Source: Methylobacterium platani (lineage in GTDB: Bacteria; Pseudomonadota; Alphaproteobacteria; Rhizobiales; Beijerinckiaceae). Taken from it: a stretch of DNA of 64,000 nucleotides. Of the stretch, positions 1 to 64,000 are shown piece by piece; position 1 is the first letter of the stretch, and the number at the start of each line of letters is the position of its first letter. Below the pieces are notes generated by a model, which was given only the letters and a program-made list of their open reading frames with translations, was not told the origin of the DNA and did not search any database. Location of the stretch: NCBI RefSeq assembly GCF_001653715.1, contig NZ_LWHQ01000010.1, positions 124,578-188,577 of the forward strand, read 5' to 3'. A program made the translations under genes and the position numbers.

Positions 1-148
1 CGCGATGACGCAGAGTGAGAGACGGGATCGCGGTTCACGGGTCCGACGCGGCGGCTGACGCCGGCCCGGCCAAGGTGTAGAACCGGCCGAACGCGCGCGG
101 ACGGCGCGGCGGGCTCACCCCTCATCCAGCAGAAGGTTCGGAGTCGTC

Positions 149-3100
149 GTGTCGATCAAGGCCGCCCTGCACCACGTCACGTCCTACACCTACGACCGGC
201 CGATCGCCCTCGGGCCCCAGGTCATCCGGCTGCGCCCCGCGCCGCACACGCGCACCCGGATCGAGAGCTACGCCCTCAAGGTCACGCCGGCCAACCACTT
301 CGTGAACTGGCAGCAGGATCCCAGCGGCAACTGGCTCGCCCGGCTGGTCTTTCCCGAGAAGACGACGCAGTTCCGGATCGAGGTCGACCTCGTCGCCGAC
401 CTGTCGGTGATCAACCCGTTCGACTTCTTCGTCGAGGACTACGCCCAGACCCGGCCCTTCGCCTATCCGGACGACCTGAAGGCCGAGCTGGGCCCCTATC
501 TCGCCGTCGAGGCCGGGGGACCGGAGATCGACGCCCTGATGGCGCGGCTGCCGGCCGAGCCGAACACGGTGCAGTTCCTGGTGGCGCTCAACGCGCTCGT
601 GCGCGACACGGTGGCCTACGTCGTGCGGATGGAGCCGGGGGTGCAGACCCCGGCCGAGACGCTCACGAAGGGCAGCGGCTCCTGCCGCGACTCGGCCTGG
701 CTGCTGGTGCAGGTTCTGCGGCGCCTCGGCCTCGCCGCCCGCTTCGTCTCCGGCTACCTGCTCCAGATGGTGCCCGACACCACCGCCGTCGACGGGCCGG
801 CCGGCACCACGACCGACTTCACCGATCTCCACGCCTGGGCCGAGGTCTACGTGCCGGGCGCCGGCTGGATCGGGCTCGACGCGACCTCGGGGCTTCTCTG
901 CGGCGAGGGCCACATCCCGCTCGCCGCCACCCCGCATTACCGCTCGGCGGCGCCGATCGCCGGCCTCGCCGAGCCGGCCGAGGTCGCGTTCGACTTCACC
1001 ATGCAGGTCACCCGCGTCGCCGAGGCCCCGCGGGTGACGAAGCCGTTCTCCGACGAGGCCTGGGCCGCCCTCGACGCGCTGGGCGAGCGCATCGACCGCG
1101 ACCTCGCCGACCAGGACGTGCGCCTGACGATGGGCGGCGAGCCGACCTTCGTGTCGGTCGACGATTTCGAGTCGCCCGAATGGAACGCCGCCGCGGTCGG
1201 GCCGACGAAGCGGGGCCTCGCCGACCAGCTGATCCGGCGGCTGCGCGAGCGCTTCGGCCCCGGCGGCTTCCTGCATTACGGCCAGGGCAAGTGGTATCCG
1301 GGCGAGAGCCTGCCGCGCTGGGCCTTCGCCCTCTACTGGCGCAAGGACGGCGAGCCGGTCTGGCGCGATCCCGCCCTCGTCGCCTCGGAGACCGGCCCGC
1401 GCGACGCCGGGATCAAGGAGGCCGAGGCGCTGATCCGCGGCCTCGCCCGGCGGCTCGGCCTCGCGCCCTACGTCCAGCCGCTCTACGAGGACCCGGATTA
1501 CTGGGAGCGCAAGGCCGCCGAGCTGCCGGTCAACGTCACCCCCCTCGACCCGAAGGTCGGCGACGAGGAATCGCAGCGGCGGATGGCCCGGGTCTACACC
1601 CGCGGGCTCGGGACGGCGGCGGCCTACGTCCTGCCGCTCGCCAACATCGCGGTCGGGGCCGACCGGCACTGGGTCTCGGAGGCCTGGCAGCTCAAGCGCG
1701 GCGCGATCTACCTGGTGCCGGGCGATTCCCCGGCGGGGTTCCGCCTGCCGCTCGCCTCGCTGCCCTACGTGCCGCCGAGCTCCTACCCGTACTACGCGCC
1801 CCAGGACCCCCTGGAGCCGCGCGGTCCCCTCGGCACCGCCGCCGGCGCCAAGCCGGGCCGCAAGCCCGCACCGGTCGGCGTCGCGGTGCGCACCGCGCTC
1901 GCGATCGAGCCGCGGGACGGGGTGCTGTGCGTGTTCATGCCGCCGATCGAGCGGGTCGACGAGTACCTCGCGCTCCTCTCGGTCCTGGAGGCGGCGGCGG
2001 CCGAGATCGGCCAGCCGCTCCACGTCGAGGGCTACGAGCCGCCCTACGACCCGCGCCTGTCGGTGATCAAGGTCACGCCCGATCCCGGCGTCATCGAGGT
2101 CAACGTCCAGCCGGCCAAAACCTGGCGCGAGGCGGTCGAGATCACCAGCGGCCTCTATCAGGATGCCCGCCAGACCCGGCTCGGCGCGCAGAAGTTCATG
2201 ATCGACGGGCGCCATACCGGCACCGGGGGCGGCAACCACGTCGTGCTCGGCGGGTCGACCCCGGCCGATTCGCCGTTCCTGCGCCGGCCCGACCTCTTGA
2301 AGAGCCTGGTGCTCTACTGGCAGCGCCACCCGTCGCTGTCCTACCTGTTCTCGGGCCTCTATGTCGGCCCGACCAGCCAGGCACCGCGGATGGACGAGGC
2401 GCGGCACGACGGGCTCTACGAGCTCGAGATCGCGCTCGCACAGGTGCCGCCGCCGGGCGGGCCCGAGCTGCCGCTCTGGCTCGTCGACCGCCTGTTCCGC
2501 AACATCCTCACCGACGTCACCGGCAACACCCACCGGTCCGAGATCTGCATCGACAAGCTGTTCTCGCCCGACGGCCCGACCGGGCGGCTCGGCCTGCTGG
2601 AATTCCGCTCGTTCGAGATGCCGCCCGAATCGCGGATGAGCCTCGCCCAGCAGGTGCTGCTGCGCGCCCTCGTCGCCTGGCTGTGGCGCGAGCCGCAAGG
2701 CGGCAGCTTCGTGCGCTGGGGCACGGCGCTCCACGACCGCTTCATGCTGCCCCACTTCCTGTGGGAGGATTTCCAGTCCGTGCTCGGCGATCTCGGCCGC
2801 GCCGGCTACGCCTTCGATCCGGCCTGGTACGAGGCGCAAGGAGAGTTCCGCTTCCCGCGCTACGGCGAGGTCGAGCGCGGCGGCGTGAAGCTCGAGCTGC
2901 GCCAGGCGCTGGAGCCCTGGCACGTACTCGGCGAGGAGGGCGCCATCGGCGGCACGGTGCGCTACGTCGATTCGTCGGTGGAGCGGCTGCAGGTCAAGGT
3001 GTCGGGGTTCGTGCCGAGCCGGCACGTCGTCACCTGCAACGGGCGGCGCCTGCCGATGACCGATACCGGCCGCTCGGGCGAGGCGGTGGCGGGCCTGCGC

Positions 3101-3400
3101 TTCAAGGCCTGGCAGCCGGCCTCGTCGATGCATCCGACCCTGCCGGTCCACGCGCCGCTGACCTTCGACGTGCTCGATACCTGGAGCGGCCGGTCGCTCG
3201 GCGGCTGCGTCTACCACGTCGCCCATCCGGGCGGGCGCAACTACGAGACCTTCCCGGTCAACACCTACGAGGCGGAGGGGCGCCGCCTCGCCCGCTTCCA
3301 GGAGAACGGCCACACCCCGGGCCGGGTGGGCGTGCCGCCGGAGGAGCCGCGGCGCGAGTTCCCGCTCACCCTCGACCTGCGCACGCCCGCGCCCCGGTGA
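149..3400 (+). CDS. Transglutaminase-like protein with C-terminal DUF2126 domain
   Basis: A 1083-residue two-part protein. Residues 1-300 are a bacterial transglutaminase N-domain followed by a papain-fold transglutaminase core with an intact triad: C179 ([10 protein letters not shown]), H228 (DLHAWAEV) and D244 (IGLDATSG). The rest is DUF2126, with the conserved [11 protein letters not shown] start near residue 328 and [14 protein letters not shown] near 690. Comparative genomics by others placed DUF2126 among glutamine-synthetase-like COOH-NH2 ligases; that is a prediction, not an assay. The GTG start at 149 gives the expected [16 protein letters not shown] beginning. The stop TGA overlaps the next gene's possible GTG start, so the genes are probably translationally coupled. 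No signal peptide is seen, so a cytoplasmic role in amide-bond formation or cleavage is inferred. Family call is firm; substrate unknown. Confidence 0.92.
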
Positions 3401-5949
3401 TCGCGGCTCCGATGAGCGCGGCCGCGACGGGCGAGGCTCTTGCGGAGGCAGGAGCCGCCGGGGCCGCGCGGGCCGACGGGCCTGCGCAGCGGCTGGCGCG
3501 CTGGACGGCGGGCTACGCCCCGCTGCCCGGCCTGCCCGACGAGCTGGTCGCCGGCGACGGCGCCCTGCGCCCGGCCTGGGACCGGTTCCTGCGCCGCCTC
3601 GCCGGGCTGCCCGAATGCGAGATCGCCGCCCGCCTCGCCGCGGCCGGGCGGCACATCCACGACACCGGCATCGCCTACCGGGCCTACGGCGAGGCGACCG
3701 AGCGCGACTGGCCGATCGGCGCCCTGCCGCTCCTGATCGAGGGGGCGGAGTGGGAGGCGATCGCCGCCGGGGTGGCGCAGCGCGCCGAGCTGCTGGAAGC
3801 GGTGCTGACCGACCTCTACGGCGACGGCGCGCTCGCCCGCGCCGGCCTGCTGCCGGCCGCCGCCGCCGCGGGCGATCCGGAATTCCTGCGCCCCCTCGTC
3901 GGCGTCGCGCCCCCGGGCGGGCGCCACCTGCATTTCTACGCCGCCGACCTCGCTCGCGGGCCGGACGGCGCCTGGCGGGTCTTGGCCGACCGGACCCAGG
4001 CGCCGTCGGGAGCCGGCCACGCCCTCGAGAACCGCCTCGTCATGGCGCGGGCCCTGCCGGAGGTCTACGGCGCGCTCGACGTCGAGCGCGTCGCCTCGTT
4101 CTTCCAGGCCTTCCGCGACGGCCTCGCGGCGGCGGCCTCGCGCCAGGACCCGCGCATCGGCCTGATGAGCTCGGGGCCCTACAGCGACACCTACGTCGAG
4201 CAGGCGGTGCTCGCCCGCTATCTCGGCTTCGCCCTCGTCGAGGGCGACGACCTCCTGGCCCGCGACGGGCTAGTGTACATCCGCACGGTCGCCGGGCTGA
4301 AGCGGGTCGACGTGCTGTGGCGGCGCATCGACGGCGACTTCGTCGACCCCCTGGAGCTCAACCCGGCCTCGCGCCTCGGCGCGCCCGGCCTCGTCGAGGC
4401 CCTGCGCGCCGGGGCGGTGGCGATGGGCAACATGCCGGGCACCGGCCTCGTCGAGAGCGCCTGGCTCGCCGCCTCGCTGCCGGCCCTGTGCGAGCGGCTG
4501 CTCGGCGAATCGTTGCGCCTGCCCGGCCTGCCGACCTGGTGGTGCGGCGATCCCGGGCAGCGCGAGGCGGTGATGGCGCGGTTCGACGCGCTCGCCTTCC
4601 GCCCGGCCGCGGCGCCGGCGCAGGGCGCCTTCACCAGCCGGGCGTTCGGCGAGGGCCGCGACGCGGCCGAGACCGAGCGCCTGCGGGCCGTCCTGCGCGA
4701 CCGGCCCGGCGACCTCGTCGCCCACGAGCCGGTGCGGCTCTCCACCGCCCCGGTCTGGGACGGCACCCGGCTGGTGCCGCGGCCCTTCGTGCTCAGGGTC
4801 TTCGCCGCCGCGACGCCGGAGGGCTGGCGGGTGATGCCCGGCGGCTTCTGCCGCATCTCCGAGACGCCGGAGGGGCGCCCGGTGGCGATGGGGGCGGGGG
4901 TACGCGCCGCCGACGTCTGGGTCCTGTCCTCCGGCTCGACCGAGGCGCAGGCGAGCCTCCTGCCGCCGAGCGACCGGGTCGCGGTGCGCCGGGTGCCCGG
5001 CCTGCTGCCGAGCCGGGCCGCCGACAACCTGTTCTGGCTCGGCCGCCACCTGGAACGGGCCGAGGCGGTGATCCGCCTCACCGTCTGCCTGCTCGACGGC
5101 GCCGGAGCCGTCTCGACCGCCGCGGAGGACCGCGCCACCTCGGCGCGCCTGCGCGCCCTGCTCCATGCCTGGGGCGCCGTCCCGGCGGTCGAGGGCACGG
5201 CGGCGGCGCTCGCCCACCACGCCCTGTCGGATGGCGGGCGATGGGGCTCGGCCCTCAGCCACGCCCTCTCGGCCCGGCGCAACGCCGCCTCCCTGCGCGA
5301 GCGCCTGTCCGGCGAGGCCTGGCGCGCGCTCTCCGCCCTGCTCGCCGTGCTGGAGGCGCCCGCCGAGGGGCCCGATTCGGAGGCCGTGCTCCTCGACCGG
5401 GCCGAGCGCGCCCTGTCGCTGACCGCGTCGCTCGCCGGCCTCGCCCAGGAAAACATGAACCGGGCCGGCGGCTTCGCCTTCGTCGACATGGGACGGCGGG
5501 TCGAGCGGGCGGTCAATGCCTGCCGCTTCGCCCTCGATTTCGGCGCCGCGGGGGCGAGCACCGACGATCTCGGGGTGCTCCTCGACCTCGTCGATTCCCG
5601 CATCTCCTACGGCGCCCGCTACATCCTCGGCGTGGCGCTGGCGCCGGTGCGCGACATGGTGCTGCTCGATCCCTACAACCCGCGCTCCCTCGCCTTCCAG
5701 GTCGAGCGCCTCGCCGAGCGCCTGGCCGGCCTGCCGGCCCTGCGCCCGGACGGGGTGGCGGAGGCGCCGGCGCGCCTGGTGGCGGGGCTGTCGGGCGAGA
5801 TCGCCGGGGCGGAGGCCGCGACCCTGCCGCTCGACACGGTGGCGGCCTGGGAAACGCGCCTGTGGACGATCGCCGAGGCGATCGGCGCGCGCTACTTCCC
5901 CGGCGGGTCGGACGCCGCGCGGCCCGAAACCCTCACCACGCTGGCCTGA
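3397..5949 (+). CDS. Circularly permuted ATP-grasp / alpha-E domain fusion protein
   Basis: An 850-residue fusion of two proteins that are often separate (COG2308 and COG2307). The first ~500 residues are a circularly permuted ATP-grasp domain, recognised by its [14 protein letters not shown] block and the following [20 protein letters not shown] segment. From about residue 530 begins the all-helical alpha-E domain ([20 protein letters not shown]). GTG at 3397 overlaps the upstream stop (GTGA); ATG at 3412 in the same frame is the alternative and would give 845 residues. ATP-grasp enzymes form acyl-phosphate intermediates and ligate amines or amino acids; the alpha-E role is unknown. It lies between two transglutaminase genes on one strand with a 4-nt overlap and a 14-nt gap, so all three probably build or modify one peptide-like product. 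The product is unknown. Confidence 0.9.
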
Positions 5950-5963
5950 GCCCCGCTCGACGA

Positions 5964-6851
5964 ATGCTCTACCGCCTGCGCCACCTGACGGCCTACGCCT
6001 ACCGCAACCCGGTCGGCTTCGCCCGCTGCTCCCTGCGGCTCGCCCCGGCGGCGGGGGAGGGGCAGGCGCCGCTCTCGCACGAGGTGGTGGTCGAGCCCGC
6101 GCCCCGCGCGGCGACCGAGCGCGGCGACTTCTTCGGCAACCGCACGGTCTCGTTCACCGTCGAGACGCCGCATCGCGAGTTCCGGATCGACGCGCGCTCC
6201 CGCGTCCGGATCGCGCGGCCGCCGCTGCCCGACCCCGGGACCGGGCCGGCCTGGGAGGCGGTGCGGGACGGGGTCCTCGGCGGCGCGAGCCTCGCCCCGG
6301 AGGCGGCCCTGCATTTCTGCGCGCCGAGCCGGCGGGTGCCGCTCCTGCCCGAGGTCACCGACTACGCGCGGGCGAGCTTCCCGGCCGGCGGCGGGGCCTA
6401 TGCGGGCGCCTTCGACCTGATGCGCCGCATCCGGGCCGACTTCACCTTCGACGCCGAGGCGACCGAGGTCGGCACGCCGCTCGCGCAGGCCTTCGCCGGC
6501 CGGCGCGGCGTGTGCCAGGATTTCTCGCACGTCATGATCGCCGCCCTGCGCGGCCTCGGCCTGCCGGCGGCCTATGTCAGCGGGTATCTGCGCACCCTGC
6601 CGCCGCCGGGCCAGCCCCGGCTCGAGGGAGCGGATGCCAGCCACGCCTGGGTCGCGGTGTGGTGCGGGGAGGGGGGATGGGTCGGCCTAGATCCGACCAA
6701 CGGCATCGGCGTGCGGGACGACCACATCGTCGTCGCCCGCGGCCGCGACTACGCCGACGTCGCGCCGGTCGCCGGCATCATCGCCGGGTCGGGCGCGCAG
6801 AGCCTGCGGGTCGCCGTGGACGTGGTGCCGGAGGACGAGGACGAGCCCTGA
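5964..6851 (+). CDS. Transglutaminase family protein
   Basis: A 295-residue protein with the bacterial transglutaminase N-domain (MLYRLRHLTAYAYRNPV) and a core with an intact triad: C184 (RGVCQDFSH), H228 (ASHAWVAV) and D243 (VGLDPTNG). ATG at 5964 lies 14 nt after the ATP-grasp/alpha-E stop, making this the last gene of the operon. It is the stand-alone counterpart of the transglutaminase half of the first gene, so the operon encodes two cysteine-triad enzymes, one ligase-like DUF2126 domain and one ATP-grasp ligase. No signal peptide or membrane segment. Related operons elsewhere carry an Anbu proteasome-like protease next to this gene; none is visible here. The enzyme could be a peptidase or amidase rather than a cross-linking enzyme. 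Confidence 0.92.
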   Translation: MLYRLRHLTAYAYRNPVGFARCSLRLAPAAGEGQAPLSHEVVVEPAPRAATERGDFFGNRTVSFTVETPHREFRIDARSRVRIARPPLPDPGTGPAWEAVRDGVLGGASLAPEAALHFCAPSRRVPLLPEVTDYARASFPAGGGAYAGAFDLMRRIRADFTFDAEATEVGTPLAQAFAGRRGVCQDFSHVMIAALRGLGLPAAYVSGYLRTLPPPGQPRLEGADASHAWVAVWCGEGGWVGLDPTNGIGVRDDHIVVARGRDYADVAPVAGIIAGSGAQSLRVAVDVVPEDEDEP

Positions 6852-7206
6852 GACGAGGTGGGCGGGCCGGGCCGATGCGCTGAACGTCGAGGAGAGATGT
6901 CCCGGCCCGCGGGAGCGACACCAGCCGAGTGCCGTCGGTCGGGACGGGACAGGGCCGGCGTGGCGCGGCAGAGAGTGGGCCGGTTCCCAGGGCCCGTCCT
7001 CAACTTGGATCAATCTCCGGCGATTTTGGCGAACCCGCCGGGCGCTCCTGCGTCAGCCTCCCGCCGGGCGGGCGATCGACTGCGGCAGGGCGGGCGGCGC
7101 GGGTCCCGCTCCCGGCGGCAACCACGCGGTCGCAGCCATGTGCCTTGCATGCCCCTGGTCGGCGCGACGCGACAGAACCAAGCTAGCGCGGCCCCGTTGC
7201 CCCGGC
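6852..7206. other. Intergenic region with no recognised element
   Basis: About 355 bases between the transglutaminase operon and a small hypothetical gene. I see no convincing gene, promoter, terminator or repeat. Short open frames here lack a ribosome-binding site or a recognisable product. Confidence 0.5.
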
Positions 7207-7482
7207 ATGGATCTCACGCTCCAGCCCGTTCGCGTCAGGACCGGCAGCGAGGACGAGCAGGGGCTGCTGGTCTTCGCCGACGGCGCGCTCGCGGCCGTAC
7301 TGGTCTGCCTCTCCGACACGCACGGGGACGATGCCGGCCTGTGGTTCCTCGAGGCCGGGTTCGGCCCGCTCGCCTCGCCGCAGCCGGGCAAGTTCGCCGA
7401 TCTCGACGCCGTCCAGGACTGGATCGCGGCGCGCCTCGCCGCGGGCGTCACGCCAGGCCGGAGCCTTCGTCGTCCTCCGTGA
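7207..7482 (+). CDS. Small hypothetical protein
   Basis: A 91-residue acidic protein beginning MDLTLQPVRVRTGSEDEQG with no family I recognise. It has no signal peptide or membrane segment. ATG at 7207 was preferred over an in-frame upstream ATG at 7138, because the extra N-terminus is Cys/Arg-rich and looks like read-through of noncoding DNA. Its last 35 bases overlap the 3' end of the DUF6894 gene on the other strand, which is unusual, so the gene could be shorter or spurious. Confidence 0.5.
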   Translation: MDLTLQPVRVRTGSEDEQGLLVFADGALAAVLVCLSDTHGDDAGLWFLEAGFGPLASPQPGKFADLDAVQDWIAARLAAGVTPGRSLRRPP

Positions 7483-7717
7483 CGGTGTCGGAGAACGGCA
7501 CGGTCATGACCGGCCGGCCGGCCGCATCCGTCACCTCGAAGGCGCACGTGAACCAATCCCGCACCGAATGCAGTCGCGTCCGGGCGATCAGGTCGTGGGC
7601 GGCGGCGAGGGCGCGGGCGCGGGCCTCTGCCGGCCCGGCCAGCTCGTCCCCCTCGGTGTCGACCGCGAGGCCGTCGGCACCGGGACCGTGCCGCAGGTTG
7701 AAGAAGTAGAGCGACAT
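7448..7717 (-). CDS. DUF6894 family protein
   Basis: An 89-residue protein starting MSLYFFNLRHGPG, the typical opening of DUF6894, a short family abundant in Methylobacterium and relatives and without an assigned function. The C-terminus is acidic (TEDDEGSGLA). The start codon overlaps the stop of the upstream Crp/Fnr gene by one base (TGATG), so the two are translationally coupled and probably co-regulated. The 3' end overlaps the convergent small gene at 7207-7482. Confidence 0.8.
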   Translation of the reverse strand: MSLYFFNLRHGPGADGLAVDTEGDELAGPAEARARALAAAHDLIARTRLHSVRDWFTCAFEVTDAAGRPVMTVPFSDTVTEDDEGSGLA

Positions 7718-8442
7718 CAGGCGCCCTCGATCAGTCGGGCGTATTCGGCCTCGGGGGTACCGTAGCTGCCGTTCGTCAGCGCCAGGAGCCTGTCGCGGTC
7801 GAGAATCTCGATCCGCCGACGCTTGGCCCGGATGCGGCCGGCGCCCTCCAGGTTCTGGATCGCCAGCGTCACCCCCGCCCGCTGCACGCCGAGCATCATC
7901 GACAGGAACTCGTGCGTCAGCACCAGTTCGTCGCCGTCGGTCCGGTCGTGGCACATCAGAAGCCAGCGCGCGAGGCGGCCCTCGAGGCTCATGGAGGCGT
8001 GGGCGTAGGCGGTCTGGGTGATCTGGACGATCTGGACATGGACGTAGCGCAGCAGGAGCCGGCGCAGGACCGGGTTCTCCCGGATCGCGGCGCAGAACGC
8101 CTCCCGGCCGATGCTCAGCGCCTCGCCGGAGAGCTGCGCGAAGTAGACGTGGGGCGTCGTCACGCCGTCGAGCGCGACCGGGACCGCGCCGACCAGCCCC
8201 TCGCGCCCGACCAGGCCGACCTCGATCCGCCGCTCGTCGTGGGCGGTCGAGATCGAGACCATGCCGGTCTCGATGAAGAAGAGCTCCTCCACCGGCGCGT
8301 CCGGGGCGATCACCACCTCGCGCAGCTGCAGCGACACCGGTTCGAGATAGGGCTGCAGCTGCGCGAAATCCTCGGGCGCGAGCACCCTGAGGAGGCGGTT
8401 GCACAGCTTGGATTGCTGGGTCAGCGGCACAGTGTCCTCCAC
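7717..8442 (-). CDS. Crp/Fnr family transcriptional regulator
   Basis: A 241-residue regulator with an N-terminal cyclic-nucleotide-binding fold at residues ~20-130 (LREVVIAPDAPVEELFFIETG) and a winged-helix Crp-type DNA-binding domain at ~155-225 (LTHEFLSMMLGVQRAGVTLA, where the recognition helix lies). No Fnr-type N-terminal cysteine cluster is present, so an oxygen-sensing iron-sulfur centre is unlikely. The ligand is unknown. It is divergent from the receiver-Crp pair at 8747-9921 across an AT-rich region and is coupled to the downstream DUF6894 gene. Confidence 0.9.
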   Translation of the reverse strand: MEDTVPLTQQSKLCNRLLRVLAPEDFAQLQPYLEPVSLQLREVVIAPDAPVEELFFIETGMVSISTAHDERRIEVGLVGREGLVGAVPVALDGVTTPHVYFAQLSGEALSIGREAFCAAIRENPVLRRLLLRYVHVQIVQITQTAYAHASMSLEGRLARWLLMCHDRTDGDELVLTHEFLSMMLGVQRAGVTLAIQNLEGAGRIRAKRRRIEILDRDRLLALTNGSYGTPEAEYARLIEGA

Positions 8443-8537
8443 GCGGTACGGGCAGCCGGGGCCCCCTGTCCGACCAGGAGGCAGGATGATTCAAGTGCCG
8501 ACAACATGGAGCGGCACGATGTAAAATCGAGCATTTT

Positions 8538-8554
8538 ATTTGTCAGCATCAAAT
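8538..8554. promoter_or_regulatory. Inverted repeat, possible Crp/Fnr-type operator
   Basis: The sequence ATTTG, seven bases, CAAAT forms a perfect 5-bp dyad; the core TTGTC-AGC-ATCAA is one base shorter than the usual Fnr spacing. It lies between two Crp/Fnr genes, so autoregulation is plausible but inferred. Confidence 0.35.
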
Positions 8555-8668
8555 GACATATCCCTTATCAAAAGATAATTCCGAGAATGTCGCAAAACAT
8601 GAGAGGCCTCTACGGGAACCCACGTCTCGTGAGCCGATTGTTTGATACAACACCAAAACGCACGACAT

Positions 8669-8698
8669 CTTACAGGCGCCCCAACCTGCGCTTATAAA
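8669..8698 (+). promoter_or_regulatory. Possible sigma-70 promoter for receiver-crp operon
   Basis: A good -10 (TATAAA, 8693-8698) lies 18 bases after a partial -35 (CTTACA, 8669-8674) and about 48 bases upstream of the TTG start at 8747. The -35 is weak. Confidence 0.4.
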
Positions 8699-8746
8699 TC
8701 TTTGTATCGGCACGCATCCCGTGGGCCCGGGCCGGAGGGATCGGCT

Positions 8747-9124
8747 TTGCGAGAGGACGAACGCCATCCGATGGTGCTGCTGGTCGAGGAGGAGCCGCTG
8801 GCCGGCCTCGATCTCGGCGACGCGCTGAGGGAGGCGGGCTACCGGATCGCCGGGCCGCTGACGGGCCAGGCCGCGGCCCTGGACTGGATTGCGCGATGCA
8901 GGCCGGATCTCGCCGTCATCGATCTTCCGCTCCGGGACGGCGACGGCAGCCGGCTGGCAGGGACGCTGCGGGCGCAGGGCGTGCCGTTCCTGGTCCAGGC
9001 ACACGACGCGCGCGAGGCGGCGGCCTGCGCCGCCCTGCGCGCCGCGCCCCGGCTCGCCAAACCGGCCTGGCACGGGGACCTCGTCCACGTGCTCCGCCAG
9101 CTTTCCCGCGAGGCCCGTCGATGA
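8747..9124 (+). CDS. Single-domain response regulator (receiver only)
   Basis: A 125-residue receiver domain without an output domain. The acidic pair is EE (VLLVEEEPLAG), the phospho-acceptor is the Asp in AVIDLPLRDG, and the conserved Lys is present in RLAKPAW. The usual Thr/Ser switch residue is not obvious (PFLVQAHDA), so signalling may be atypical. TTG at 8747 is preferred because GGAGGG at 8734-8739 lies seven bases upstream; ATG at 8771 would give 117 residues. The stop overlaps the downstream Crp/Fnr start (ATGA). Receiver and Crp protein are therefore made together, and the receiver may act on it or on an unlinked histidine kinase. Confidence 0.78.
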   Translation: MREDERHPMVLLVEEEPLAGLDLGDALREAGYRIAGPLTGQAAALDWIARCRPDLAVIDLPLRDGDGSRLAGTLRAQGVPFLVQAHDAREAAACAALRAAPRLAKPAWHGDLVHVLRQLSREARR

Positions 9125-9921
9125 CGCCCACGACCCACACGAGCCACCTCGACCCGGCCTGCGGAGCGCAGCGGTCCGCGCAACTCCTCCACCCCGTCGT
9201 GCGCAAGCTCTCGGCCTACGGCCCCCTGACGGCGCAGGAGCAGGAGGCGCTGGCCGATCTCGGCGCCGGCGCCCAGCGCGTCGAGGGGCGCCACGACCTC
9301 CTGGCCGAGGGCGGGGCGCCCGAGAGCGCGGTACTGATCGTCGAAGGCGTCGCCTGCCGCTACCGCCACCGCCCGAGCGGGGCGCGCCAGATCACCGCCT
9401 ACCTGCTGCCGGGCGACCTCTGCGATCCCGATTTCGCGCTTCTCGGCCGGATGAACCACAGCGTCGGCACCCTCGGGCCCTGCCGGGTGGCGCGGGTCGC
9501 GCGCGAGGCGCTGTCCGGCCTGACCGACCGGCATCCCGGACTCGCCCGGGCGTTCCGCCTCGCCAAGCTCGCCGAGGAGGAGACGACCCGCGAATGGGTG
9601 ATGAACATCGGCTGCCGCTCGGCGATCGAGCGGGTGTCGCACCTGCTCTGCGAGCTGCACGAGCGGCTGCGCACCGTCGGCTGGGCGACGAAGGGCGGTT
9701 ACGACCTGCCCCTGACGCAGCAGGACCTCGCCGACACGACCGGCCTGTCGAACGTCCACGTCAACCGGGTGCTGCGGCAGCTACGGCTGATGCGGATCGT
9801 CGAGGTCGGCGGCCGGCGGGTCGACATCCTCAACCTGCCCGGCCTGCAGGGCATCGCCGAGTTCCAGGCCGATTACCTGCGCCCCGCCCAGGCCGCCGAC
9901 CGGCATCCGGCCTTGGCCTGA
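9121..9921 (+). CDS. Crp/Fnr family transcriptional regulator
   Basis: A 266-residue regulator. The cyclic-nucleotide-binding-like domain spans about residues 35-150 (QITAYLLPGDLCDPDFALLG) and the C-terminal winged helix about 165-245 (LPLTQQDLADTTGLSNVHVN, a canonical Crp-type recognition region). Related Rhizobiales proteins are annotated as Crp/Fnr regulators of stress or oxygen responses. No N-terminal Fnr cysteine motif is seen. ATG at 9121 overlaps the receiver stop by four bases, so translation is coupled. Confidence 0.9.
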   Translation: MTPTTHTSHLDPACGAQRSAQLLHPVVRKLSAYGPLTAQEQEALADLGAGAQRVEGRHDLLAEGGAPESAVLIVEGVACRYRHRPSGARQITAYLLPGDLCDPDFALLGRMNHSVGTLGPCRVARVAREALSGLTDRHPGLARAFRLAKLAEEETTREWVMNIGCRSAIERVSHLLCELHERLRTVGWATKGGYDLPLTQQDLADTTGLSNVHVNRVLRQLRLMRIVEVGGRRVDILNLPGLQGIAEFQADYLRPAQAADRHPALA

Positions 9922-9930
9922 CGTCCCGCG

Positions 9931-10722
9931 TCAGCCGAGATCGAGTTCCACCGTCACCGGCACGTGGTCGGACGGCTTGTCGAGCCCGCGCAGGTGCTTC
10001 TGCACCGAGGCCGAGACCAGCCGGTCGAGGGCCTGCGGCGACAGGAGCAGGTGGTCGATGCGGATGCCCTGGTTGCGCGGCCAGCAGCCGGCCTGGTAGT
10101 CCCAGAAGCTGTAGACGCCCGCCCGCCCGTCGCAGGCGCGCAGCGCGTCGGTGAAGCCCTCGTTGAGGAGCGCGCGGAACGCCGCCCGGGTCTGGGGCAG
10201 GAACAGCGCGTCGTGCGACCACGCCGCCGGGTCGGCCGCGTCCTCCGGCTCGGGGATCACGTTGTAGTCGCCGGCGAGCACCAGCACCTCCTCGCGCTCG
10301 CGCAAGGACACGGCGTGGGCGTGCAGGCGGCGCATGAAGGCGAGCTTGTAGTCGTATTTCGGCGTACCGACCGGATTGCCGTTCGGCAGGTAGATCGAGG
10401 CCACCCGCACGGTGGCGGTCGCGGTCGGGATCACCGCCTCGATGTAGCGCGCCTGCTCGTCGCTCGCGTCGCCCGGCAGGCCGCGGCGGATCTCCTGCAG
10501 CGGCAGCGGCCGGCGGGCCAGCAGCGCGACGCCGTTGAACGCCTTCTGGCCGTGGGTCGCCACGACGTAGCCGGCCTCCTCGATCTCGGTGCGGGGAAAC
10601 GCATCGTCGACGCATTTCAGCTCCTGGAGGCAGACCACGTCCGGCTGCGCCTCGGCCAGGAAGCCGAGGAGATGCGGCAGCCGCTGCTTGACCGAGTTGA
10701 CGTTCCAGGTGGTGATCCGCAT
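9931..10722 (-). CDS. xth: Exodeoxyribonuclease III (AP endonuclease family)
   Basis: A 263-residue member of the exonuclease-endonuclease-phosphatase fold, the normal length for ExoIII. Diagnostic motifs run in order: MRITTWNVNSVKQRL at the N-terminus, LQELKCVD with the metal-binding Glu, the GDYNVIPEP block, and the C-terminal SDHVPV with catalytic Asp-His. It would cleave at abasic sites and degrade 3' ends in base-excision repair. ATG at 10722 begins exactly at the conserved N-terminus. The 3' end is convergent with, and nine bases from, the Crp/Fnr gene. Confidence 0.95.
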   Translation of the reverse strand: MRITTWNVNSVKQRLPHLLGFLAEAQPDVVCLQELKCVDDAFPRTEIEEAGYVVATHGQKAFNGVALLARRPLPLQEIRRGLPGDASDEQARYIEAVIPTATATVRVASIYLPNGNPVGTPKYDYKLAFMRRLHAHAVSLREREEVLVLAGDYNVIPEPEDAADPAAWSHDALFLPQTRAAFRALLNEGFTDALRACDGRAGVYSFWDYQAGCWPRNQGIRIDHLLLSPQALDRLVSASVQKHLRGLDKPSDHVPVTVELDLG

Positions 10723-10844
10723 CGCGTCCCGCGCCGCTCGCAACCAAGCTCTTGCTGCCTGGATCCTGCCGAAGGTCCCCGTCATCGGGGTTTCGCGCCC
10801 CGCTGGCAAGCCGCGGGGCGGCGGTGGAGTGGGGACCGGGCAGC

Positions 10845-11513
10845 ATGGCGTTCGATTGGTGGGATCCGGTCCGCGACTATTGCGAGCGCGCCGGGCCGGA
10901 GCTGTGGGCGGAGCCCTTGAACGCGGCCTCGAACGCCGCCTTCGGGGTCGCCGCGTTCCTGCTGTTGCGGCGCGGGCGGGCGCCGGACCCTGCCGCAGAC
11001 GCCTTCGCCTGGCTCGTCGGCGTGATCGGGCTCGGCAGCGCCCTGTTCCACACCCTCGCCGTCGCGTGGTCGGCGCTCGCCGACGTGATCCCGATCGCGC
11101 TGTTCATCCACGCCTACTTCTTCCTCGCCCTGCGACGTTTCCTCGGGCTCTCCGCGCTCGCGGCGCTCGCCGGCACCCTCGCCTTCGCGGCCGGGGCCGC
11201 TTTCTTCGAGCCCGTCCTGTCGGACCTCGCCGGGCAGCCGCTCGGGCCGCTCAGCAACGGCTCGGTCGCCTACGCGCCCGCCGCCCTGGCGCTGTTCGGG
11301 GTCGGGCTCGCCTCGCTCCGGTTCGGCAAGCGGGACGGCGCCGCGCTGATCGGCATCGGCGGCCTGTTCCTGCTCTCTCTCGCGGCGCGCACGGCCGACG
11401 CCGCCCTGTGCCCGGTGGTGCCGTCGGGCACCCACTGGATCTGGCACCTGCTCAATGCCGCCGTGCTGTTCGGCCTCGTGCGGGCGGCGCGCCGCGCCGG
11501 GCCGGCCGCGTGA
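10845..11513 (+). CDS. Ceramidase-like integral membrane protein
   Basis: A 222-residue polytopic protein with about seven hydrophobic segments. Motifs fit the alkaline ceramidase / CREST family: an N-terminal WAEPLNAASNAAF, an Ser-x3-His stretch (GSALFHTLA) and a C-terminal His pair region (GTHWIWHLLNAA) that together would make a zinc site. These enzymes hydrolyse amide bonds in lipids; the bacterial substrate is unclear. ATG at 10845 is followed at once by a conserved MAFDWWDPVRDYCER start. A terminator-like hairpin follows the stop. Confidence 0.82.
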   Translation: MAFDWWDPVRDYCERAGPELWAEPLNAASNAAFGVAAFLLLRRGRAPDPAADAFAWLVGVIGLGSALFHTLAVAWSALADVIPIALFIHAYFFLALRRFLGLSALAALAGTLAFAAGAAFFEPVLSDLAGQPLGPLSNGSVAYAPAALALFGVGLASLRFGKRDGAALIGIGGLFLLSLAARTADAALCPVVPSGTHWIWHLLNAAVLFGLVRAARRAGPAA

Positions 11514-11518
11514 CGTTG

Positions 11519-11550
11519 AAGGAGCCCGCTTGCTCTGGGGCGGGTTCCTT
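11519..11550 (+). terminator. Probable terminator hairpin after ceramidase-like gene
   Basis: AAGGAGCCCGC pairs with GCGGGTTCCTT (one G-U pair) around a 10-base loop, directly after the stop at 11513. The T-run is short, so this may be a weak or Rho-assisted terminator. Confidence 0.45.
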
Positions 11551-11640
11551 GCACGGGTCCGGAAACCGTTGCAGAAGGACGCCGCTGCGGGGCCGCCACG
11601 GTTACGGCCTCCACGCGCCTGCCTGCCCGGATTGCACGCC

Positions 11641-12963
11641 ATGACTCAAGCCCTCCGCCTCGGCATCGCCGGTCTCGGCACCGTCGGAGCCTCCGTCGTC
11701 CGCATGGTCGCGCGCCGCGCCGAGGCGATTTCCGCCACCGCCGGCCGGCCGGTCGTCGTCACCGCCGTCGCCGCCCGCGACCGCGCGCGCGACCGCGGCC
11801 TCGACCTCGCCGGCGTCGCCTGGTTCGACGATCCGGTCGCCCTCGCCCGCTCGGCGGAGGTCGATTGCGTGGTCGAGCTGATCGGCGGCGCGGAGGGCAA
11901 GGCCCGCGAGACCGTCGAGGCGGCGCTCGCCGCGGGCAAGCACGTGGTGACCGCCAACAAGGCGCTGCTCGCCCGCCACGGCCCGGGCCTCGCCCGGGCG
12001 GCGGAAGCCGCGAAGGTCGCGCTCGCCTTCGAGGCCTCGGCGGCGGGCGGCATCCCGGTGGTCAAGGCCCTGCGCGAGGCGCTGACCGGCAACCGGATCT
12101 CCCGCGTCTACGGGATCCTCAACGGCACCTGCAACTACATCCTCAGCCGGATGGAGCTGGAGGGCCTGACCTTCGAGGCCTGCCTGAAGGACGCGCAGGC
12201 GCTCGGCTACGCCGAGGCCGACCCGACCTTCGACGTCGAGGGCTTCGACACCGCCCACAAGCTCGCCATCCTGACCAGCCTCGCCTTCGGCACCGAGCTC
12301 GACGCCGAGGGCGTCTCGGTCGAGGGCATCTCGGCGATCACCCCCCTCGACCTGCGCATGGCCGACGAGCTCGGCTACCGGATCAAGCTGCTCGGCGTCG
12401 CCGAGGCGACCGCTGCCGGCATCGAGCAGCGGGTCCACCCGACCATGGTGCCGAAATCCTCCGCCATCGCCCAGGTGATGGGCGTGACGAACGCCGTCAC
12501 CATCGACACCGATGCGCTGCGCGAGCTGACCCTGATCGGCCCCGGCGCCGGCGGCGAGGCCACCGCCTCGGCGGTGGTCGCCGACATCGCCGACGTCGCG
12601 GCCGGCCGGGTGCCGCCGGCCTTCGGGCGCCCGGTGGCGGGCCTCACCCCCCCGGCGCGGGCCGAGATGCAGCGCCACGAGGGCGGCTACTACATCCGCC
12701 TCACGGTGCACGACCGTCCCGGCGTCGCCGCCGGCGTCGCGACCAAGATGGCCGAGCGCGAGATCTCGCTCGAGAGCATCCTGCAGCACCGCTCCGAGAG
12801 CGCCGCGGCGCGCGACCGGCACGGCCGCTCGGGTCTGCCGGTGCCGCTGGTGCTGATCACCTACGCGGCGACCGAGGCGGCGATCCGCGCGAGCCTCGAC
12901 GCGATGGCGGCGGACGGCCTCCTGTCCGAGCCGCCCCAGCTCATCCGCATCGAGCGCGAGTAA
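11641..12963 (+). CDS. hom: Homoserine dehydrogenase
   Basis: A 440-residue monofunctional enzyme that reduces aspartate semialdehyde to homoserine, the branch point to threonine and methionine. The N-terminal Rossmann motif GLGTVGASVV binds NAD(P), the TANKALLARHG segment lies in the dinucleotide domain, and the catalytic region includes NGTCNYILSRM and FDVEGFDTAHKLAIL with the conserved Asp and Lys. The last ~90 residues (LTVHDRPGVAAGVATKMAE) are an ACT domain, consistent with feedback control by threonine. ATG at 11641 precedes the conserved N-terminus. Upstream is the 127-nt gap with the terminator hairpin, so it starts its own unit. Confidence 0.96.
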   Translation: MTQALRLGIAGLGTVGASVVRMVARRAEAISATAGRPVVVTAVAARDRARDRGLDLAGVAWFDDPVALARSAEVDCVVELIGGAEGKARETVEAALAAGKHVVTANKALLARHGPGLARAAEAAKVALAFEASAAGGIPVVKALREALTGNRISRVYGILNGTCNYILSRMELEGLTFEACLKDAQALGYAEADPTFDVEGFDTAHKLAILTSLAFGTELDAEGVSVEGISAITPLDLRMADELGYRIKLLGVAEATAAGIEQRVHPTMVPKSSAIAQVMGVTNAVTIDTDALRELTLIGPGAGGEATASAVVADIADVAAGRVPPAFGRPVAGLTPPARAEMQRHEGGYYIRLTVHDRPGVAAGVATKMAEREISLESILQHRSESAAARDRHGRSGLPVPLVLITYAATEAAIRASLDAMAADGLLSEPPQLIRIERE

Positions 12964-13110
12964 GCCGCGCGGTCATCCGCAAAATCCGTCCTGCGCCGGG
13001 TCCACACGATTCGTGTGCGGCCGGTCGACCGATTGATAAAATTCAATTCAGCGGCGCCGGTTTCTCCTTTAAGACCCGGCCTCAAGGACCAGCACGAGGA
13101 TCACCAACGC

Positions 13111-14109
13111 ATGTCGGACGCCAAGAAGCCGGGACCGAGCCAGGTCATCGAGCGCATCCTGACCCTCGAGCTGGTGCGCGTCACCGAGCGGGCGGCGGTG
13201 GCCGCGGCACGCCTGCGCGGCCAGGGCAACGAGAAGGCCGCCGACCAGGCCGCCGTCGACGCGATGCGCCGCGAGCTGAACCGCCTGCCGATCGACGGCA
13301 CCGTCGTCATCGGCGAGGGCGAGCGCGACGAGGCCCCGATGCTGTTCATCGGCGAGACCCTCGGCAACGGCTCCGGCCCGAAGGTCGACATCGCGGTCGA
13401 CCCGCTCGAGGGCACCACGTTGTGCGCCAAGGACATGCCGGGCTCGGTCGCCGTGATGGCGATGGCCGAGGGCGGCACCCTGCTCGCCGCGCCCGATGTC
13501 TACATGCACAAGATCGCCATCGGCCCGGGCTACCCGGCCGGCACCGTGCATCTCGACGCGAGCCCTGAGGAGAACATCCACGCGCTGGCCAAGGCCAAGG
13601 GCGTGCCGCCGTCCGAGATCACCGCGCTCGTCCTCGACCGGCCGCGCCACACCGACCTGATCGCGGCGATCCGCCGGACGGGCGCGGGCGTGCGCCTGAT
13701 CTCCGACGGCGACGTCGCCGGCGTGATCTTCACGACGATGCCCGAGGAGACCGGCATCGACATCTACCTCGGCATCGGCGCCGCCCCCGAGGGCGTGCTG
13801 GCGGCGGGCGCGCTGCGCTGCATCGGCGGCCAGATGCAGGGTCGCCTGATCCTCGACACCGAGGAGAAGCGCGACCGCGCCGCCAAGATGGGCGTCGCCG
13901 ATCCGAACCGCCTCTACTCCCTCGAGGACCTCGCCCGCGGCGACGTCGTGGTGGCGATGACCGGCGTGACCGACGGGGCGCTCGTCAAGGGCGTCAAGTT
14001 CGGCCGCAGCACGATCCGCACCGAGACGGTGGTGTACCGCTCGCATACCGGCACCGTGCGCCGCATCGAGGCCGAGCACCGCGACTTCGACAAGTTCCAT
14101 CTGAAGTAG
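13111..14109 (+). CDS. glpX: Fructose-1,6-bisphosphatase class II
   Basis: A 332-residue GlpX-type phosphatase that removes the 1-phosphate of fructose 1,6-bisphosphate in gluconeogenesis and, where present, the Calvin cycle. The metal-binding motifs GEGERDEAPML and DPLEGTTLCAK are intact, as is the substrate region IGIGAAPEGVLAAGAL. Length matches the family (about 330). ATG at 13111 follows a weak AGGA-type site. It lies 147 bases after hom on the same strand; an A/T-rich stretch around 13025-13050 may carry its own promoter. A strong hairpin follows. Confidence 0.96.
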   Translation: MSDAKKPGPSQVIERILTLELVRVTERAAVAAARLRGQGNEKAADQAAVDAMRRELNRLPIDGTVVIGEGERDEAPMLFIGETLGNGSGPKVDIAVDPLEGTTLCAKDMPGSVAVMAMAEGGTLLAAPDVYMHKIAIGPGYPAGTVHLDASPEENIHALAKAKGVPPSEITALVLDRPRHTDLIAAIRRTGAGVRLISDGDVAGVIFTTMPEETGIDIYLGIGAAPEGVLAAGALRCIGGQMQGRLILDTEEKRDRAAKMGVADPNRLYSLEDLARGDVVVAMTGVTDGALVKGVKFGRSTIRTETVVYRSHTGTVRRIEAEHRDFDKFHLK

Positions 14110-14119
14110 GCTCCTCCAC

Positions 14120-14151
14120 GGGGGCCGCGCCGGAAACCCGGTGCGGCCCCC
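14120..14151 (+). terminator. Terminator-like hairpin after glpX
   Basis: A 14-bp stem (GGGGGCCGCGCCGG with its near-perfect complement, one G-U pair) and a 4-base loop, starting 11 bases after the glpX stop. No T-run follows, so it may act with Rho or only protect the 3' end. Confidence 0.5.
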
Positions 14152-14223
14152 GCGATCGGCCCCTTGATCCGGGAACCTTTCCCCGCGACCCTGCGGCGTC
14201 TCTCACCCGAGGATTCGCCGCTC

Positions 14224-14670
14224 ATGCCGAGCCCCATCATCCGTCCGCTGCGCCCCGACGAGCGCGCCGCCTGGGACCCGCTCTGGCAGGGCTACCTGAG
14301 CTTCTACGGCGCCACGGTCGCGCCCGAGGTCACCGACCTCACCTGGACCCGCCTGCACGACCCCGCCGAACCGATGCACGCCCTCGTGGCCGAGCAGGAC
14401 GGCGCCGTGACCGGCCTCGTCCACTACATCTTCCACCGCTCGACCTGGACCGCCGGGCCGTACTGCTACCTCCAGGACCTGTTCACCGCGCAAGCCGCGC
14501 GCGGGCAGGGGGTCGGCCGGGCGCTGATCGAGGCGGTCTACGCGGCGGCCCGCGAGGCGGGGGCGAGCCGTGTCTACTGGCTGACCCAGGAGGCCAACGT
14601 GACGGCACGCGCGCTCTACGACACGCTGGCCGACCGGCCGGGATTCATCCAGTACCGGAAGGTGCTGTGA
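14224..14670 (+). CDS. GNAT family N-acetyltransferase
   Basis: A 148-residue single-domain acetyltransferase. The acetyl-CoA pyrophosphate loop is RGQGVGRAL near residue 98, with the preceding beta strand YLQDLFTA and the C-terminal ALYDTLADRPGFIQYRKVL typical of the fold. ATG at 14224 was preferred over an in-frame TTG at 14164, since the family N-terminus (IIRPLRPDERAAW) starts just after it. The acceptor is unknown; amine or protein N-acetylation are both possible. Confidence 0.88.
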   Translation: MPSPIIRPLRPDERAAWDPLWQGYLSFYGATVAPEVTDLTWTRLHDPAEPMHALVAEQDGAVTGLVHYIFHRSTWTAGPYCYLQDLFTAQAARGQGVGRALIEAVYAAAREAGASRVYWLTQEANVTARALYDTLADRPGFIQYRKVL

Positions 14671-14862
14671 GGTCCCGCACCACGATCCGCGGGTAGAACC
14701 CTCCCGCGCGGAGGCCGCGCCGTCCGGGGAAGAGGAGGGCGCCGCCCCCCTCGTCCCCACGGGAGAGAGGATCCCGCGCCTTGGGTTCCACGAGGGATTG
14801 TCCCCGCACAGCCCTGCCGCAGAGGGAGGAGGGTTCCGCGCAGGTGCGGTGATCGCGCCTGC

Positions 14863-14894
14863 AAAAAAGGCCCCCGGCGCGCCGGCCGGGAGCC
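14863..14894 (-). terminator. Rho-independent terminator of TPR lipoprotein gene
   Basis: On the minus strand a 10-bp stem (GGCTCCCGGC with GCCGGGGGCC, one mismatch) and 6-base loop are followed by six T residues. It lies 27 bases beyond the stop of the TPR gene. This is the most classical terminator in the window. Confidence 0.85.
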
Positions 14895-14920
14895 TTCCGA
14901 TTCGTTAGACTCGGGTTGCC

Positions 14921-15802
14921 CTACCGGAACAGCGACGCCATCCCGCCCTGCATCCGGCCCAGGCCCTGCTTGGCGATCGCGTTGCCCTGGTCGATGGCGA
15001 TGGCGCGCTGGTAGCTCTCCGTCGCCTCCTGGCGGCGGTTGGACTTCTCGTAGGCGAGACCCCGGTAGGCCCAGGAATCCGCGTCCTTGTTGTTGACGTT
15101 GAGGGCCGCGTTGTAGTCCTCGATCGCCTTGTCGTACTGGTTCGTCGCGATCAGGCTCTGGCCGCGGGCGGCGTAGGGCGCGGCGACGAAGGGGTTGCGG
15201 TCGATCGCGGCGTCGAAATCGCCGATCGCGGAGCGGTGCTGCCCTTGCGCCTGCCGCACCAGGCCGCGGGCGTGGTAGGCCTCGGCCGATTCCGGCGTCA
15301 GGCGGATCGCCTGGCTGAGGTCGCTGTAGGCCGCCTCGTAGTTGCCGAGGGCCCGCTGCAGGTTGGCCCGGCCGATATAGGCGGCCGAGTAGTTCGGGTC
15401 GGCGTTGATCGCCTTGGTGAAGTCCTGCAGGGCCGCGTCGTTGCGGCCGGACTGGCGGTAGGCCAGCGCCCGGTTGCCGTAGGCGGAGGACGAGCTCGGG
15501 TTGAGCTGGATCGCCTTGGTGAAGTCGGCGATCGCCGAATCGTAGTTGCCCGCCCGGGCATAGGCCGCGCCGCGGGTGTTGTAGGCCGCCGCGTCGCTCG
15601 GATTGCGCTGGATCACGTCGGACAGCGAGGCGATGTTCACCTCGGTCGCGCCGGACTTGTCGGCCTCGACCACCGCGAATTGCCGCGTCGCGGTCGCCCG
15701 GCTGACGGTGTCGCAGCCGGCGAGCGTCAGCGCGGTCAGCACGGTCGCCCCCAGCATCCGGGCCGCCGGTGTCACGCGGCTCAAGCCGATCACGTTGTTC
15801 AT
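14921..15802 (-). CDS. Tetratricopeptide repeat lipoprotein
   Basis: A 293-residue protein with a lipoprotein signal peptide ending in the lipobox LTLAGC (modified Cys at ~30), so it is probably anchored in the inner or outer membrane facing the periplasm. From about residue 55 it is built of six to seven 34-residue TPR units (for example AAYNTRGAAYARAGNYDSAI and SSAYGNRALAYRQSGRNDAA). TPR arrays bind partner proteins; close relatives in Rhizobiales are NlpI-like lipoproteins, but the partner here is unknown. A classical terminator follows. Confidence 0.88.
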   Translation of the reverse strand: MNNVIGLSRVTPAARMLGATVLTALTLAGCDTVSRATATRQFAVVEADKSGATEVNIASLSDVIQRNPSDAAAYNTRGAAYARAGNYDSAIADFTKAIQLNPSSSSAYGNRALAYRQSGRNDAALQDFTKAINADPNYSAAYIGRANLQRALGNYEAAYSDLSQAIRLTPESAEAYHARGLVRQAQGQHRSAIGDFDAAIDRNPFVAAPYAARGQSLIATNQYDKAIEDYNAALNVNNKDADSWAYRGLAYEKSNRRQEATESYQRAIAIDQGNAIAKQGLGRMQGGMASLFR

Positions 15803-16052
15803 CGCCCGCTCCCCAGGGGCGGCGCATCCTCGTCGCGCCGCACACCATCGCCTCGTCGCACGCGCCCCGCCTCAGCCGAGGTCCCGTCGCCGGAAGACCA
15901 TTCCGGATCGGGGTGAACGCCGGCTTAAAGGCGATGCGCCCCTGACGCTTGTGCGGGGCGATGTGGCGAAGGTGTGGCCTGCCGGCGCCGCAGGGGCAGG
16001 GGAGAGCGTCGCCGGGGCACGGGTGTGGCCGCAGGGCCGCACCCGCCCGGGG

Positions 16053-17180
16053 TCAGGCCCGGGTCCGCACCCGGGTGAGGTGGCCCATCTTGCGGCCGGG
16101 CCGCGCCTCGCCCTTGCCGTAGAGGTGGAGGTGGCTGCCCGGCTCGGCGAGGATCCGGCTCCACGCATCGGCCTCGCCGCCGATCAGGTTCAGCATCTCG
16201 ACCGAGGCGCCGGCCAACGCCGCGCTGCCGAGCGGCCAGCCGCAGATCGCCCGGACGTGCTGGGCGAATTGCGAGGTCTCGGCCCCCTCGATGGTCCAGT
16301 GGCCGGAATTGTGGACCCGCGGCGCGATCTCGTTGACCACCACGCCCGCGCTACCGTCCGGCCGGCGCACCAGGAACATCTCCACCGCCAGCACGCCGAC
16401 ATAGCCGAGCGCGTCCGCGATGGTGCGGGCGATCGCCGTCGCCTCCGCGGCGGTCTCCTCCGTCATGCCGGGGGCCGGCACCACCGTGCGGGCGAGGATG
16501 TGGTGGCGGTGCTCGTTGGCGCAAGGGTCGTAGGCCGAGAAGCCGCCTTCCGCGTTGCGGGCGGCCACCACCGAGACTTCGGACTCGAAGGCGACGAAGC
16601 CCTCGAGGATGCAGGGCTGGTTGCGTAGGGAGGCCATCACGGCGGCGGGGTCGAAGCCCGATGCTCCGAGATCCTCCCGGCGCAGCATCACCTGGCCCTT
16701 GCCGTCGTAGCCGAAGCGCCGGGTCTTGAGCACCGCCGGCAGGCCGATCTCGCGGACGGCCTCGGCGAGCCCGGCCGCGTCGTCCACCGCCCGGAACGGC
16801 GCCACCGGGATGCCGAGGCCGGCGACGAAGCTCTTCTCGGCCAGCCGGTCCTGCGTGGTGGCCAGCGCCGAGGCGCTCGGATGCAGCGGGCGGCGCGCCG
16901 CCAGGATCTCGGCGGTGGCGCTCGGGATGTTCTCGAACTCGTAGGTCACCACGTCGACGGATTCGGCGAAGGCCTGGAGCGCCGCCGCGTCGTCGTAGGG
17001 GGCGATCGTGCGCCGGGCCGCCACGTCGAAGGCCGGGCTGTCGGGATCGGGGCAGTAGATATGGGCCTTGAGGCCGTACTGTGCCGCCGCGACCGCGATC
17101 ATGCGGCCGAGCTGGCCGCCGCCGATGATGCCGATGGTCGCGCCGGGGGCGATGGCGGGAGCGATGGACGGGGTGCTCAC
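16053..17180 (-). CDS. purK: 5-(carboxyamino)imidazole ribonucleotide synthase
   Basis: A 375-residue ATP-grasp enzyme that uses ATP and bicarbonate to carboxylate aminoimidazole ribonucleotide to N5-CAIR in purine synthesis. The N-terminal [17 protein letters not shown] is diagnostic of PurK; the ATP-grasp core includes [14 protein letters not shown] and the catalytic [15 protein letters not shown]. The GTG start at 17180 overlaps the purE stop (GTGA), so PurE and PurK are coupled. Length is normal. Confidence 0.96.
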
Positions 17181-17686
17181 GGTGCGCTCGTATCCGGGTG
17201 CTCGGCCACCGCGGCGCTCTGGCGGGCGCGCCAGGCGTCGAGCCGCTGGGCCAGGTCGTCGTCGGTCAGGGCCAGGACGGCGGCGGCCAGCAGCGCCGCG
17301 TTGACCGCGCCGGCCCGGCCGATGGCGAGCGTCCCGACCGGGATGCCGGCCGGCATCTGCACGATCGACAGCAGGCTGTCCTGGCCCGACAGCGCCTTCG
17401 ATTCGACCGGCACGCCGAAGACCGGCAGCGGCGTCATCGCGGCGGCCATGCCGGGCAGGTGGGCGGCGCCGCCGGCCCCCGCGATCACCACCCGGATCCC
17501 GGCGGCCTTGGCGCCCTTGGCGAAGGCGACCAGGCGGTCCGGGGTGCGGTGGGCCGAGACGATGCGCGCCTCGTAGGAGATCCCGAGCGCGTCGAGGGTT
17601 TCGGCCGCATGGCGCATCGTGGCCCAGTCCGACTGGCTGCCCATGATCACCGCGACGGGGGGCGATGCCGCCATCGTCAAGCGCAT
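17177..17686 (-). CDS. purE: N5-carboxyaminoimidazole ribonucleotide mutase
   Basis: A 169-residue class I PurE that converts N5-CAIR to CAIR, the step after PurK. Signature blocks are [11 protein letters not shown], the catalytic-His segment SAHRTPDRL, and [12 protein letters not shown]. It is the first gene of purE-purK with a 4-nt overlap. ATG at 17686 gives [13 protein letters not shown]; an in-frame ATG four codons later (17674) is an equally possible start. Confidence 0.96.
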
Positions 17687-17764
17687 CCTCTAGAAAGCGC
17701 TGCCAGGCCGCGAGCGGGCCGCAGCCGATCGTGTCGCAGTAGCGGCGCGCCTGCCTTGGTGCAA

Positions 17765-17837
17765 GCTGCCGCAGGCTTATAACGCTGCCGCAGGCCTATG
17801 AGCCGGCGCAGGCTTATGAGCCGGCGCAGGCCTGGAA
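17765..17837. repeat. Four-unit 18/19-bp tandem repeat
   Basis: Four imperfect head-to-tail units at 17765-17783, 17784-17801, 17802-17819 and 17820-17837 share the core GC-G-CGCAGGCYTATGA. Units 1 and 3 have CTTAT while 2 and 4 have CCTAT or CCTGG, hinting at a 36-bp higher-order unit. It lies between the purE start and the 3' end of the DUF465 gene. No function is known. Confidence 0.85.
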
Positions 17838-17854
17838 GCCGCCGGCGGACGTCG

Positions 17855-18073
17855 TCAGGCGATGATGTCCGGCGTGAGCTGATCCTCCAGGAAGGTGATG
17901 CGGTCGCGCAGCGAGAGCTTGCGCTTCTTGAGGCGCTGGAGTTGCAGGCGGTCGCCGGCGATCACCCCGGACAACGCCTCGATCGCGTCGTCGAGGTCGC
18001 GATGCTCCTCCCGGAGCCGCGACAGCTCGCTCTCATACTCCGCCGCAGATTCCGCACTCAACTCGAACGCCAT
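17855..18073 (-). CDS. YdcH-like DUF465 protein
   Basis: A 72-residue helical protein with the DUF465 pattern: an acidic, coiled-coil-like first half (ESELSRLREEHRDLDDAIE) and a basic second half (RLKKRKLSLRDRITFLED). Function unknown; relatives are small soluble proteins common in proteobacteria. ATG at 18073 gives a family-typical length; an upstream in-frame ATG (18133) would add a 20-residue Pro/Gly/Arg stretch that does not resemble the family. It is divergent from a second DUF465 gene 213 bases away. Confidence 0.85.
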   Translation of the reverse strand: MAFELSAESAAEYESELSRLREEHRDLDDAIEALSGVIAGDRLQLQRLKKRKLSLRDRITFLEDQLTPDIIA

Positions 18074-18286
18074 CGCCGCCCCAAAGCCTGGAGATATGCG
18101 GCGAAGCATGAACCAGCCCCCGGCCTCCGGCAAGGGCGTCGCAGGGGCGGGAGCGGGGTTGTGCAGCCCCTCCCGCGCCTTGCACCGCGGCGCACATTAC
18201 GCAATTGCAATATGGAATGCCTTAGACATCCGCCACGGGCTGTGGCAGGCTGCGTGTGTCACCTACATGACAGGAGGCATTGGCTG

Positions 18287-18472
18287 ATGTCGCTGCACAC
18301 GCATCTCACCGAGCTTGAGCGCAAGCACGAGGCCTTGGAGCGTGAGATCCAGGACGCAATCACCCACCTCTCCACCGACGACTTGCGAGTTGTAGAACTC
18401 AAGCGGCGAAAGCTTCATTTGAAGGATGAGATCAGTCGTCTGCGGACGACGTCCACCCGCGTGATGCACTAG
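18287..18472 (+). CDS. Small DUF465 protein
   Basis: A 61-residue protein of the same family as its divergent neighbour (HEALEREIQDAITHLSTDDL then VVELKRRKLHLKDEISRL). A strong ribosome-binding site, AGGAGG at 18272-18277, lies nine bases before ATG 18287, which settles the start. Predicted to be a short antiparallel coiled coil. Function unknown. A 12-bp hairpin follows the stop. Confidence 0.9.
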   Translation: MSLHTHLTELERKHEALEREIQDAITHLSTDDLRVVELKRRKLHLKDEISRLRTTSTRVMH

Positions 18473-18492
18473 CCCAGAACAATCGCCCGTGT

Positions 18493-18521
18493 GCCGCCGC
18501 GCCGGCGTTCGGCGCGGCGGC
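18493..18521 (+). terminator. Hairpin downstream of DUF465 gene
   Basis: A perfect 12-bp stem (GCCGCCGCGCCG with its complement) and 5-base loop, 21 bases after the DUF465 stop, in the convergent gap before the acyl-CoA synthetase 3' end. No T-run on either side. Confidence 0.5.
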
Positions 18522-18642
18522 TCCCGAGACTGAAACGAGCCCGAAACGGGCATCGTTCGAGAGAACGGCGGGCCCCCGCGCGAGAGCGCCCGGCCGATCT
18601 CCGAGGCACTCCCACGATGCCGCTCCCACGACGTCCTTGCCG

Positions 18643-20295
18643 TCAGAGCGCTTTCGCCATCTCCCGCAGCACGAATTTCTGCACCTTGCCGGTCGAGGTC
18701 TTCGGCAAGTCCGTGAAGACCACGTGCTTGGGCACCTTGAAGCCCGCGAGCGACTGGCGGCACCAGCCGATCAACTCCTCGGCCGAGACCATCTCCGAGC
18801 CCTTCAGCTCGACGAAGGCGCACGGCGTCTCGCCCCATGTCTCGTCGGGCTTGGCCACCACCGCGGCCGCCGCCACCGCCGGGTGCTTGAACAGGGCCTC
18901 CTCGACCTCGATCGACGAGATGTTCTCGCCGCCCGAGATGATGATGTCCTTCGAGCGGTCCTTGAGCTGGATGTAGCCGTCGGGGTGCTTCACCCCGAGA
19001 TCGCCCGAATGGAACCAGCCGCCCCGGAAGGCGGCCTCGGTGGCGACCGGATTCTTGAGATAGCCGCGCATCACCACGTTGCCGCGGAACATCACCTCGC
19101 CGAGCGTCGCGCCGTCGGCGGGTACCGGCTCCATCGTCTCGGGGTCGAGCACGTCGAGGGCCTCGAGCGGCGGGTAGCGCACGCCCTGGCGCGCCTTGCG
19201 GGCGGCCCGCTCGTCCCGGCTTAGGGCGTCCCAGTCGGCATGCCACTCGTTGACCACCGCCGGGCCGTAGGTCTCGGTCAGGCCGTAGACGTGGGTGACG
19301 TCGAACCCGGCCTCCGCCATCCCGGCGAGCACCGCCTCGGGCGGCGGCGCGGCGGCGGTGAGGAACGAGACCCGGTGCGGCAGGGCGCGGCGCTCCGCCT
19401 CCGGCGCGTTGATGAGGAGCGACATCACGATCGGCGCGCCGCACAGATGGGTCACGCCGTGATCCGCGATGGCGTCGTACATGGCCCGCGCCCGCACCTG
19501 CCGCAGGCAGACATGGGTGCCGGCCACCACCGACAGGGTCCAGGGGAAGCACCAGCCGTTGCAATGGAACATCGGCAGGGTCCAGAGATAGACCGGGTGG
19601 CGGCCGAGATTGCCCGCCACCACGTTGCCGACCGCGAGCAGCGACGCGCCGCGATGATGGTAGACCACGCCCTTCGGGTCGCCGGTGGTGCCGGACGTGT
19701 AGTTGAGCGTGATCGCGTCCCACTCGTCCCCCGGCATCGCCCAGGCGTATCCGGGATCGCCGGTGCCGAGGAAATCCTCGTACTCGAGGCCGCCGAGGCG
19801 CTCGCCCGGGCCGTCGTATTCCGGGTCGTCGTAGTCGATGACGAGGGGCTCGACCCCGGCCCGCTTCAAGGCCGGCCCCATGATGCGGGCGAATTCCCGG
19901 TCCGTGATCACCACCTTGGCCTCGCCGTGATCGAGGCAGAAGGCGATGATGCCGGCGTCGAGCCGCGTGTTGAGGGTGTTGAGCACCGCGCCCGCCATCG
20001 GCACCCCGTAATGGCACTCGATCATCGCCGGGGTGTTGGCGAGCATCACCGCCACCGTGTCGCCCCGCCCGATGCCGCGGGCCTTCAAGGCCGAGGCGAG
20101 GCGCCGGGAACGGGCGTAGAGGTCGCGGTAGCTGCGCCGCACGCCGCCATGGATCACCGCGATCCGGTCGGGGAAGACCGCGGCCGCCCGCTCCAGGAAG
20201 GTGAGGGGCGTCAGCGGCTGGTGGTTGGCCGGGTTGCGGTCGAGGCCGTGGTCGTAGATCGTCGTGGTCATGGCGGTGGTCATGGCGGCTCCCAT
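18643..20295 (-). CDS. Acyl-CoA synthetase (AMP-forming)
   Basis: A 550-residue ANL-superfamily ligase that activates a carboxylic acid to acyl-AMP and then acyl-CoA. It has the P-loop-like YTSGTTGDPKGVVYHH near residue 190, the adenylate motif VYGLTETYGPAVVNEW, the hinge GWFHSGDLGVKHPDGY, and the C-terminal catalytic Lys in KTSTGKVQKF. The overall pattern is that of medium-chain or 3-methylthiopropionyl-CoA ligases. ATG at 20295 is preceded by GGGGAG at a 5-base spacing; in-frame ATGs at 20283 and 20271 sit in a small repeat (GGGAGCCGCC-ATG) and are alternatives. Substrate not determinable by eye. Confidence 0.92.
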   Translation of the reverse strand: MGAAMTTAMTTTIYDHGLDRNPANHQPLTPLTFLERAAAVFPDRIAVIHGGVRRSYRDLYARSRRLASALKARGIGRGDTVAVMLANTPAMIECHYGVPMAGAVLNTLNTRLDAGIIAFCLDHGEAKVVITDREFARIMGPALKRAGVEPLVIDYDDPEYDGPGERLGGLEYEDFLGTGDPGYAWAMPGDEWDAITLNYTSGTTGDPKGVVYHHRGASLLAVGNVVAGNLGRHPVYLWTLPMFHCNGWCFPWTLSVVAGTHVCLRQVRARAMYDAIADHGVTHLCGAPIVMSLLINAPEAERRALPHRVSFLTAAAPPPEAVLAGMAEAGFDVTHVYGLTETYGPAVVNEWHADWDALSRDERAARKARQGVRYPPLEALDVLDPETMEPVPADGATLGEVMFRGNVVMRGYLKNPVATEAAFRGGWFHSGDLGVKHPDGYIQLKDRSKDIIISGGENISSIEVEEALFKHPAVAAAAVVAKPDETWGETPCAFVELKGSEMVSAEELIGWCRQSLAGFKVPKHVVFTDLPKTSTGKVQKFVLREMAKAL

Positions 20296-20507
20296 GGCGG
20301 CTCCCCTCGTGTCCGCTCCTGGAGGGCGGCGCGTCCGGCCGCCCGTCGTCGCGGCGTCCGGCCCGACTGTGCCACCGTTGCGCGGACGTGCCGATGCGAA
20401 AAAAGACGGAGGGGGCCGGGCCGGCGGCGCAGCGTCGTCTTGCTGGCGGCGGCGCGTCGAACTACATTTTCGTGTCCGCGAACCCGCGGTTGACAGGGGC
20501 GACGATC

Positions 20508-20819
20508 GTGTCAGGCAGATCTTCCGGCGATCTCTTCGGGTCATTCCTCAGGGTCATGCAGGAACCCGGCAACCAAGGACACGCTTCTGCACGGGCGAGC
20601 TACGCCGCGCCGCGGGTCGACGCTCTCTCGACCGTCGTGAAGAGCATCGGGCGCAGCGGACCCGCGACGATCGTCGATCTCGCGCAGCACACCGGCCTGA
20701 CCATGGACATGCTGGCGCGCACCCTGCAGAACGGCGTCGAGACGGGGCTGATCGCGCCGACCGCGAAGCAGAGCGACAAGGCCTACGACCTCACGACGCT
20801 CGGGCGGAAGGTGCTCTGA
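20508..20819 (+). CDS. Hypothetical protein with winged-helix-like C-terminus
   Basis: A protein of about 103 residues whose C-terminal ~70 residues (IVDLAQHTGLTMDMLARTLQ then TLGRKVL) look like a small helix-turn-helix domain of the marR/padR type fold. I do not recognise a named family. The GTG start at 20508 keeps the SGDLFGSFLRVM segment; ATG at 20556 would give 87 residues. A TTGACA hexamer occurs at 20490-20495, but no good -10 is spaced with it. Function as a regulator is only inferred. Confidence 0.55.
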   Translation: MSGRSSGDLFGSFLRVMQEPGNQGHASARASYAAPRVDALSTVVKSIGRSGPATIVDLAQHTGLTMDMLARTLQNGVETGLIAPTAKQSDKAYDLTTLGRKVL

Positions 20820-20913
20820 CGCGGCCTCCGCCACGACCCCGAGGGCACCGCAACTTCAGGTTTATGGACGCGCATTCGAACAAGGCTAGAGTATCCCTGC
20901 GTCAAGGGCGGGG

Positions 20914-22035
20914 ATGCGCGTCGTGGTCTGGGAACAATGCGCCGGGGCGGTCGGAGCGTGGCTGTCGGCTCCCTGGTCCGACCCGCCCGCCATCTGGGTC
21001 GGCCTGATCGGCTTCATGGCCGGCGCCGTCGAGATCGTCGCCCGCTACAAGGGCGATCCGCGCCGCGCGCTCCTCAACCTGCCGGCCCTGCTCTACGTCA
21101 CGGTCAACGTCCTGGCCTGCCTGGCGATGCTGGCTTGCCTGCGGATGATCGAGCCCGCCTGGCTCTTCGCCGACCTGGCGGGAAAGCCCAACCTGCAGAC
21201 GCTGTACCTGATCCTGGCCGCCGGCTTCGGGGCGATGACGCTGTTCCGCTCGTCGCTGTTCCGGATCAAGACGGCGGACGGCGAGATCGGCTTCGGGCCG
21301 TCGGCCCTGCTCGACACGCTGCTGTTCGCGTCGGACCGTGCCATCGACCGCAGCGTCGCGCCGCCCCGGGGCAGCGCGGTCCAGGCGATCATGAAGGACG
21401 TGTCGTTCGAGCGCGCCAAGATCGCGCTCCCGGTCTACTGCTTCGCCCTGATGCAGAACATCCCCGCCCGCGAGCAGAGGGACCTCGCCACGCAGGTCAA
21501 GGAGATCGCGCCCCTCGGCGTGCCGCCGGAGGTCAGCGCCGCCAATCTCGGCCTGCTGCTGATGAACGTCGTCGGCACCGACGTGCTGAAGCAGGCCGTG
21601 ACGGATCTCGGCCCCTATATCGGCTACGATCCCCTGGCGGGAGACAGCCGCACCGACGCGATCGTCACGCTGATGGACGGCTTCGACGTCCTGAAGGCGC
21701 AGCAGCTGGCGGATGCCTGCATCAACCTCGGGCGGCCGGTGCCGACGGACGGGGTGGGGGAGCTGCGCATCCGCATCGCCCAGCTCGGCGTCGACGACAT
21801 CGATCCTCGCCTGAAGGCCTTGATGCTCGGGCGCTGGCTGGTGGACCTCGTCGGCCCTTCGACCGTCGAGATCGCGCTCAGGCACCTGACGGCGGCATCC
21901 GGCGGCGGCATGCCGCCGCCCGGGGGGATGCCGGGGGCGGGAGCCGCGCCGCCGCGCGAAACGATCCGCCAGATGCTGTGGCGGTCTCTTGCCCGCCGCC
22001 GACGAGTCCGGGACAATCCGCGAAACCGCCGGTGA
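20914..22035 (+). CDS. Unknown membrane-anchored protein
   Basis: A 373-residue protein with no family I recognise. Three hydrophobic segments lie in the first ~115 residues (around 25-42, 55-75 and 92-110), followed by a soluble domain of about 220 residues and a Gly/Pro/Met-rich low-complexity stretch (GGGMPPPGGMPGAGAAPP) before a very basic tail (LARRRRVRDNPRNRR). ATG at 20914 starts MRVVVWEQCAG. It ends 26 bases before the PrpE-like gene on the same strand and may be co-transcribed with it. The topology suggests a cytoplasmic domain tethered to the inner membrane. Confidence 0.75.
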   Translation: MRVVVWEQCAGAVGAWLSAPWSDPPAIWVGLIGFMAGAVEIVARYKGDPRRALLNLPALLYVTVNVLACLAMLACLRMIEPAWLFADLAGKPNLQTLYLILAAGFGAMTLFRSSLFRIKTADGEIGFGPSALLDTLLFASDRAIDRSVAPPRGSAVQAIMKDVSFERAKIALPVYCFALMQNIPAREQRDLATQVKEIAPLGVPPEVSAANLGLLLMNVVGTDVLKQAVTDLGPYIGYDPLAGDSRTDAIVTLMDGFDVLKAQQLADACINLGRPVPTDGVGELRIRIAQLGVDDIDPRLKALMLGRWLVDLVGPSTVEIALRHLTAASGGGMPPPGGMPGAGAAPPRETIRQMLWRSLARRRRVRDNPRNRR

Positions 22036-22061
22036 CCCGGCGGATCACCGGAGGAGACGCA

Positions 22062-23972
22062 ATGGCGAGCCCGAGCCGCTACCCGGAGACCTACGCCGCC
22101 TGGCAGCGCGACCCGGAGGCGTTCTGGGGCGCGGCCGCGCGGGCGATCGAGTGGGCGACGCCGCCCTCCCGCGTCTTCGCGCCGGAGGAGGGGGTGTACG
22201 GCCGCTGGTTTCCCGGCGCCGCGGTCAATGCCTGCCACAACGCCGTCGACCGCCACGTCGCCGCCGGGCGCGGCGAGCAGGCGGCGATCCTGTACGATTC
22301 GCCCGTCACCGGGACGAAGCGGCGGATCTCCTACGCCGCGCTCAAGGACGAGGTCGCGGCGCTCGCCGCGGTGCTGCAGGATCTCGGCGTCGGGCGCGGC
22401 GACCGGGTGGTCCTGTACATGCCGATGGTGCCCGAGGCCCTGTTCGGCATGCTGGCCTGCGCCCGCATCGGCGCGGTGCACTCGGTGGTGTTCGGGGGCT
22501 TCGCCGCCCGCGAGCTCGCCGCCCGCATCGAGGATGCCGAGCCCAAGGTGGTGCTCGCCGCCTCCTGCGGCATCGAGCCGGCGCGGGTCGTCGCCTACAA
22601 GCCGCTCCTCGACGAGGCCTGCCGGCTCTCCTCGCACAAGCCCGGATCGTGCCTGATCCTGCAGCGCCCGCAAGGTCCCGCCACGATGGTCGAGGGGCGC
22701 GACCGCGACTGGGCCGAGACCGTGGCGGCGGCCAAGCAGGCGGGCCGCGCCGCGCCCTGCATGCCGGTTCCCGCCACCGATCCGCTCTACGTGCTCTACA
22801 CGTCCGGCACCACCGGCAAGCCGAAGGGCGTGGTGCGCGACACCGGCGGCTACCTCGTGGCGCTCGCCTGGTCGATGCCGAACCTCTACGGCGTCGCCCC
22901 CGGCGAGACCTACTGGTGCGCCTCCGACGTCGGCTGGGTGGTGGGCCATTCCTACATCGTCTACGGCCCGCTGCTGCACGGCTGCACCACGGTGCTCTAC
23001 GAGGGCAAGCCGGTCGGCACGCCGGATGCCGGCGCGTTCTGGCGCGTGATCGCCGAGACCGGGGCGGTGGCGCTGTTCACCGCGCCGACGGCGCTCCGGG
23101 CGGTGAAGAAGGAGGATCCGGAAGCGCGGCTGATGGCCGGCCACGACCTGTCGCGCTTCCGCACCCTGTTCCTTGCCGGCGAGCGGGCGGACCCCGACAC
23201 CGTGGCCTGGGCCGAGCGGGCCCTGGGCGTGCCGGTCATCGACCATTGGTGGCAGACCGAGACCGGCTGGCCGATCGCCGCCAACCCGGTCGGGCTCGGC
23301 GCGCTGCCGGTCAAGCACGGCAGCCCGACGGTGGCGATGCCGGGCTGGGACGTGCAGGTGCTCGACGAGGCCGGCCGGCCGGTGCCGGCCAACGCCATGG
23401 GGACGATCGCGATCCGGCTGCCGCTGCCCCCCGGGGCGCTGCCGACCCTGTGGCGGCAGGACGAACGCTTCCGCGAGAGCTACCTCGCGACCTATCCGGG
23501 CTACTACAACACCCAGGATGCCGGGTTCCTCGACGAGGACGGCTACGTCTCGGTGATGGGCCGCACCGACGACATCATCAACGTCGCCGGCCACCGCCTC
23601 TCGACCGGCGGCATGGAGGAGGTGCTGGCCTCCCACCCGGCCGTGGCGGAATGCGCCGTGATCGGCATCCGCGACGCGCTCAAGGGCGAGGCGCCCTGCG
23701 GCTTCGTGGTGCTGAAGGCCGGCGCCGCGCAGGGCCCGGACGTCATCGAGCGCGAGCTGGTGGCGCTGGTGCGCGAGCGCATCGGCCCGGTCGCCGCCTT
23801 CCGCCTCGCTCTCACGGTCGGGCGGCTGCCCAAGACCCGATCGGGCAAGATCCTGCGCGGCACGATGAAGAAGATCGCCGACGGGGAAGCCTGGACGGTG
23901 CCGCCGACGATCGAGGATGCCGGCGTGCTGGAGGAGATCGGCGGGGCTCTGCGGGAGCGGGGGCTGGGATGA
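22062..23972 (+). CDS. prpE: Propionate--CoA ligase
   Basis: A 636-residue AMP-forming ligase with the acetyl/propionyl-CoA synthetase architecture. Motifs are YTSGTTGKPKGVVRDTGG near residue 247, the WCASDVGWVVGHSYIVYGPL block, WWQTETGWPIA, and the C-terminal acylation-regulated Lys in LPKTRSGKILRGTM. The RDTGGYLVAL variant after the phosphate loop and the length favour PrpE over Acs. GGAGGAG lies four bases before ATG 22062, a strong site. It makes propionyl-CoA (or acetoacetyl/acetyl-CoA) in the cytoplasm; lysine acetylation control is known for the family but cannot be read here. Confidence 0.9.
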   Translation: MASPSRYPETYAAWQRDPEAFWGAAARAIEWATPPSRVFAPEEGVYGRWFPGAAVNACHNAVDRHVAAGRGEQAAILYDSPVTGTKRRISYAALKDEVAALAAVLQDLGVGRGDRVVLYMPMVPEALFGMLACARIGAVHSVVFGGFAARELAARIEDAEPKVVLAASCGIEPARVVAYKPLLDEACRLSSHKPGSCLILQRPQGPATMVEGRDRDWAETVAAAKQAGRAAPCMPVPATDPLYVLYTSGTTGKPKGVVRDTGGYLVALAWSMPNLYGVAPGETYWCASDVGWVVGHSYIVYGPLLHGCTTVLYEGKPVGTPDAGAFWRVIAETGAVALFTAPTALRAVKKEDPEARLMAGHDLSRFRTLFLAGERADPDTVAWAERALGVPVIDHWWQTETGWPIAANPVGLGALPVKHGSPTVAMPGWDVQVLDEAGRPVPANAMGTIAIRLPLPPGALPTLWRQDERFRESYLATYPGYYNTQDAGFLDEDGYVSVMGRTDDIINVAGHRLSTGGMEEVLASHPAVAECAVIGIRDALKGEAPCGFVVLKAGAAQGPDVIERELVALVRERIGPVAAFRLALTVGRLPKTRSGKILRGTMKKIADGEAWTVPPTIEDAGVLEEIGGALRERGLG

Positions 23973-23982
23973 CGGGCCGGGG

Positions 23983-25239
23983 TCAGCCCCCGAGGGCGGC
24001 GGGCCCGTAGGGCGGAAGGACCGCCGCCTCGCGGAGCGGCATCGGCCGGCCGGTCAGGAAGCCCTGCACCCGCGTCACGCCGATGCCCCGCAGCACCGCG
24101 TACTCGGCCGCGGTCTCCACCCCCTCGGCGACGATCTCGCATCCGATCCGCCGGCCGTATCCCGTCAGCGCCTCGGTCAGGGCGCGGCGGCCGGAATGGA
24201 TGTCGATGGCCCGGATCAGGCTCATGTCGAGCTTGATGATCTCCGGCGCGAGGTCGAGCACGTGCCGCAGCGTCGCGTGGCCGGCCCCGACATCGTCGAT
24301 GGCGAGGCCCAGCCCCCGGCTCCGGAGCGGCCCCAGCCCGTCGCGCAGGGCCTCGTAGGAGGCGACCGCCGCGTGCTCGGTCAGCTCGACCACCAGCCGG
24401 TCGAGCGGCGCGTCCGCCAGCATCTTGGCGAGGCGGGGCGAGACGAGGGCCGCCGGCGAGAGGTTGACCGACAGCCTGACCCCGGCGGGCAGGTCCGGAA
24501 ACGCGCGCAGGGCCTTGCGCAGGGCGAGGAATTCCAGCTCCTCGCCGAGCCCGACCTCCGCGGCCTGCGCGAACCAGGCATCCGGGCCCATCCCGGGGAC
24601 CGGCGCGAAGCGCGCCAGGGCCTCGAAGGCGGAGAGGCTCCCGTCGGCGGTGCGGTAGATCGGCTGGAAGACCATCTCGACGGCCTCCGCCGCGACGGCG
24701 TCGGCGATGCGCCGGCGCCGCCCCTCCCGTTCGCGCGCCGCGTCGCGGTCGGTCCGCAGGATGGCTTCCACGAGATCCGCGCACAGGCGCAGGATGCCGA
24801 GATCGCGCGTCGTGAGGCTGCGGTCCGGCGTGAAGCTGAAGCAGCACAGCGTCCCGTAGACCTCGCCGTCCCGGTGGCGCAGCGGCACGCTCAGATGGGC
24901 CCCGACCGGCAGGTCGCGGGTGGCGGCGAGCCCGGCCGCGACCGGATCCTCGGCGGCGTCGTGCAGCAGGCCGGGGATCAACCCCTTCGCCACGTAGTAG
25001 CAGAAGCTCCGGTCGAGCGGCGCGTGGTCCCCGATCGCGACCGGGCTGTGCGCCGTTCCGGCATCCGAGAAGCGGAACACCCGATCGCCGGCCACGAATT
25101 CCGAGATGAAGCCGACATCCATCGCCAGGTGGCGGCGGACGGCACGCAGAATGGAGACGACCTGTTCGCTGGCGCTCCCGGTCAGGTCGCCGAAAACTGC
25201 GTGCAGGGGCATCCTACGATCCGATCCGGCGGTCGACAC
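23983..25239 (-). CDS. GAF-EAL domain protein (c-di-GMP phosphodiesterase)
   Basis: A 418-residue soluble protein with a GAF-type sensor at about residues 25-165 and an EAL phosphodiesterase at about 170-405. The EAL metal and catalytic residues are present: FEALARF, SVNLSP, ELTEHA, AIDDVGAGH, IKLDMSLI, AEGVET and VQGFLTGRP. It should hydrolyse cyclic di-GMP. There is no GGDEF domain. The DDFG segment reads DDVG, a mild variation. GTG at 25239 is used; ATG at 25212 is an alternative with no better ribosome site. The GAF ligand is unknown. Confidence 0.88.
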   Translation of the reverse strand: MSTAGSDRRMPLHAVFGDLTGSASEQVVSILRAVRRHLAMDVGFISEFVAGDRVFRFSDAGTAHSPVAIGDHAPLDRSFCYYVAKGLIPGLLHDAAEDPVAAGLAATRDLPVGAHLSVPLRHRDGEVYGTLCCFSFTPDRSLTTRDLGILRLCADLVEAILRTDRDAAREREGRRRRIADAVAAEAVEMVFQPIYRTADGSLSAFEALARFAPVPGMGPDAWFAQAAEVGLGEELEFLALRKALRAFPDLPAGVRLSVNLSPAALVSPRLAKMLADAPLDRLVVELTEHAAVASYEALRDGLGPLRSRGLGLAIDDVGAGHATLRHVLDLAPEIIKLDMSLIRAIDIHSGRRALTEALTGYGRRIGCEIVAEGVETAAEYAVLRGIGVTRVQGFLTGRPMPLREAAVLPPYGPAALGG

Positions 25240-25623
25240 GATCGTTTCTCAACTTATGATTGTATAAACAACAGGAGCATGGCGGGTCGCATCGTCGTGC
25301 AGGGTCGAGCATCGCCCGCATCCCGTCGACCGGCGCACCGGTTTCTCGTCAGGATACGACAGGTCATGTGTGCCCCCAACCTTCCATGACGCAGAGGTCC
25401 TGGAGCCGATCGCGCGCCGCGCATGGGCCCGGGATCCGTGGGCGCACCCGCGCAATACGATCGATCTCTTCGCAGGCTCGCCCTGCCGCCCTCGTACGCA
25501 ACGTCAGAGGGAATAGGATGGTGGTCGAAGAGCGCATTGCGAGACGAGCACTTGATAACATTTGATAGTCGGAAACCAGTAGCCTATGATCGGCACGCAG
25601 TCGAGCCGACCCGAGAAGTCGTC
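25240..25623. other. Intergenic region with sigma-70 promoter
   Basis: About 384 bases between the GAF-EAL gene and an unknown gene. It is less GC-rich than flanking DNA, contains the promoter at 25562-25590, and has no gene I can support. The left part probably holds the promoter for the leftward GAF-EAL gene. Confidence 0.55.
25562..25590 (+). promoter_or_regulatory. Sigma-70 promoter
   Basis: TTGATA (25562-25567), a 17-base spacer and TATGAT (25585-25590) form a near-consensus housekeeping promoter, rare in such GC-rich DNA. The start of transcription would be about 25597, giving a leader of about 27 bases to ATG 25624. Confidence 0.75.
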
Positions 25624-26013
25624 ATGCTTGGACTAAATACCTACGAAGGGCGGCAACGTCGAGACTGTGCCGCGGGCGACGGCCTCGAAGCGGTGCCGGA
25701 ATCGCTGAGGGCGCTGGTCGGCAAGGCCGAGCGCGCCATCGCCGACTTGTCCGGCGGCGCCGACGGCCGCGAAACCATGCATGCGCTGCGCAGCAGCGTG
25801 TCGGATATCTGCGCCCTGACGCAGGCCGATCCGAAGATGCGGCGCGCCGTCGGGCGGCTCGTCCGCGCGGGCGAGCGGCTGGCGGAGGCGAAGATTCAAC
25901 CGCTCCGGGCACGGGCGGAAGCGGCGGCACTCCGGGCGGTCCGCAGCCTGGCCCACCTCCTGGTCGATGCCCGCCCGAGCCGGATCGCCGTGAGCCTCGG
26001 CCGGGGCTGGTAG
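25624..26013 (+). CDS. Hypothetical helical protein
   Basis: A 129-residue, Ala/Arg-rich, largely helical soluble protein (ADLSGGADGRETMHALRSSV, AERLAEAK-type heptads). I do not recognise the family. ATG at 25624 fits the strong promoter upstream and excludes a longer in-frame N-terminus that would start before the promoter. No membrane segment or signal peptide. Its small size and own promoter suggest a constitutively made regulator or adaptor, but this is inference. Confidence 0.6.
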   Translation: MLGLNTYEGRQRRDCAAGDGLEAVPESLRALVGKAERAIADLSGGADGRETMHALRSSVSDICALTQADPKMRRAVGRLVRAGERLAEAKIQPLRARAEAAALRAVRSLAHLLVDARPSRIAVSLGRGW

Positions 26014-26153
26014 GGCCCGGCCCGGTCCCGGGAGTGCGGTGCGCCGGCGCACCCCGCGCGCCGTCGCCGTTGCGCGGGCGCCCTGCGCTGCCGATGCTGG
26101 CCCGATCCGGCGCGGCGCGTCACAGTGCGGCCATTCTCTCCCGGAGTACCCGC

Positions 26154-27275
26154 ATGAGCAGCCCCCTCCTGTTCCAGCCCCTGCGCCTCGACGGCCTGGA
26201 ACTGGAAAACCGCATCGTCGTCGCGCCGATGTGCCAGTACTCGGCCCGCGACGGCGAGGCCACCGATTGGCACATGATGCATCTCGGCCAGCTCGCGGTC
26301 TCGGGTGCCGGGCTCCTGACGCTCGAGGCCACCGCCGTGTCGCCGGAGGCCCGCATCACCGCCGGCGATCTGGGCCTGTGGGACGACGGGACCGAGCGGG
26401 CGCTCGCCCGGGTGCTCGACGCGGTGCGGGACTACGCACCGGTGCCGGTCTGCATCCAGATCGCGCATGCCGGCCGCAAGGCGTCGAGCGAGCCGCCGTG
26501 GCGCGGCGGCCATCAGGTGGCGCCGGACGCGCCCCGCGGCTGGCTCACCGAGGCGCCGTCGCCGCTCCCCCATGCCGAGGGCGAGGTGGCGCCGCGCATG
26601 CTCGACCGCGAGGACATGAAGCGCATCCGCGACGGGTTCGCCGCCACCGCCCGGCGGGCGGTACGCCTCGGCATCGAGGCGGCGGAGATCCATGCGGCGC
26701 ACGGCTACCTGCTGCACCAGTTCCTGTCGCCGCTCGCCAACCGGCGGACCGACGCCTATGGCGGCAGCCTCGAGAACCGGATGCGCTTCCCGCTCGAGGT
26801 GTTCGACGCCGTCCGGGAGGTGTTTCCGGCCGGCCGGCCGGTCTGGGCCCGGGTCTCGGCGACGGACTGGGTCGAGGAGGGCTGGGAGGTCGAGCAGACC
26901 ATCGCCTTCGCGGAAGGCCTGAAGGCGCGGGGCGCGGCCGCCATCCACGTCTCGACCGGCGGCGTCTCGCCCCGGCAGAAGATCGCCGTCGGCCCCGGCT
27001 ACCAGGTGCCCTTCGCCGAGCGGGTGCGGGCGGCGACCGACCTCGTCACCATCGCGGTCGGCCTCATCACCGAGCCGCGCCAGGCCGAGTCGATCCTGGT
27101 CGAGGGCCGGGCCGACGCGGTCTCGCTCGCCCGCGCCCTCCTCTACGACCCGCGCTGGCCCTGGCACGCCGCCGCCGAGCTCGGCGGCCGGGTCCGCGCG
27201 CCGAAGCAGTACTGGCGCTCGCAGCCGCACCACCTCAAGGACCTGTTCAAGGAATCGAGCTTCGGCCAGCGCTGA
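26154..27275 (+). CDS. Old Yellow Enzyme family NADH:flavin oxidoreductase
   Basis: A 373-residue flavoprotein of the YqjM-like OYE class. The YqjM-type Cys lies in VAPMCQYSARDG, the substrate His-Gly-Tyr block is AEIHAAHGYLLHQFLSPL, and the FMN/phosphate region includes GLITEPRQAE and ADAVSLARALLYDP. It reduces activated C=C bonds of enones or detoxifies electrophiles with NAD(P)H. ATG at 26154 gives the classical SSPLLFQPLRLDGLELENRI start. It stands alone on its strand and is convergent with ftsK. Confidence 0.94.
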   Translation: MSSPLLFQPLRLDGLELENRIVVAPMCQYSARDGEATDWHMMHLGQLAVSGAGLLTLEATAVSPEARITAGDLGLWDDGTERALARVLDAVRDYAPVPVCIQIAHAGRKASSEPPWRGGHQVAPDAPRGWLTEAPSPLPHAEGEVAPRMLDREDMKRIRDGFAATARRAVRLGIEAAEIHAAHGYLLHQFLSPLANRRTDAYGGSLENRMRFPLEVFDAVREVFPAGRPVWARVSATDWVEEGWEVEQTIAFAEGLKARGAAAIHVSTGGVSPRQKIAVGPGYQVPFAERVRAATDLVTIAVGLITEPRQAESILVEGRADAVSLARALLYDPRWPWHAAAELGGRVRAPKQYWRSQPHHLKDLFKESSFGQR

Positions 27276-27296
27276 GGCGGGCCGGGTGGGACGGCA

Positions 27297-29900
27297 TCAG
27301 CCGTCCTGCCCGTCCTCCAGCAGGATCTCGCGCTTGCCGGCATGGTTGGCGGGACCGACGATGCCCTCGCGCTCCATCCGCTCCATCAGCGAGGCCGCCC
27401 GGTTGTAGCCGATCTGCAGACGCCGCTGGATGTAGCTCGTCGACGCCTTCTTGTCGCGCAAGACCACCGCCACCGCCTGGTCGTAGACGTCCGCCGACGG
27501 GTCTCCGAAGCCGCCCTGATCCATGACCGGGGTGTCGGCCTCCTCCTCGCCCTCCTCGGCGGTGACCGCCTCGAGGTAGGACGGACGGCCCTGGCGCTTG
27601 AGGTGGGCCACCACCTGCTCGACCTCGTCGTCAGAGCAGAACGGCCCGTGCACCCGGGTCGTGCGCCCGCCGCCGGCCATGAACAGCATGTCGCCCTGGC
27701 CCAGCAGCTGCTCGGCCCCCATCTCGCCGAGGATCGTCCGCGAGTCGATCTTCGAGGTCACCTGGAACGAGATCCGGGTCGGGAAGTTCGCCTTGATTGT
27801 GCCGGTGATCACGTCCACCGACGGACGCTGCGTCGCCATGATCAGGTGCAGGCCCGCCGCCCGCGCCATCTGGGCGAGGCGCTGGATCGCCCCTTCGATG
27901 TCCTTGCCCGCCACCATCATCAGGTCGGCCATCTCGTCGACCACGATCACGATGTAGGGGAGCGGGGCGAGATCCATCATCTCGTCCTCGTAGATCGCCT
28001 CGCCGGTCTCGCGGTCGAAGCCGGTCTGGACCGTGCGGGTGATCACCTCGCCGCGCGCGCGCGCCTCCGCCACCCGGGCGTTGAAGCCGTCGATGTTGCG
28101 CACGCCCAGCTTCGACATCTTCTTGTAGCGCTCCTCCATCTCGCGCACCGCCCATTTGAGGGCGATGACCGCCTTCTTGGGGTCGGTGACGACGGGCGAG
28201 AGCAGGTGCGGGATGCCGTCGTAGACCGAGAGCTCCAGCATCTTGGGATCGACCATGATCAGGCGGCACTCCTCCGGGGTCATCCGGTAGAGCAGCGACA
28301 GGATCATGGTGTTGATGGCGACCGACTTGCCCGAGCCGGTGGTACCGGCGACGAGCAGGTGGGGCATGCGGGCGAGATCGGCGATGATCGCCTCGCCGCC
28401 GATGTTTTTTCCCAAGCAGAGCGCGAGCTTCTGCTTGGTCTCGGCGAAGGCCGGCGAGGCCAGGAGCTCGCGCAGGTACACCGTCTCGCGGCGCGCGTTC
28501 GGCAGCTCGATGCCGATGGCGTTGCGGCCCTGCACGACGGCGACGCGGGCGGAGATGGCGGACATCGAGCGGGCGATGTCGTCGGCGAGCGAGATGACGC
28601 GGCTCGACTTGGTGCCCGGCGCCGGCTCCAGCTCGTAGAGCGTGACGACGGGGCCCGGCCGCACGGCCAGGATCTCCCCGCGCACGCCGAAATCCTCCAG
28701 CGTCGATTCGAGCAGGGTGGCGTTCTGCTCGAGCGCGTCGGTCGACACCGCGGCGCTCGGCGCCGGGTGGCGCGGCTCGGCGAGCAGCGTCAGCGCCGGC
28801 AGCTCGTAGGCATCCGGCGAGGCCGGAACGGGAGCCGGCGCGCGGCGGGTCTGGATTGGCGGGGGAGGGGGCGCGACCCGGCCTCGGCCGGCGGGCTCCG
28901 GGCCGTCCTCCTCGTCCGCCGCATCGTCGTCGAGTGCCGGCTCGGCCCGGCGCGGGGCCTCGACCCGGCGCGGCGCTCCGTCCGCGAAGACAGGCTCGCG
29001 CCGACCCGTCCGGGCGGGACGCTCGGGACCCGCCTCGGGCTCGTTCCAGGCCTCCGCGTCGCCGGGCTCGGCGAAGGCGCGCCGGGCGGCGAGCGCCGGG
29101 GAGTTGCCGGAATAGGGATCGGCGGCACCACCGCGCCAGGAGCCGTCGCGCACCGCCTCGATCTTCTGCGCCACGGCGGTGCGGGCGCTGATGGCGAGGT
29201 GGGCGAGCGCCCCGAGGGAGGTCAGCCCCAGGCCGGGCGATTCGTCGTCGTGGGGGGCCGGCGCGCGGCGGCCCTGCCGCTCGTCGTAGCGGCTCACCAC
29301 CGGGGCGAAGGACTCCGCCTCGTCGTCGCCGTCCTCGTCCTCGATCAGCCCGAAGCCGCAGGCGCCGGTGAGGCTCACCACCGCGACCGCCGCGTAGAGG
29401 AAGCCCGCGAAGGCGCCCGCCGGCCCGGCGATCGCCTTGGCGGCGGCCAGCAGCGCGTCGCCGGCGACGCCGCCGAGGCCGGTCGGCAGCGGCCAGCGCG
29501 CGGTCGGCGGCAGGGCGCTCGCCATGCCGCTCGCCGCGCCGAAGCCGATGATCCACAGCACCAGCCGCAATTGCAGCCGCGCCAGCCGGTGGGTGCGCAG
29601 CAACCGCATCCCCCACACCGCCGGCGGCAGCGCGAAGGCGAGCGCGCCGAGACCGAGGAGCTGCATCCCGAGATCCGACACCACCGCGCCGCCGAAGCCG
29701 AGCAGGTTGCGGGCCGTGCGCGAGGTAGCGTGGTTGAGGCTCGGGTCGTCGATCGACCAGGTCGCCAGGGCCACCGTGAAGCACGCCGCTCCGACGAGCA
29801 GGGACAGGCCGGTGACCTCAGTCGCCCGCCGCGTCAGGAACGCGCGGAGCGTGTCGATGAGGCCATCGTAGGGCGATGCCGAGCGACGAAGCGAACGCAT
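27297..29900 (-). CDS. ftsK: DNA translocase FtsK
   Basis: An 867-residue septal DNA pump that clears chromosome termini and activates XerCD at dif. Residues ~25-190 contain four membrane segments; a Pro/Ala/Arg-rich linker runs to about 400; then come the alpha and beta motor domains with Walker [10 protein letters not shown] at about 517-525 and Walker [14 protein letters not shown]; the C-terminal ~65 residues are the gamma winged helix ([30 protein letters not shown]) that reads KOPS. ATG at 29900 was preferred over longer in-frame starts because the N-terminal helix begins just after it. Confidence 0.96.
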
Positions 29901-30081
29901 GCGGGACAAGGACCGGTTACGCGAAACTGGACCATGAGGATGCGGCGGTGCGGTTAATGCCCATTTAAGGCTAACCGCCTGTTGCGGCATCGCGGGAGAG
30001 CGGCGCGAAGGCGCTGGATCTGCTAGGGTTTCCGGCGGATCGGTGGAATCGGCCCCTCACCGATGCCGCGCGAGGCCTCCC

Positions 30082-30507
30082 ATGCCCGATCCCGTCCTGC
30101 CCGATCCCGTCCTGCCCGATCCCGAGACCGCACATGCGGCCCGGACCTTCCTGCACCACATCGCCGGGCGCTATCCGGTGAAGGAGACCGTGCTGTTCGG
30201 CAGCCGGGCCCGCGGCACGCACGGCACCGACAGCGACGCCGACCTCGCGGTGATCCTGCACGGCCCCCCCGGTAAGCGGTACCGGATCGCGGGCGAGATG
30301 GCGGAGATCGCCTTCATGGTGATGCTGGAAACCGGGATTCTGGTCCAGGCGGTCCCGCTGTGGGAGGACGAGTTCGAGCGGCCGGAGGCCTTCAGCAATC
30401 CTGGGTTGATCGATGATATCAGGAGTGAAGGGGTCACGATCGACGTGGTGCCGGCCTACGGCTCCCGCCCGCTGAAAGACACTTTCACTGATGCCGATCG
30501 ATCTTGA
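30082..30507 (+). CDS. Nucleotidyltransferase-domain protein (MNT family)
   Basis: A 141-residue minimal nucleotidyltransferase. The polymerase-beta signature GSRARGTHGTDSDADLAVIL holds Gly-Ser and two metal-binding Asp residues; a third acidic position is likely in the following strands. MNT proteins usually pair with a HEPN toxin (HepT) and AMPylate or block it, but no HEPN gene is adjacent: upstream is intergenic and downstream is a convergent unrelated gene. ATG at 30082 starts within a 15-bp tandem repeat encoding PDPVL-PDPVL-PDPET. The 3' end overlaps the convergent gene by 52 bases. Confidence 0.8.
   Translation: MPDPVLPDPVLPDPETAHAARTFLHHIAGRYPVKETVLFGSRARGTHGTDSDADLAVILHGPPGKRYRIAGEMAEIAFMVMLETGILVQAVPLWEDEFERPEAFSNPGLIDDIRSEGVTIDVVPAYGSRPLKDTFTDADRS
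30085..30126 (+). repeat. 15-bp coding tandem repeat
   Basis: Two perfect 15-bp units (CCCGATCCCGTCCTG, at 30085 and 30100) and a partial third encode PDPVL repeats right after the start codon, a likely site of length variation. Confidence 0.85.
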
Positions 30508-30917
30508 TTTTTGAGCGAAAAGGTATCGGTCTCGCCGTCGGCACTCCAGGCAATCTGAAAATCGATCTGCAGGTTGTGACTCGTCTTCCACGCGACGGCG
30601 GGGCCGCTCCGCGAGCAGTCCCCCGTAAACACCGCGTATCCGTCGTCCAGGGCATGCGCGCGGCTATCGGTTGCTTGCAGGATCGCGACCGTGTCGGAGC
30701 AGTAGGGAGCGAGAAACTGTCCGCCTTCGCGGCGTATAATTACCGCCACCATCTGCCCGTCCGGTGATGGATAGAGTTGGATCGCTGGTTGATCCCCTGC
30801 GCGATTCAGTGCTCGCATAAGACAAACACCACCGTACCCCAAGACAGCCACCACGCCGACGAGAATGAGCAGCCGGCGTAGGGTCGAAAAGACCGAGCCG
30901 AAGACGGTACTTCTCAC
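30456..30917 (-). CDS. Unknown single-pass membrane protein
   Basis: A 153-residue protein with one membrane segment at about residues 15-36 (LLILVGVVAVLGYGGVCLM) and a soluble, probably periplasmic, domain of ~115 residues containing two Cys (APYCSD and FTGDCSR) that could form a disulfide. No family recognised. Its DNA is visibly less GC-rich and its codons less G/C-ended than its neighbours, which suggests recent acquisition. The GTG start at 30917 has GAGGG upstream. The 3' end overlaps the nucleotidyltransferase gene by 52 bases, so the C-terminus or one of the genes may be misjudged. Confidence 0.6.
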   Translation of the reverse strand: MRSTVFGSVFSTLRRLLILVGVVAVLGYGGVCLMRALNRAGDQPAIQLYPSPDGQMVAVIIRREGGQFLAPYCSDTVAILQATDSRAHALDDGYAVFTGDCSRSGPAVAWKTSHNLQIDFQIAWSADGETDTFSLKNQDRSASVKVSFSGREP

Positions 30918-31040
30918 TGCCGGCCCTCGGATATCATCAGGGTAATGCGCTCGACCCAGCGGTAGCCTTGCGCCGGCGCTCCATCGAGGTCCGGGCCGGC
31001 GGCAGTCTCTGTCAACCTAAGATAAATCGTACCCTGACGT

Positions 31041-31072
31041 AAGAAAGCCCCGGCGCCGTCGCACCGGGGCTT
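31041..31072 (-). terminator. Terminator of glnK-amtB operon
   Basis: On the minus strand AAGCCCCGG and CCGGGGCTT form a 9-bp stem with a 10-base loop, followed by TTTCTT. It lies about 46 bases beyond the amtB stop. Confidence 0.75.
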
Positions 31073-31117
31073 CCCGCATTCCGACGAGCCGGGGCGCGCA
31101 CGCCCCGGCTCCGCGTC

Positions 31118-32620
31118 TCAGTAGTTGTAGGCCCGCTCGCCGTGATCGGCGAGATCGAGGCCCTCGCGCTCCTCGTCCTGGGTCACGCGCAGGCCGACCA
31201 CCACGTCGACGATCTTGTAGAGGATCGCCGAGCCGATGCCCGACCACAGGATGGTGAAGCCGACCGCCTTGGCCTGGGACAGGAAGGCCGGGCCGAACTC
31301 GTAGGCCGCGGCCACCAGCTCGCCGGGCTTCGCCGCGTAGTCGGGGGCGCCGACGCCGCCGAGGGCCGGGTTGACCAGGATGCCGGTGGCGAGCGCGCCC
31401 AGGATGCCGCCGACGCAGTGCACGCCGAAGACGTCGAGGGAGTCGTCGTAGCCGAGCGCGTTCTTGACGGTCGAGCACATCACGAAGCAGACGGCGCCGG
31501 CGACGAGGCCGAGCACGATCGAGCCCATCGGGCCGGCGAAGCCGCAGGCCGGGGTGATCGCGACGAGGCCGGCGACCGCGCCCGAGAGCATGCCGAGCAG
31601 CGAGGGCTTGCCCTTGGCGGCCCACTCCACGAACAGCCAGGACAGGCCGGCCGCCGCGGTGGCCACGAAGGTGTTGATCATCGCGAGCGCGGCCGAGCCG
31701 TTGGCCTCGAGGTTGGAGCCGGCGTTGAAGCCGAACCAGCCGACCCAGAGCAGCGCGGCGCCGATCATCGTCATGGTCAGCGAGTGCGGGGCGAGCAGGT
31801 CGCGGCCGTAGCCGATACGCTTGCCGATCATCAGGCAGCCGACGATGCCGGCGATGCCCGCGTTGATGTGGACCACGGTGCCGCCGGCGAAGTCGAGGGC
31901 GCCCCACTTGAACAGCAGGCCGGCATCGGCGTTGACGGCGTCGAGCGCGTCCTGGGCCGCCTTCTTGGAGGCCTCGTCGGTGGCGGCAGCCAGCGCCTTG
32001 GCGGCGTTGCCGACCGCATCGGGGCCGCCCCAGTACCAGACCATGTGGGCCATCGGGAAGTAGATGAAGATCAGCCACAGCGTGCAGAACAGCAGCAGGG
32101 CCGAGAACTTCATACGCTCCGCGAAGGCGCCGACGATCAGCGCCGGGGTGATCATCGCGAACGTCATCTGGAAGCAGATGTAGACGTATTCGGGGATGAC
32201 GACGCCGTTCGAGAACGTCGCCGCGACCGAGTTGGCGTCGACGCCGCGCAGGAACGCCTTCGAGAAGCCGCCGACGAAGTCGTTGAGCCCGCCGCCGTTG
32301 GTGAAGGCGAGGCTGTAGCCGAAGAACACCCAGATGATGCAGGCGAGGCAGACGATGGCGAAGACCTGGGTCAGCAGCGACAGCATGTTCTTGGTGCGCA
32401 CGAGGCCGCCGTAGAACAGCGCCAGGCCCGGCACCGACATCATCAGCACCAGCGCGGACGAGATCAGCATCCAGGCGGTGTCGCCCTTGTTCGGCACCGG
32501 CGCCGCCGCCGCGGCCGGCGCGGCCTCGACGGTGGGCGTCTGCGCCAGGGACGGCTCCACCAGCAGAAGCGCCAGCGCGGCGCCTCCCAGGCCGAGAGCC
32601 AGGACGTTGCGAAGCTTCAT
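31118..32620 (-). CDS. amtB: Ammonium transporter
   Basis: A 500-residue inner-membrane Amt protein. A cleavable signal peptide (MKLRNVLALG...SLAQ) precedes eleven predicted membrane helices. The twin pore histidines are H251 (GGTVVHINAG) and H401 (FGVHCVGGILG). Between about residues 200 and 236 lies an Ala/Lys/Asp-rich extra loop not present in E. coli AmtB; such loops are seen in some alphaproteobacterial homologues. It moves ammonium or ammonia into the cell and is closed by GlnK binding. glnK lies 82 bases upstream on the same strand and they share a sigma-54 promoter. Confidence 0.97.
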   Translation of the reverse strand: MKLRNVLALGLGGAALALLLVEPSLAQTPTVEAAPAAAAAPVPNKGDTAWMLISSALVLMMSVPGLALFYGGLVRTKNMLSLLTQVFAIVCLACIIWVFFGYSLAFTNGGGLNDFVGGFSKAFLRGVDANSVAATFSNGVVIPEYVYICFQMTFAMITPALIVGAFAERMKFSALLLFCTLWLIFIYFPMAHMVWYWGGPDAVGNAAKALAAATDEASKKAAQDALDAVNADAGLLFKWGALDFAGGTVVHINAGIAGIVGCLMIGKRIGYGRDLLAPHSLTMTMIGAALLWVGWFGFNAGSNLEANGSAALAMINTFVATAAAGLSWLFVEWAAKGKPSLLGMLSGAVAGLVAITPACGFAGPMGSIVLGLVAGAVCFVMCSTVKNALGYDDSLDVFGVHCVGGILGALATGILVNPALGGVGAPDYAAKPGELVAAAYEFGPAFLSQAKAVGFTILWSGIGSAILYKIVDVVVGLRVTQDEEREGLDLADHGERAYNY

Positions 32621-32702
32621 GGAAGAGGAACTCCCGATGGGATCGAAGGCAATGACGGGAAAGGGGTGGCGGGGCGCTCGACGAGGCCCCGCCCGGACCG
32701 CC

Positions 32703-33188
<486 letters not shown>

Positions 33189-33298
33189 CTACGGACAAGC
33201 TGCCCGGTTCCTGGGCCGATTGCGGAGATTGAAGCCGCTCCCGGCGGCAATGCAGCTGAAAAAACCGCCAATTGCCCAACAGAGAGGCAGAAACCCGG

Positions 33299-34177
33299 TC
33301 AGGCCTCCGGCTCGGGGGCGACGCGCTTGCGGCGGATCATGCCTTCCTGCGCCACGGAAGCGACCAGGGTGCCGTCGCGGGTGAAGATCAGCCCGCGGGA
33401 GAAGCCGCAGCCGCCCGACGCGCTCGGGCTGTCCTGGGCGTAGAGCAGCCACTCGTCGGCCCGGAACGGCCGGTGGAACCACAGGGCGTGGTCGAGGCTC
33501 GCCGGCTGGATCTCGCTCTCGAACACCGTGCGGCCGTGGGGGCTGAGCGAGGTGTCGAGCAGCGTCATGTCGGAGGCGTAGGCCAGCACCGCCTGGTGGA
33601 TCGCCGGATCGTCCGGCAGGGGCGAGGTCGCCCGGATCCAGACGTGGAAGCGCGCCGGCCCGGGCTCGCGTGAGGCGTAGCGGGCGAGCTCGACCGGGCG
33701 CAGCTCGATCGGCCGCTCGCGCTCGAAATAGGCCCGCACCGGCTCGGGCATGCGCGGCAGCATCGAGGCCTTGAGGGCGCTTTCGCCCGGCAGGTCCTCG
33801 GGCATCGGCACCGCCGGCATCGTCGCCTGATGGTCGAAGCCCGGCTCCTCGACGTGGTAGGAGGCCGACATCGAGAAGATCGGGCGGCCGTGCTGGATCG
33901 CCACCACGCGGCGCGTGGTGAAGCTGCGGCCGTCGCGGATGCGGTCGACCTCGTAGACGATCGGCACCTTCGGGTCGCCGCCGAGCAGGAAATAGCCGTG
34001 GAGCGAGTGCGGCCGGCGCTCCGGCGGCACCGTCCGGGTCGCGGCGACGAGCGCCTGGCCGATCACCTGGCCGCCGAAGACCCGCTGCCAGCGATCCTTC
34101 GGCGAGCGACCGCGGAAGAGGTTCTGCTCCAGCGGCTCCAGGTCGAGGATGTCGAGGAGGTCGGCGACCGCGCGCAA
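33299..34177 (-). CDS. tesB: Acyl-CoA thioesterase II
   Basis: A 292-residue double-hotdog thioesterase that hydrolyses acyl-CoA to free acid and CoA. The first hotdog has VFGGQVIGQALVAA and HSLHGYFLLGGDP; the second has the catalytic-Asp segment YASDMTLLDTSL and DHALWFHRPF. The C-terminal GGCGFSRGLIFTRDG and SVAQEGMIR are typical. The TTG start at 34177 is inferred from the conserved N-terminus (LLDILDLEPLEQNLFRG); no strong ribosome-binding site is visible. It is divergent from the hydroxylase gene. Confidence 0.93.
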   Translation of the reverse strand: MRAVADLLDILDLEPLEQNLFRGRSPKDRWQRVFGGQVIGQALVAATRTVPPERRPHSLHGYFLLGGDPKVPIVYEVDRIRDGRSFTTRRVVAIQHGRPIFSMSASYHVEEPGFDHQATMPAVPMPEDLPGESALKASMLPRMPEPVRAYFERERPIELRPVELARYASREPGPARFHVWIRATSPLPDDPAIHQAVLAYASDMTLLDTSLSPHGRTVFESEIQPASLDHALWFHRPFRADEWLLYAQDSPSASGGCGFSRGLIFTRDGTLVASVAQEGMIRRKRVAPEPEA

Positions 34178-34302
34178 GGGACTATATCCGGGCTGGTGGA
34201 GGGGCGCGTAGCTGACGCAGGCCGATGCGCGCCGTCAAGCGACGCAGGGGTCCGCCTTGTGCTATGGCCTGCCCACCGGACGAGCAGCGGGCGAAGCGCG
34301 AC

Positions 34303-35589
34303 ATGGTGCAGGGTGACGGCGTGAGCGGGCGACGGGGCGCGGCGCGGGAGATCGTGGTCGCGGGCGGGGGATTGCCGGGGCTGGCCCTGGCGCTGGCGCT
34401 CCGCCAGGCCCTCGGCGAGGCGGTGCGGGTCACGGTCTGCGACCCGGCCTTCGCGCGCCGGGACGCCCCGGAAGGCGGGAGCGCCCCGCGGGACCTGCGC
34501 GCCTACGCGGTCGCGGCCGCGGCCCGGCGGATGCTCGAACGCCTCGGGGTCTGGGACGCGGTGCGCGCCGGTGCCCAGCCGATCACCGAGATGGTCATCA
34601 CCGACAGCCGGCTCGCCGATCCGGTACGGCCGACCTTCCTGACCTTCGAGGGCGAGGTGGCGGAAGGAGAGCCCTTCGCCCACATGGTCGAGGGCGGCGG
34701 CCTGCTGCGGGCGCTGCGCGACGCGGCGGACGCGGCCGGCGTGGTGCTGGAGGCGAGCCCGGTCCTCGCGGCGGTGCCGGAGACCGACGCGATCGTCGCG
34801 CGCCTGCCGGACGGGAGGCGGATCCGGGCCGACCTCGTGGTGGCGGCCGACGGCGCCCGCTCGCGCCTGCGCGAGGCCGCCGGCATCGGCTGGGTCGGCT
34901 GGTCCTATCCGCAATCCGGCATCGTCGCGACGGTGGCGCACGAGCGCGACCACGAGGGCCGGGCGATCGAGCACTTCCTGCCCTCCGGCCCCTTCGCGGT
35001 GCTGCCGCTGCCGCCGGGCGGCCCGCTCGGGCACCGTTCGTCGATCGTCTGGACCGAGCGGCAATCCGAGGTGCCGGCGCTCCTCGGCGGCGGGCCGGAC
35101 GAAGCGCTGATCGAAGTCGAGCGGCGCTTCGGCCTCGCGCTCGGTCGCCTCGCCCTCGAATCGCCCCTCCGGGCCTATCCGCTCTCCTTCGGGATCGCCC
35201 GCCGCTTCGGCGCCAGGCGCCTGCTGCTCCTCGGCGACGCCGCCCACGTCATCCACCCGATCGCCGGCCAGGGCCTGAACCTCGGCCTGCGCAGCGCCGC
35301 CGCCCTGGCGGAGGCGCTCGCCGACACGATGCGCCTCGGCCTCGACCCCGGCGGCCCGGAGGCGCTCGAGACCTACGAGCGCAGCCGCCGCTTCGACACC
35401 CTCGCGATGGGCGCGGCCACCGACGGTCTCAACCGGCTGTTCTCGACCGACGCCCTGCCGGTCCGCCTCGCCCGCGACCTCGGTCTCGGCCTCGTCGACC
35501 GGTTGCCGGGGCTGAAGCGGCTGTTCATCCGCGAGGCGGCGGGCCTGCGGGGGCGGCAGCCGCGGTTGATGCGGGGGGAGGCGTTGTAG
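34303..35589 (+). CDS. UbiH/UbiF/Coq6-type FAD-dependent hydroxylase
   Basis: A 428-residue flavoprotein monooxygenase. The N-terminal FAD-binding motif is VVAGGGLPGLALALAL, the middle DG motif is DLVVAADGARSRLREAAG, and the GD motif is LLLLGDAAHVIHPIAGQGLN. This is the set used by ubiquinone ring hydroxylases. Which ring carbon it hydroxylates cannot be told from sequence reading. ATG at 34303 is one of three in-frame starts (34225, 34264, 34303); the Arg-rich extensions look non-coding. It is divergent from tesB and convergent with the response regulator. Confidence 0.92.
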   Translation: MVQGDGVSGRRGAAREIVVAGGGLPGLALALALRQALGEAVRVTVCDPAFARRDAPEGGSAPRDLRAYAVAAAARRMLERLGVWDAVRAGAQPITEMVITDSRLADPVRPTFLTFEGEVAEGEPFAHMVEGGGLLRALRDAADAAGVVLEASPVLAAVPETDAIVARLPDGRRIRADLVVAADGARSRLREAAGIGWVGWSYPQSGIVATVAHERDHEGRAIEHFLPSGPFAVLPLPPGGPLGHRSSIVWTERQSEVPALLGGGPDEALIEVERRFGLALGRLALESPLRAYPLSFGIARRFGARRLLLLGDAAHVIHPIAGQGLNLGLRSAAALAEALADTMRLGLDPGGPEALETYERSRRFDTLAMGAATDGLNRLFSTDALPVRLARDLGLGLVDRLPGLKRLFIREAAGLRGRQPRLMRGEAL

Positions 35590-35630
35590 GGAACTGCTCT
35601 GGCCGGGCCGGCGGCTTCTCTATCCTCCAT

Positions 35631-35669
35631 CGTCGTCCCGGGACCGCGAAAGCGGAACCCGGAATGACG
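35631..35669. repeat. Palindromic intergenic repeat, copy 1
   Basis: A 39-base element starting CGTCGTCCCGGGACCG and ending CCCGGAATGACG, with complementary ends. A diverged second copy of equal length is at 47076-47114. Both lie between convergent genes. Confidence 0.8.
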
Positions 35670-35715
35670 TGGGGTTGCCAGACCGGTCGAGACCGACCGG
35701 GACATCGGCGAAAAT

Positions 35716-36348
35716 CTACCGCAGATCCCCCGCATGGCTGACCGCGAAATGCGTCAGCTCCGTCAGCGTCGCGAGCCCGAGGCGTTGGCGCAGGGCGGCG
35801 CAGGCATTGGTCACTGTCTTGTAGCTCACCGACAGATCCTCGGCGATCGCGGCGTAACCCCGGCCCTCGGCGAGCAGCGCCAGGACGCGGCGCTCGCGCG
35901 GGGTCAGGGTGCCGAGGAGCGAGCGGCGCGGATCGGCCTGCAGCAGGGCGACCTCGGTGGCGAGCTGTCCGTCGAGGTAGGGCCGCCCGGCGCGGACCTG
36001 CTCGTAGGCCCGCACCAGGTCGCCGGCGGGCGCGTCCTTGAGGACGTAGCCGACTGCGCCGGCGGCGAGCGCCCGGGCGACGATCGCCGGGTCGGCGTGC
36101 ATGCTGAACACCAGCACGCGGGTCGCCGGGACCCGCTTGCGCACCCGGCCGACCAGCGCCAGGCCGGCGAGCTCGCGGCCCGGGAAGGCGAGGTCGATCA
36201 CGGCGACGTGGGGCCGGTGGCGCAGGACGGCGCGGTAGCCCTCCGGCAGGCCGGCGGCAGCCCAGACCTCGGCCCCCGCATCCTCGAGCAGGCGCCGGGC
36301 GCCCTGGAGCACGATCGGGTGGTCGTCGACCACGACGACGCGGGTCAC
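35716..36348 (-). CDS. NarL/LuxR-type response regulator
   Basis: A 210-residue two-component regulator. The receiver domain has the acidic pair VVVDDHP, phospho-acceptor D52 (AVIDLAFPG) and K104 (YVLKDAPAG). The C-terminal LuxR helix-turn-helix covers about residues 145-205 (LTPRERRVLALLAEGRGYAA). The GTG start overlaps the kinase stop (GTGA), so it is made together with the kinase upstream. Likely target: the TonB receptor gene in the same cluster, which is inference. Confidence 0.92.
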   Translation of the reverse strand: MTRVVVVDDHPIVLQGARRLLEDAGAEVWAAAGLPEGYRAVLRHRPHVAVIDLAFPGRELAGLALVGRVRKRVPATRVLVFSMHADPAIVARALAAGAVGYVLKDAPAGDLVRAYEQVRAGRPYLDGQLATEVALLQADPRRSLLGTLTPRERRVLALLAEGRGYAAIAEDLSVSYKTVTNACAALRQRLGLATLTELTHFAVSHAGDLR

Positions 36349-37763
36349 GGCGTCTCCTCCGGGGTGTCGGGTTCGGTCGGCAGGGCGATCCGCAGGGACG
36401 TGCCCGGGTCGCGCGGCACGAGGGCGAGGGTGCCGCCCAGGGCCTCGACCCGCTCGCGCATCCCGGCCAAGCCCCGGCCTTGGCCCGGCTCACCGCCGAG
36501 GCCGCCGCCGTCGTCGTCGACGCTGAGCCGCAGGCCGGCGTCGCGCTCCGCGACCTCGACCGTCACCCGCGACGCGCCGGCATGGCGCAGCGCGTTGGTC
36601 AGGCCCTCCTGCACGCAGCGATAGACGGTGAGGTCGACGAGGTCGCCGTAGCCGGGCTTGAGGGCGGCGAAGCGGCCCTCGACGGCGATCTCCGGGTGGT
36701 GCCGGGCGGCCTCCCGCACCAGCAGTTCGAGGCAGCGGCCGAGCGGCACCTGGCCGAGGCCGGCCGGGCGCAGGCGGTTGAGGAGCGCCCGGTTGATCGT
36801 CTGCACCCGCGTGACGATCGCCGCGATGTCGCCGGTGCGCTCGGTCAGGCGGGTGCGGGCCGGCTCGTCGAGGGTCGCGGCGATGCGGGCGATCGAGGAG
36901 GAATTGGCCTCCAGCGCGAACAGGCACGGCCCGAACTCGTCGTGCAGCTCGAGGGCGGTGCGGCGGCGCTCGTCCTCCTCGGCGGTCATGACGCGGCGGT
37001 GCAGCCGGAGATTGGCCGCCCGCGCCGCGCCGAGCGCCTCGGCGAGCCGGTTGAACCGCGCCGCGATGACGGCGAGCTCGCGCGTGTCCGGCCGGCCGAC
37101 CCGGGCGCCGTAATCCTGCTGCTCCAGCCGCGTCAGCCCGGCGGCGAGCTGGGCGAGCGGGCTCAGGATCCGCCCGAAGGCGATGGTGAGGATCGCCAGC
37201 ATGGCGAGGCTCAAGGCGAGGCCGGTCAGCCCGAGCGCGAGGGCGTAGCCCCAGACCTCGTCGATCTCGTCCGACGGCTCGGCGGTGACGAGCGCCGTGC
37301 CGATGCGGGCGCCGCGCAAGCTCAGCGGCACCTCGTGGCGCTGCGCCGGCGGGGCGATCAGGTGCGCGAACCAGGCCGGGGCCCGCCGCGTGCCCTCGCG
37401 CCGCGCCCCGGCCGCGACCGGACGGTTTCCGGCATCGAGCAGGGTGACCCGGACGTGGCGCAGGCCCTGGAAGCGGTAGGCGAGGGTGCGGAACAGGCCC
37501 GGCAGGGGCGCGTCCTGGAGCGCCTGCAGGGTCTCGGCGACCAGCGGCTCGACCACCGCCAGCGAGGCCGCGGTCTCGACCTCGGTGGCCGTGCGCGCCT
37601 TGTGGATGATGACCGCGCCCGAGAGCGCCGCCGCCGCGAGGTTGATGAGCACGACGACGACCATCAGCCGCGCCCGCATCGGCCGGCCGGACCACAGGGC
37701 GGGCAGGAGCCGGCGCGGGGCGGCGGCGGGAGGCGGCGAGGCGGGGACGGGACGGGGAGGCAA
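36345..37763 (-). CDS. Sensor histidine kinase (HisKA_3 type)
   Basis: A 472-residue inner-membrane kinase of the NarX/UhpB class. Membrane segments at about 32-54 and 172-197 flank a periplasmic sensor of ~115 residues, followed by a HAMP-like region, the dimerisation helix with phospho-accepting H274 (ALELHDEFGPCLF), and an HATPase domain (VQEGLTNALRHAGA; DDDGGGLGG; GRGLAGMRERVEALGG). The TTG start at 37763 is weakly supported; ATG at 37679 would give 444 residues starting just before the first membrane helix. It is coupled to the response regulator and lies 101 bases after the TonB receptor on the same strand. Confidence 0.9.
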   Translation of the reverse strand: MPPRPVPASPPPAAAPRRLLPALWSGRPMRARLMVVVVLINLAAAALSGAVIIHKARTATEVETAASLAVVEPLVAETLQALQDAPLPGLFRTLAYRFQGLRHVRVTLLDAGNRPVAAGARREGTRRAPAWFAHLIAPPAQRHEVPLSLRGARIGTALVTAEPSDEIDEVWGYALALGLTGLALSLAMLAILTIAFGRILSPLAQLAAGLTRLEQQDYGARVGRPDTRELAVIAARFNRLAEALGAARAANLRLHRRVMTAEEDERRRTALELHDEFGPCLFALEANSSSIARIAATLDEPARTRLTERTGDIAAIVTRVQTINRALLNRLRPAGLGQVPLGRCLELLVREAARHHPEIAVEGRFAALKPGYGDLVDLTVYRCVQEGLTNALRHAGASRVTVEVAERDAGLRLSVDDDGGGLGGEPGQGRGLAGMRERVEALGGTLALVPRDPGTSLRIALPTEPDTPEETP

Positions 37764-37864
37764 CGGGCTCTCGGGGGAGCGGGGAGGCCCCGCGACACGA
37801 GCCCGGCCGCGGGCCTCGTGTCAATGCGGGCGGCCGCTCGCGCGGCCGCCCGGGTCGGTCGCGG

Positions 37865-40339
37865 TTACCAGGTCATCCGCACGCCGCCATAGACCGAGAG
37901 CGGCTGGACCAGGGTGGTGGTGCGGGGGTCGTTCAGCACGTAGCGGCCGGCGAAGTTGTTGCTCGGCTCCAGGAAGGTGCCGAAATTGGCGTAGCGGTTG
38001 TTGAAGAGGTTGGTGACCAGACCGAAGACCTGCACGGTCGGCGTCAGCTGGAAGCTGGTGTTGAGGTTGGCGGTGAAGTAGGCCGGCAGCTTGCGATTGA
38101 GGTTCGATTCGTCGCCGCGGAAGTAGGACGACGAGAACGCCTGCATGTTCATGCCGAAGCGCCATTGCGGGGTGATGGCGTAGTCGAACCCGGCCTTGAA
38201 CTGGTGGTCGGGCACCAGCGGCACCTTGTTGCCCGGGCGCACGGTGATCAGCCCGTCGTCGGCGAGCGGGTTGTTGGGCGAGGACAGGTCGCCGCGGAAC
38301 TGGAAGGTGGCGTCGATCAGCGCGTAGTTGGCGTAGAGGCTCAGGCGCTCGGTGACGTACTCGGCCGCGACCTCGATGCCCTGGCGCCGGGTCGCCGGCA
38401 CGTTGACGTAGTAGCCGCGCGCCGCGTTGCCCGGCACCGCGACCTGCAGGATGTCGTTGGTGAGATCCGTGCGGAAGGCGCCGAGCTTGTAGTTGAGGAG
38501 CCCGCCCTCGTAGAAGTTCGGCACCGCGCCGCGGAAACCCACCTCGTAGGTGCGGGCCTCGACCTGGCGCAGCGGCGGGTCGGCGACGAGGGAGTTCGGC
38601 AGCAGGCAGGGCCGGTTCGGGTTGGCGCAGGCGAGCTCGAGCGGCGTCGGCGCCCGGTTGGACTCGGAATAGCCGCCGTAGAGGTTCAGCCAGTCGTAGA
38701 ACCGGTAGGTCAGGCCGGCGACCGGGTTGATGCGGTTGAAGTAGTGCGTGCCGGTGACATCGGGCGAGAAGCCGGTCAGGTCCTGGGTCGCGATCCGGGC
38801 GAAGTTCAGCCGCGCACCGGCGGTGAGCGAGAGCCGGTCGGTCACGTCGAACGTGTCGAGGGCGTAGAGGCCCATGTAGAGGTTCGAGCCGGTGACCTGG
38901 CTCGGCGCGATGCCGAGCGCGCCGGCGGTGCGGATCGGCCCGACCCCGAGGCCGGGAATCGTGCCGTAAGTGGGGTTGAGCGGGTTGGTGGTGATGCTCA
39001 GGTCGGGGTTGATCACGCCGAGCGTGCTCGCCGACTTGAAGCTGTAATCCGCGACGTCGATGCTGCCGCCGACGATGAAGGTGTTGCCGTGATCGAAGAT
39101 CCGGTCGCGGTTGGTCGCCTGCAGGCTGCCGCCGTAGCCCGTCGCCTCGGTCCGCACGGTGTCGAGGGTGCCGTAGGGGATGCCGGACCGGAACGGGATC
39201 CGCTGGTTCTGCGGCCCGAGGATCAGGAACTGGTTGCGGAACTGCGCCTGGGTCTGGCCCGCCGACGGCGAGAAGCCGTCGTCCTCGAAGCAGAGATTGC
39301 CGCGGAAATTGCTCTGCCGGCTGCAATTCTCGAAGTTGCCGTCGTTGCCGTCGACGTATTGCTGGCTGAAGCGGCGAACGTAGGCGTTGCCCGACAGGTC
39401 CCAGGTCGGCGAGAGGTTGACCTTGCCGGTGACCTGGATCTGGCCGACCTCGGTGCTGGTGGTCTGGGGATAGGTGAAGATCGCCCGCTGGTCGACATGG
39501 GTGAAGTCGACCGGGGTGGCGGCGGCGGCGCCGAAGAACGTCTTGGCGCCCGAGGCGATGACGTGGAACTCGGAATCGAGGGTGCGGTGGCCGATATCGG
39601 CGTAGACCCGGCCGATCTCGGAGGGCGAGTTGTAGCGCCAGCCGGCGTCGCGCAGGCCCTCGCCGGCGAAGTAGAAGCTCCAGGGGCCGATCACCTCGCC
39701 GTATTGCAGGGTGCCGAGGATGCGGCCGTCCGAGCCGCCCATCACCGAGACTTCCTTGCCCTGCCAGGTGAAGCCGTTCTTCATCTCGATGTTGACCGCG
39801 CCGCCGAGCGCGTTGAGACCGAAGATCGGGTTGCCGGTGACGATGTCGATGCGGTTGATCGCGACCTGGGGGATCAGGTCCCAGTTCACGACGTCGCCGA
39901 AGGCCTCGTTGATGCGGGTGCCGTTCTGGTAGACGGCGAGGCCCTGCGGCGCGCCCTGGAGCGGCGAGGCGTCGAAGCCGCGATAGGTCAGGGTCTGGCG
40001 GAAGCTGTTGCCCTGGCCGTCGGACAGGTTCACGCCCGGCGTGGTGCGGGCCAGCGTGAAGGTCGGGTCGAGGGTGGCGCGGTCCTGCTCGAACTTCCTG
40101 GCCGTCACGGTCTCGACGGTGAACGGCACCTTGGCGAGAGGCAGCGCGCCGCCGCCCTCGATCCGCTCGCCCGTGGCCGAGCGGCCGGTGCCGCCGGAGC
40201 CGGCCACCGGCGTCACCGGGACGACGTCGATCGTCTCGAGGGCGATGGTGCCCTGCGCCGCCGCCGGCCCGGCGAGCCCCGCCGAGACGAGAGCCGTCGT
40301 GACCAGAAATCCCCAGCGCGCCGCCGCCTTGCCCGACAT
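37865..40339 (-). CDS. TonB-dependent outer-membrane receptor
   Basis: An 824-residue receptor with a signal peptide (MSGKAAARWGFLVTTALVSA) cleaved near AAAQ, a TonB-box-like segment ETIDVVPV near residue 36, a plug domain at about 60-180 and a C-terminal beta-barrel ending in an aromatic residue (GGVRMTW). It lacks the extra N-terminal signalling domain of FecA-type receptors. Barrel features such as LNLYGGYSESNRAPTPLE are typical of siderophore or metal-complex receptors. Ligand unknown; iron siderophores and lanthanide chelates are both plausible in a methylotroph. Two direct repeats of GAATATC lie about 200 bases upstream. Confidence 0.92.
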   Translation of the reverse strand: MSGKAAARWGFLVTTALVSAGLAGPAAAQGTIALETIDVVPVTPVAGSGGTGRSATGERIEGGGALPLAKVPFTVETVTARKFEQDRATLDPTFTLARTTPGVNLSDGQGNSFRQTLTYRGFDASPLQGAPQGLAVYQNGTRINEAFGDVVNWDLIPQVAINRIDIVTGNPIFGLNALGGAVNIEMKNGFTWQGKEVSVMGGSDGRILGTLQYGEVIGPWSFYFAGEGLRDAGWRYNSPSEIGRVYADIGHRTLDSEFHVIASGAKTFFGAAAATPVDFTHVDQRAIFTYPQTTSTEVGQIQVTGKVNLSPTWDLSGNAYVRRFSQQYVDGNDGNFENCSRQSNFRGNLCFEDDGFSPSAGQTQAQFRNQFLILGPQNQRIPFRSGIPYGTLDTVRTEATGYGGSLQATNRDRIFDHGNTFIVGGSIDVADYSFKSASTLGVINPDLSITTNPLNPTYGTIPGLGVGPIRTAGALGIAPSQVTGSNLYMGLYALDTFDVTDRLSLTAGARLNFARIATQDLTGFSPDVTGTHYFNRINPVAGLTYRFYDWLNLYGGYSESNRAPTPLELACANPNRPCLLPNSLVADPPLRQVEARTYEVGFRGAVPNFYEGGLLNYKLGAFRTDLTNDILQVAVPGNAARGYYVNVPATRRQGIEVAAEYVTERLSLYANYALIDATFQFRGDLSSPNNPLADDGLITVRPGNKVPLVPDHQFKAGFDYAITPQWRFGMNMQAFSSSYFRGDESNLNRKLPAYFTANLNTSFQLTPTVQVFGLVTNLFNNRYANFGTFLEPSNNFAGRYVLNDPRTTTLVQPLSVYGGVRMTW

Positions 40340-40538
40340 GCTTCCCCGCCCGATTCGTCTTTGCCGCGCCGTCCGGCGCGTTCCCCGTCGAGAGGGATAG
40401 CGAGCTTCACCGTTCCGCCGCAATCCCGTCGGACGGGGCATTGCGCGTTCCGGTAGTCATGGGGCAGACTTCCCGGTGGAACGTCGCCCATAGTGACCCA
40501 GCGGCAACAATCCGACCGGCAGCAGAAATCTCGTACGG

Positions 40539-40570
40539 GAATATCTGGCAATCTTTTTTGCTTGAATATC
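40539..40570. promoter_or_regulatory. Direct GAATATC repeats upstream of TonB receptor
   Basis: GAATATC occurs at 40539-40545 and 40564-40570, 25 bases apart, in an A/T-rich stretch between aat and the receptor start. Such spacing (about two and a half helical turns) could be binding sites of the linked response regulator; weak support. Confidence 0.3.
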
Positions 40571-40588
40571 CCGGTCGATCGACTGATG

Positions 40589-41251
40589 TCAGCCTTGCCC
40601 CAGCGCGGCGACCGCCTCCGCCCCGGTGAGCGGCGCGTCGTCCCACTGCGCCGGCCGGTGGATCGCCTCGCGCAGCATCGCCTTGTAGATCTGGCGCGGC
40701 ACCTCCTCGGCGCCGAACTGGGCGAGATGACTGGTGACGAACTGGGCGTCGAGCAGGGTGTAGCCGCCGCGCTTCAGCCGGGCGGCGAGATGGACGAGCG
40801 CCACCTTCGAGGCGTCGCGGGCGATGTGGAACATGCTCTCGCCGAAGAACGCCGCTCCGAGCGAGACACCGTAGAGCCCGCCGACCAGGGTCCGGGGCTC
40901 GCCGGCATAGACCTCGACGGTGTGGCAATGGCCGAGATCGAACAGCTCGCCGTAGAGCGCGCGGATGCGGGCGTTGATCCAGGTCCGCGCGCTGTCGCGG
41001 CGCGGCGCGGCGCAGCCCTCGATCACCGCGTCGAAGTCGCGGTCGGTCACCACCTCGAAATCGCCTTTGCGCACCGTGCGGGCGAGTCGCTGGCCGAGAT
41101 GGAACCGGTCGAGGGGCAGGATGCCGCGCTCCTTCGGCTCGACCCAGTACAGGGTCGGGTCGTCCGCGTCCTCCGCCATCGGGAAGATGCCGGCGGCGTA
41201 GGCCTTGAGCAGGATCTCGGCGGTGATCTCGACGTTCAGGCTGCCGTGCAT
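40589..41251 (-). CDS. aat: Leucyl/phenylalanyl-tRNA--protein transferase
   Basis: A 220-residue enzyme of the bacterial N-degron pathway that adds Leu or Phe to proteins with basic N-termini, marking them for ClpAP. Motifs [46 protein letters not shown] and [14 protein letters not shown] are diagnostic. ATG at 41251 gives the family length; longer in-frame starts add a Pro/Gly tail. A bidirectional terminator-like hairpin lies upstream. Confidence 0.95.
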
Positions 41252-41343
41252 CGACGGGGGTTCCGGGCCGGGCGCGCGGAAGGGGCCGTCCCTCCCGGGC
41301 CCGCGCCCTGGCAAAGGTAGGGCGCGGCTCGCCGCGCGACGAG

Positions 41344-41376
41344 AAACGGCCCGCGGCTCGGGGCCGCGGGCCGTTT
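41344..41376 (-). terminator. Strong hairpin, probable terminator of small exported-protein gene
   Basis: A 12-bp GC-rich stem extended by two A-T pairs with a 5-base loop, with T-tracts on both strands (TTTT on plus, TTTC on minus). It lies 38 bases after the stop of the gene at 41415-41681 and may work in both directions. Confidence 0.75.
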
Positions 41377-41414
41377 TCCCCTGTGCGGAGCGGCGGGCGG
41401 CCGCTCCGGTCCGA

Positions 41415-41681
41415 TCAGTTCGACGGACCGCCGGCGGTGTTGCCGAGATTCGGGTTCAGGCGGCTCGGCATCGCGGCGTTGCCGCCCTTGGCCGAATCGA
41501 ACTCGGCCTCGACGGTGTTGCGGCCGACGCCGCCGACGGCGGCCGGACGATACGGGTTCACCACCGTGCCGGTGGTGAGCGGGTCGACCACCGGGGCGAC
41601 CGGGCTCGGGAGCACCGTGGTCTGGGCGAGGGCGGGGGTGGCCAGCAGGGCGGCCACGGCGGCGAGCTTGATCACGCGCAT
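41415..41681 (-). CDS. Small exported hypothetical protein
   Basis: An 88-residue protein with a clear signal peptide ([20 protein letters not shown], cleavage after ALA-Q region) and a mature part of about 68 residues rich in Pro, Val, Asn and Gly with no Cys. No family recognised. ATG at 41681 with GAGAGAC upstream. It has its own terminator and a 249-base leader region. Likely periplasmic or secreted. Confidence 0.75.
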
Positions 41682-41870
41682 CGTCAGTCTCTCTCGGCTC
41701 TGGATTGTCTCACTACGGCCGTGACTGGATCCGTTCACTGCCTGACGCAGAGATGATCCGGTATGTCCCTGCCGTTGTTGCCTGAAGAACCGACGAGGCG
41801 CGGCGCCGTTCCGCAACGCCTGCGAAAAAATTGTGTCCGACGGATTGCTGCGGCGCGGCGACCGGATGCG

Positions 41871-41898
41871 CGAAGGGGCGCCGGCAGGCGCCCCTTCG
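41871..41898 (-). terminator. Hairpin downstream of accC
   Basis: A perfect 12-bp stem (CGAAGGGGCGCC with its complement) and 4-base loop lie 32 bases after the accC stop. No T-run on the minus strand, so it may act with Rho or stabilise the mRNA end. Confidence 0.5.
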
Positions 41899-41930
41899 GT
41901 TTCGTCCGCGCGATCCGTGCCCGACGCCCG

Positions 41931-43272
<1,342 letters not shown>

Positions 43273-43286
<14 letters not shown>

Positions 43287-43306
43287 GGGATCTTGTCGAA
43301 CATGGG
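43273..43306. repeat. 17-bp perfect tandem duplication at accC start
   Basis: Two adjacent identical 17-base copies (43273-43289 and 43290-43306) each contain the minus-strand ATGTTCGACAAGAT. The first copy (lower coordinates) carries the real accC start; the second places a duplicate ATG 17 bases upstream, out of frame. Confidence 0.9.
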
Positions 43307-43429
43307 CGCCCAAGCAGGTTTCGCAGAAGTGGCCGCCGGTCTCGCGAGAAAACCTGCGGCGGAACGAGAATCGAAGCGGATCTGCCCCGGCACGCCGAGG
43401 CGGATCCGCCGGGCGGTTCTACGCGGCGG

Positions 43430-43936
43430 TCACTCGATCAGCAGGAGGGGCTCGCCGAACTCGACCGGCTGACCGTCCTCGATGAAGATCGCCGTCACGG
43501 TGCCGGCGCGGGGCGCCACGATGTCGTTGAAGGTCTTCATCGCCTCGACGAGCAGCACCCGGGCGCCGCTCTCGACCCGCGAGCCGACCTCGACGAAGGT
43601 CTTCGCCTCCGGCGAGGGCTTGCGGTAGGCGGTACCGACCATCGGCGACAGCACGGCGCCCGGATGGGCGGCGAGCGCCTTCGGGTCGGATTCGGCGGAG
43701 AGGACCGGGGCGGCGGCGGGGATCGCGGCGGCCGGCAGGGCGGGGGCCATGGCGGCGGCGACCGGCATCTGGACCTGCTGCACGATCCGCTCGCGGGCGA
43801 CGCGGATGCGCAGGTCGCCCTTCTCGACCTCGATCTCGCTGAGATCGGTCTCGGCGATCAGGGTCGCGAGCTCGCGAACGAGATCGGGGTCGAAGGGGTC
43901 ATGCTTGTTGTTGGAGGGCACGGCGGTCTTCGGCAA
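43430..43936 (-). CDS. accB: Biotin carboxyl carrier protein of acetyl-CoA carboxylase
   Basis: A 168-residue protein. The N-terminal helical part ([20 protein letters not shown]) is followed by an Ala/Pro linker and a C-terminal biotinyl domain from about residue 90; the biotin-accepting Lys is in [13 protein letters not shown], the alphaproteobacterial version of EAMKMMN. The TTG start at 43936 lacks a clear ribosome site; GTG at 43921 is an alternative five codons later. It precedes accC on the same strand, the usual order. Confidence 0.94.
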
Positions 43937-44082
43937 TCGTGAAGGAGGGGCGGGGTGGCCCGCCGGGACCCGCCTGTCGGACGACGCGGGGGCGCGGTCT
44001 CGTCCGGCGGGTGATCGGCGGGCCTCTTAGACCATGCGGCCGGCGCGCGATAGGGGCGCCGGACCGGGACGGTCCCGGGGCG

Positions 44083-44898
44083 TCAGCAGGTGGCGTGGCC
44101 GCACTGGCGGACGCCGGCCACCGTCTTGCGGATCGGATCGACGCCGACGGCGCCCGGGATGATCTCGTCGCCGATGATGAAGGCCGGGGTGCCCGACAGG
44201 CCGAGCTTGTCGCCCAAGCCCACGTTCTCCTGCAGGGCCGCCTGGATGTCGGGGGCCTGCATGTCCTTCTGCAGCTTGGCGATGTCGAGGCCCATCTCCT
44301 TGGCCACCGCGATCGCCCGCTCGCCGTTCACCCGGCCGCGGCTCTCCAGCAGGCGGGTGTGGTAGTCGAACAGCTTGTCGCCCTTGAGCTGCTGCTTGGC
44401 GGCGAGCGCCACCTTGCTGGCCTCGAGCGAATCCGGGCCGAGCACGGGGAAGTCGCGCAGGACCACCTTCAGCTTCGGGTCGCCCTTGATCAGGGTCTGC
44501 AGGTCGTTGAGCGCCCGCTTGCAGTAGCCGCAATTGTAATCGAAGAACTCGACCAGGGTGACGTCGCCGTTCGGGTTGCCGGCGACGAAGCCGTGCGGCG
44601 AGTTGTGCAGGGTGTCGCGGGTTTCCTTCAGGGCGCTGGCCTGGGCCACCTTCTGGGCCTCCTGCTGGCGCTTCTCCAGCTCGGCCATCGCCTCCTGCAG
44701 CACTTCCGGGTTCTTGAGCAGGTAGTCCCGCACCACGCCCTCGATCGCCTGGCGCTGGACGTCGGTCATCGCGGCGGCGGGGGCGGCCTGGCTCGGGGCG
44801 GCCGGCGTGGTCGTCGGCGACTGCGCCTGCGTCGGGGCGGCGGCGGCGACGAGGCCCGCGACGGCGAGGGCAGGCAGAAGGCGGGGCAGGGGCAGCAT
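44083..44898 (-). CDS. DsbA-family periplasmic thiol:disulfide oxidoreductase
   Basis: A 271-residue exported protein: signal peptide (MLPLPRLLPALAVAGLVAAA), an N-terminal helical segment with coiled-coil character (residues ~45-95), then a thioredoxin fold with the active site FDYNCGYCKRAL and a cis-Pro loop LSGTPAFIIGDEIIPGA. It belongs to the Com1/DsbA-like group seen in alphaproteobacteria. The C-terminus has two further Cys (VRQCGHATC). GAGAGGACGACG precedes ATG 44898. Probable role in periplasmic disulfide formation or isomerisation. Confidence 0.93.
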   Translation of the reverse strand: MLPLPRLLPALAVAGLVAAAAPTQAQSPTTTPAAPSQAAPAAAMTDVQRQAIEGVVRDYLLKNPEVLQEAMAELEKRQQEAQKVAQASALKETRDTLHNSPHGFVAGNPNGDVTLVEFFDYNCGYCKRALNDLQTLIKGDPKLKVVLRDFPVLGPDSLEASKVALAAKQQLKGDKLFDYHTRLLESRGRVNGERAIAVAKEMGLDIAKLQKDMQAPDIQAALQENVGLGDKLGLSGTPAFIIGDEIIPGAVGVDPIRKTVAGVRQCGHATC

Positions 44899-45081
44899 CG
44901 TCGTCCTCTCGGGGTCGTCCGGCATCGGCGGAGCGCAATCCTCGCGCGCTCCTTGAGCCGCCGGTTAGGCGGTTTCGCGGCAATCTTGTCAAATCACGCC
45001 TGCGCCGGCCGCGGGGCGCAATCTCCGGCGAATCCCGCTATGTGCGGGGGCGCACCCGAGACCCCGCTGCCAAGGCCCGCC

Positions 45082-46248
45082 ATGTCCGATCCCGACACCC
45101 TCGTCTCTCGCCGCGCCGCCCGCGTCGCGCCCTTCCTGGCGATGGACGTGCTCGCCGCCGCGGCCCGGCGCGAGCGGCAGGGCGGCAGCGTCGTGCACAT
45201 GGAGGTCGGCCAGCCCTCGGCGCCGGCGCCGCGGAGCGCCATCGCGGCGGCGCAGGCCGCGCTCGGCACGGGCCGCATTCCCTACACCGAGGCGCTCGGC
45301 ATCGCCCCCTTGCGCGAGCGGATCGCCCGCCACTACGCCGAGGCCTACGGCGTCGCGGTGGCGCCGGAGCGGGTCGTCGTCACCACCGGCTCGTCGGCGG
45401 GTTTCGTGCTCGCCTTCCTGAGCCTGTTCGATGCCGGCGGGCGCGTCGCCATCGCGGCGCCCGGCTACCCGGCCTACCGCTCGGTGCTCCAGGCCGTCGA
45501 TCTCGAGCCGGTGGGCCTCACCCTGCGGGCCGAGGACGGCTTCGTGCCGACGGCCGACGCCCTGCGGGCCGCGCACGCGGCCGCACCGCTGTCCGGCCTG
45601 CTGGTGATGAGCCCGGCCAACCCCTCGGGCACGATGATCGACGAAGCGGGCCTGCGCTCCCTCGCCGGGGCCTGCCGCGAGATGAACCTGCGCTTCATCT
45701 CGGACGAGATCTATCACGGCCTGACCTACGGCGGGCCCGCCGCCACCGCGCTCGCGGTCGACGCGGATGCGGTCGTGATCAACTCGTTCTCGAAATACTA
45801 CTGCATGACCGGCTGGCGCATCGGCTGGATGGTGGTGCCCGACGCCCTGGTGCGGCCGATCGAGCGGCTCGCCCAGAACCTCTACATCTCGGCCCCCTAC
45901 CTGTCGCAGGTCGCCGCGCTCGCCGCCTTCGAGGCGACCGAGGAGCTGGAACTGGTCAAGGCCGACTACGCCCGGGCGCGGTCGGTGCTCCTCGGCGAAT
46001 TGCCGGGCCTAGGCCTCGGCGACGTCCACCCGGCCGACGGCGCCTTCTACCTCTACGCCGACGTCGCCCGGCTCACCAACGACTCGATCGGCTTCTGCCG
46101 CCGGATGCTCGAGGAGGCCGGCGTCGCGGCGACACCGGGCCTCGATTTCGACCCGGAGGCCGGCGCGCATCACCTGCGCCTCTCCTTCGCCGGCGGCGAG
46201 GCCGAGGCGCACGAGGCGGTGCGGCGGCTGAAGGGCTGGCTACGCTGA
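45082..46248 (+). CDS. Class I/II pyridoxal-phosphate aminotransferase
   Basis: A 388-residue fold-type I enzyme. Motifs are GSSAGFVLAFLSLFDAG, SPANPSGTMID with the PLP-ring Asn, SDEIYHGLTYGG with the Asp that pairs with the pyridine nitrogen, and the Schiff-base Lys in SFSKYYCMTGWRIGWM. The substrate Arg is in HHLRLSFAGG. The group includes aspartate, aromatic and alanine aminotransferases; the donor cannot be named by eye. A methyltransferase gene starts 14 bases after the stop and is likely co-transcribed. Confidence 0.92.
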   Translation: MSDPDTLVSRRAARVAPFLAMDVLAAAARRERQGGSVVHMEVGQPSAPAPRSAIAAAQAALGTGRIPYTEALGIAPLRERIARHYAEAYGVAVAPERVVVTTGSSAGFVLAFLSLFDAGGRVAIAAPGYPAYRSVLQAVDLEPVGLTLRAEDGFVPTADALRAAHAAAPLSGLLVMSPANPSGTMIDEAGLRSLAGACREMNLRFISDEIYHGLTYGGPAATALAVDADAVVINSFSKYYCMTGWRIGWMVVPDALVRPIERLAQNLYISAPYLSQVAALAAFEATEELELVKADYARARSVLLGELPGLGLGDVHPADGAFYLYADVARLTNDSIGFCRRMLEEAGVAATPGLDFDPEAGAHHLRLSFAGGEAEAHEAVRRLKGWLR

Positions 46249-46262
46249 ACGGAGAATCGTCG

Positions 46263-47048
46263 ATGAGCGACCTGCATCGGAGCGACCTGCATCCCGCCGC
46301 CGCGACCGGCTTCGCCTCGGGCGCCGGGACCTACGCCAAGGGGCGGCCCGACTACCCGGCCGCCCTGACCGGCTGGCTGCGCGAGACCCTGCGCCTCGCG
46401 CCCGGCCGGACGGTCGCCGATCTCGGCGCCGGCACCGGCAAGTTCACCGGGCTCCTCGCCGCCACCGGCGCCGCCGTGACGGCGATCGAGCCGGTCGACG
46501 CCATGCGGGCCCGCCTCGCCGCCGCGCTCCCCGGCGTGACGGCGCGCGCCGGCTCCGCCGAGGCGATGCCCCTCGCCGACGGCAGCCTCGACGCCCTCGT
46601 CTGCGCCCAGGCCTTCCACTGGTTCTCGACCGAGGCGGCGCTCGCCGAGATCCGCCGGGTGCTCGCGATCGGCGGCCGGCTCGGCCTCGTCTGGAACGTC
46701 CGCGACGAGGCGACGCCCTGGGTGCGGGAGCTGACGGCGATCATGAACGCCCACGAGGGCGACGCGCCGCGCTACCACACCGGGGCGTGGCGGACCCTGT
46801 TTCCGGCCGAGGGCTTCGGCCCGCTGCACGAGGCGGTGTTCCCGCACGGCCATACGGGGAGCCCGGAGCAGGTGATCCTCGACCGCACCCTGTCGGTGAG
46901 CTTCATCGCGGCGCTGCCGGAGGCGGACCGGGCGCGGGTGGCGCAGGCCGTGCGCGACCTGATCGCCCGGACGCCGGACCTCGCCGGACGGGCGGAGGTG
47001 ACCTTCCCGTACCGGACGCATGTCTACTGGTGCGAGCGGCGGGCCTGA
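46263..47048 (+). CDS. Class I SAM-dependent methyltransferase
   Basis: A 261-residue Rossmann methyltransferase. The SAM loop is VADLGAGTGKFTG, motif II region has AIEPVDAMR, and post-I/IV region LDALVCAQAFHWF is typical of the UbiE/Tam-like group (methyltransferase type 11). The C-terminus has a short extra domain (ILDRTLSVSFIAALP) seen in trans-aconitate-type relatives. ATG at 46263 lies 14 bases after the aminotransferase. Substrate unknown. Confidence 0.9.
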   Translation: MSDLHRSDLHPAAATGFASGAGTYAKGRPDYPAALTGWLRETLRLAPGRTVADLGAGTGKFTGLLAATGAAVTAIEPVDAMRARLAAALPGVTARAGSAEAMPLADGSLDALVCAQAFHWFSTEAALAEIRRVLAIGGRLGLVWNVRDEATPWVRELTAIMNAHEGDAPRYHTGAWRTLFPAEGFGPLHEAVFPHGHTGSPEQVILDRTLSVSFIAALPEADRARVAQAVRDLIARTPDLAGRAEVTFPYRTHVYWCERRA

Positions 47049-47075
47049 TCCGCCGCGCGTTCCGACGGTCTCCAA

Positions 47076-47114
47076 CGTCGTCCCGGGGGCCGCGAAGCGG
47101 AATCCGGGCCGACG
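47076..47114. repeat. Palindromic intergenic repeat, copy 2
   Basis: A 39-base element starting CGTCGTCCCGGGGGCC, ending TCCGGGCCGACG, aligned end to end with the copy at 35631-35669. It lies between the convergent methyltransferase and sulfatase genes. Confidence 0.78.
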
Positions 47115-47151
47115 GGGAGCGGCTTGAACCGGTACCCGTGGGGAACAGACG

Positions 47152-48555
47152 TCACTTCGGTGCCGGCGCGCCCGCCCCGAAATGGTCCGCGAGCTGCGCG
47201 CCCGTATAGGTCTCCGAGAAGCTCTCGGCCCGCTCCGGCAGCATGGTGGCGTCCCAGGCGGTCCAGGCCGACTGCAGCCGCGCGAAATCCTCCGGGCGCC
47301 GGGCCTTGAGGTTCGCCCGCTCCAGCGGATCGGCGACCACGTCGAACAGGAAGGTCTGGTCGCGGATCTTGAGGTATTTCAGGTCGCCGTCGCGCATCGC
47401 GGCTTGCGCGTTGGCGCGGTAGCGCCAGAAGAAGGTGCGGGGCCGCTCCGGCGCCTGCCCGGTCAGGATCGGCAGGAGGTCGATGCCGTCGGGCGGACAG
47501 CCCGGATCCGGCGCGGTGCCGGCGGCGGCGAGCAGGGTCGGCAGCCAGTCCATGGTGATCATGGCCTGGTTCGACACCTGGCCGGCCTTCAGCCGCCGCG
47601 GCCAGGAGACGAGGGCCGGGATGCGCAGGCCGCCCTCCAGCAGCTCGGTCTTGCGGCCGGTGAACGGCCAGGTATCCGAGAAGCGCTCGCCGCCGTTGTC
47701 GCTCGTGAACACCACGATCGTGTCCTCGGCGACGCCGTTCGCCTCCAGGGCGTCGAGGACGCGGCCGACCTGGATATCCATCTCCGCCACGATGCGCCGG
47801 TAGGTCGCCTGGGTGCCGCCGTCGAAGTGGCGCAGGTTGCTGCCCGCGATGCGGCGCGACTCGGCCTCGTCCTCGGGAGCCTCCCAGGGCCAGTGCGGCG
47901 CGTTGAAGTGCAGGCTGAGGAAGAACGGCCGCCCGGCCTTCGCCGACGCCGCGATCGTCTCGACCGCGTGCCGGCCCAGCAGGTGGGTGGCGTAGCCGAC
48001 CTCCTCGATCCGCACGTCGCCGTCCCACAGGTCCGGCTTGTCGTCGGTGCCGCGGTGGCTGAAGTAGTCGATCGTGCCGCCGCGAAAGCCCCAGAACGCA
48101 TCGTAGCCGCGCTGCAGCGGTCCGCAATCCCGCACGCTGCCGAGATGCCACTTGCCGACGAGCGCCGTGCGGTAGCCGGCCTGCCGCAGCAGGCCCGGCA
48201 GGGTCGGCTGCTCCGCCGGCAGGCCGCCGGCGAAGCGGGTCGTGACCGGCTCCTCGAGCCCGACGGGCAGGCGGTACTGGTAGCGCCCGGTGATGAGGGC
48301 CGTGCGGGTGGCCGAGCACACCGCCGAATTGGCGTAGGCCTGCGTGAAGCGCACGCCCGTCGCGGCGATCCGGTCGATCTGCGGGGTGGCGAGATCGGGC
48401 CGGCCGTAGGCGGCGATGTCGGCGTAGCCGAGGTCGTCCGCCATGATGAAGACGATGTTCGGCCCTTGCGCCGCCCGGGCCGCCCGCGGTCCGGCAAGCG
48501 ACGCCGCCCCGGCGGCCGCGCTGCCCAGCACGCGCCTGCGCGTCATGCCCGTCAT
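47152..48555 (-). CDS. Exported sulfatase
   Basis: A 467-residue alkaline-phosphatase-superfamily sulfatase. A twin-arginine signal (MTGMTRRRVLGSAAAGAASL) sends it folded to the periplasm. The N-terminal metal motif is FIMADDLGYADI; the formylglycine site is AVCSATRTALITG (C-x-A-x-R), so the Cys form needs a formylglycine-generating enzyme not found here; FTSDNGGERFSDTWPFTGRK is the second metal and substrate block. It may remove sulfate from esters or glycans. ATG at 48555, 69 bases after the VOC gene of the sigma-factor operon. Confidence 0.92.
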   Translation of the reverse strand: MTGMTRRRVLGSAAAGAASLAGPRAARAAQGPNIVFIMADDLGYADIAAYGRPDLATPQIDRIAATGVRFTQAYANSAVCSATRTALITGRYQYRLPVGLEEPVTTRFAGGLPAEQPTLPGLLRQAGYRTALVGKWHLGSVRDCGPLQRGYDAFWGFRGGTIDYFSHRGTDDKPDLWDGDVRIEEVGYATHLLGRHAVETIAASAKAGRPFFLSLHFNAPHWPWEAPEDEAESRRIAGSNLRHFDGGTQATYRRIVAEMDIQVGRVLDALEANGVAEDTIVVFTSDNGGERFSDTWPFTGRKTELLEGGLRIPALVSWPRRLKAGQVSNQAMITMDWLPTLLAAAGTAPDPGCPPDGIDLLPILTGQAPERPRTFFWRYRANAQAAMRDGDLKYLKIRDQTFLFDVVADPLERANLKARRPEDFARLQSAWTAWDATMLPERAESFSETYTGAQLADHFGAGAPAPK

Positions 48556-48624
48556 CGTCCGCCCTCCGGTGCGCGTTCCTCCCGGCCAGGCTACGGGGCG
48601 GCGCACCGGCGGGCAACCGGGCGG

Positions 48625-49101
48625 TCAGCCGGCGGCGGCGCGCTCCAGGGCCGCGACGTCGATCCGGACCATGTCCTGCATCGCCGCGAAGACCCGGGCG
48701 GCGCGGGCCGGGTCCGGATCGGCGAGGAGGCGCGGCAGGATCTCGGGAAAGACCTGCCAGGGCACGCCCCAGCGGTCGCGCAGCCAGCCGCACTGGATCT
48801 CGGCGCCGCCCCCGTCGAGCAGGCCCTCCCACAGCCGGTCGATTGCGGCCTGGTCCGGGCAGGCGACGGCGATCGAGGCGGCGGTGCCGTACTCGGCCCG
48901 GGTCCCGCCGTTCAGGGCCTGGAAGCGCTGCCCGCCGAGGGTGAACGCCACCAGGATCGCGTCGCCGGGCGCGCCCCCGGGCCACGGCCCCGGCGCGCGC
49001 AGGATCGATTCGATGCGCGAATCCGGAACCAGGGAGACGTAAGTACGCACCGCCTCCTCGGCGTCGCGCGCGAACCACAGGCAGGTGCCGACCTTGGCCA
49101 T
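48625..49101 (-). CDS. VOC/PhnB-like protein
   Basis: A 158-residue single-domain protein of the PhnB/3-demethylubiquinone methyltransferase-like VOC group (MAKVGTCLWFARDAEEAVRTY; FQALNGGTRAEY; CGWLRDRWGVPWQVFPEIL). Metal ligands expected for glyoxalases are not all obvious. It is in the ECF-sigma operon, 18 bases after the AHSA1 gene. Function unknown; members bind small ligands or act in resistance. Confidence 0.85.
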   Translation of the reverse strand: MAKVGTCLWFARDAEEAVRTYVSLVPDSRIESILRAPGPWPGGAPGDAILVAFTLGGQRFQALNGGTRAEYGTAASIAVACPDQAAIDRLWEGLLDGGGAEIQCGWLRDRWGVPWQVFPEILPRLLADPDPARAARVFAAMQDMVRIDVAALERAAAG

Positions 49102-49119
49102 GATGCGTCTCTCCCGTCG

Positions 49120-49584
49120 TCAGAGCCGGGCCGCGAGGGCGGCGAGCTGGTCGGTGCAGCGGCCCCAGCCGTCGTGGAAGCCCATCGCCTCGTGGGCGGC
49201 GCGGTCCTCCGCATTCCAGTGCCGGGCGAGCGCCGTGTAGCGGGTGCCGCCGCCCTCGGGCGCGAAGGTGATGATGCCGGTGAAGAACGGCTTCGCCGCC
49301 GGCTCCCAGGCGTGCGTATAGGCGTCGGTGAAGACGATGCGGGCATTCTCGACCAGGTCGAGATAGACGCCGGCACTGGCGAACTCGGCGCCGTCCGGGC
49401 CCCGCATGACGATGCGGGTGGACCCGCCCGGGCGGGGATCGGTCTCGGCGTCCGCGACCGTGAAGGGGTGGGGGGCGAACCACCGCTTGAGCAGCGCCGG
49501 CTCGGTCCAGGCCCGGTAGAGCGCGGCCAGCGGGGCGGGGATCAGGCGGGTGAGGACGAGGTCGCGTCCGGTCGGATCGGTCAT
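49120..49584 (-). CDS. SRPBCC (AHSA1-like) domain protein
   Basis: A 154-residue START/Bet v1-like protein with the AHSA1 pattern: IPAPLAALYRAWTEPALLKRWFAPHPF near the N-terminus and the C-terminal helix HEAMGFHDGWGRCTDQLAAL. These bind hydrophobic small molecules or co-chaperone clients. It is second in the trio VOC-AHSA1-VOC following the sigma factor, a combination often seen in this operon type. Confidence 0.88.
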   Translation of the reverse strand: MTDPTGRDLVLTRLIPAPLAALYRAWTEPALLKRWFAPHPFTVADAETDPRPGGSTRIVMRGPDGAEFASAGVYLDLVENARIVFTDAYTHAWEPAAKPFFTGIITFAPEGGGTRYTALARHWNAEDRAAHEAMGFHDGWGRCTDQLAALAARL

Positions 49585-49648
49585 CGGCGGGCTCCCGGCG
49601 GGGGCAGGGGGGGACGGGGGACCGGCCGCGACCGGTCCCGGCGACGGC

Positions 49649-50056
49649 TCAGCGCTTCTGCTGGTTCATTGCCCAGACCACCCCGAAGGGGTCGCGCAGC
49701 TGGCCGTAGCGGTCGCCCCAGAACATCTCGGCCGGAGGCATGACGGCGGTGGCGCCGGCCTCGACGGCGTGGGCGTAGCGGGCGTCGATGTCCTCGACCA
49801 TCAGGGTCAGGGTGAAGGCCTGCGGCGCCTGGAGCGCGCAGCCATGCTCCGGGAAGGCGTCGCTCAGCATCAGCGACGAGCCGTTGACGTCGAGGTGCAC
49901 GTGCGGCGTGCGCCCCTGGGGATCGGCCGGCATCGCCGCGACGATCTCGGCCCCGAAGGCGCGGACGTAGAACTCGGCCGCCTTCAGGGCGCCGTCCAGC
50001 ATCAGGTAGGTGACGAGGCCGCCCTTCACGGGCGCCATGGTGGGGGTGTCGCTCAT
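49649..50056 (-). CDS. VOC (glyoxalase-like) protein
   Basis: A 135-residue VOC-fold protein (LVTYLMLDGALKAAEFYVRA, HVHLDVNGSSLMLSDAFPE, FTLTLMVEDIDARYAHAVEA, FWGDRYGQLRDPFGVVWAM), the PhnB-like type with the C-terminal WGDRYGxxxDPFGxxW signature of antibiotic-resistance/DNA-damage relatives. It lies 34 bases after the sigma gene. Confidence 0.9.
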   Translation of the reverse strand: MSDTPTMAPVKGGLVTYLMLDGALKAAEFYVRAFGAEIVAAMPADPQGRTPHVHLDVNGSSLMLSDAFPEHGCALQAPQAFTLTLMVEDIDARYAHAVEAGATAVMPPAEMFWGDRYGQLRDPFGVVWAMNQQKR

Positions 50057-50090
50057 GCGGTCCTCTCCTCTCGCGTCGGGCCGGCTCTCG

Positions 50091-51431
50091 CTACGGCCTC
50101 GCTTGCCAGGACGTGCGGGCCGGGCCGTCCCCGACAGCCCCGCCCGGATTTTTTTCGGATGCGTCGGATGCGTCCCGGGCCAGCCGGTCGAGCTGGCGGC
50201 GGATATGCGCGGCCTCGGCCGGGGTCGCGGCGAGCGCGATCGCCCGCCCCATCGCCTCCCGCGCCTCGTCGCTCCGGCCGAGCTGCATCAGCAGGGCGCC
50301 GCGCAGGCCGTGGAAGTGGAAGTAGCCGTGCAGCGCCCCGGCCAGGGGCTCGACCAGCGCGAGCCCGGCCGCCGGGCCGGCGACCTTGGCGCTCGCCACC
50401 GCGCGGTTGAGGGTGACGACCGGCGAGGGCTGCATCCGCTCGAGCGCGGCGTAGAGCGCGTCGATCCCCGCCCAGTCGGTGTCCCGGGCCCGCGCGGCGC
50501 GGGCGTGCAGCGCCGCGATCGCGGCCTGGACCTGGTAGGGGCCGGGCCTGCGGTGGCGCATCGCCTTGTCGACGAGGGCGAGCCCCTCGGCGATCATCGG
50601 CCGGCGCCAGAGCCCGCGATCCTGGTCGTCCAGGAGGACGATCTCGCCGTCGGCGTCGAAGCGCGCCGGCGCGCGGGCGTGCTGGAGCAGCATCAGGGCG
50701 AGCAGCCCCATCACCTCGGGATCGGCGGCGAACAGGCGCAGCAGCAGCCGGCCGAGGCGGATCGCCTCGTCGCAGAAGGCCGCCCGCTCCGAGCCGGTCG
50801 CGGCGGAGTAACCGGCATTGAAGACGAGGTAGAGCATCGCCGCGACGGCCGCGAGCCGCTCCGCCCGCTCGGCCGGCCCCGGCGCGCCGTAGGGCACCGG
50901 GCTGCGGGCGATGCGCGCCTTGGCGCGGGTCAGGCGCTGCTCCATCGCCGCCTCGCTCACCAGGAAGGCGCGGGCGACGCGGGCGACGGAGAGCCCGGAG
51001 ACGACCCGCAGGGCGAGGGCGACCTGCTGCGTCGCCGGCAGATCCGGGTGGCAGCAGGTGAACAGGAGCCGCAGGACGTCGTCGCGGTAGTCCCGCGCGT
51101 CGATCGCCTCGACGAGCGGCGTCTCGGCATCGTCGAGATCCGACGCCGGATGGTCCGGGAGCGCGTCGTCGGCGGGCAGCGGCGCCTCGCGTGCGAGGCG
51201 GCGCCGGCCGTCGAGGGCGGCGTTGCGCCCGACGAGGATCAGCCAGGCGGCGACGTCCCGCGGCGGCCCGGTCCGGGGCCAGGTCCGCAGCGCGCGCAGG
51301 CTCGCCTCCTGGAAGGCCTCCTCGGCGGTGTCGAGATCGCGGAACGCCCGCAGCAGGGCGGCGAGCACCCGCGGCCGCGCCGCCGCGAGGGCGGCGGCGA
51401 GCCAGGCGGCGTCGGGCGAGGCCTCGCTCAT
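50091..51431 (-). CDS. ECF sigma factor with C-terminal TPR domain (ECF42 type)
   Basis: A 446-residue RNA polymerase sigma factor. Region 2 is at about residues 20-90 (ALLRAFRDLDTAEEAFQEAS, AAWLILVGRNAALDGRRR) and region 4 at about 110-180 (ATQQVALALRVVSGLSVARV). The remaining ~250 residues (AAMLYLVFNAGYSA and helical repeats) are the SnoaL-free TPR-like extension diagnostic of the ECF42 group, where it controls activity instead of a separate anti-sigma factor. ATG overlaps the stop of the DGPF gene (ATGA). The operon is likely self-activated. Confidence 0.93.
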   Translation of the reverse strand: MSEASPDAAWLAAALAAARPRVLAALLRAFRDLDTAEEAFQEASLRALRTWPRTGPPRDVAAWLILVGRNAALDGRRRLAREAPLPADDALPDHPASDLDDAETPLVEAIDARDYRDDVLRLLFTCCHPDLPATQQVALALRVVSGLSVARVARAFLVSEAAMEQRLTRAKARIARSPVPYGAPGPAERAERLAAVAAMLYLVFNAGYSAATGSERAAFCDEAIRLGRLLLRLFAADPEVMGLLALMLLQHARAPARFDADGEIVLLDDQDRGLWRRPMIAEGLALVDKAMRHRRPGPYQVQAAIAALHARAARARDTDWAGIDALYAALERMQPSPVVTLNRAVASAKVAGPAAGLALVEPLAGALHGYFHFHGLRGALLMQLGRSDEAREAMGRAIALAATPAEAAHIRRQLDRLARDASDASEKNPGGAVGDGPARTSWQARP

Positions 51432-51802
51432 CCGGCTTTCCGGGGATCGGGATTGTAGAGCAGGACCGGCCGCAGCTCGTAGGCGCCGCCGGGATTGGCG
51501 GCGGCGAGGTCGCGGGCGATGGCCAGCGCCTCGTCGAGGTCGGCGACGTCGACGACGTAGAAGCCGAGCAGCTGCTCCTTCGTCTCGGCGAAGGGGCCGT
51601 CGATCACCAGGGGCGGGTCGCTCGCCTTGCGCAGGGTGGTGGCCGCGGTGGTCGGCAGGAGCCGCAGCGAGGGCCCGAGCTTGCCCCGGCGCTCCAGGTC
51701 CTCATGGACGCGGCCGAGCCGCTCCATCACCGCGCCGTCCTCCGCCGCGCTCCAGGCGGCGACGACGTCCTCGTCCTTGTAGCACAGGATGGCGTAGAGC
51801 AT
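51428..51802 (-). CDS. YciI/DGPF-domain protein
   Basis: A 124-residue YCII-related protein with the motif VIDGPFAETKEQLLGFYVVD, the DGPF signature. DGPF proteins are the constant partners of ECF42 sigma factors and their operon promoters; biochemical role unresolved. It is the first gene of the operon and translationally coupled to the sigma gene by a 4-nt overlap. ATG at 51802. Confidence 0.92.
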   Translation of the reverse strand: MLYAILCYKDEDVVAAWSAAEDGAVMERLGRVHEDLERRGKLGPSLRLLPTTAATTLRKASDPPLVIDGPFAETKEQLLGFYVVDVADLDEALAIARDLAAANPGGAYELRPVLLYNPDPRKAG

Positions 51803-51904
51803 GGCGGATCCCCCTCTCGTCGCAAGGACGCGCGACGCGGCCCGACTCAGACGAGGATCGCCGAAATATCCGCCCGCGGCGACCGGGTCCGCGGGGCGCC
51901 CCGA

Positions 51905-53227
51905 TCAGGGCCGTGCGATGCCCCCGGCGCTGTCCACCATCGTCCTGGCGGCGGCCTCGAAGGCCTGGAAGGCCGGGATCGCCTTGTCCCAGGCATGCAC
52001 CGCCAGGGCCTCGGTCATCGCGGCGGCGTGACGCCGCGCCTCGGCGCCGGCGGCGAGCAGCCGGGCGGCGGCCGGATCGGCGGCCTCCAGCCCGAGATCC
52101 GCCGCGGCCTCGCCGAAGGGCGGCACCGCCTCGCCCGCGGCGCCGAGCCCGACGAGGGCGGCCGCGAGGCGGCGCTTCCAGGCGCCGACATCCGCCGGCA
52201 GGCGCACGAGCGCGTAGGCCGGCAGGCCCCGTCCCGCACCGGCATCGAGCGCCGCCTTCGCGGCGGTCTCGGCCCGGACCAGGATCGCCATCAGCCCGTC
52301 GATCTCGGTGCGGGTCTTCTGCGCCTTGCCGGCGACGCCCTGGACGCCGGCCGAGATCTCGGCGGTGGCCGATTCCTGCTGGCCCAGCACGTCGGCGAGC
52401 GCCCGGATCCCCTCCGCCGAGCGGGCGACGGCCTCGCCTTCCTGCATGACGCGAGCCTCGACGCGGGCGACCGCGGCGGTGCCGCCCGCCACCGCCTGGC
52501 GGCTCTCGGCCACCGCGGCCTGGATGGCGGCGAGCTCCTGCAGCAGCACCGCGAGGCGGCCGCGGATCTGCTCGGTCGCCCGGGCGGTCTGGCCGGAGAG
52601 CTGCTTGACCTCGGCGGCCACCACGGCGAAGCCGCGGCCCGCCTCGCCGGCCCGCGCCGCCTCGATTGTCGCGTTGAGCGCGAGCAGGTTGGTCTGGCTC
52701 GAGATCGCCTCGATCGTGCCGGCCATCTCCTGGATCTGGAGCGCGGCGCCCTCGAAGCCGGTCAGGCGCTGCTCGATCTGCCCGGCATGGGTCTCGATCG
52801 CCGCCATGGTGCCGCTCGCCTCGCGCATGTCCGCGGCGCAGGCCGCGATGCCGGCACTCGCCTGGGCGGCGAGGTCGGCGCTGGCCTGCGAGCGGCCGGC
52901 GAGCTCCCGGGTCGAGGCGGCGACCTCCTCGACCGCCGCCGCCATGGCGCGGGTCTGCCCGGCGATCTCGCCGGCATCGTGGGTCATCCAGCCGAGGACC
53001 GTGGCGCCCTCCGAGGCGTCGGCCGCGACCCGGGCGACGCTGGCGAGGTCCGCGGCGGCGCCCTCCCGCATCTGGCCGAGGAGCCGCCCGAGGGCGACGG
53101 CGAGGCGTCCGCTCCCGGGCGCCGCTCCGGCCTCTCCGGCCCGGTCGACGAGACCGGCGAGGCGGTCCTCGACCATCTCCGGCGTCTCGGTCGGAGCGGG
53201 TGGAGGCGTGCGGCGGGAGCGGAACAT
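51905..53227 (-). CDS. Soluble methyl-accepting chemotaxis-type protein
   Basis: A 440-residue chemoreceptor-like signalling protein without membrane segments. The central kinase-control hairpin is recognisable ([20 protein letters not shown] then [20 protein letters not shown]). After the coiled coil comes a helical C-terminal domain from about residue 330 that resembles the zinc-binding CZB domain ([30 protein letters not shown]), but the first zinc-binding His of the usual DHxxWK is replaced. It may sense an internal cue through CheA/CheW, none of which is in the window. ATG at 53227. Confidence 0.88.
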
Positions 53228-53431
53228 GGCGGTAGCTCTGACGAGGGCAACAGGATCATTTCCCGTACCTCGCGTATCGGTTCGGTTAACGCTGACCCTG
53301 ACCCTGCGTCTAGCGGGTTAGGTGACCCTAGGTCATTGATCGCGCGTTCGAATCGTCGACTCTCCGGCGGCGGCGGCCACGCCGCACGACCGGGTTCTGC
53401 ACGCATTCCGTGCAGCGGCGTAAGGCCGCAA

Positions 53432-53466
53432 CGAAACGGGCCGCGCCCCTCCCGGAACGCGGCCCG
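53432..53466 (-). terminator. Probable terminator of rne
   Basis: On the minus strand a 9-bp stem (CGGGCCGCG with CGCGGCCCG) and 12-base loop are followed by TTTCGT, about 55 bases after the rne stop. A second perfect hairpin (10 bp, 3-base loop) lies nearer the stop at 53491-53513. Confidence 0.65.
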
Positions 53467-53490
53467 CCTCGCTTGCATCGGTTCATCGCC

Positions 53491-53513
53491 CGGACCGGGC
53501 GACGCCCGGTCCG
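53491..53513 (-). other. Perfect hairpin just after rne stop
   Basis: CGGACCGGGC, loop GAC, and GCCCGGTCCG form a 10-bp stem eight bases after the rne stop codon. It probably protects the 3' end of the mRNA or works with the terminator downstream. Confidence 0.55.
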
Positions 53514-53520
53514 CCGGCGG

Positions 53521-56500
53521 TCACTCGCCGCCGATCGCCGCCTTGGTGCGGGACCACCAGCCGGCCCGCTTCGGACGATCCGGATCGGGCGGGGTCAGCA
53601 CGACCGCGACCGGCTCGGGCTCCGGCACGGCGGCCGGGGCCTCGGCAGCGGGCTCGGCCGCCGCCTCGGAACCCTGGCCGGGCTCCGTCGTCGGCTCGGA
53701 CGATCCGGCGGGAGCCTCGATCGCCTCGACGGTCAGGGCCTCGCGCTCGACGGCCGGGAGGTCCGGCGCCGCGACCGGGCCGCCGACGGCCTCGGGACCC
53801 GAGCCGGCGATCTCGTCGAGGGCGACGATCTCCTCGGCCAGGGCATCCTGCACCAGGCTGCCGCCGGCCTCGCCCGGCTCGGACCCGGCCACGACCTCGT
53901 CGCCGATCGACCCGCCGGTCTCCTCGAAGCGGTCGCGCCCGCGGCCGCCGCGGCGGCCGCGCCGGCGCCGCCGGCTCAGGGCCTCCTCGCGGCTCTCGCG
54001 CTCGGGAGCGGCGCCGTCCTCGGTGATCGGGATCGACACCGCCTCGTCCACGGCGCCCTCGGCCGCGGCCTCCTCGGTCTCGCCCTCGGCATCGCCGGCC
54101 TCGCCGCGCTCGCCGCGGCCGCGACGGCGGCGACGGCGGCGGCGGCGCTTGCCCCCGCCCTCGTCCTCGCCGCGCGGCGCACCCTCGGCGGCCTCGTCGT
54201 CGGTCTCGGTCTCGATCTCGGCCTCGTCGCCTTCGACCTCGGCCTCGGCCTCGCCGGTCTCCTCGACGATCTCCTCGTCCTCGTCATCCTCCTCGAGCGG
54301 CGGCGGCAGCACCGCCTCGGCGCGGATGCTGGTCACCGGGCGCGGCTCGATCCGCTGGGCCGGCTCGCCGCGCTCGAGGTGGAAGGCCGAGGTAGCGGCG
54401 AGCCGCTCGTCGGCCGCGATGATGATCGCGGCACCGTACCGGGCCTCGAGCTCGTGCAGGTGGGCGCGCTTCTGGTTGAGGATGTAGAGCGCGACCTCGG
54501 TCCGGGTGCGCAGCACCAGGTTGTGGCTGCTCGACTTGATCAGCGCCTCCTCGATCGCCCGCAGGATCAGCAGGGCCACCGAGGCGGTCGCCCGCACGAA
54601 GCCCGAGCCGCCGCAATGCGGGCAGGGCACCGAGGACGATTCGAGCACGCCGGTACGGATGCGCTGGCGCGACATCTCGAGCAGGCCGAAGGGCGAGATC
54701 CGGCCGACCTGGATGCGGGCACGGTCGTTCTTCAGGCACTCGTTCAGCTTCTTCTCGACGGCGCGGTTGTTCCGCTTCTCCTCCATGTCGATGAAGTCGA
54801 TGACGATGAGGCCGGCGAGGTCGCGCAGGCGCAGCTGGCGCGCCACCTCCTCGGCGGCCTCCAGGTTCGTCTTGAGCGCGGTGTCCTCGATGTCGTGCTC
54901 GCGGGTGGCGCGCCCCGAGTTCACGTCGATCGAGACCAGCGCCTCGGTCGGGTTGATGACGAGGTAGCCGCCCGAGCGCAGGGAGACGTGGTTGGAGAAC
55001 ATCGCATCGAGCTGCTGCTCGATCCCGAAGCGGGCGAAGAGCGGCGACGGGTCGCGGTAGGGCTTCACCACCTTCGACTGCGTCGGCATCAGCATCCGCA
55101 TGAAGTCCTTGGCCTCGCGGTAGGCGTCGTCGCCCGCGACCAGAACCTCGTCGATGTCCTTGTTGTAGAGGTCGCGGATGGCGCGCTTGATCAGCGAGCC
55201 TTCCTCGTAGACGAGCGCCGGCGCCGAGGACGACAGCGTCAGCTCGCGCACGCTCTCCCACAGCCGCATCAGGTACTCGAAGTCGCGCTTGATCTCCGGC
55301 TTGGTGCGCGAGGCGCCGGCCGTGCGCAGGATGACGCCCATCCCCTCGGGCACCTCGAGGTCGGTGGCGATCTCCTTCAGGCGCTTGCGGTCGGCCGCGC
55401 TGGTGATCTTGCGCGAGATGCCGCCGCCCCGGCCGGTATTGGGCATCAGCACCGAGTAGCGGCCGGCCAGCGACAGGTAGGTGGTGAGCGCCGCGCCCTT
55501 GGTGCCGCGCTCCTCCTTGACGACCTGGACCAGGATGACCTGGCGGCGCTTGATCACCTCCTGGATCTTGTAGTGCCGGCGCGGGGTGCGGGGGCGCTCG
55601 GGGATCTCGGCCAGCGCGTCGCCGCGGCCGCCGACCTGCTCGACGACGGCCTCCTCGTGATCGTCCTCGTCGTCGTCCTCGCCGTCCTCGTCCTCGTCCT
55701 CGTCGGACTCGTCCTCATCCTCGTCCGCGTCGTCGTCCTCGTCCGAATCGTCGTCCTCGTCGGACTCGTCCGCATCCTCGTCGGCCGCGATCTCCGCGGC
55801 ATCGACCGGCTGCGAGGCGGCGACGGGCTGGGGCAGGGCGGCCTCGACGGGCGCGTCCGTCCCGGCGGTCTCGGTGGTCTCGGCGGTCTCGTCGACGCCG
55901 GTCCCGACGGCAGCGGGCTCCGCCGACACGGCGGCGGCGATCGCCGCCGGGGTCTCGGCGCCGGCCTCGCCCTGCACCGGGGCGGCCTCGTGCTCGGCGG
56001 CGGGCGCCTGCTGCGCCGAATCGGGCTGCACCGCGTCGTGCTGCACGACGGCCTCGTCGGCCTGGACCGCGACCGGCGCATCGACGGACGACCCGTGCGG
56101 CTCGGCCGCCGGGGTCTCGCCGGCCGAGGCGGTCTCCTGCGCCGGGTGCTCGCCGCCCTCGGCCTCGAAGCCCTCCGGCCGCGGGGCCTCCTGCGCGAAG
56201 GTCTCCTGCTCCAGCGTCTCCCGGGGATGCGCGTCCTGCCAGCCGCTCTCCCGGGTGCCGGTCTCGTGGGCGCCGCTCTCCTGGGCACCGCTCTCCTGGG
56301 CGCCGTGCTCCTGCGCCTCGTCGGCGGGAGCGCTCACCACGGCGTCGGCCGGGCGCGAGGAGGCCTCGGCCCGGCGGCCGCGCCGGCGCCGGCGCCGCGG
56401 CTGGTCGCCGCGCTCCTGGCGCTCGCCGCGCTCGCCGCGCTCCTGGCGCTCGGGACGCTCCTCGTGCTCGCGCTCGGCCCGCGCCTCCTCCTCGAGGAGC

Positions 56501-56763
56501 GCCATCCGGTCGGCGATCGGGATCTGGTAGTAGTCGGGATGGATCTCGCTGAAGGCGAGGAAGCCGTGGCGGTTGCCGCCGTACTCGACGAAGGCGGCCT
56601 GCAGCGACGGCTCGACCCGCGTGACCTTGGCGAGATAGATGTTGCCCCGCAGCTGGCGGCGGCTAGCGGATTCGAAGTCGAATTCCTCGATCTTGGAACC
56701 CTTGACCGTCACCACCCGAGTTTCCTCCGGGTGGGCGGCATCGATGAGCATCTTGTTGGCCAT
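53521..56763 (-). CDS. rne: Ribonuclease E
   Basis: A 1080-residue endoribonuclease that starts most mRNA decay and processes rRNA and tRNA. An S1 RNA-binding domain begins at about residue 37 (LRGNIYLAKVTRVEPSLQAA) but is interrupted at about 85-396 by an Ala/Glu-rich insertion ending in a run of Asp/Glu; it resumes at KIQEVIKRRQVILVQVVKEE. The catalytic DNase-I-like part has metal-binding Asp residues in SIDVNSGRATREHDIED and VIDFIDM, and the zinc-link CPHCGGSG lies near 712. The C-terminal ~270 residues are Arg-rich and acidic low-complexity scaffold, ending KRAGWWSRTKAAIGGE. ATG at 56763. Confidence 0.96.
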   Translation of the reverse strand: MANKMLIDAAHPEETRVVTVKGSKIEEFDFESASRRQLRGNIYLAKVTRVEPSLQAAFVEYGGNRHGFLAFSEIHPDYYQIPIADRMALLEEEARAEREHEERPERQERGERGERQERGDQPRRRRRRGRRAEASSRPADAVVSAPADEAQEHGAQESGAQESGAHETGTRESGWQDAHPRETLEQETFAQEAPRPEGFEAEGGEHPAQETASAGETPAAEPHGSSVDAPVAVQADEAVVQHDAVQPDSAQQAPAAEHEAAPVQGEAGAETPAAIAAAVSAEPAAVGTGVDETAETTETAGTDAPVEAALPQPVAASQPVDAAEIAADEDADESDEDDDSDEDDDADEDEDESDEDEDEDGEDDDEDDHEEAVVEQVGGRGDALAEIPERPRTPRRHYKIQEVIKRRQVILVQVVKEERGTKGAALTTYLSLAGRYSVLMPNTGRGGGISRKITSAADRKRLKEIATDLEVPEGMGVILRTAGASRTKPEIKRDFEYLMRLWESVRELTLSSSAPALVYEEGSLIKRAIRDLYNKDIDEVLVAGDDAYREAKDFMRMLMPTQSKVVKPYRDPSPLFARFGIEQQLDAMFSNHVSLRSGGYLVINPTEALVSIDVNSGRATREHDIEDTALKTNLEAAEEVARQLRLRDLAGLIVIDFIDMEEKRNNRAVEKKLNECLKNDRARIQVGRISPFGLLEMSRQRIRTGVLESSSVPCPHCGGSGFVRATASVALLILRAIEEALIKSSSHNLVLRTRTEVALYILNQKRAHLHELEARYGAAIIIAADERLAATSAFHLERGEPAQRIEPRPVTSIRAEAVLPPPLEEDDEDEEIVEETGEAEAEVEGDEAEIETETDDEAAEGAPRGEDEGGGKRRRRRRRRRGRGERGEAGDAEGETEEAAAEGAVDEAVSIPITEDGAAPERESREEALSRRRRRGRRGGRGRDRFEETGGSIGDEVVAGSEPGEAGGSLVQDALAEEIVALDEIAGSGPEAVGGPVAAPDLPAVEREALTVEAIEAPAGSSEPTTEPGQGSEAAAEPAAEAPAAVPEPEPVAVVLTPPDPDRPKRAGWWSRTKAAIGGE
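55651..55782 (-). repeat. Low-complexity Asp/Glu-coding tract within rne
   Basis: About 130 bases of near-repetitive GAC/GAG codons encoding almost only Asp and Glu, inside the S1-domain insertion. Such tracts are prone to length change. Confidence 0.85.
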
Positions 56764-57522
56764 GACGAACTTTCGGCATGGCGATCGACGGCAGCGCCGC
56801 GGGACGGGGCCATCCGGGAACAGGCCGTGAGGCTGTGCGCCTCAGGGAGCCTGGCCGTGCGCGGGAGGACGAGCCTCCGTAGTCCGGTGCCGCCCCGGGC
56901 GCGGAAACCCGTGCCGGGTGGGCTCTCCCGTGCCGTGCCCGGTCGGGCGCGGCGGATGATGTCGTGCGGGGGGTGCCGTCAATCGCCGCTGCGCGCATCC
57001 ACGCGCGCGAGGGGTTGACGATGGCCGGGGGCAGGGAGCGCGGACGGGCGCGACGCCGGACGCGCGCGCCGGGGACGGCAGCTTCGAAATCCGAGGCTGT
57101 GCGTCCACGCATACTCCCACCGACCTTTCGAATCGAGGCGCCGGGACACGAGGGTCCGGCCGCCGGTAAAAACGGGCGACGACGTTGGCGAACGCCGCCG
57201 CGGATCAGCGACACCTGCCCGGCTCGCGAGATCGTCGGACGATCCGCCGGCGGCCGGCCTGCGCCGAAGCCGCTGCTGGAGCGCCCGGGCGAGCCCGTGG
57301 GCCGCGGCGAGAAGCCGGCGGCAACGGGCAGGGGTCATCATCATTACAGAGTGTCCGGCGGAATTTGCAAGCATCATTGCCGGGGGAACGACCCGCCTCC
57401 CGTCCTCCGCCTGTCCCTTCTTCGCCACAGCCGGGCGACGGCGATCCGAACGGCTTTGCGATGCGTTAACCATGACGCGGTTATCGCGTAACTGGGATGC
57501 CGCCTGAAGTCGCCGCGAGACC
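56764..57522. other. Long intergenic region upstream of rne and amidase
   Basis: A 759-base divergent gap, long for this dense genome. I find no supportable gene. It should carry the promoter of the rightward amidase gene near its right end and the long leader of rne on the left, where E. coli rne is known to be autoregulated through its leader. A TTGACG on the minus strand near 56978 has no matching -10. No ncRNA could be proven. Confidence 0.6.
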
Positions 57523-58878
57523 ATGCCGACACGCGCACGTCCGATCCGCCCGATGCTCCGCGCCGTCGCCCTGGCGGCGGCCTGCCTCGCCCTGCCCGCC
57601 GCCGGCCTCGCCGCCGACCAGGCGGTCCAGGACCGTCCCGCTCAGGACCGTCCGGCTCAGGACCGCCCCGCGGTGGCGATCGCCGCCGAGACGGCGGCGG
57701 CCCCGGAGGGCGGCACCCGCCTGACCGTCGTGCTGTCGCGGCCCGTCGAGGCCCGGGCCTTCGTCATGGAGCGGCCGGACCGGGCGATCGTCGACCTGCC
57801 GGAGGTCAACTTCCAGCTTCCCCCCGAGGCCGGGCGCAAGCGCGACGGCCTCGTCGCCTCCTACCGCTACGGGCTGTTCGCCCCCGGCCGCTCGCGCATC
57901 GTCATCGACCTCGCCCAGGCCGCCACCGTGGCGCGGGTCGCCACCACGACCCGCCCGCGGGACGGGGCGACCCTGCTGACCGTCGATCTCGCCCGCGCCG
58001 ACCGCGAGGCGTTCCGGCGCGCGGCCCAGCCGCCCGAGCCCGCCCGCCCGGCGGGCCCGCCGGCCCGCGAGGCGGGCGATTCGCGTCCCCTCGTCATCGT
58101 CGATGCCGGCCACGGCGGCATCGATCCGGGTGCCATCGCGGGCAACGGGGTCTTCGAGAAGGACATCGTGTTCGGGGTCGCCCAAGGGCTGGTGCAGCGG
58201 CTCGAGGCCGGCGGGCGGTTCCGGGTGCAGATGACCCGCGACCGCGACGTGTTCGTGCCCCTGGCCGAGCGGGTGCGCATCGCCCGCGACGCGCGGGCCG
58301 ACCTGTTCGTGTCGATCCACGCCGATTCGATCTCGGCCGCCCCGCAGGTGCGCGGCGCCACGATCTATACCGGCTCGGAGAAGGCCACCGACGCCGCGTC
58401 GGCCCGGCTCGCCGACCGCGAGAACAAGGCGGATGCCGCCGCCGGCGCCGACCAGGGCGACGGCCCGGGCGACGTCGCCGACATCCTGCAGGAGCTGACC
58501 CTGCGCGAGACCCGCGGCTTCTCCGCCCGGTTCGCCCAGGGGCTGCTCACCCGCCTCTCCGGCGTGATGGAGATGAGCGTGAAGCCCCACCGCGAGGCGG
58601 GGTTCCGGGTGCTGCGCTCGCCCGACGTGCCCTCGGTGCTGGTCGAGCTCGGCTACCTGTCGAGCAAGCGCGACCTCGACCTGCTGCTCTCCGACGAGTG
58701 GCGGGCCCAGGTCACGGCGCAGATGGCCGGGGCGATCGAGACGTTCTTCGCCGCCCGCCTGCCCCCCGCCGTCACCGCCCGCGGGGCGGAGGCGCCCGGC
58801 GCCGGCCGCGCCGCCCAGATCGGCCGCGCCGCGCAGATCGCGCCGGGCCAGATCGGACCCGCCCCAGTTTCACCATAG
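57523..58878 (+). CDS. amiC: N-acetylmuramoyl-L-alanine amidase (AmiC type)
   Basis: A 451-residue periplasmic enzyme that cleaves the peptide stem from murein at septation. It has a signal peptide (LRAVALAAACLALPAAGLAA), an AMIN domain at about residues 65-170 that binds the cell wall, and an Amidase_3 domain at about 185-420 with zinc ligands in VDAGHGGIDPG, NGVFEKDI and SIHADS and the catalytic Glu in VELGYLSSKRD. After the signal peptide is a 15-bp tandem repeat encoding QDRPA three times. ATG 57523 is used; ATG 57553 is the alternative. PBP1A follows 202 bases downstream. Confidence 0.93.
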   Translation: MPTRARPIRPMLRAVALAAACLALPAAGLAADQAVQDRPAQDRPAQDRPAVAIAAETAAAPEGGTRLTVVLSRPVEARAFVMERPDRAIVDLPEVNFQLPPEAGRKRDGLVASYRYGLFAPGRSRIVIDLAQAATVARVATTTRPRDGATLLTVDLARADREAFRRAAQPPEPARPAGPPAREAGDSRPLVIVDAGHGGIDPGAIAGNGVFEKDIVFGVAQGLVQRLEAGGRFRVQMTRDRDVFVPLAERVRIARDARADLFVSIHADSISAAPQVRGATIYTGSEKATDAASARLADRENKADAAAGADQGDGPGDVADILQELTLRETRGFSARFAQGLLTRLSGVMEMSVKPHREAGFRVLRSPDVPSVLVELGYLSSKRDLDLLLSDEWRAQVTAQMAGAIETFFAARLPPAVTARGAEAPGAGRAAQIGRAAQIAPGQIGPAPVSP

Positions 58879-59080
58879 ATCCCGTGTCGATAGAGCCCCG
58901 TCGGCCCCTCGCTGTCCTGGATTTCGCGTTCCTCCTCCGCTAAGCGCGGGTGCGGCAGCGCGTCGTCGTGACGGTCGCGTTCTCGTGAGGAGCCGTGCCC
59001 GGGCGTGGCCTCCGCCACCTGTCTCGGGCTACAGAGCAGGCCTTACGGGCCGTGCGGCATCATCGACGGATCGGGTTTCG

Positions 59081-61510
59081 ATGCGCTTCATCCTCCGCTT
59101 CTTCGGCTTCCTGTTCAGCATCGGCGCGATGGCGGTCGTCGTCGGTGCCGCGGCGGGCGGCTACTTCTTCTGGAAGTACTCGCGCGACCTGCCCGACCAC
59201 GCGGCGCTCGCCAACTACGAGCCGCCGGTGATGACCCGCGTCCACGCCGCCGACGGCAGCCTGCTCGCCGAGTATGCCCGCGAGCGCCGGCTCTACCTGC
59301 CGATCCAGGCGATGCCGAAGATCGTCATCGCGGCCTTCCTGTCGGCCGAGGACAAGAACTTCTACAAGCACGGCGGCATCGATCCCGAGGGCATCGTCCG
59401 GGCGGCCCTGACCAACGCCTCGAGCGGCAAGAAGCAGGGCGCCTCGACCATCACCCAGCAGGTCGCCAAGAACTTCCTCTTGTCGAGCGAGCAGACCTTC
59501 GACCGCAAGATTCGCGAGGCGCTGATCGCGCTGCGCATCGAATCGACCTACTCGAAGGACAAGATCCTCGAGCTCTACCTCAACGAGATCTTCCTCGGCA
59601 CGATCGTGCCGGGCCGCAACCTGCACGGCATCGCGGCCGCCGCGCTCGACTATTTCGGCAAGTCGGTGCACGAGCTGACGATCCACGAGGCGGCCTATCT
59701 CGCGGCGCTGCCCAAGGGCCCGAACAACTACCACCCCTACCGCCGCACCCAGCAGGCGCTTGCGCGCCGCAACGAGATCATCGGCCTGATGGCCCAGAAC
59801 GGGTACATCACCAAGGAGGAGGCCGAATCGGAGCGCAAGCTGCCGCTCGGCGTCAACCCGCGCTCCGTCTCGCCGAACACCGCCAACGCGAACTACTTCG
59901 CCGAGGAGGTCCGGCGCGAGATCTCCGAGCGCTACGGCGAGAAGAAGCTCTACGAGGGCGGCCTGTCGGTGCGCACCACCCTCGACCCGAAGATGCAGGC
60001 GATGGCCCGCAAGGCGCTCGTCGACGGCCTGGTGCGCTACGACCAGGCCCGCGGCTGGCGCGGCGCCAAGACCCGGGTCGAGCTCGCCGGCCGCGACTGG
60101 GGCATGGCGGTGGCCGAGGTGCCGGCGCTCGGCGACGTGCAGCCCTGGCGGCTCGCGGTGGTGCTCGACACCTCGGGCGGGCGGGCGACGATCGGCCTGC
60201 AGCCGAAGCGCGAGAGCTCGGGGCAGGTCTCGAAGGACCGCGAGACCGGCCTGATCACGGCCGAAGGCGTGCGCTGGACCGGCCGCGGCGTCGCCGCCGC
60301 GCTCAATCCCGGCGACGTCGTCTATGTCGAGCGGCTGGAGGGCGCGGGCAACGCCTACCGGCTGCGCCAGATCCCCGAGGTGTCGGGCGCCATCGTGGCG
60401 ATGGACCCCTATACCGGTCGCGTCCACGCGATGGTCGGCGGCTTCTCCTACGACGAGAGCGAGTTCAACCGCGCCACCCAGGCGATGCGCCAGCCCGGCT
60501 CGTCGTTCAAGCCGATCGTCTACTCGGCGGCGCTCGACAACGGCTACACCCCGTCCTCGCTCGTGCTCGACACGCCGATCACCATCGAGGCGGGCCCCGG
60601 CCAGGAGGCCTGGACCCCGACGAACTACGGCGGCAAGGCCGGCGGGGGCCCCCACACCCTGCGCTACGGCATCGAGCACTCGAAGAACCTGATGACGGTG
60701 CGGCTCGCCAAGGACGTCGGCATGCCGTTGATCGCCGAGTACGCCCGCCGCTTCGGCGTCTACGACGACATGCTGCCGGTGCTGCCGATGTCGCTCGGCG
60801 CCGGCGAGACCACCGTGATGCGGATGGTCACCGCCTACTCGATGCTCGACAACGGCGGCCGGCGCATCCGCCCGACCCTGATCGACCGGATTCAGGACCG
60901 CAACGGCGAGACCATCTACCGCCACGACACCCGCAAGTGCATCGGCTGCGACGCCGACAAGTGGTCGGGCCAGGACGAGCCGAAGCTGGTCGACGATTCC
61001 GAGCAGGTCCTCGACCCGCTCACCGCCTACCAGATCGTCTCGATCATGGAGGGCGTGGTCCAGCGCGGCACCGCCACGATCCTGAAGGAGATCGGCAAGC
61101 CGCTCGCCGGCAAGACCGGCACCACCAACGACTCCAAGGACGCCTGGTTCGTCGGCTTCTCGCCCGACCTCGCGGTGGGCATCTACATCGGCTACGACAA
61201 GCCCCGCTCGCTGGGCGACAGCGCCACCGGCGGCGGGCTCGCCGCCCCGGTCGCCCGCGACTTCCTGAAGGCCGCCCTGAAGGACAAGCCGCCGACGCCG
61301 TTCCGCGTGCCCCCGGGCATCAAGCTGATCCGCGTCAACCTCGCCTCCGGCACCCGCGCCGGCGGCTCGGAGGGCGGCATCCTCGAGGCGTTCAAGCCCG
61401 GCACGGCCCCGCCCGACAGCTACTCGGCCCCGGCCAGCGCCCAGCCGGCGGCGCCGGCGGCGGTGCCGGCCGATGCGGACCGGGCGGCCCAGGCGGGCGG
61501 GCTGTACTGA
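59081..61510 (+). CDS. mrcA: Penicillin-binding protein 1A (bifunctional)
   Basis: An 809-residue class A PBP, anchored by one N-terminal helix (FILRFFGFLFSIGAMAVVVG). The glycosyltransferase domain (residues ~50-230) has the catalytic-Glu motif SAEDKNFYKHGGID and QQVAKNFLL. The transpeptidase domain has the S-x-x-K motif with S474 (QPGSSFKPIVY), the S-x-N motif EHSKNLM, and KTGTTNDSKDAWF. An OB-like PCB domain lies between. It polymerises and cross-links murein. ATG at 59081 precedes the membrane anchor. It is immediately upstream of a toxin-antitoxin module. Confidence 0.96.
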   Translation: MRFILRFFGFLFSIGAMAVVVGAAAGGYFFWKYSRDLPDHAALANYEPPVMTRVHAADGSLLAEYARERRLYLPIQAMPKIVIAAFLSAEDKNFYKHGGIDPEGIVRAALTNASSGKKQGASTITQQVAKNFLLSSEQTFDRKIREALIALRIESTYSKDKILELYLNEIFLGTIVPGRNLHGIAAAALDYFGKSVHELTIHEAAYLAALPKGPNNYHPYRRTQQALARRNEIIGLMAQNGYITKEEAESERKLPLGVNPRSVSPNTANANYFAEEVRREISERYGEKKLYEGGLSVRTTLDPKMQAMARKALVDGLVRYDQARGWRGAKTRVELAGRDWGMAVAEVPALGDVQPWRLAVVLDTSGGRATIGLQPKRESSGQVSKDRETGLITAEGVRWTGRGVAAALNPGDVVYVERLEGAGNAYRLRQIPEVSGAIVAMDPYTGRVHAMVGGFSYDESEFNRATQAMRQPGSSFKPIVYSAALDNGYTPSSLVLDTPITIEAGPGQEAWTPTNYGGKAGGGPHTLRYGIEHSKNLMTVRLAKDVGMPLIAEYARRFGVYDDMLPVLPMSLGAGETTVMRMVTAYSMLDNGGRRIRPTLIDRIQDRNGETIYRHDTRKCIGCDADKWSGQDEPKLVDDSEQVLDPLTAYQIVSIMEGVVQRGTATILKEIGKPLAGKTGTTNDSKDAWFVGFSPDLAVGIYIGYDKPRSLGDSATGGGLAAPVARDFLKAALKDKPPTPFRVPPGIKLIRVNLASGTRAGGSEGGILEAFKPGTAPPDSYSAPASAQPAAPAAVPADADRAAQAGGLY

Positions 61511-61539
61511 GGTCTCCGCTCACCCCATGTTCCCGACTG

Positions 61540-61556
61540 TGCTACGATGCGTAGCA
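61540..61556. promoter_or_regulatory. Palindromic operator with extended -10 of mazEF
   Basis: TGCTACG, three bases, CGTAGCA is a perfect 7-bp inverted repeat starting 35 bases before the antitoxin ATG. The left arm contains TGC-TACGAT, an extended -10 type sequence. Antitoxin binding to this palindrome would block transcription, the usual autoregulation of MazEF-type modules. Confidence 0.7.
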
Positions 61557-61574
61557 GAGTCGGGGACGTGGCAG

Positions 61575-61853
61575 ATGTCGATCATCGCGAAAATTCGTGA
61601 GCAGGACGGCGCACGTGTCGTGACCTTGCCGAGCGAACTCCTGGAGAGCATCGGCGCCGGTGTGGGGACAGCACTCGCGCTGAAGGTGAAGGACGGCGCG
61701 ATCGTCGCGGTGCCGATTCCCGAGCCTGCATCTCAGAGACGGCGACGCTATACGATGGCCGAACTTCTCGTCGGTGCCGAGCATCTGCCCGAGATCTATG
61801 AAGGAGTTGCCGGTGCGCTCGATGGTGAGCCAGCCGGACGTGAGCTGGGCTGA
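61575..61853 (+). CDS. mazE: MazE-like (AbrB-type) antitoxin
   Basis: A 92-residue protein with an AbrB/MazE DNA-binding swapped-hairpin at about residues 1-50 (SIIAKIREQDGARVVTLPSEL) and an acidic C-terminal tail (MAELLVGAEHLPEIYEG) of the kind that wraps around the toxin. It overlaps the toxin start by one base (TGATG). ATG at 61575 is preferred over upstream in-frame starts because the palindrome and promoter precede it and the family begins at MSIIAK. Confidence 0.88.
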   Translation: MSIIAKIREQDGARVVTLPSELLESIGAGVGTALALKVKDGAIVAVPIPEPASQRRRRYTMAELLVGAEHLPEIYEGVAGALDGEPAGRELG

Positions 61854-62224
61854 TGGGGCCTCGCCCGAGAGCTCCGAAGCGCGGTGAGATCTACTCCATC
61901 GATCCCAATCCGGTCGTCGGACGCGAAATGCGAGACCGGCACTACTGGATCGTTTTGACGCCCGAAGCGGTGAACGTCCACGGTGTTGCGGTTGCCGTGG
62001 TAATTTCGACGGTTGCGGCCGGAGCGCGCGCTGCCGGGCTCGCCGTACCGGTCCGCGGGGGCGGTGTGACGGGCGTCGCCATCTGTACGCACCTGCGCAG
62101 TTTCGATCTCCGCTCCCGTCTGGCGGATGATTCGGCGCGCCTCGCAGGCACCGTCGATGCCGCGACCGTCGATGAGATCGCAGCCCGGGTGGCGAGTTTG
62201 TTCGATCCCGAGCCGGGCGCCTGA
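61853..62224 (+). CDS. mazF: MazF/PemK-type endoribonuclease toxin
   Basis: A 123-residue toxin with the MazF/PemK fold: PKRGEIYSIDPNPVVGREMR at the start, RHYWIVLTPEAVN, and the loop ICTHLRSFDLRSR. It would cut mRNA at a short sequence and arrest growth when the antitoxin decays. It starts one base within the antitoxin stop, so the pair is one operon. The catalytic Arg and Ser/Thr expected from MazF are plausible (R near residue 29; ST in VISTVAAG) but were not modelled. Confidence 0.88.
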   Translation: MGPRPRAPKRGEIYSIDPNPVVGREMRDRHYWIVLTPEAVNVHGVAVAVVISTVAAGARAAGLAVPVRGGGVTGVAICTHLRSFDLRSRLADDSARLAGTVDAATVDEIAARVASLFDPEPGA

Positions 62225-62302
62225 GAGCGCCCCGCCGTTTACACCCGGCGCCCCCGGCGCTATCACCCGGCACCCCACCTCACGTGAGTGAACCCACACC
62301 AG

Positions 62303-63431
62303 ATGCGCGCCGAGATCGAGCAACTCTCGGATGCCGCCAAGCAGTCGATCGGACTGCTGAGGAGGCATCTTTGACTGGGATACCGTTGACAAGCGCCTCG
62401 CGGAGCTAAACGCCCGCTCGGAGGACCCCTCGCTCTGGAACGATCCGGAGGAGGCCCAGAAGGTCATGCGCGAGCGCACGCAGCTCGACGAGGCCGTGAC
62501 GGCGATCCGTCGCCTCGAGCAGGGGCTGGATGACGGCGCGACGCTGATCGAGCTCGGCGAGATGGAGGGCGACACCGCCAGCATCCGCGAGGGCGAGGAG
62601 CAGATCCGCGCCGTGCAGGCGGAAGGCGCGCGCCGGCAGATCGAAACCCTGCTCTCGGGCGAGGCCGACGGCAACGACACCTATGTCGAGGTCCATGCCG
62701 GCGCCGGCGGCACCGAGAGCCAGGACTGGGCCAACATGCTCCAGCGCATGTATGCCCGCTGGGCCGAGCGCCGGAAGTACAAGGTCGAGATCGTCGAGTG
62801 GTCGGACGGCGAGGAGGCCGGGATCAAGGGCGCCACGCTCCTGATCAAGGGCCACAACGCCTATGGCTGGCTCAAGACCGAATCGGGCGTCCACCGCCTG
62901 GTGCGGATCTCTCCTTACGATTCCAACGCCCGGCGACACACCAGCTTCGCCAGCGTCTGGGTCTATCCGGTCATCGACGACCGGATCACGATCGAGATCA
63001 AGGAATCGGATTGCCGGATCGACACCTACCGGTCGTCGGGCGCCGGCGGCCAGCACGTCAACACCACCGATTCGGCGGTGCGCATCACCCACAACCCGAC
63101 CGGGATCGTGGTGGCGTGCCAGCAGGAGCGCTCGCAGCACAAGAACCGGGCCACCGCCTGGAACATGCTGCGCGCCCGCCTCTACGAGCTCGAGCTGAAG
63201 AAGCGCGAGGAGAAGGCCAACGCCGAGGCGGCCTCGAAGACCGATATCGGCTGGGGCCACCAGATCCGCTCCTACGTGCTCCAGCCGTACCAGCTGGTGA
63301 AGGACCTGCGCACCGGCGCCCAGTCGACCAGTCCCGACGACGTCCTCGACGGCGACATCGACGACCTGATCGAGGCCTCGCTCGCCCACCGCGTCTATGG
63401 CGGGGCGGACGCGGTCGAGGATATCGACTGA
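62303..63431 (+). CDS. prfB: Peptide chain release factor 2 (with programmed +1 frameshift)
   Basis: Release factor 2 reads UGA and UAA and frees the finished peptide. Codons 1-23 run from ATG 62303 to CTT at 62369; an in-frame TGA follows at 62372. A +1 shift on CTT-TGA-C, skipping T62372, joins to GAC 62373 and reads to the stop at 63431, giving a 375-residue protein. The GGQ motif is in [20 protein letters not shown], and the recognition tripeptide SPF reads SPY ([15 protein letters not shown]). The stimulating AGGAGG lies three bases before CTT. The start codon is ATG at 62303; no long gap separates it from the mazF stop (78 bases). Confidence 0.95.
62360..62375 (+). promoter_or_regulatory. 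prfB programmed frameshift site
   Basis: AGGAGG (62360-62365), CAT and CTTTGAC (62369-62375). This is the classic RF2 autoregulatory element: a Shine-Dalgarno-like sequence three bases upstream of CTT-TGA-C. Low RF2 lets the ribosome pause at UGA and shift by +1. Confidence 0.95.
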
Positions 63432-63785
63432 GGGTGTCTCGCAGTCGCGGATGACGACGGGGCGCGGTGCCTCCTCCGGACGGGGGAGGGGCCGCGCCCC
63501 GTCTCGTTCGACCGACCCGTCCTCCCGCGCGGTCCGCTCTCGACGCCGCGGCGAGGAGCGGACGGGGCGCGTTCCGATTCATCCGGAAGCGCCAGCGGCG
63601 ACGAATCCCGGGTTCTCGGCCGGCACCGTCCGCGGAATGTCGGAGGAGGGGCTTCAGCCGCCGAACGGTCGGCGGCGCGGCCCCTGGAGCACTTCACGAT
63701 CGCGTTGCAATCGCGAAGCTCTCTAGGTCTTTGCTTTTGCCGCATTTTCTGAGACGAACCTGTATCCACTTCGTCGGAAAATGCT
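63432..63785. other. Intergenic region holding a terminator-like hairpin and a mosaic repeat
   Basis: About 354 bases after prfB. It holds a terminator-like hairpin (63456-63503), otherwise unassigned sequence, and most of a palindromic mosaic repeat (63687-63789). I see no gene in it. Confidence 0.7.
63456..63503 (+). terminator. Terminator-like hairpin after prfB
   Basis: GACGGGGCGCGG pairs perfectly with CCGCGCCCCGTC, enclosing a further CCTCC/GGAGG stem. It begins 25 bases after the stop; only a weak T-run follows. Confidence 0.55.
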
Positions 63786-63789
63786 CTAG
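63687..63789. repeat. Mosaic palindromic repeat, Rhizobiales RIME-like
   Basis: Two adjacent hairpins. The first runs from GAGC at 63687 to GCTC at 63721 (arms include CGAT/ATCG and TTC/GAA). The second, read on the minus strand, begins CTAGAGCATTTTC and has arms GCATTTTC/GAAAATGC (63742-63749 with 63777-63784) and GACGAA/TTCGTC. The pattern resembles palindromic repeats scattered through Rhizobiales genomes. Its right edge (CTCTAG) supplies the stop codon of the leftward gene at 63786. Confidence 0.75.
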
Positions 63790-64000
63790 CGGCAGGGCGG
63801 CGCGCCCGGATGGCCGCAGCCGCGGCCCGGGGGCGGCGCGTGGGGGGCGGGGCGCGGGCCGGCCTGCGGTGGATGCGGCTGCATCAGCTGCGGACGCGGC
63901 GCCATCATCTGAGGCTGGCGCATCGCCTGGGCCTGCTGGCGCCGCATCGCGTCCTGCACCTGCTGCTGCTGGCGCTGCATCATCTGCTGCGCCTCGACGC
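63786..64000 (-). CDS. Gln/Pro-rich protein, N-terminus beyond window
   Basis: A leftward reading frame that is open to the right edge, so the gene starts outside. Its visible ~70 C-terminal residues are nearly all Gln, Met, Arg, Pro and His (MMQRQQQQVQDAMRRQQAQ then HPPQAGPRPAPHAPPPGRG). It ends CGHPGAPPCR. Such tails are low-complexity; no family or function can be assigned. The stop codon falls at the edge of the mosaic repeat. It may be the C-terminus of an exported protein with a Pro/Gln tail. Confidence 0.55.
   Translation of the reverse strand, partial: VEAQQMMQRQQQQVQDAMRRQQAQAMRQPQMMAPRPQLMQPHPPQAGPRPAPHAPPPGRGCGHPGAPPCR

Follow-up and report, generated by a model that had tools for sequence, protein, structure and literature searches.

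ATP-grasp ligases, glutamine-synthetase-like (GS-like) ligases, Alpha-E proteins and transglutaminases reportedly make up a peptide-synthesis or tagging system that Iyer et al. predicted in 2009 by comparative genomics, and in which both ligases are said to be functional, a view shared by the original prediction for the DNA discussed here. In Methylobacterium platani, positions 149-6851 of the window, i.e. the whole analyzed stretch of 64,000 nucleotides, represent a coupled three-gene operon as originally described (Table 1). This operon type is already known as a comparative-genomic prediction. Its domains and their gene association are identical with those of the 2009 system, including the DUF2126 ligase domain and the neighbourhood of permuted ATP-grasp, Alpha-E and transglutaminase. 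The 2009 prediction is cited in PMC5666114 and PMC6376114. The word DUF2126 was not found in the literature search, and the accession PF09899 appears in one paper, PMC11597610. For the operon as a whole, it is proposed, with roughly even chances of being correct, that it makes and cuts amide bonds, with DUF2126 as the ligase, the ATP-grasp-Alpha-E chain as a pseudo-ligase partner and the transglutaminases as hydrolases or transferases.

The locus and its relatives

Table 1. Features of the three-gene locus (nucleotide positions refer to the window, residues to the encoded protein)
Feature	Position	Strand	Details	Basis
Gene 1, transglutaminase-DUF2126 fusion	149..3400	+	GTG start, 1083 aa	Pfam matches
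Gene 1, transglutaminase (N-terminal region and core)	about residues 7-245			PF08379, PF01841
Gene 1, DUF2126 part	about residues 305-1083			PF09899
Gene 2, ATP-grasp-Alpha-E fusion	3397..5949	+	GTG start	Pfam matches
Gene 2, circularly permuted ATP-grasp	about residues 44-511		ExN, Lys and Gly-loop residues replaced	
Gene 2, Alpha-E	about residues 537-834		ER pairs kept	
Gene 3, stand-alone transglutaminase	5964..6851	+	triad intact	PF08379, PF01841, triad alignment

The domain assignments of all three genes held up in a Pfam profile search, in which gene 1 matches PF08379 (E=8.1e-26), PF01841 (2.8e-18) and DUF2126 (E=0), gene 2 matches PF14403, PF04174 and PF04168 (CP_ATPgrasp_2 1.4e-130, Alpha-E 7.1e-57), and gene 3 matches PF08379 (8.3e-23) and PF01841 (5e-18). 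Their tight coupling is likewise borne out by a 4-nt overlap between genes 1 and 2 and a 14-nt gap between genes 2 and 3. An alternative ATG start of gene 2 lies at 3412, and the Pfam match of the window DUF2126 has a gap at profile positions 290-325.

The arrangement is not a product of chance, since the identical gene trio recurs across the phylum. Of the 398 genomes sampled from the phylum, 120 carry DUF2126, and all of these (120/120) also contain Alpha-E, with a single Alpha-E match in 9/120. Both fusions, which had been singled out as unusual, are ordinary: the gene 1 type occurs in 160 and the gene 2 type in 145 of 161 related loci, which rules out gene fusion as a novelty; the 16 loci without a fused ATP-grasp are a mixture of contig ends and intact neighbourhoods. 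One locus comparison comprised the best 80 of 592 loci, and close relatives are therefore over-represented in it. In two loci (L102 and L108), DUF2126 adjoins a split ATP-grasp and a fused copy is absent from the stretch; hence, the fused chain is not required everywhere.

The two predicted Cys-His-Asp cores proved complete upon alignment. The gene 1 triad C179/H228/D244 is invariant in the alignments and intact in 160/160 sequences of this type. Gene 3 has the aligned C/H/D, and among the 137 sequences assigned to its type by a distance rule, C is kept in 137, H in 137 and D in 136 (one gap). A further class S of 30 transglutaminases consists of split-operon types and some gene 3 types placed by the distance rule, and also holds one divergent sequence (L214).

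A survey of neighbouring ORFs of at least 120 aa for a substrate gene in 101 non-redundant loci, in which the core genes, Anbu and PF15887 were masked, gave frequent clusters that, on the analyst's reading of the sequences, seem to be transporters (23 loci) and dehydrogenases (11 loci) of generic type; genes for glycogen or trehalose turned up in 3-4 loci. For a small protein encoded downstream (window 7207 onward), one further locus, L123, holds a relative.

Outside the window, a divergent gene 282 bp upstream encodes a PF15887 zinc peptidase. PF15887 occurs in 72 genomes, 58 of which also have DUF2126; three of the 72 (G200, G217, G287) hold partial matches only. In Alpha-E genomes without transglutaminase PF15887 is over-represented, which may be a sign that the transglutaminases work by hydrolysing amides. 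Among 212 Alpha-E genomes, no association with Anbu was found for either PF15887 (p 0.12) or DUF2126 (p 0.24); as for the other co-occurrence statistics of these families, the values carry no phylogenetic correction. PF15887 is thus not a simple substitute for Anbu.

DUF2126 and its structural relatives

The expectation of a GS-like DUF2126 is upheld at the level of the predicted fold. For the AF2 model of gene 1 (mean pLDDT 75.6), 44 of the 50 VIA rows (rows 2-45) fall into the GS-like superfamily, i.e. GS, GmaS, YbdK-type, glutamate-cysteine ligase or Dop, with Z 11.1-14.1 over 230-283 aligned residues, many of these rows being near-identical GS entries. In Foldseek, the best GS row among the matches listed has E=0.13, and a profile link between DUF2126 and GCS2 was not found by hhalign with shallow alignments of 11 GCS2 ORFs (probability 0.05). 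Alignments of DUF2126 contain many invariant E/H/R residues, e.g. E331, E650, H697, E818 and R820, which might correspond to the metal- and ATP-binding Glu/His/Arg residues of GS-like enzymes. Because its model resembles the GS-like superfamily, DUF2126 is probably the working ligase.

Dop, a GS-fold depupylase with Z 11.1-12.4, is also among these matches. Conceivably, DUF2126 could be a Dop-like amide hydrolase and, together with the transglutaminases, let the cell draw nitrogen from an amide or peptide when nitrogen is limiting. This degradative role would be in line with the induction on nitrate versus ammonium of Pseudomonas putida PP_2685 (proteasome beta-type, log2 4.44) and PP_2688 (circularly permuted ATP-grasp, log2 3.99), as given in PMC8050072, and with data from marine metagenomes, where transglutaminase-N, Alpha-E and ATP-grasp domains group with urea metabolism (PMC3597751). 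A sigma-54-like element located 197 bp ahead of gene 1 and the presence of the zinc peptidase where the transglutaminase is missing would fit as well. Yet, ligases score at least as high as Dop in the structural matches, and the expression data concern Anbu-type genes rather than DUF2126. The sigma-54 enrichment, moreover, is modest: a score of at least 12.5 is reached in 14/159 upstream regions compared with 2.6 expected, the strict pattern is found in 0/160, and the loose pattern in 10/160 on the forward strand (1.3 expected), little more than the 8/160 on the reverse strand. Release of nitrogen as the function of the operon hence appears unlikely. No sigma-70 promoters were found within window positions 1-7200.

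The fused ATP-grasp

Of the permuted ATP-grasp ligase fused to Alpha-E that had been predicted for gene 2, the domains and, for the ATP-grasp part, the predicted fold are confirmed (model pLDDT 87.5; ATP-grasp fold matching 3n6x with Z 42.5), but not an ordinary working ligase, as ExN, the lysines and the Gly loop are lost. For Alpha-E, the VIA rows covering residues 537-846 consist of helical proteins whose Z does not exceed 10.9, below the informative level for helical bundles. Another structural relative of the ATP-grasp domain is Cp1B (PDB 9cjn, Z 20.2), whose residues were matched to gene 2 by motif, not superposition. For Cp1B, PMC12568646 reports that Ala mutation of each of R139, D141, E163 and N165 abolished or significantly attenuated activity.

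Of ten ATP/Mg-site residues that the analyst selected from split-conserved positions, 0-3 are kept in all 145 fused copies, none in the window gene 2, and 9-10 in all 48 split ATP-grasps. The ExN motif reads LADR in the window gene 2 and LEDN in its split relative; E and N occur together in 0/145 fused copies and E in 2/145. Judged by these residues, the fused ATP-grasp looks degenerate and catalytically dead, with most ATP/Mg-type residues lost, which makes DUF2126 the likelier catalyst. In a tree of 45 fused ATP-grasps (out of 145) and the full set of 48 split ones, constructed with a quick method that gave long-branch warnings, one branch (support 100) parts fused from split sequences. Across 496/496 pairs of 32 genomes the fused ATP-grasp is more divergent than the split one, with mean identities of 0.39 and 0.59, respectively, and 0.58 for DUF2126.

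Outside the chosen ten, 7 of 24 examined positions (D151, P373, Q410, R434, G468, G469 and D473) have, in the majority of fused copies, the residue that prevails among the split ones. The window gene 2 retains D151, P373, R434, G468 and D473, and position 151 is acidic (D or E) in 145/145. If both ligases worked normally, ATP-grasp and DUF2126 would each add a residue, while the transglutaminases would trim or cross-link. The conserved co-location, the intact ATP-grasp fold and the acidic residue at position 151, plus R434 and D473, in nearly all fused copies are consistent with such a division of labour, which the losses at the chosen positions nevertheless render very doubtful. Atypical ATP-grasps exist, and an active fused ATP-grasp that uses other residues for ATP or performs other chemistry might explain why it remains constrained (47 columns at ≥95% across fused copies) and why N166 is replaced by R in 130, R168 by Q in 124 and S174 by G in 144 of 145 copies, a pattern that fits re-purposing as well as loss; it is quite improbable, however, given that replacements at Glu, both Lys, the Gly loop and D432 differ widely between copies, as expected for lost rather than re-purposed sites.

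A proposed pathway and its relation to known systems

In the favored explanation, the operon would make and cut amide bonds on a small molecule or peptide. For the polyamine-linked product that had been suggested, the analysis gave no evidence in either direction. DUF2126 may serve as an ATP-dependent amidoligase that converts a carboxylate into an acyl-phosphate, which is then joined to an amine. The two transglutaminases could act on the resulting bond as papain-like amide hydrolases or transferases, while the ATP-grasp-Alpha-E chain, a putative pseudo-ligase that keeps the fold and several Arg/Asp residues, may bind the substrate or provide a scaffold. This chain would be paralogous to the separately encoded and probably active ATP-grasp and Alpha-E proteins from the Anbu operon of this genome, with which the DUF2126 locus probably serves one pathway. 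More tentatively, and with somewhat less than an even chance, a GS-fold ligase could have replaced the ATP-grasp paralogue, which was kept lineage-wide in the sample as a fused, non-catalytic, substrate-binding Alpha-E partner, with the transglutaminases being hydrolases replaceable by the PF15887 zinc peptidase.

The originally described absence of Anbu is true of the neighbourhood, but not of the genome. A search with one query protein, by which divergent Anbu may be missed, gave no match in the 35-kb stretch around the locus and placed Anbu within the stretch in 13/161 DUF2126 loci. A complete operon of split ATP-grasp, Alpha-E, transglutaminase and Anbu is located on contig C72; it fits the canonical Anbu-operon gene order, from which the window locus departs. 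In the transglutaminase of the C72 operon the catalytic Cys is gone, and the split ATP-grasp there is probably active. For the Yersinia Anbu operon, PMC6376114 describes release of phosphate from ATP by the ATP-grasp and a pull-down that found no specific interaction of the operon proteins.

If the fused ATP-grasp is indeed dead, assays on it would fail and effort belongs on DUF2126, with the split ATP-grasp and PF15887 as natural partners to test. A true pseudo-ligase would also make the question of the product or target of the Anbu-linked pathway more tractable.

Taken together, the locus differs from the 2009 system by an ATP-grasp that appears to lack most ATP/Mg-type residues and by a PF15887 zinc peptidase adjoining a locus without Anbu. 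Glutathione and glutathionylspermidine synthetases, YgiC/YjfC and Cp1B share the fold of gene 2 residues 44-511, which, unlike these ATP-grasp ligases, is devoid of ExN and other ATP-site residues. Likewise, GS, GmaS, YbdK, plant glutamate-cysteine ligase and Dop share the fold of the predicted DUF2126 model; in contrast to the GS-like amidoligases, DUF2126 is fused to a transglutaminase and gave no sequence-profile link in one test. The Anbu operon has homologous ATP-grasp, Alpha-E and transglutaminase proteins, yet no DUF2126, and its ATP-grasp is separate from Alpha-E and, unlike fused gene 2, retains intact ExN, Lys and Gly-loop residues.

The three-gene locus

The locus is real and conserved, an ordinary example of a predicted amide-bond system. 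Translation and Pfam scans bear out the original prediction of a coupled gene set with these domains, and an NCBIfam scan of the three genes gave no match at E ≤ 0.001. In a sequence search of the PDB, 3n6x (1.3e-68) was the one relative listed for gene 2, and the one match for gene 1, to its transglutaminase part, was weak (3isr, 0.003). Downstream of the operon, two window ORFs (7717-8442, minus; 8896-9921, plus) resemble Crp/Fnr-type regulators by eye.

Features of the operon and its upstream region
Feature	Position	Strand	Basis or match value
Gene 1, transglutaminase + DUF2126	149-3400		translation + Pfam scan
Gene 2, circularly permuted ATP-grasp + Alpha-E	3397-5949		translation + Pfam scan
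Gene 3, second transglutaminase	5964-6851		translation + Pfam scan
PF15887 metallopeptidase + zinc ribbon	contig C10 123292-124443 (L003:13715-14866)	minus	2.3e-108
Sigma-54-like -24/-12 element CGGCACGGGACTTGCC	L003:14952-14967, just beyond the window, 197 bp upstream of gene 1		

Among 398 sampled genomes from the phylum Pseudomonadota, DUF2126 is found in 120 and never without Alpha-E (120/120). For comparison, 161 loci were assembled from the locus itself, stretches of 80 further DUF2126 genomes (out of the remaining 119), and the best 80 of 592 named-genome stretches with a gene 1 alignment; among the named genomes, Methylobacterium ajmalii provides the best gene 1 match (94% identity). 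Since the transglutaminase-DUF2126 fusion occurs at 160 and the ATP-grasp-Alpha-E fusion at 145 of the 161 loci, both are the rule, and the fusions initially singled out as points to examine prove ordinary. The bare three-gene row and nothing more is present at 92/161 loci, others having that row with extra genes or a different order. At L102 and L108 (genomes G036 and G076), a split operon, with ATP-grasp and Alpha-E as separate genes, adjoins DUF2126 and the fused ATP-grasp is absent from the stretch; G036 has a single Alpha-E match genome-wide. At L059 (G389), DUF2126 matches lie in two overlapping or adjacent frames, as do those of the PF15887 gene close by, a pattern resembling a frameshifted copy or a pseudogene.

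Peptidases, transglutaminases and regulation

A likely partner of the operon is the PF15887 zinc peptidase, which is encoded divergently outside the window, 282 bp upstream of gene 1, with a second copy on contig C47 of the same genome. PF15887 occurs in 72/398 genomes (three with partial matches only), of which 70 have Alpha-E and 58 DUF2126. The 212 Alpha-E genomes comprise 58 with both PF15887 and DUF2126, 12 with PF15887 only, 62 with DUF2126 only and 80 with neither, an association with a Fisher p of 3e-8 when kinship is ignored. Within the fetched DUF2126 stretches, PF15887 was found in 14 of the 35 PF15887-bearing genomes among the fetched 80, spanning nine families.

The Cys-His-Asp triads of both cluster transglutaminases, whose loss would have counted against the claim, are intact on alignment. 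In four stretches that surround split operons (L219-L222), PF15887 accompanies ATP-grasp and Alpha-E without a transglutaminase, three of them including Anbu; elsewhere in these genomes, the transglutaminase N-terminal region is clear in G267, below cut-off in G186 and not found in G288 and G102. Of the Alpha-E genomes, 92 lack DUF2126; this region is absent or below cut-off in 5 of the 12 of them that have PF15887 versus 2 of the 80 that do not (Fisher p 3e-4). Because PF15887 is thus enriched where the transglutaminase region is missing, there is a hint, from small numbers and few lineages, that the transglutaminases do peptidase-like work.

Contig C72 of the same genome carries a complete split operon (ATP-grasp, Alpha-E, transglutaminase, Anbu). 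A Pfam Proteasome search of this genome recovered another gene only and no Anbu, which scores 21.9 against a cut-off of 22.4. With one Anbu protein as query, matches were obtained in 145/398 genomes, and in 76 of the 120 DUF2126 genomes (44 without). The catalytic Cys is lost from the split-operon transglutaminase of this genome (L011:10608-11507, Gly) and from those of L203, L204 and L231 (Gly in G167 and G191, Pro in G382), and all four genomes contain the DUF2126 cluster. Nine other examined genomes of the family retain the Cys, with the DUF2126 cluster in G028, G143, G151, G271 and G187 but not in G012, G297, G004 and G059.

Both boxes of the sigma-54-like element are kept in L123 and L043; nine other scanned family members lack the same form. 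With approximate weights, 14/159 upstream regions score at least 12.5 for sigma-54 versus 2.6 expected, and under a looser pattern the reverse orientation is almost as common. In Pseudomonas putida, the genes annotated as proteasome beta-type (PP_2685) and circularly permuted ATP-grasp (PP_2688) show higher levels with nitrate than with ammonium (PMC8050072).

DUF2126 and the fused ATP-grasp

DUF2126, labelled a putative amidoligase in Pfam, is a predicted ligase and a better candidate catalyst than the fused ATP-grasp. In the gene 1 model (mean pLDDT 75.6), VIA-align, a re-ranking of Foldseek candidates, placed 3isr first on the transglutaminase part (Z 16.4), followed by 44 rows of the glutamine synthetase-like superfamily (Z 11.1 to 14.1), namely glutamine synthetases (many near-identical), GmaS, YbdK type, plant glutamate-cysteine ligase and Dop. 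Foldseek alone was weak, the best glutamine synthetase row shown having E=0.13, and a profile comparison of DUF2126 with GCS2 was uninformative. The predicted model thus agrees, as a fold resemblance, with the published glutamine synthetase-like prediction that had been invoked.

Comparing 145 fused with 48 split ATP-grasp copies, 153 columns are conserved to at least 90% in the split set, and the fused majority residue is identical at 92. Ten positions were scored as the likely ATP/Mg site, picked by strong split conservation and by glutathione synthetase sites; split copies keep 9 or 10 (48/48) and fused copies 0 to 3 (145/145), in a choice that leaned to lost positions. At seven of 24 listed positions (D151, P373, Q410, R434, G468, G469, D473), most fused copies share the residue that predominates in the split set. 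Replacements of the Glu, both Lys and the Gly loop are scattered; others are themselves conserved, for instance R for N166 in 130/145. The fused copy is less conserved than the split one in 496/496 pairs from 32 genomes with both (mean pairwise identity 0.39 versus 0.59, and 0.58 for DUF2126), and one branch parts 45 of the 145 fused from the 48 split copies with support 100, by a quick method with long-branch warnings. The ATP-grasp fold of gene 2 is intact in the model (AF2 pLDDT 87.5; 3n6x Z 42.5), conservation persists at 47 columns among the fused copies, and both Alpha-E ER pairs are kept (E in 141 and 144 of 145 copies, R in all 145 at both pairs). Since site residues are lost while these features stay, the fused ATP-grasp is, judged from its sequence, probably a maintained pseudoenzyme, i.e. 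a pseudo-ligase; alternatively, it may be a re-purposed enzyme.

The ExN motif reads LADR in the window versus LEDN in the genome's own split copy; among the 145 fused copies, E and N occur together in none and E in two. The ATP-grasp ligase Cp1B (PDB 9cjn) is an active structural relative of gene 2 (Z 20.2), in which replacing any one of R139, D141, E163 or N165 with Ala eliminated or significantly reduced activity (PMC12568646); E163 and N165 presumably correspond to the ExN motif.
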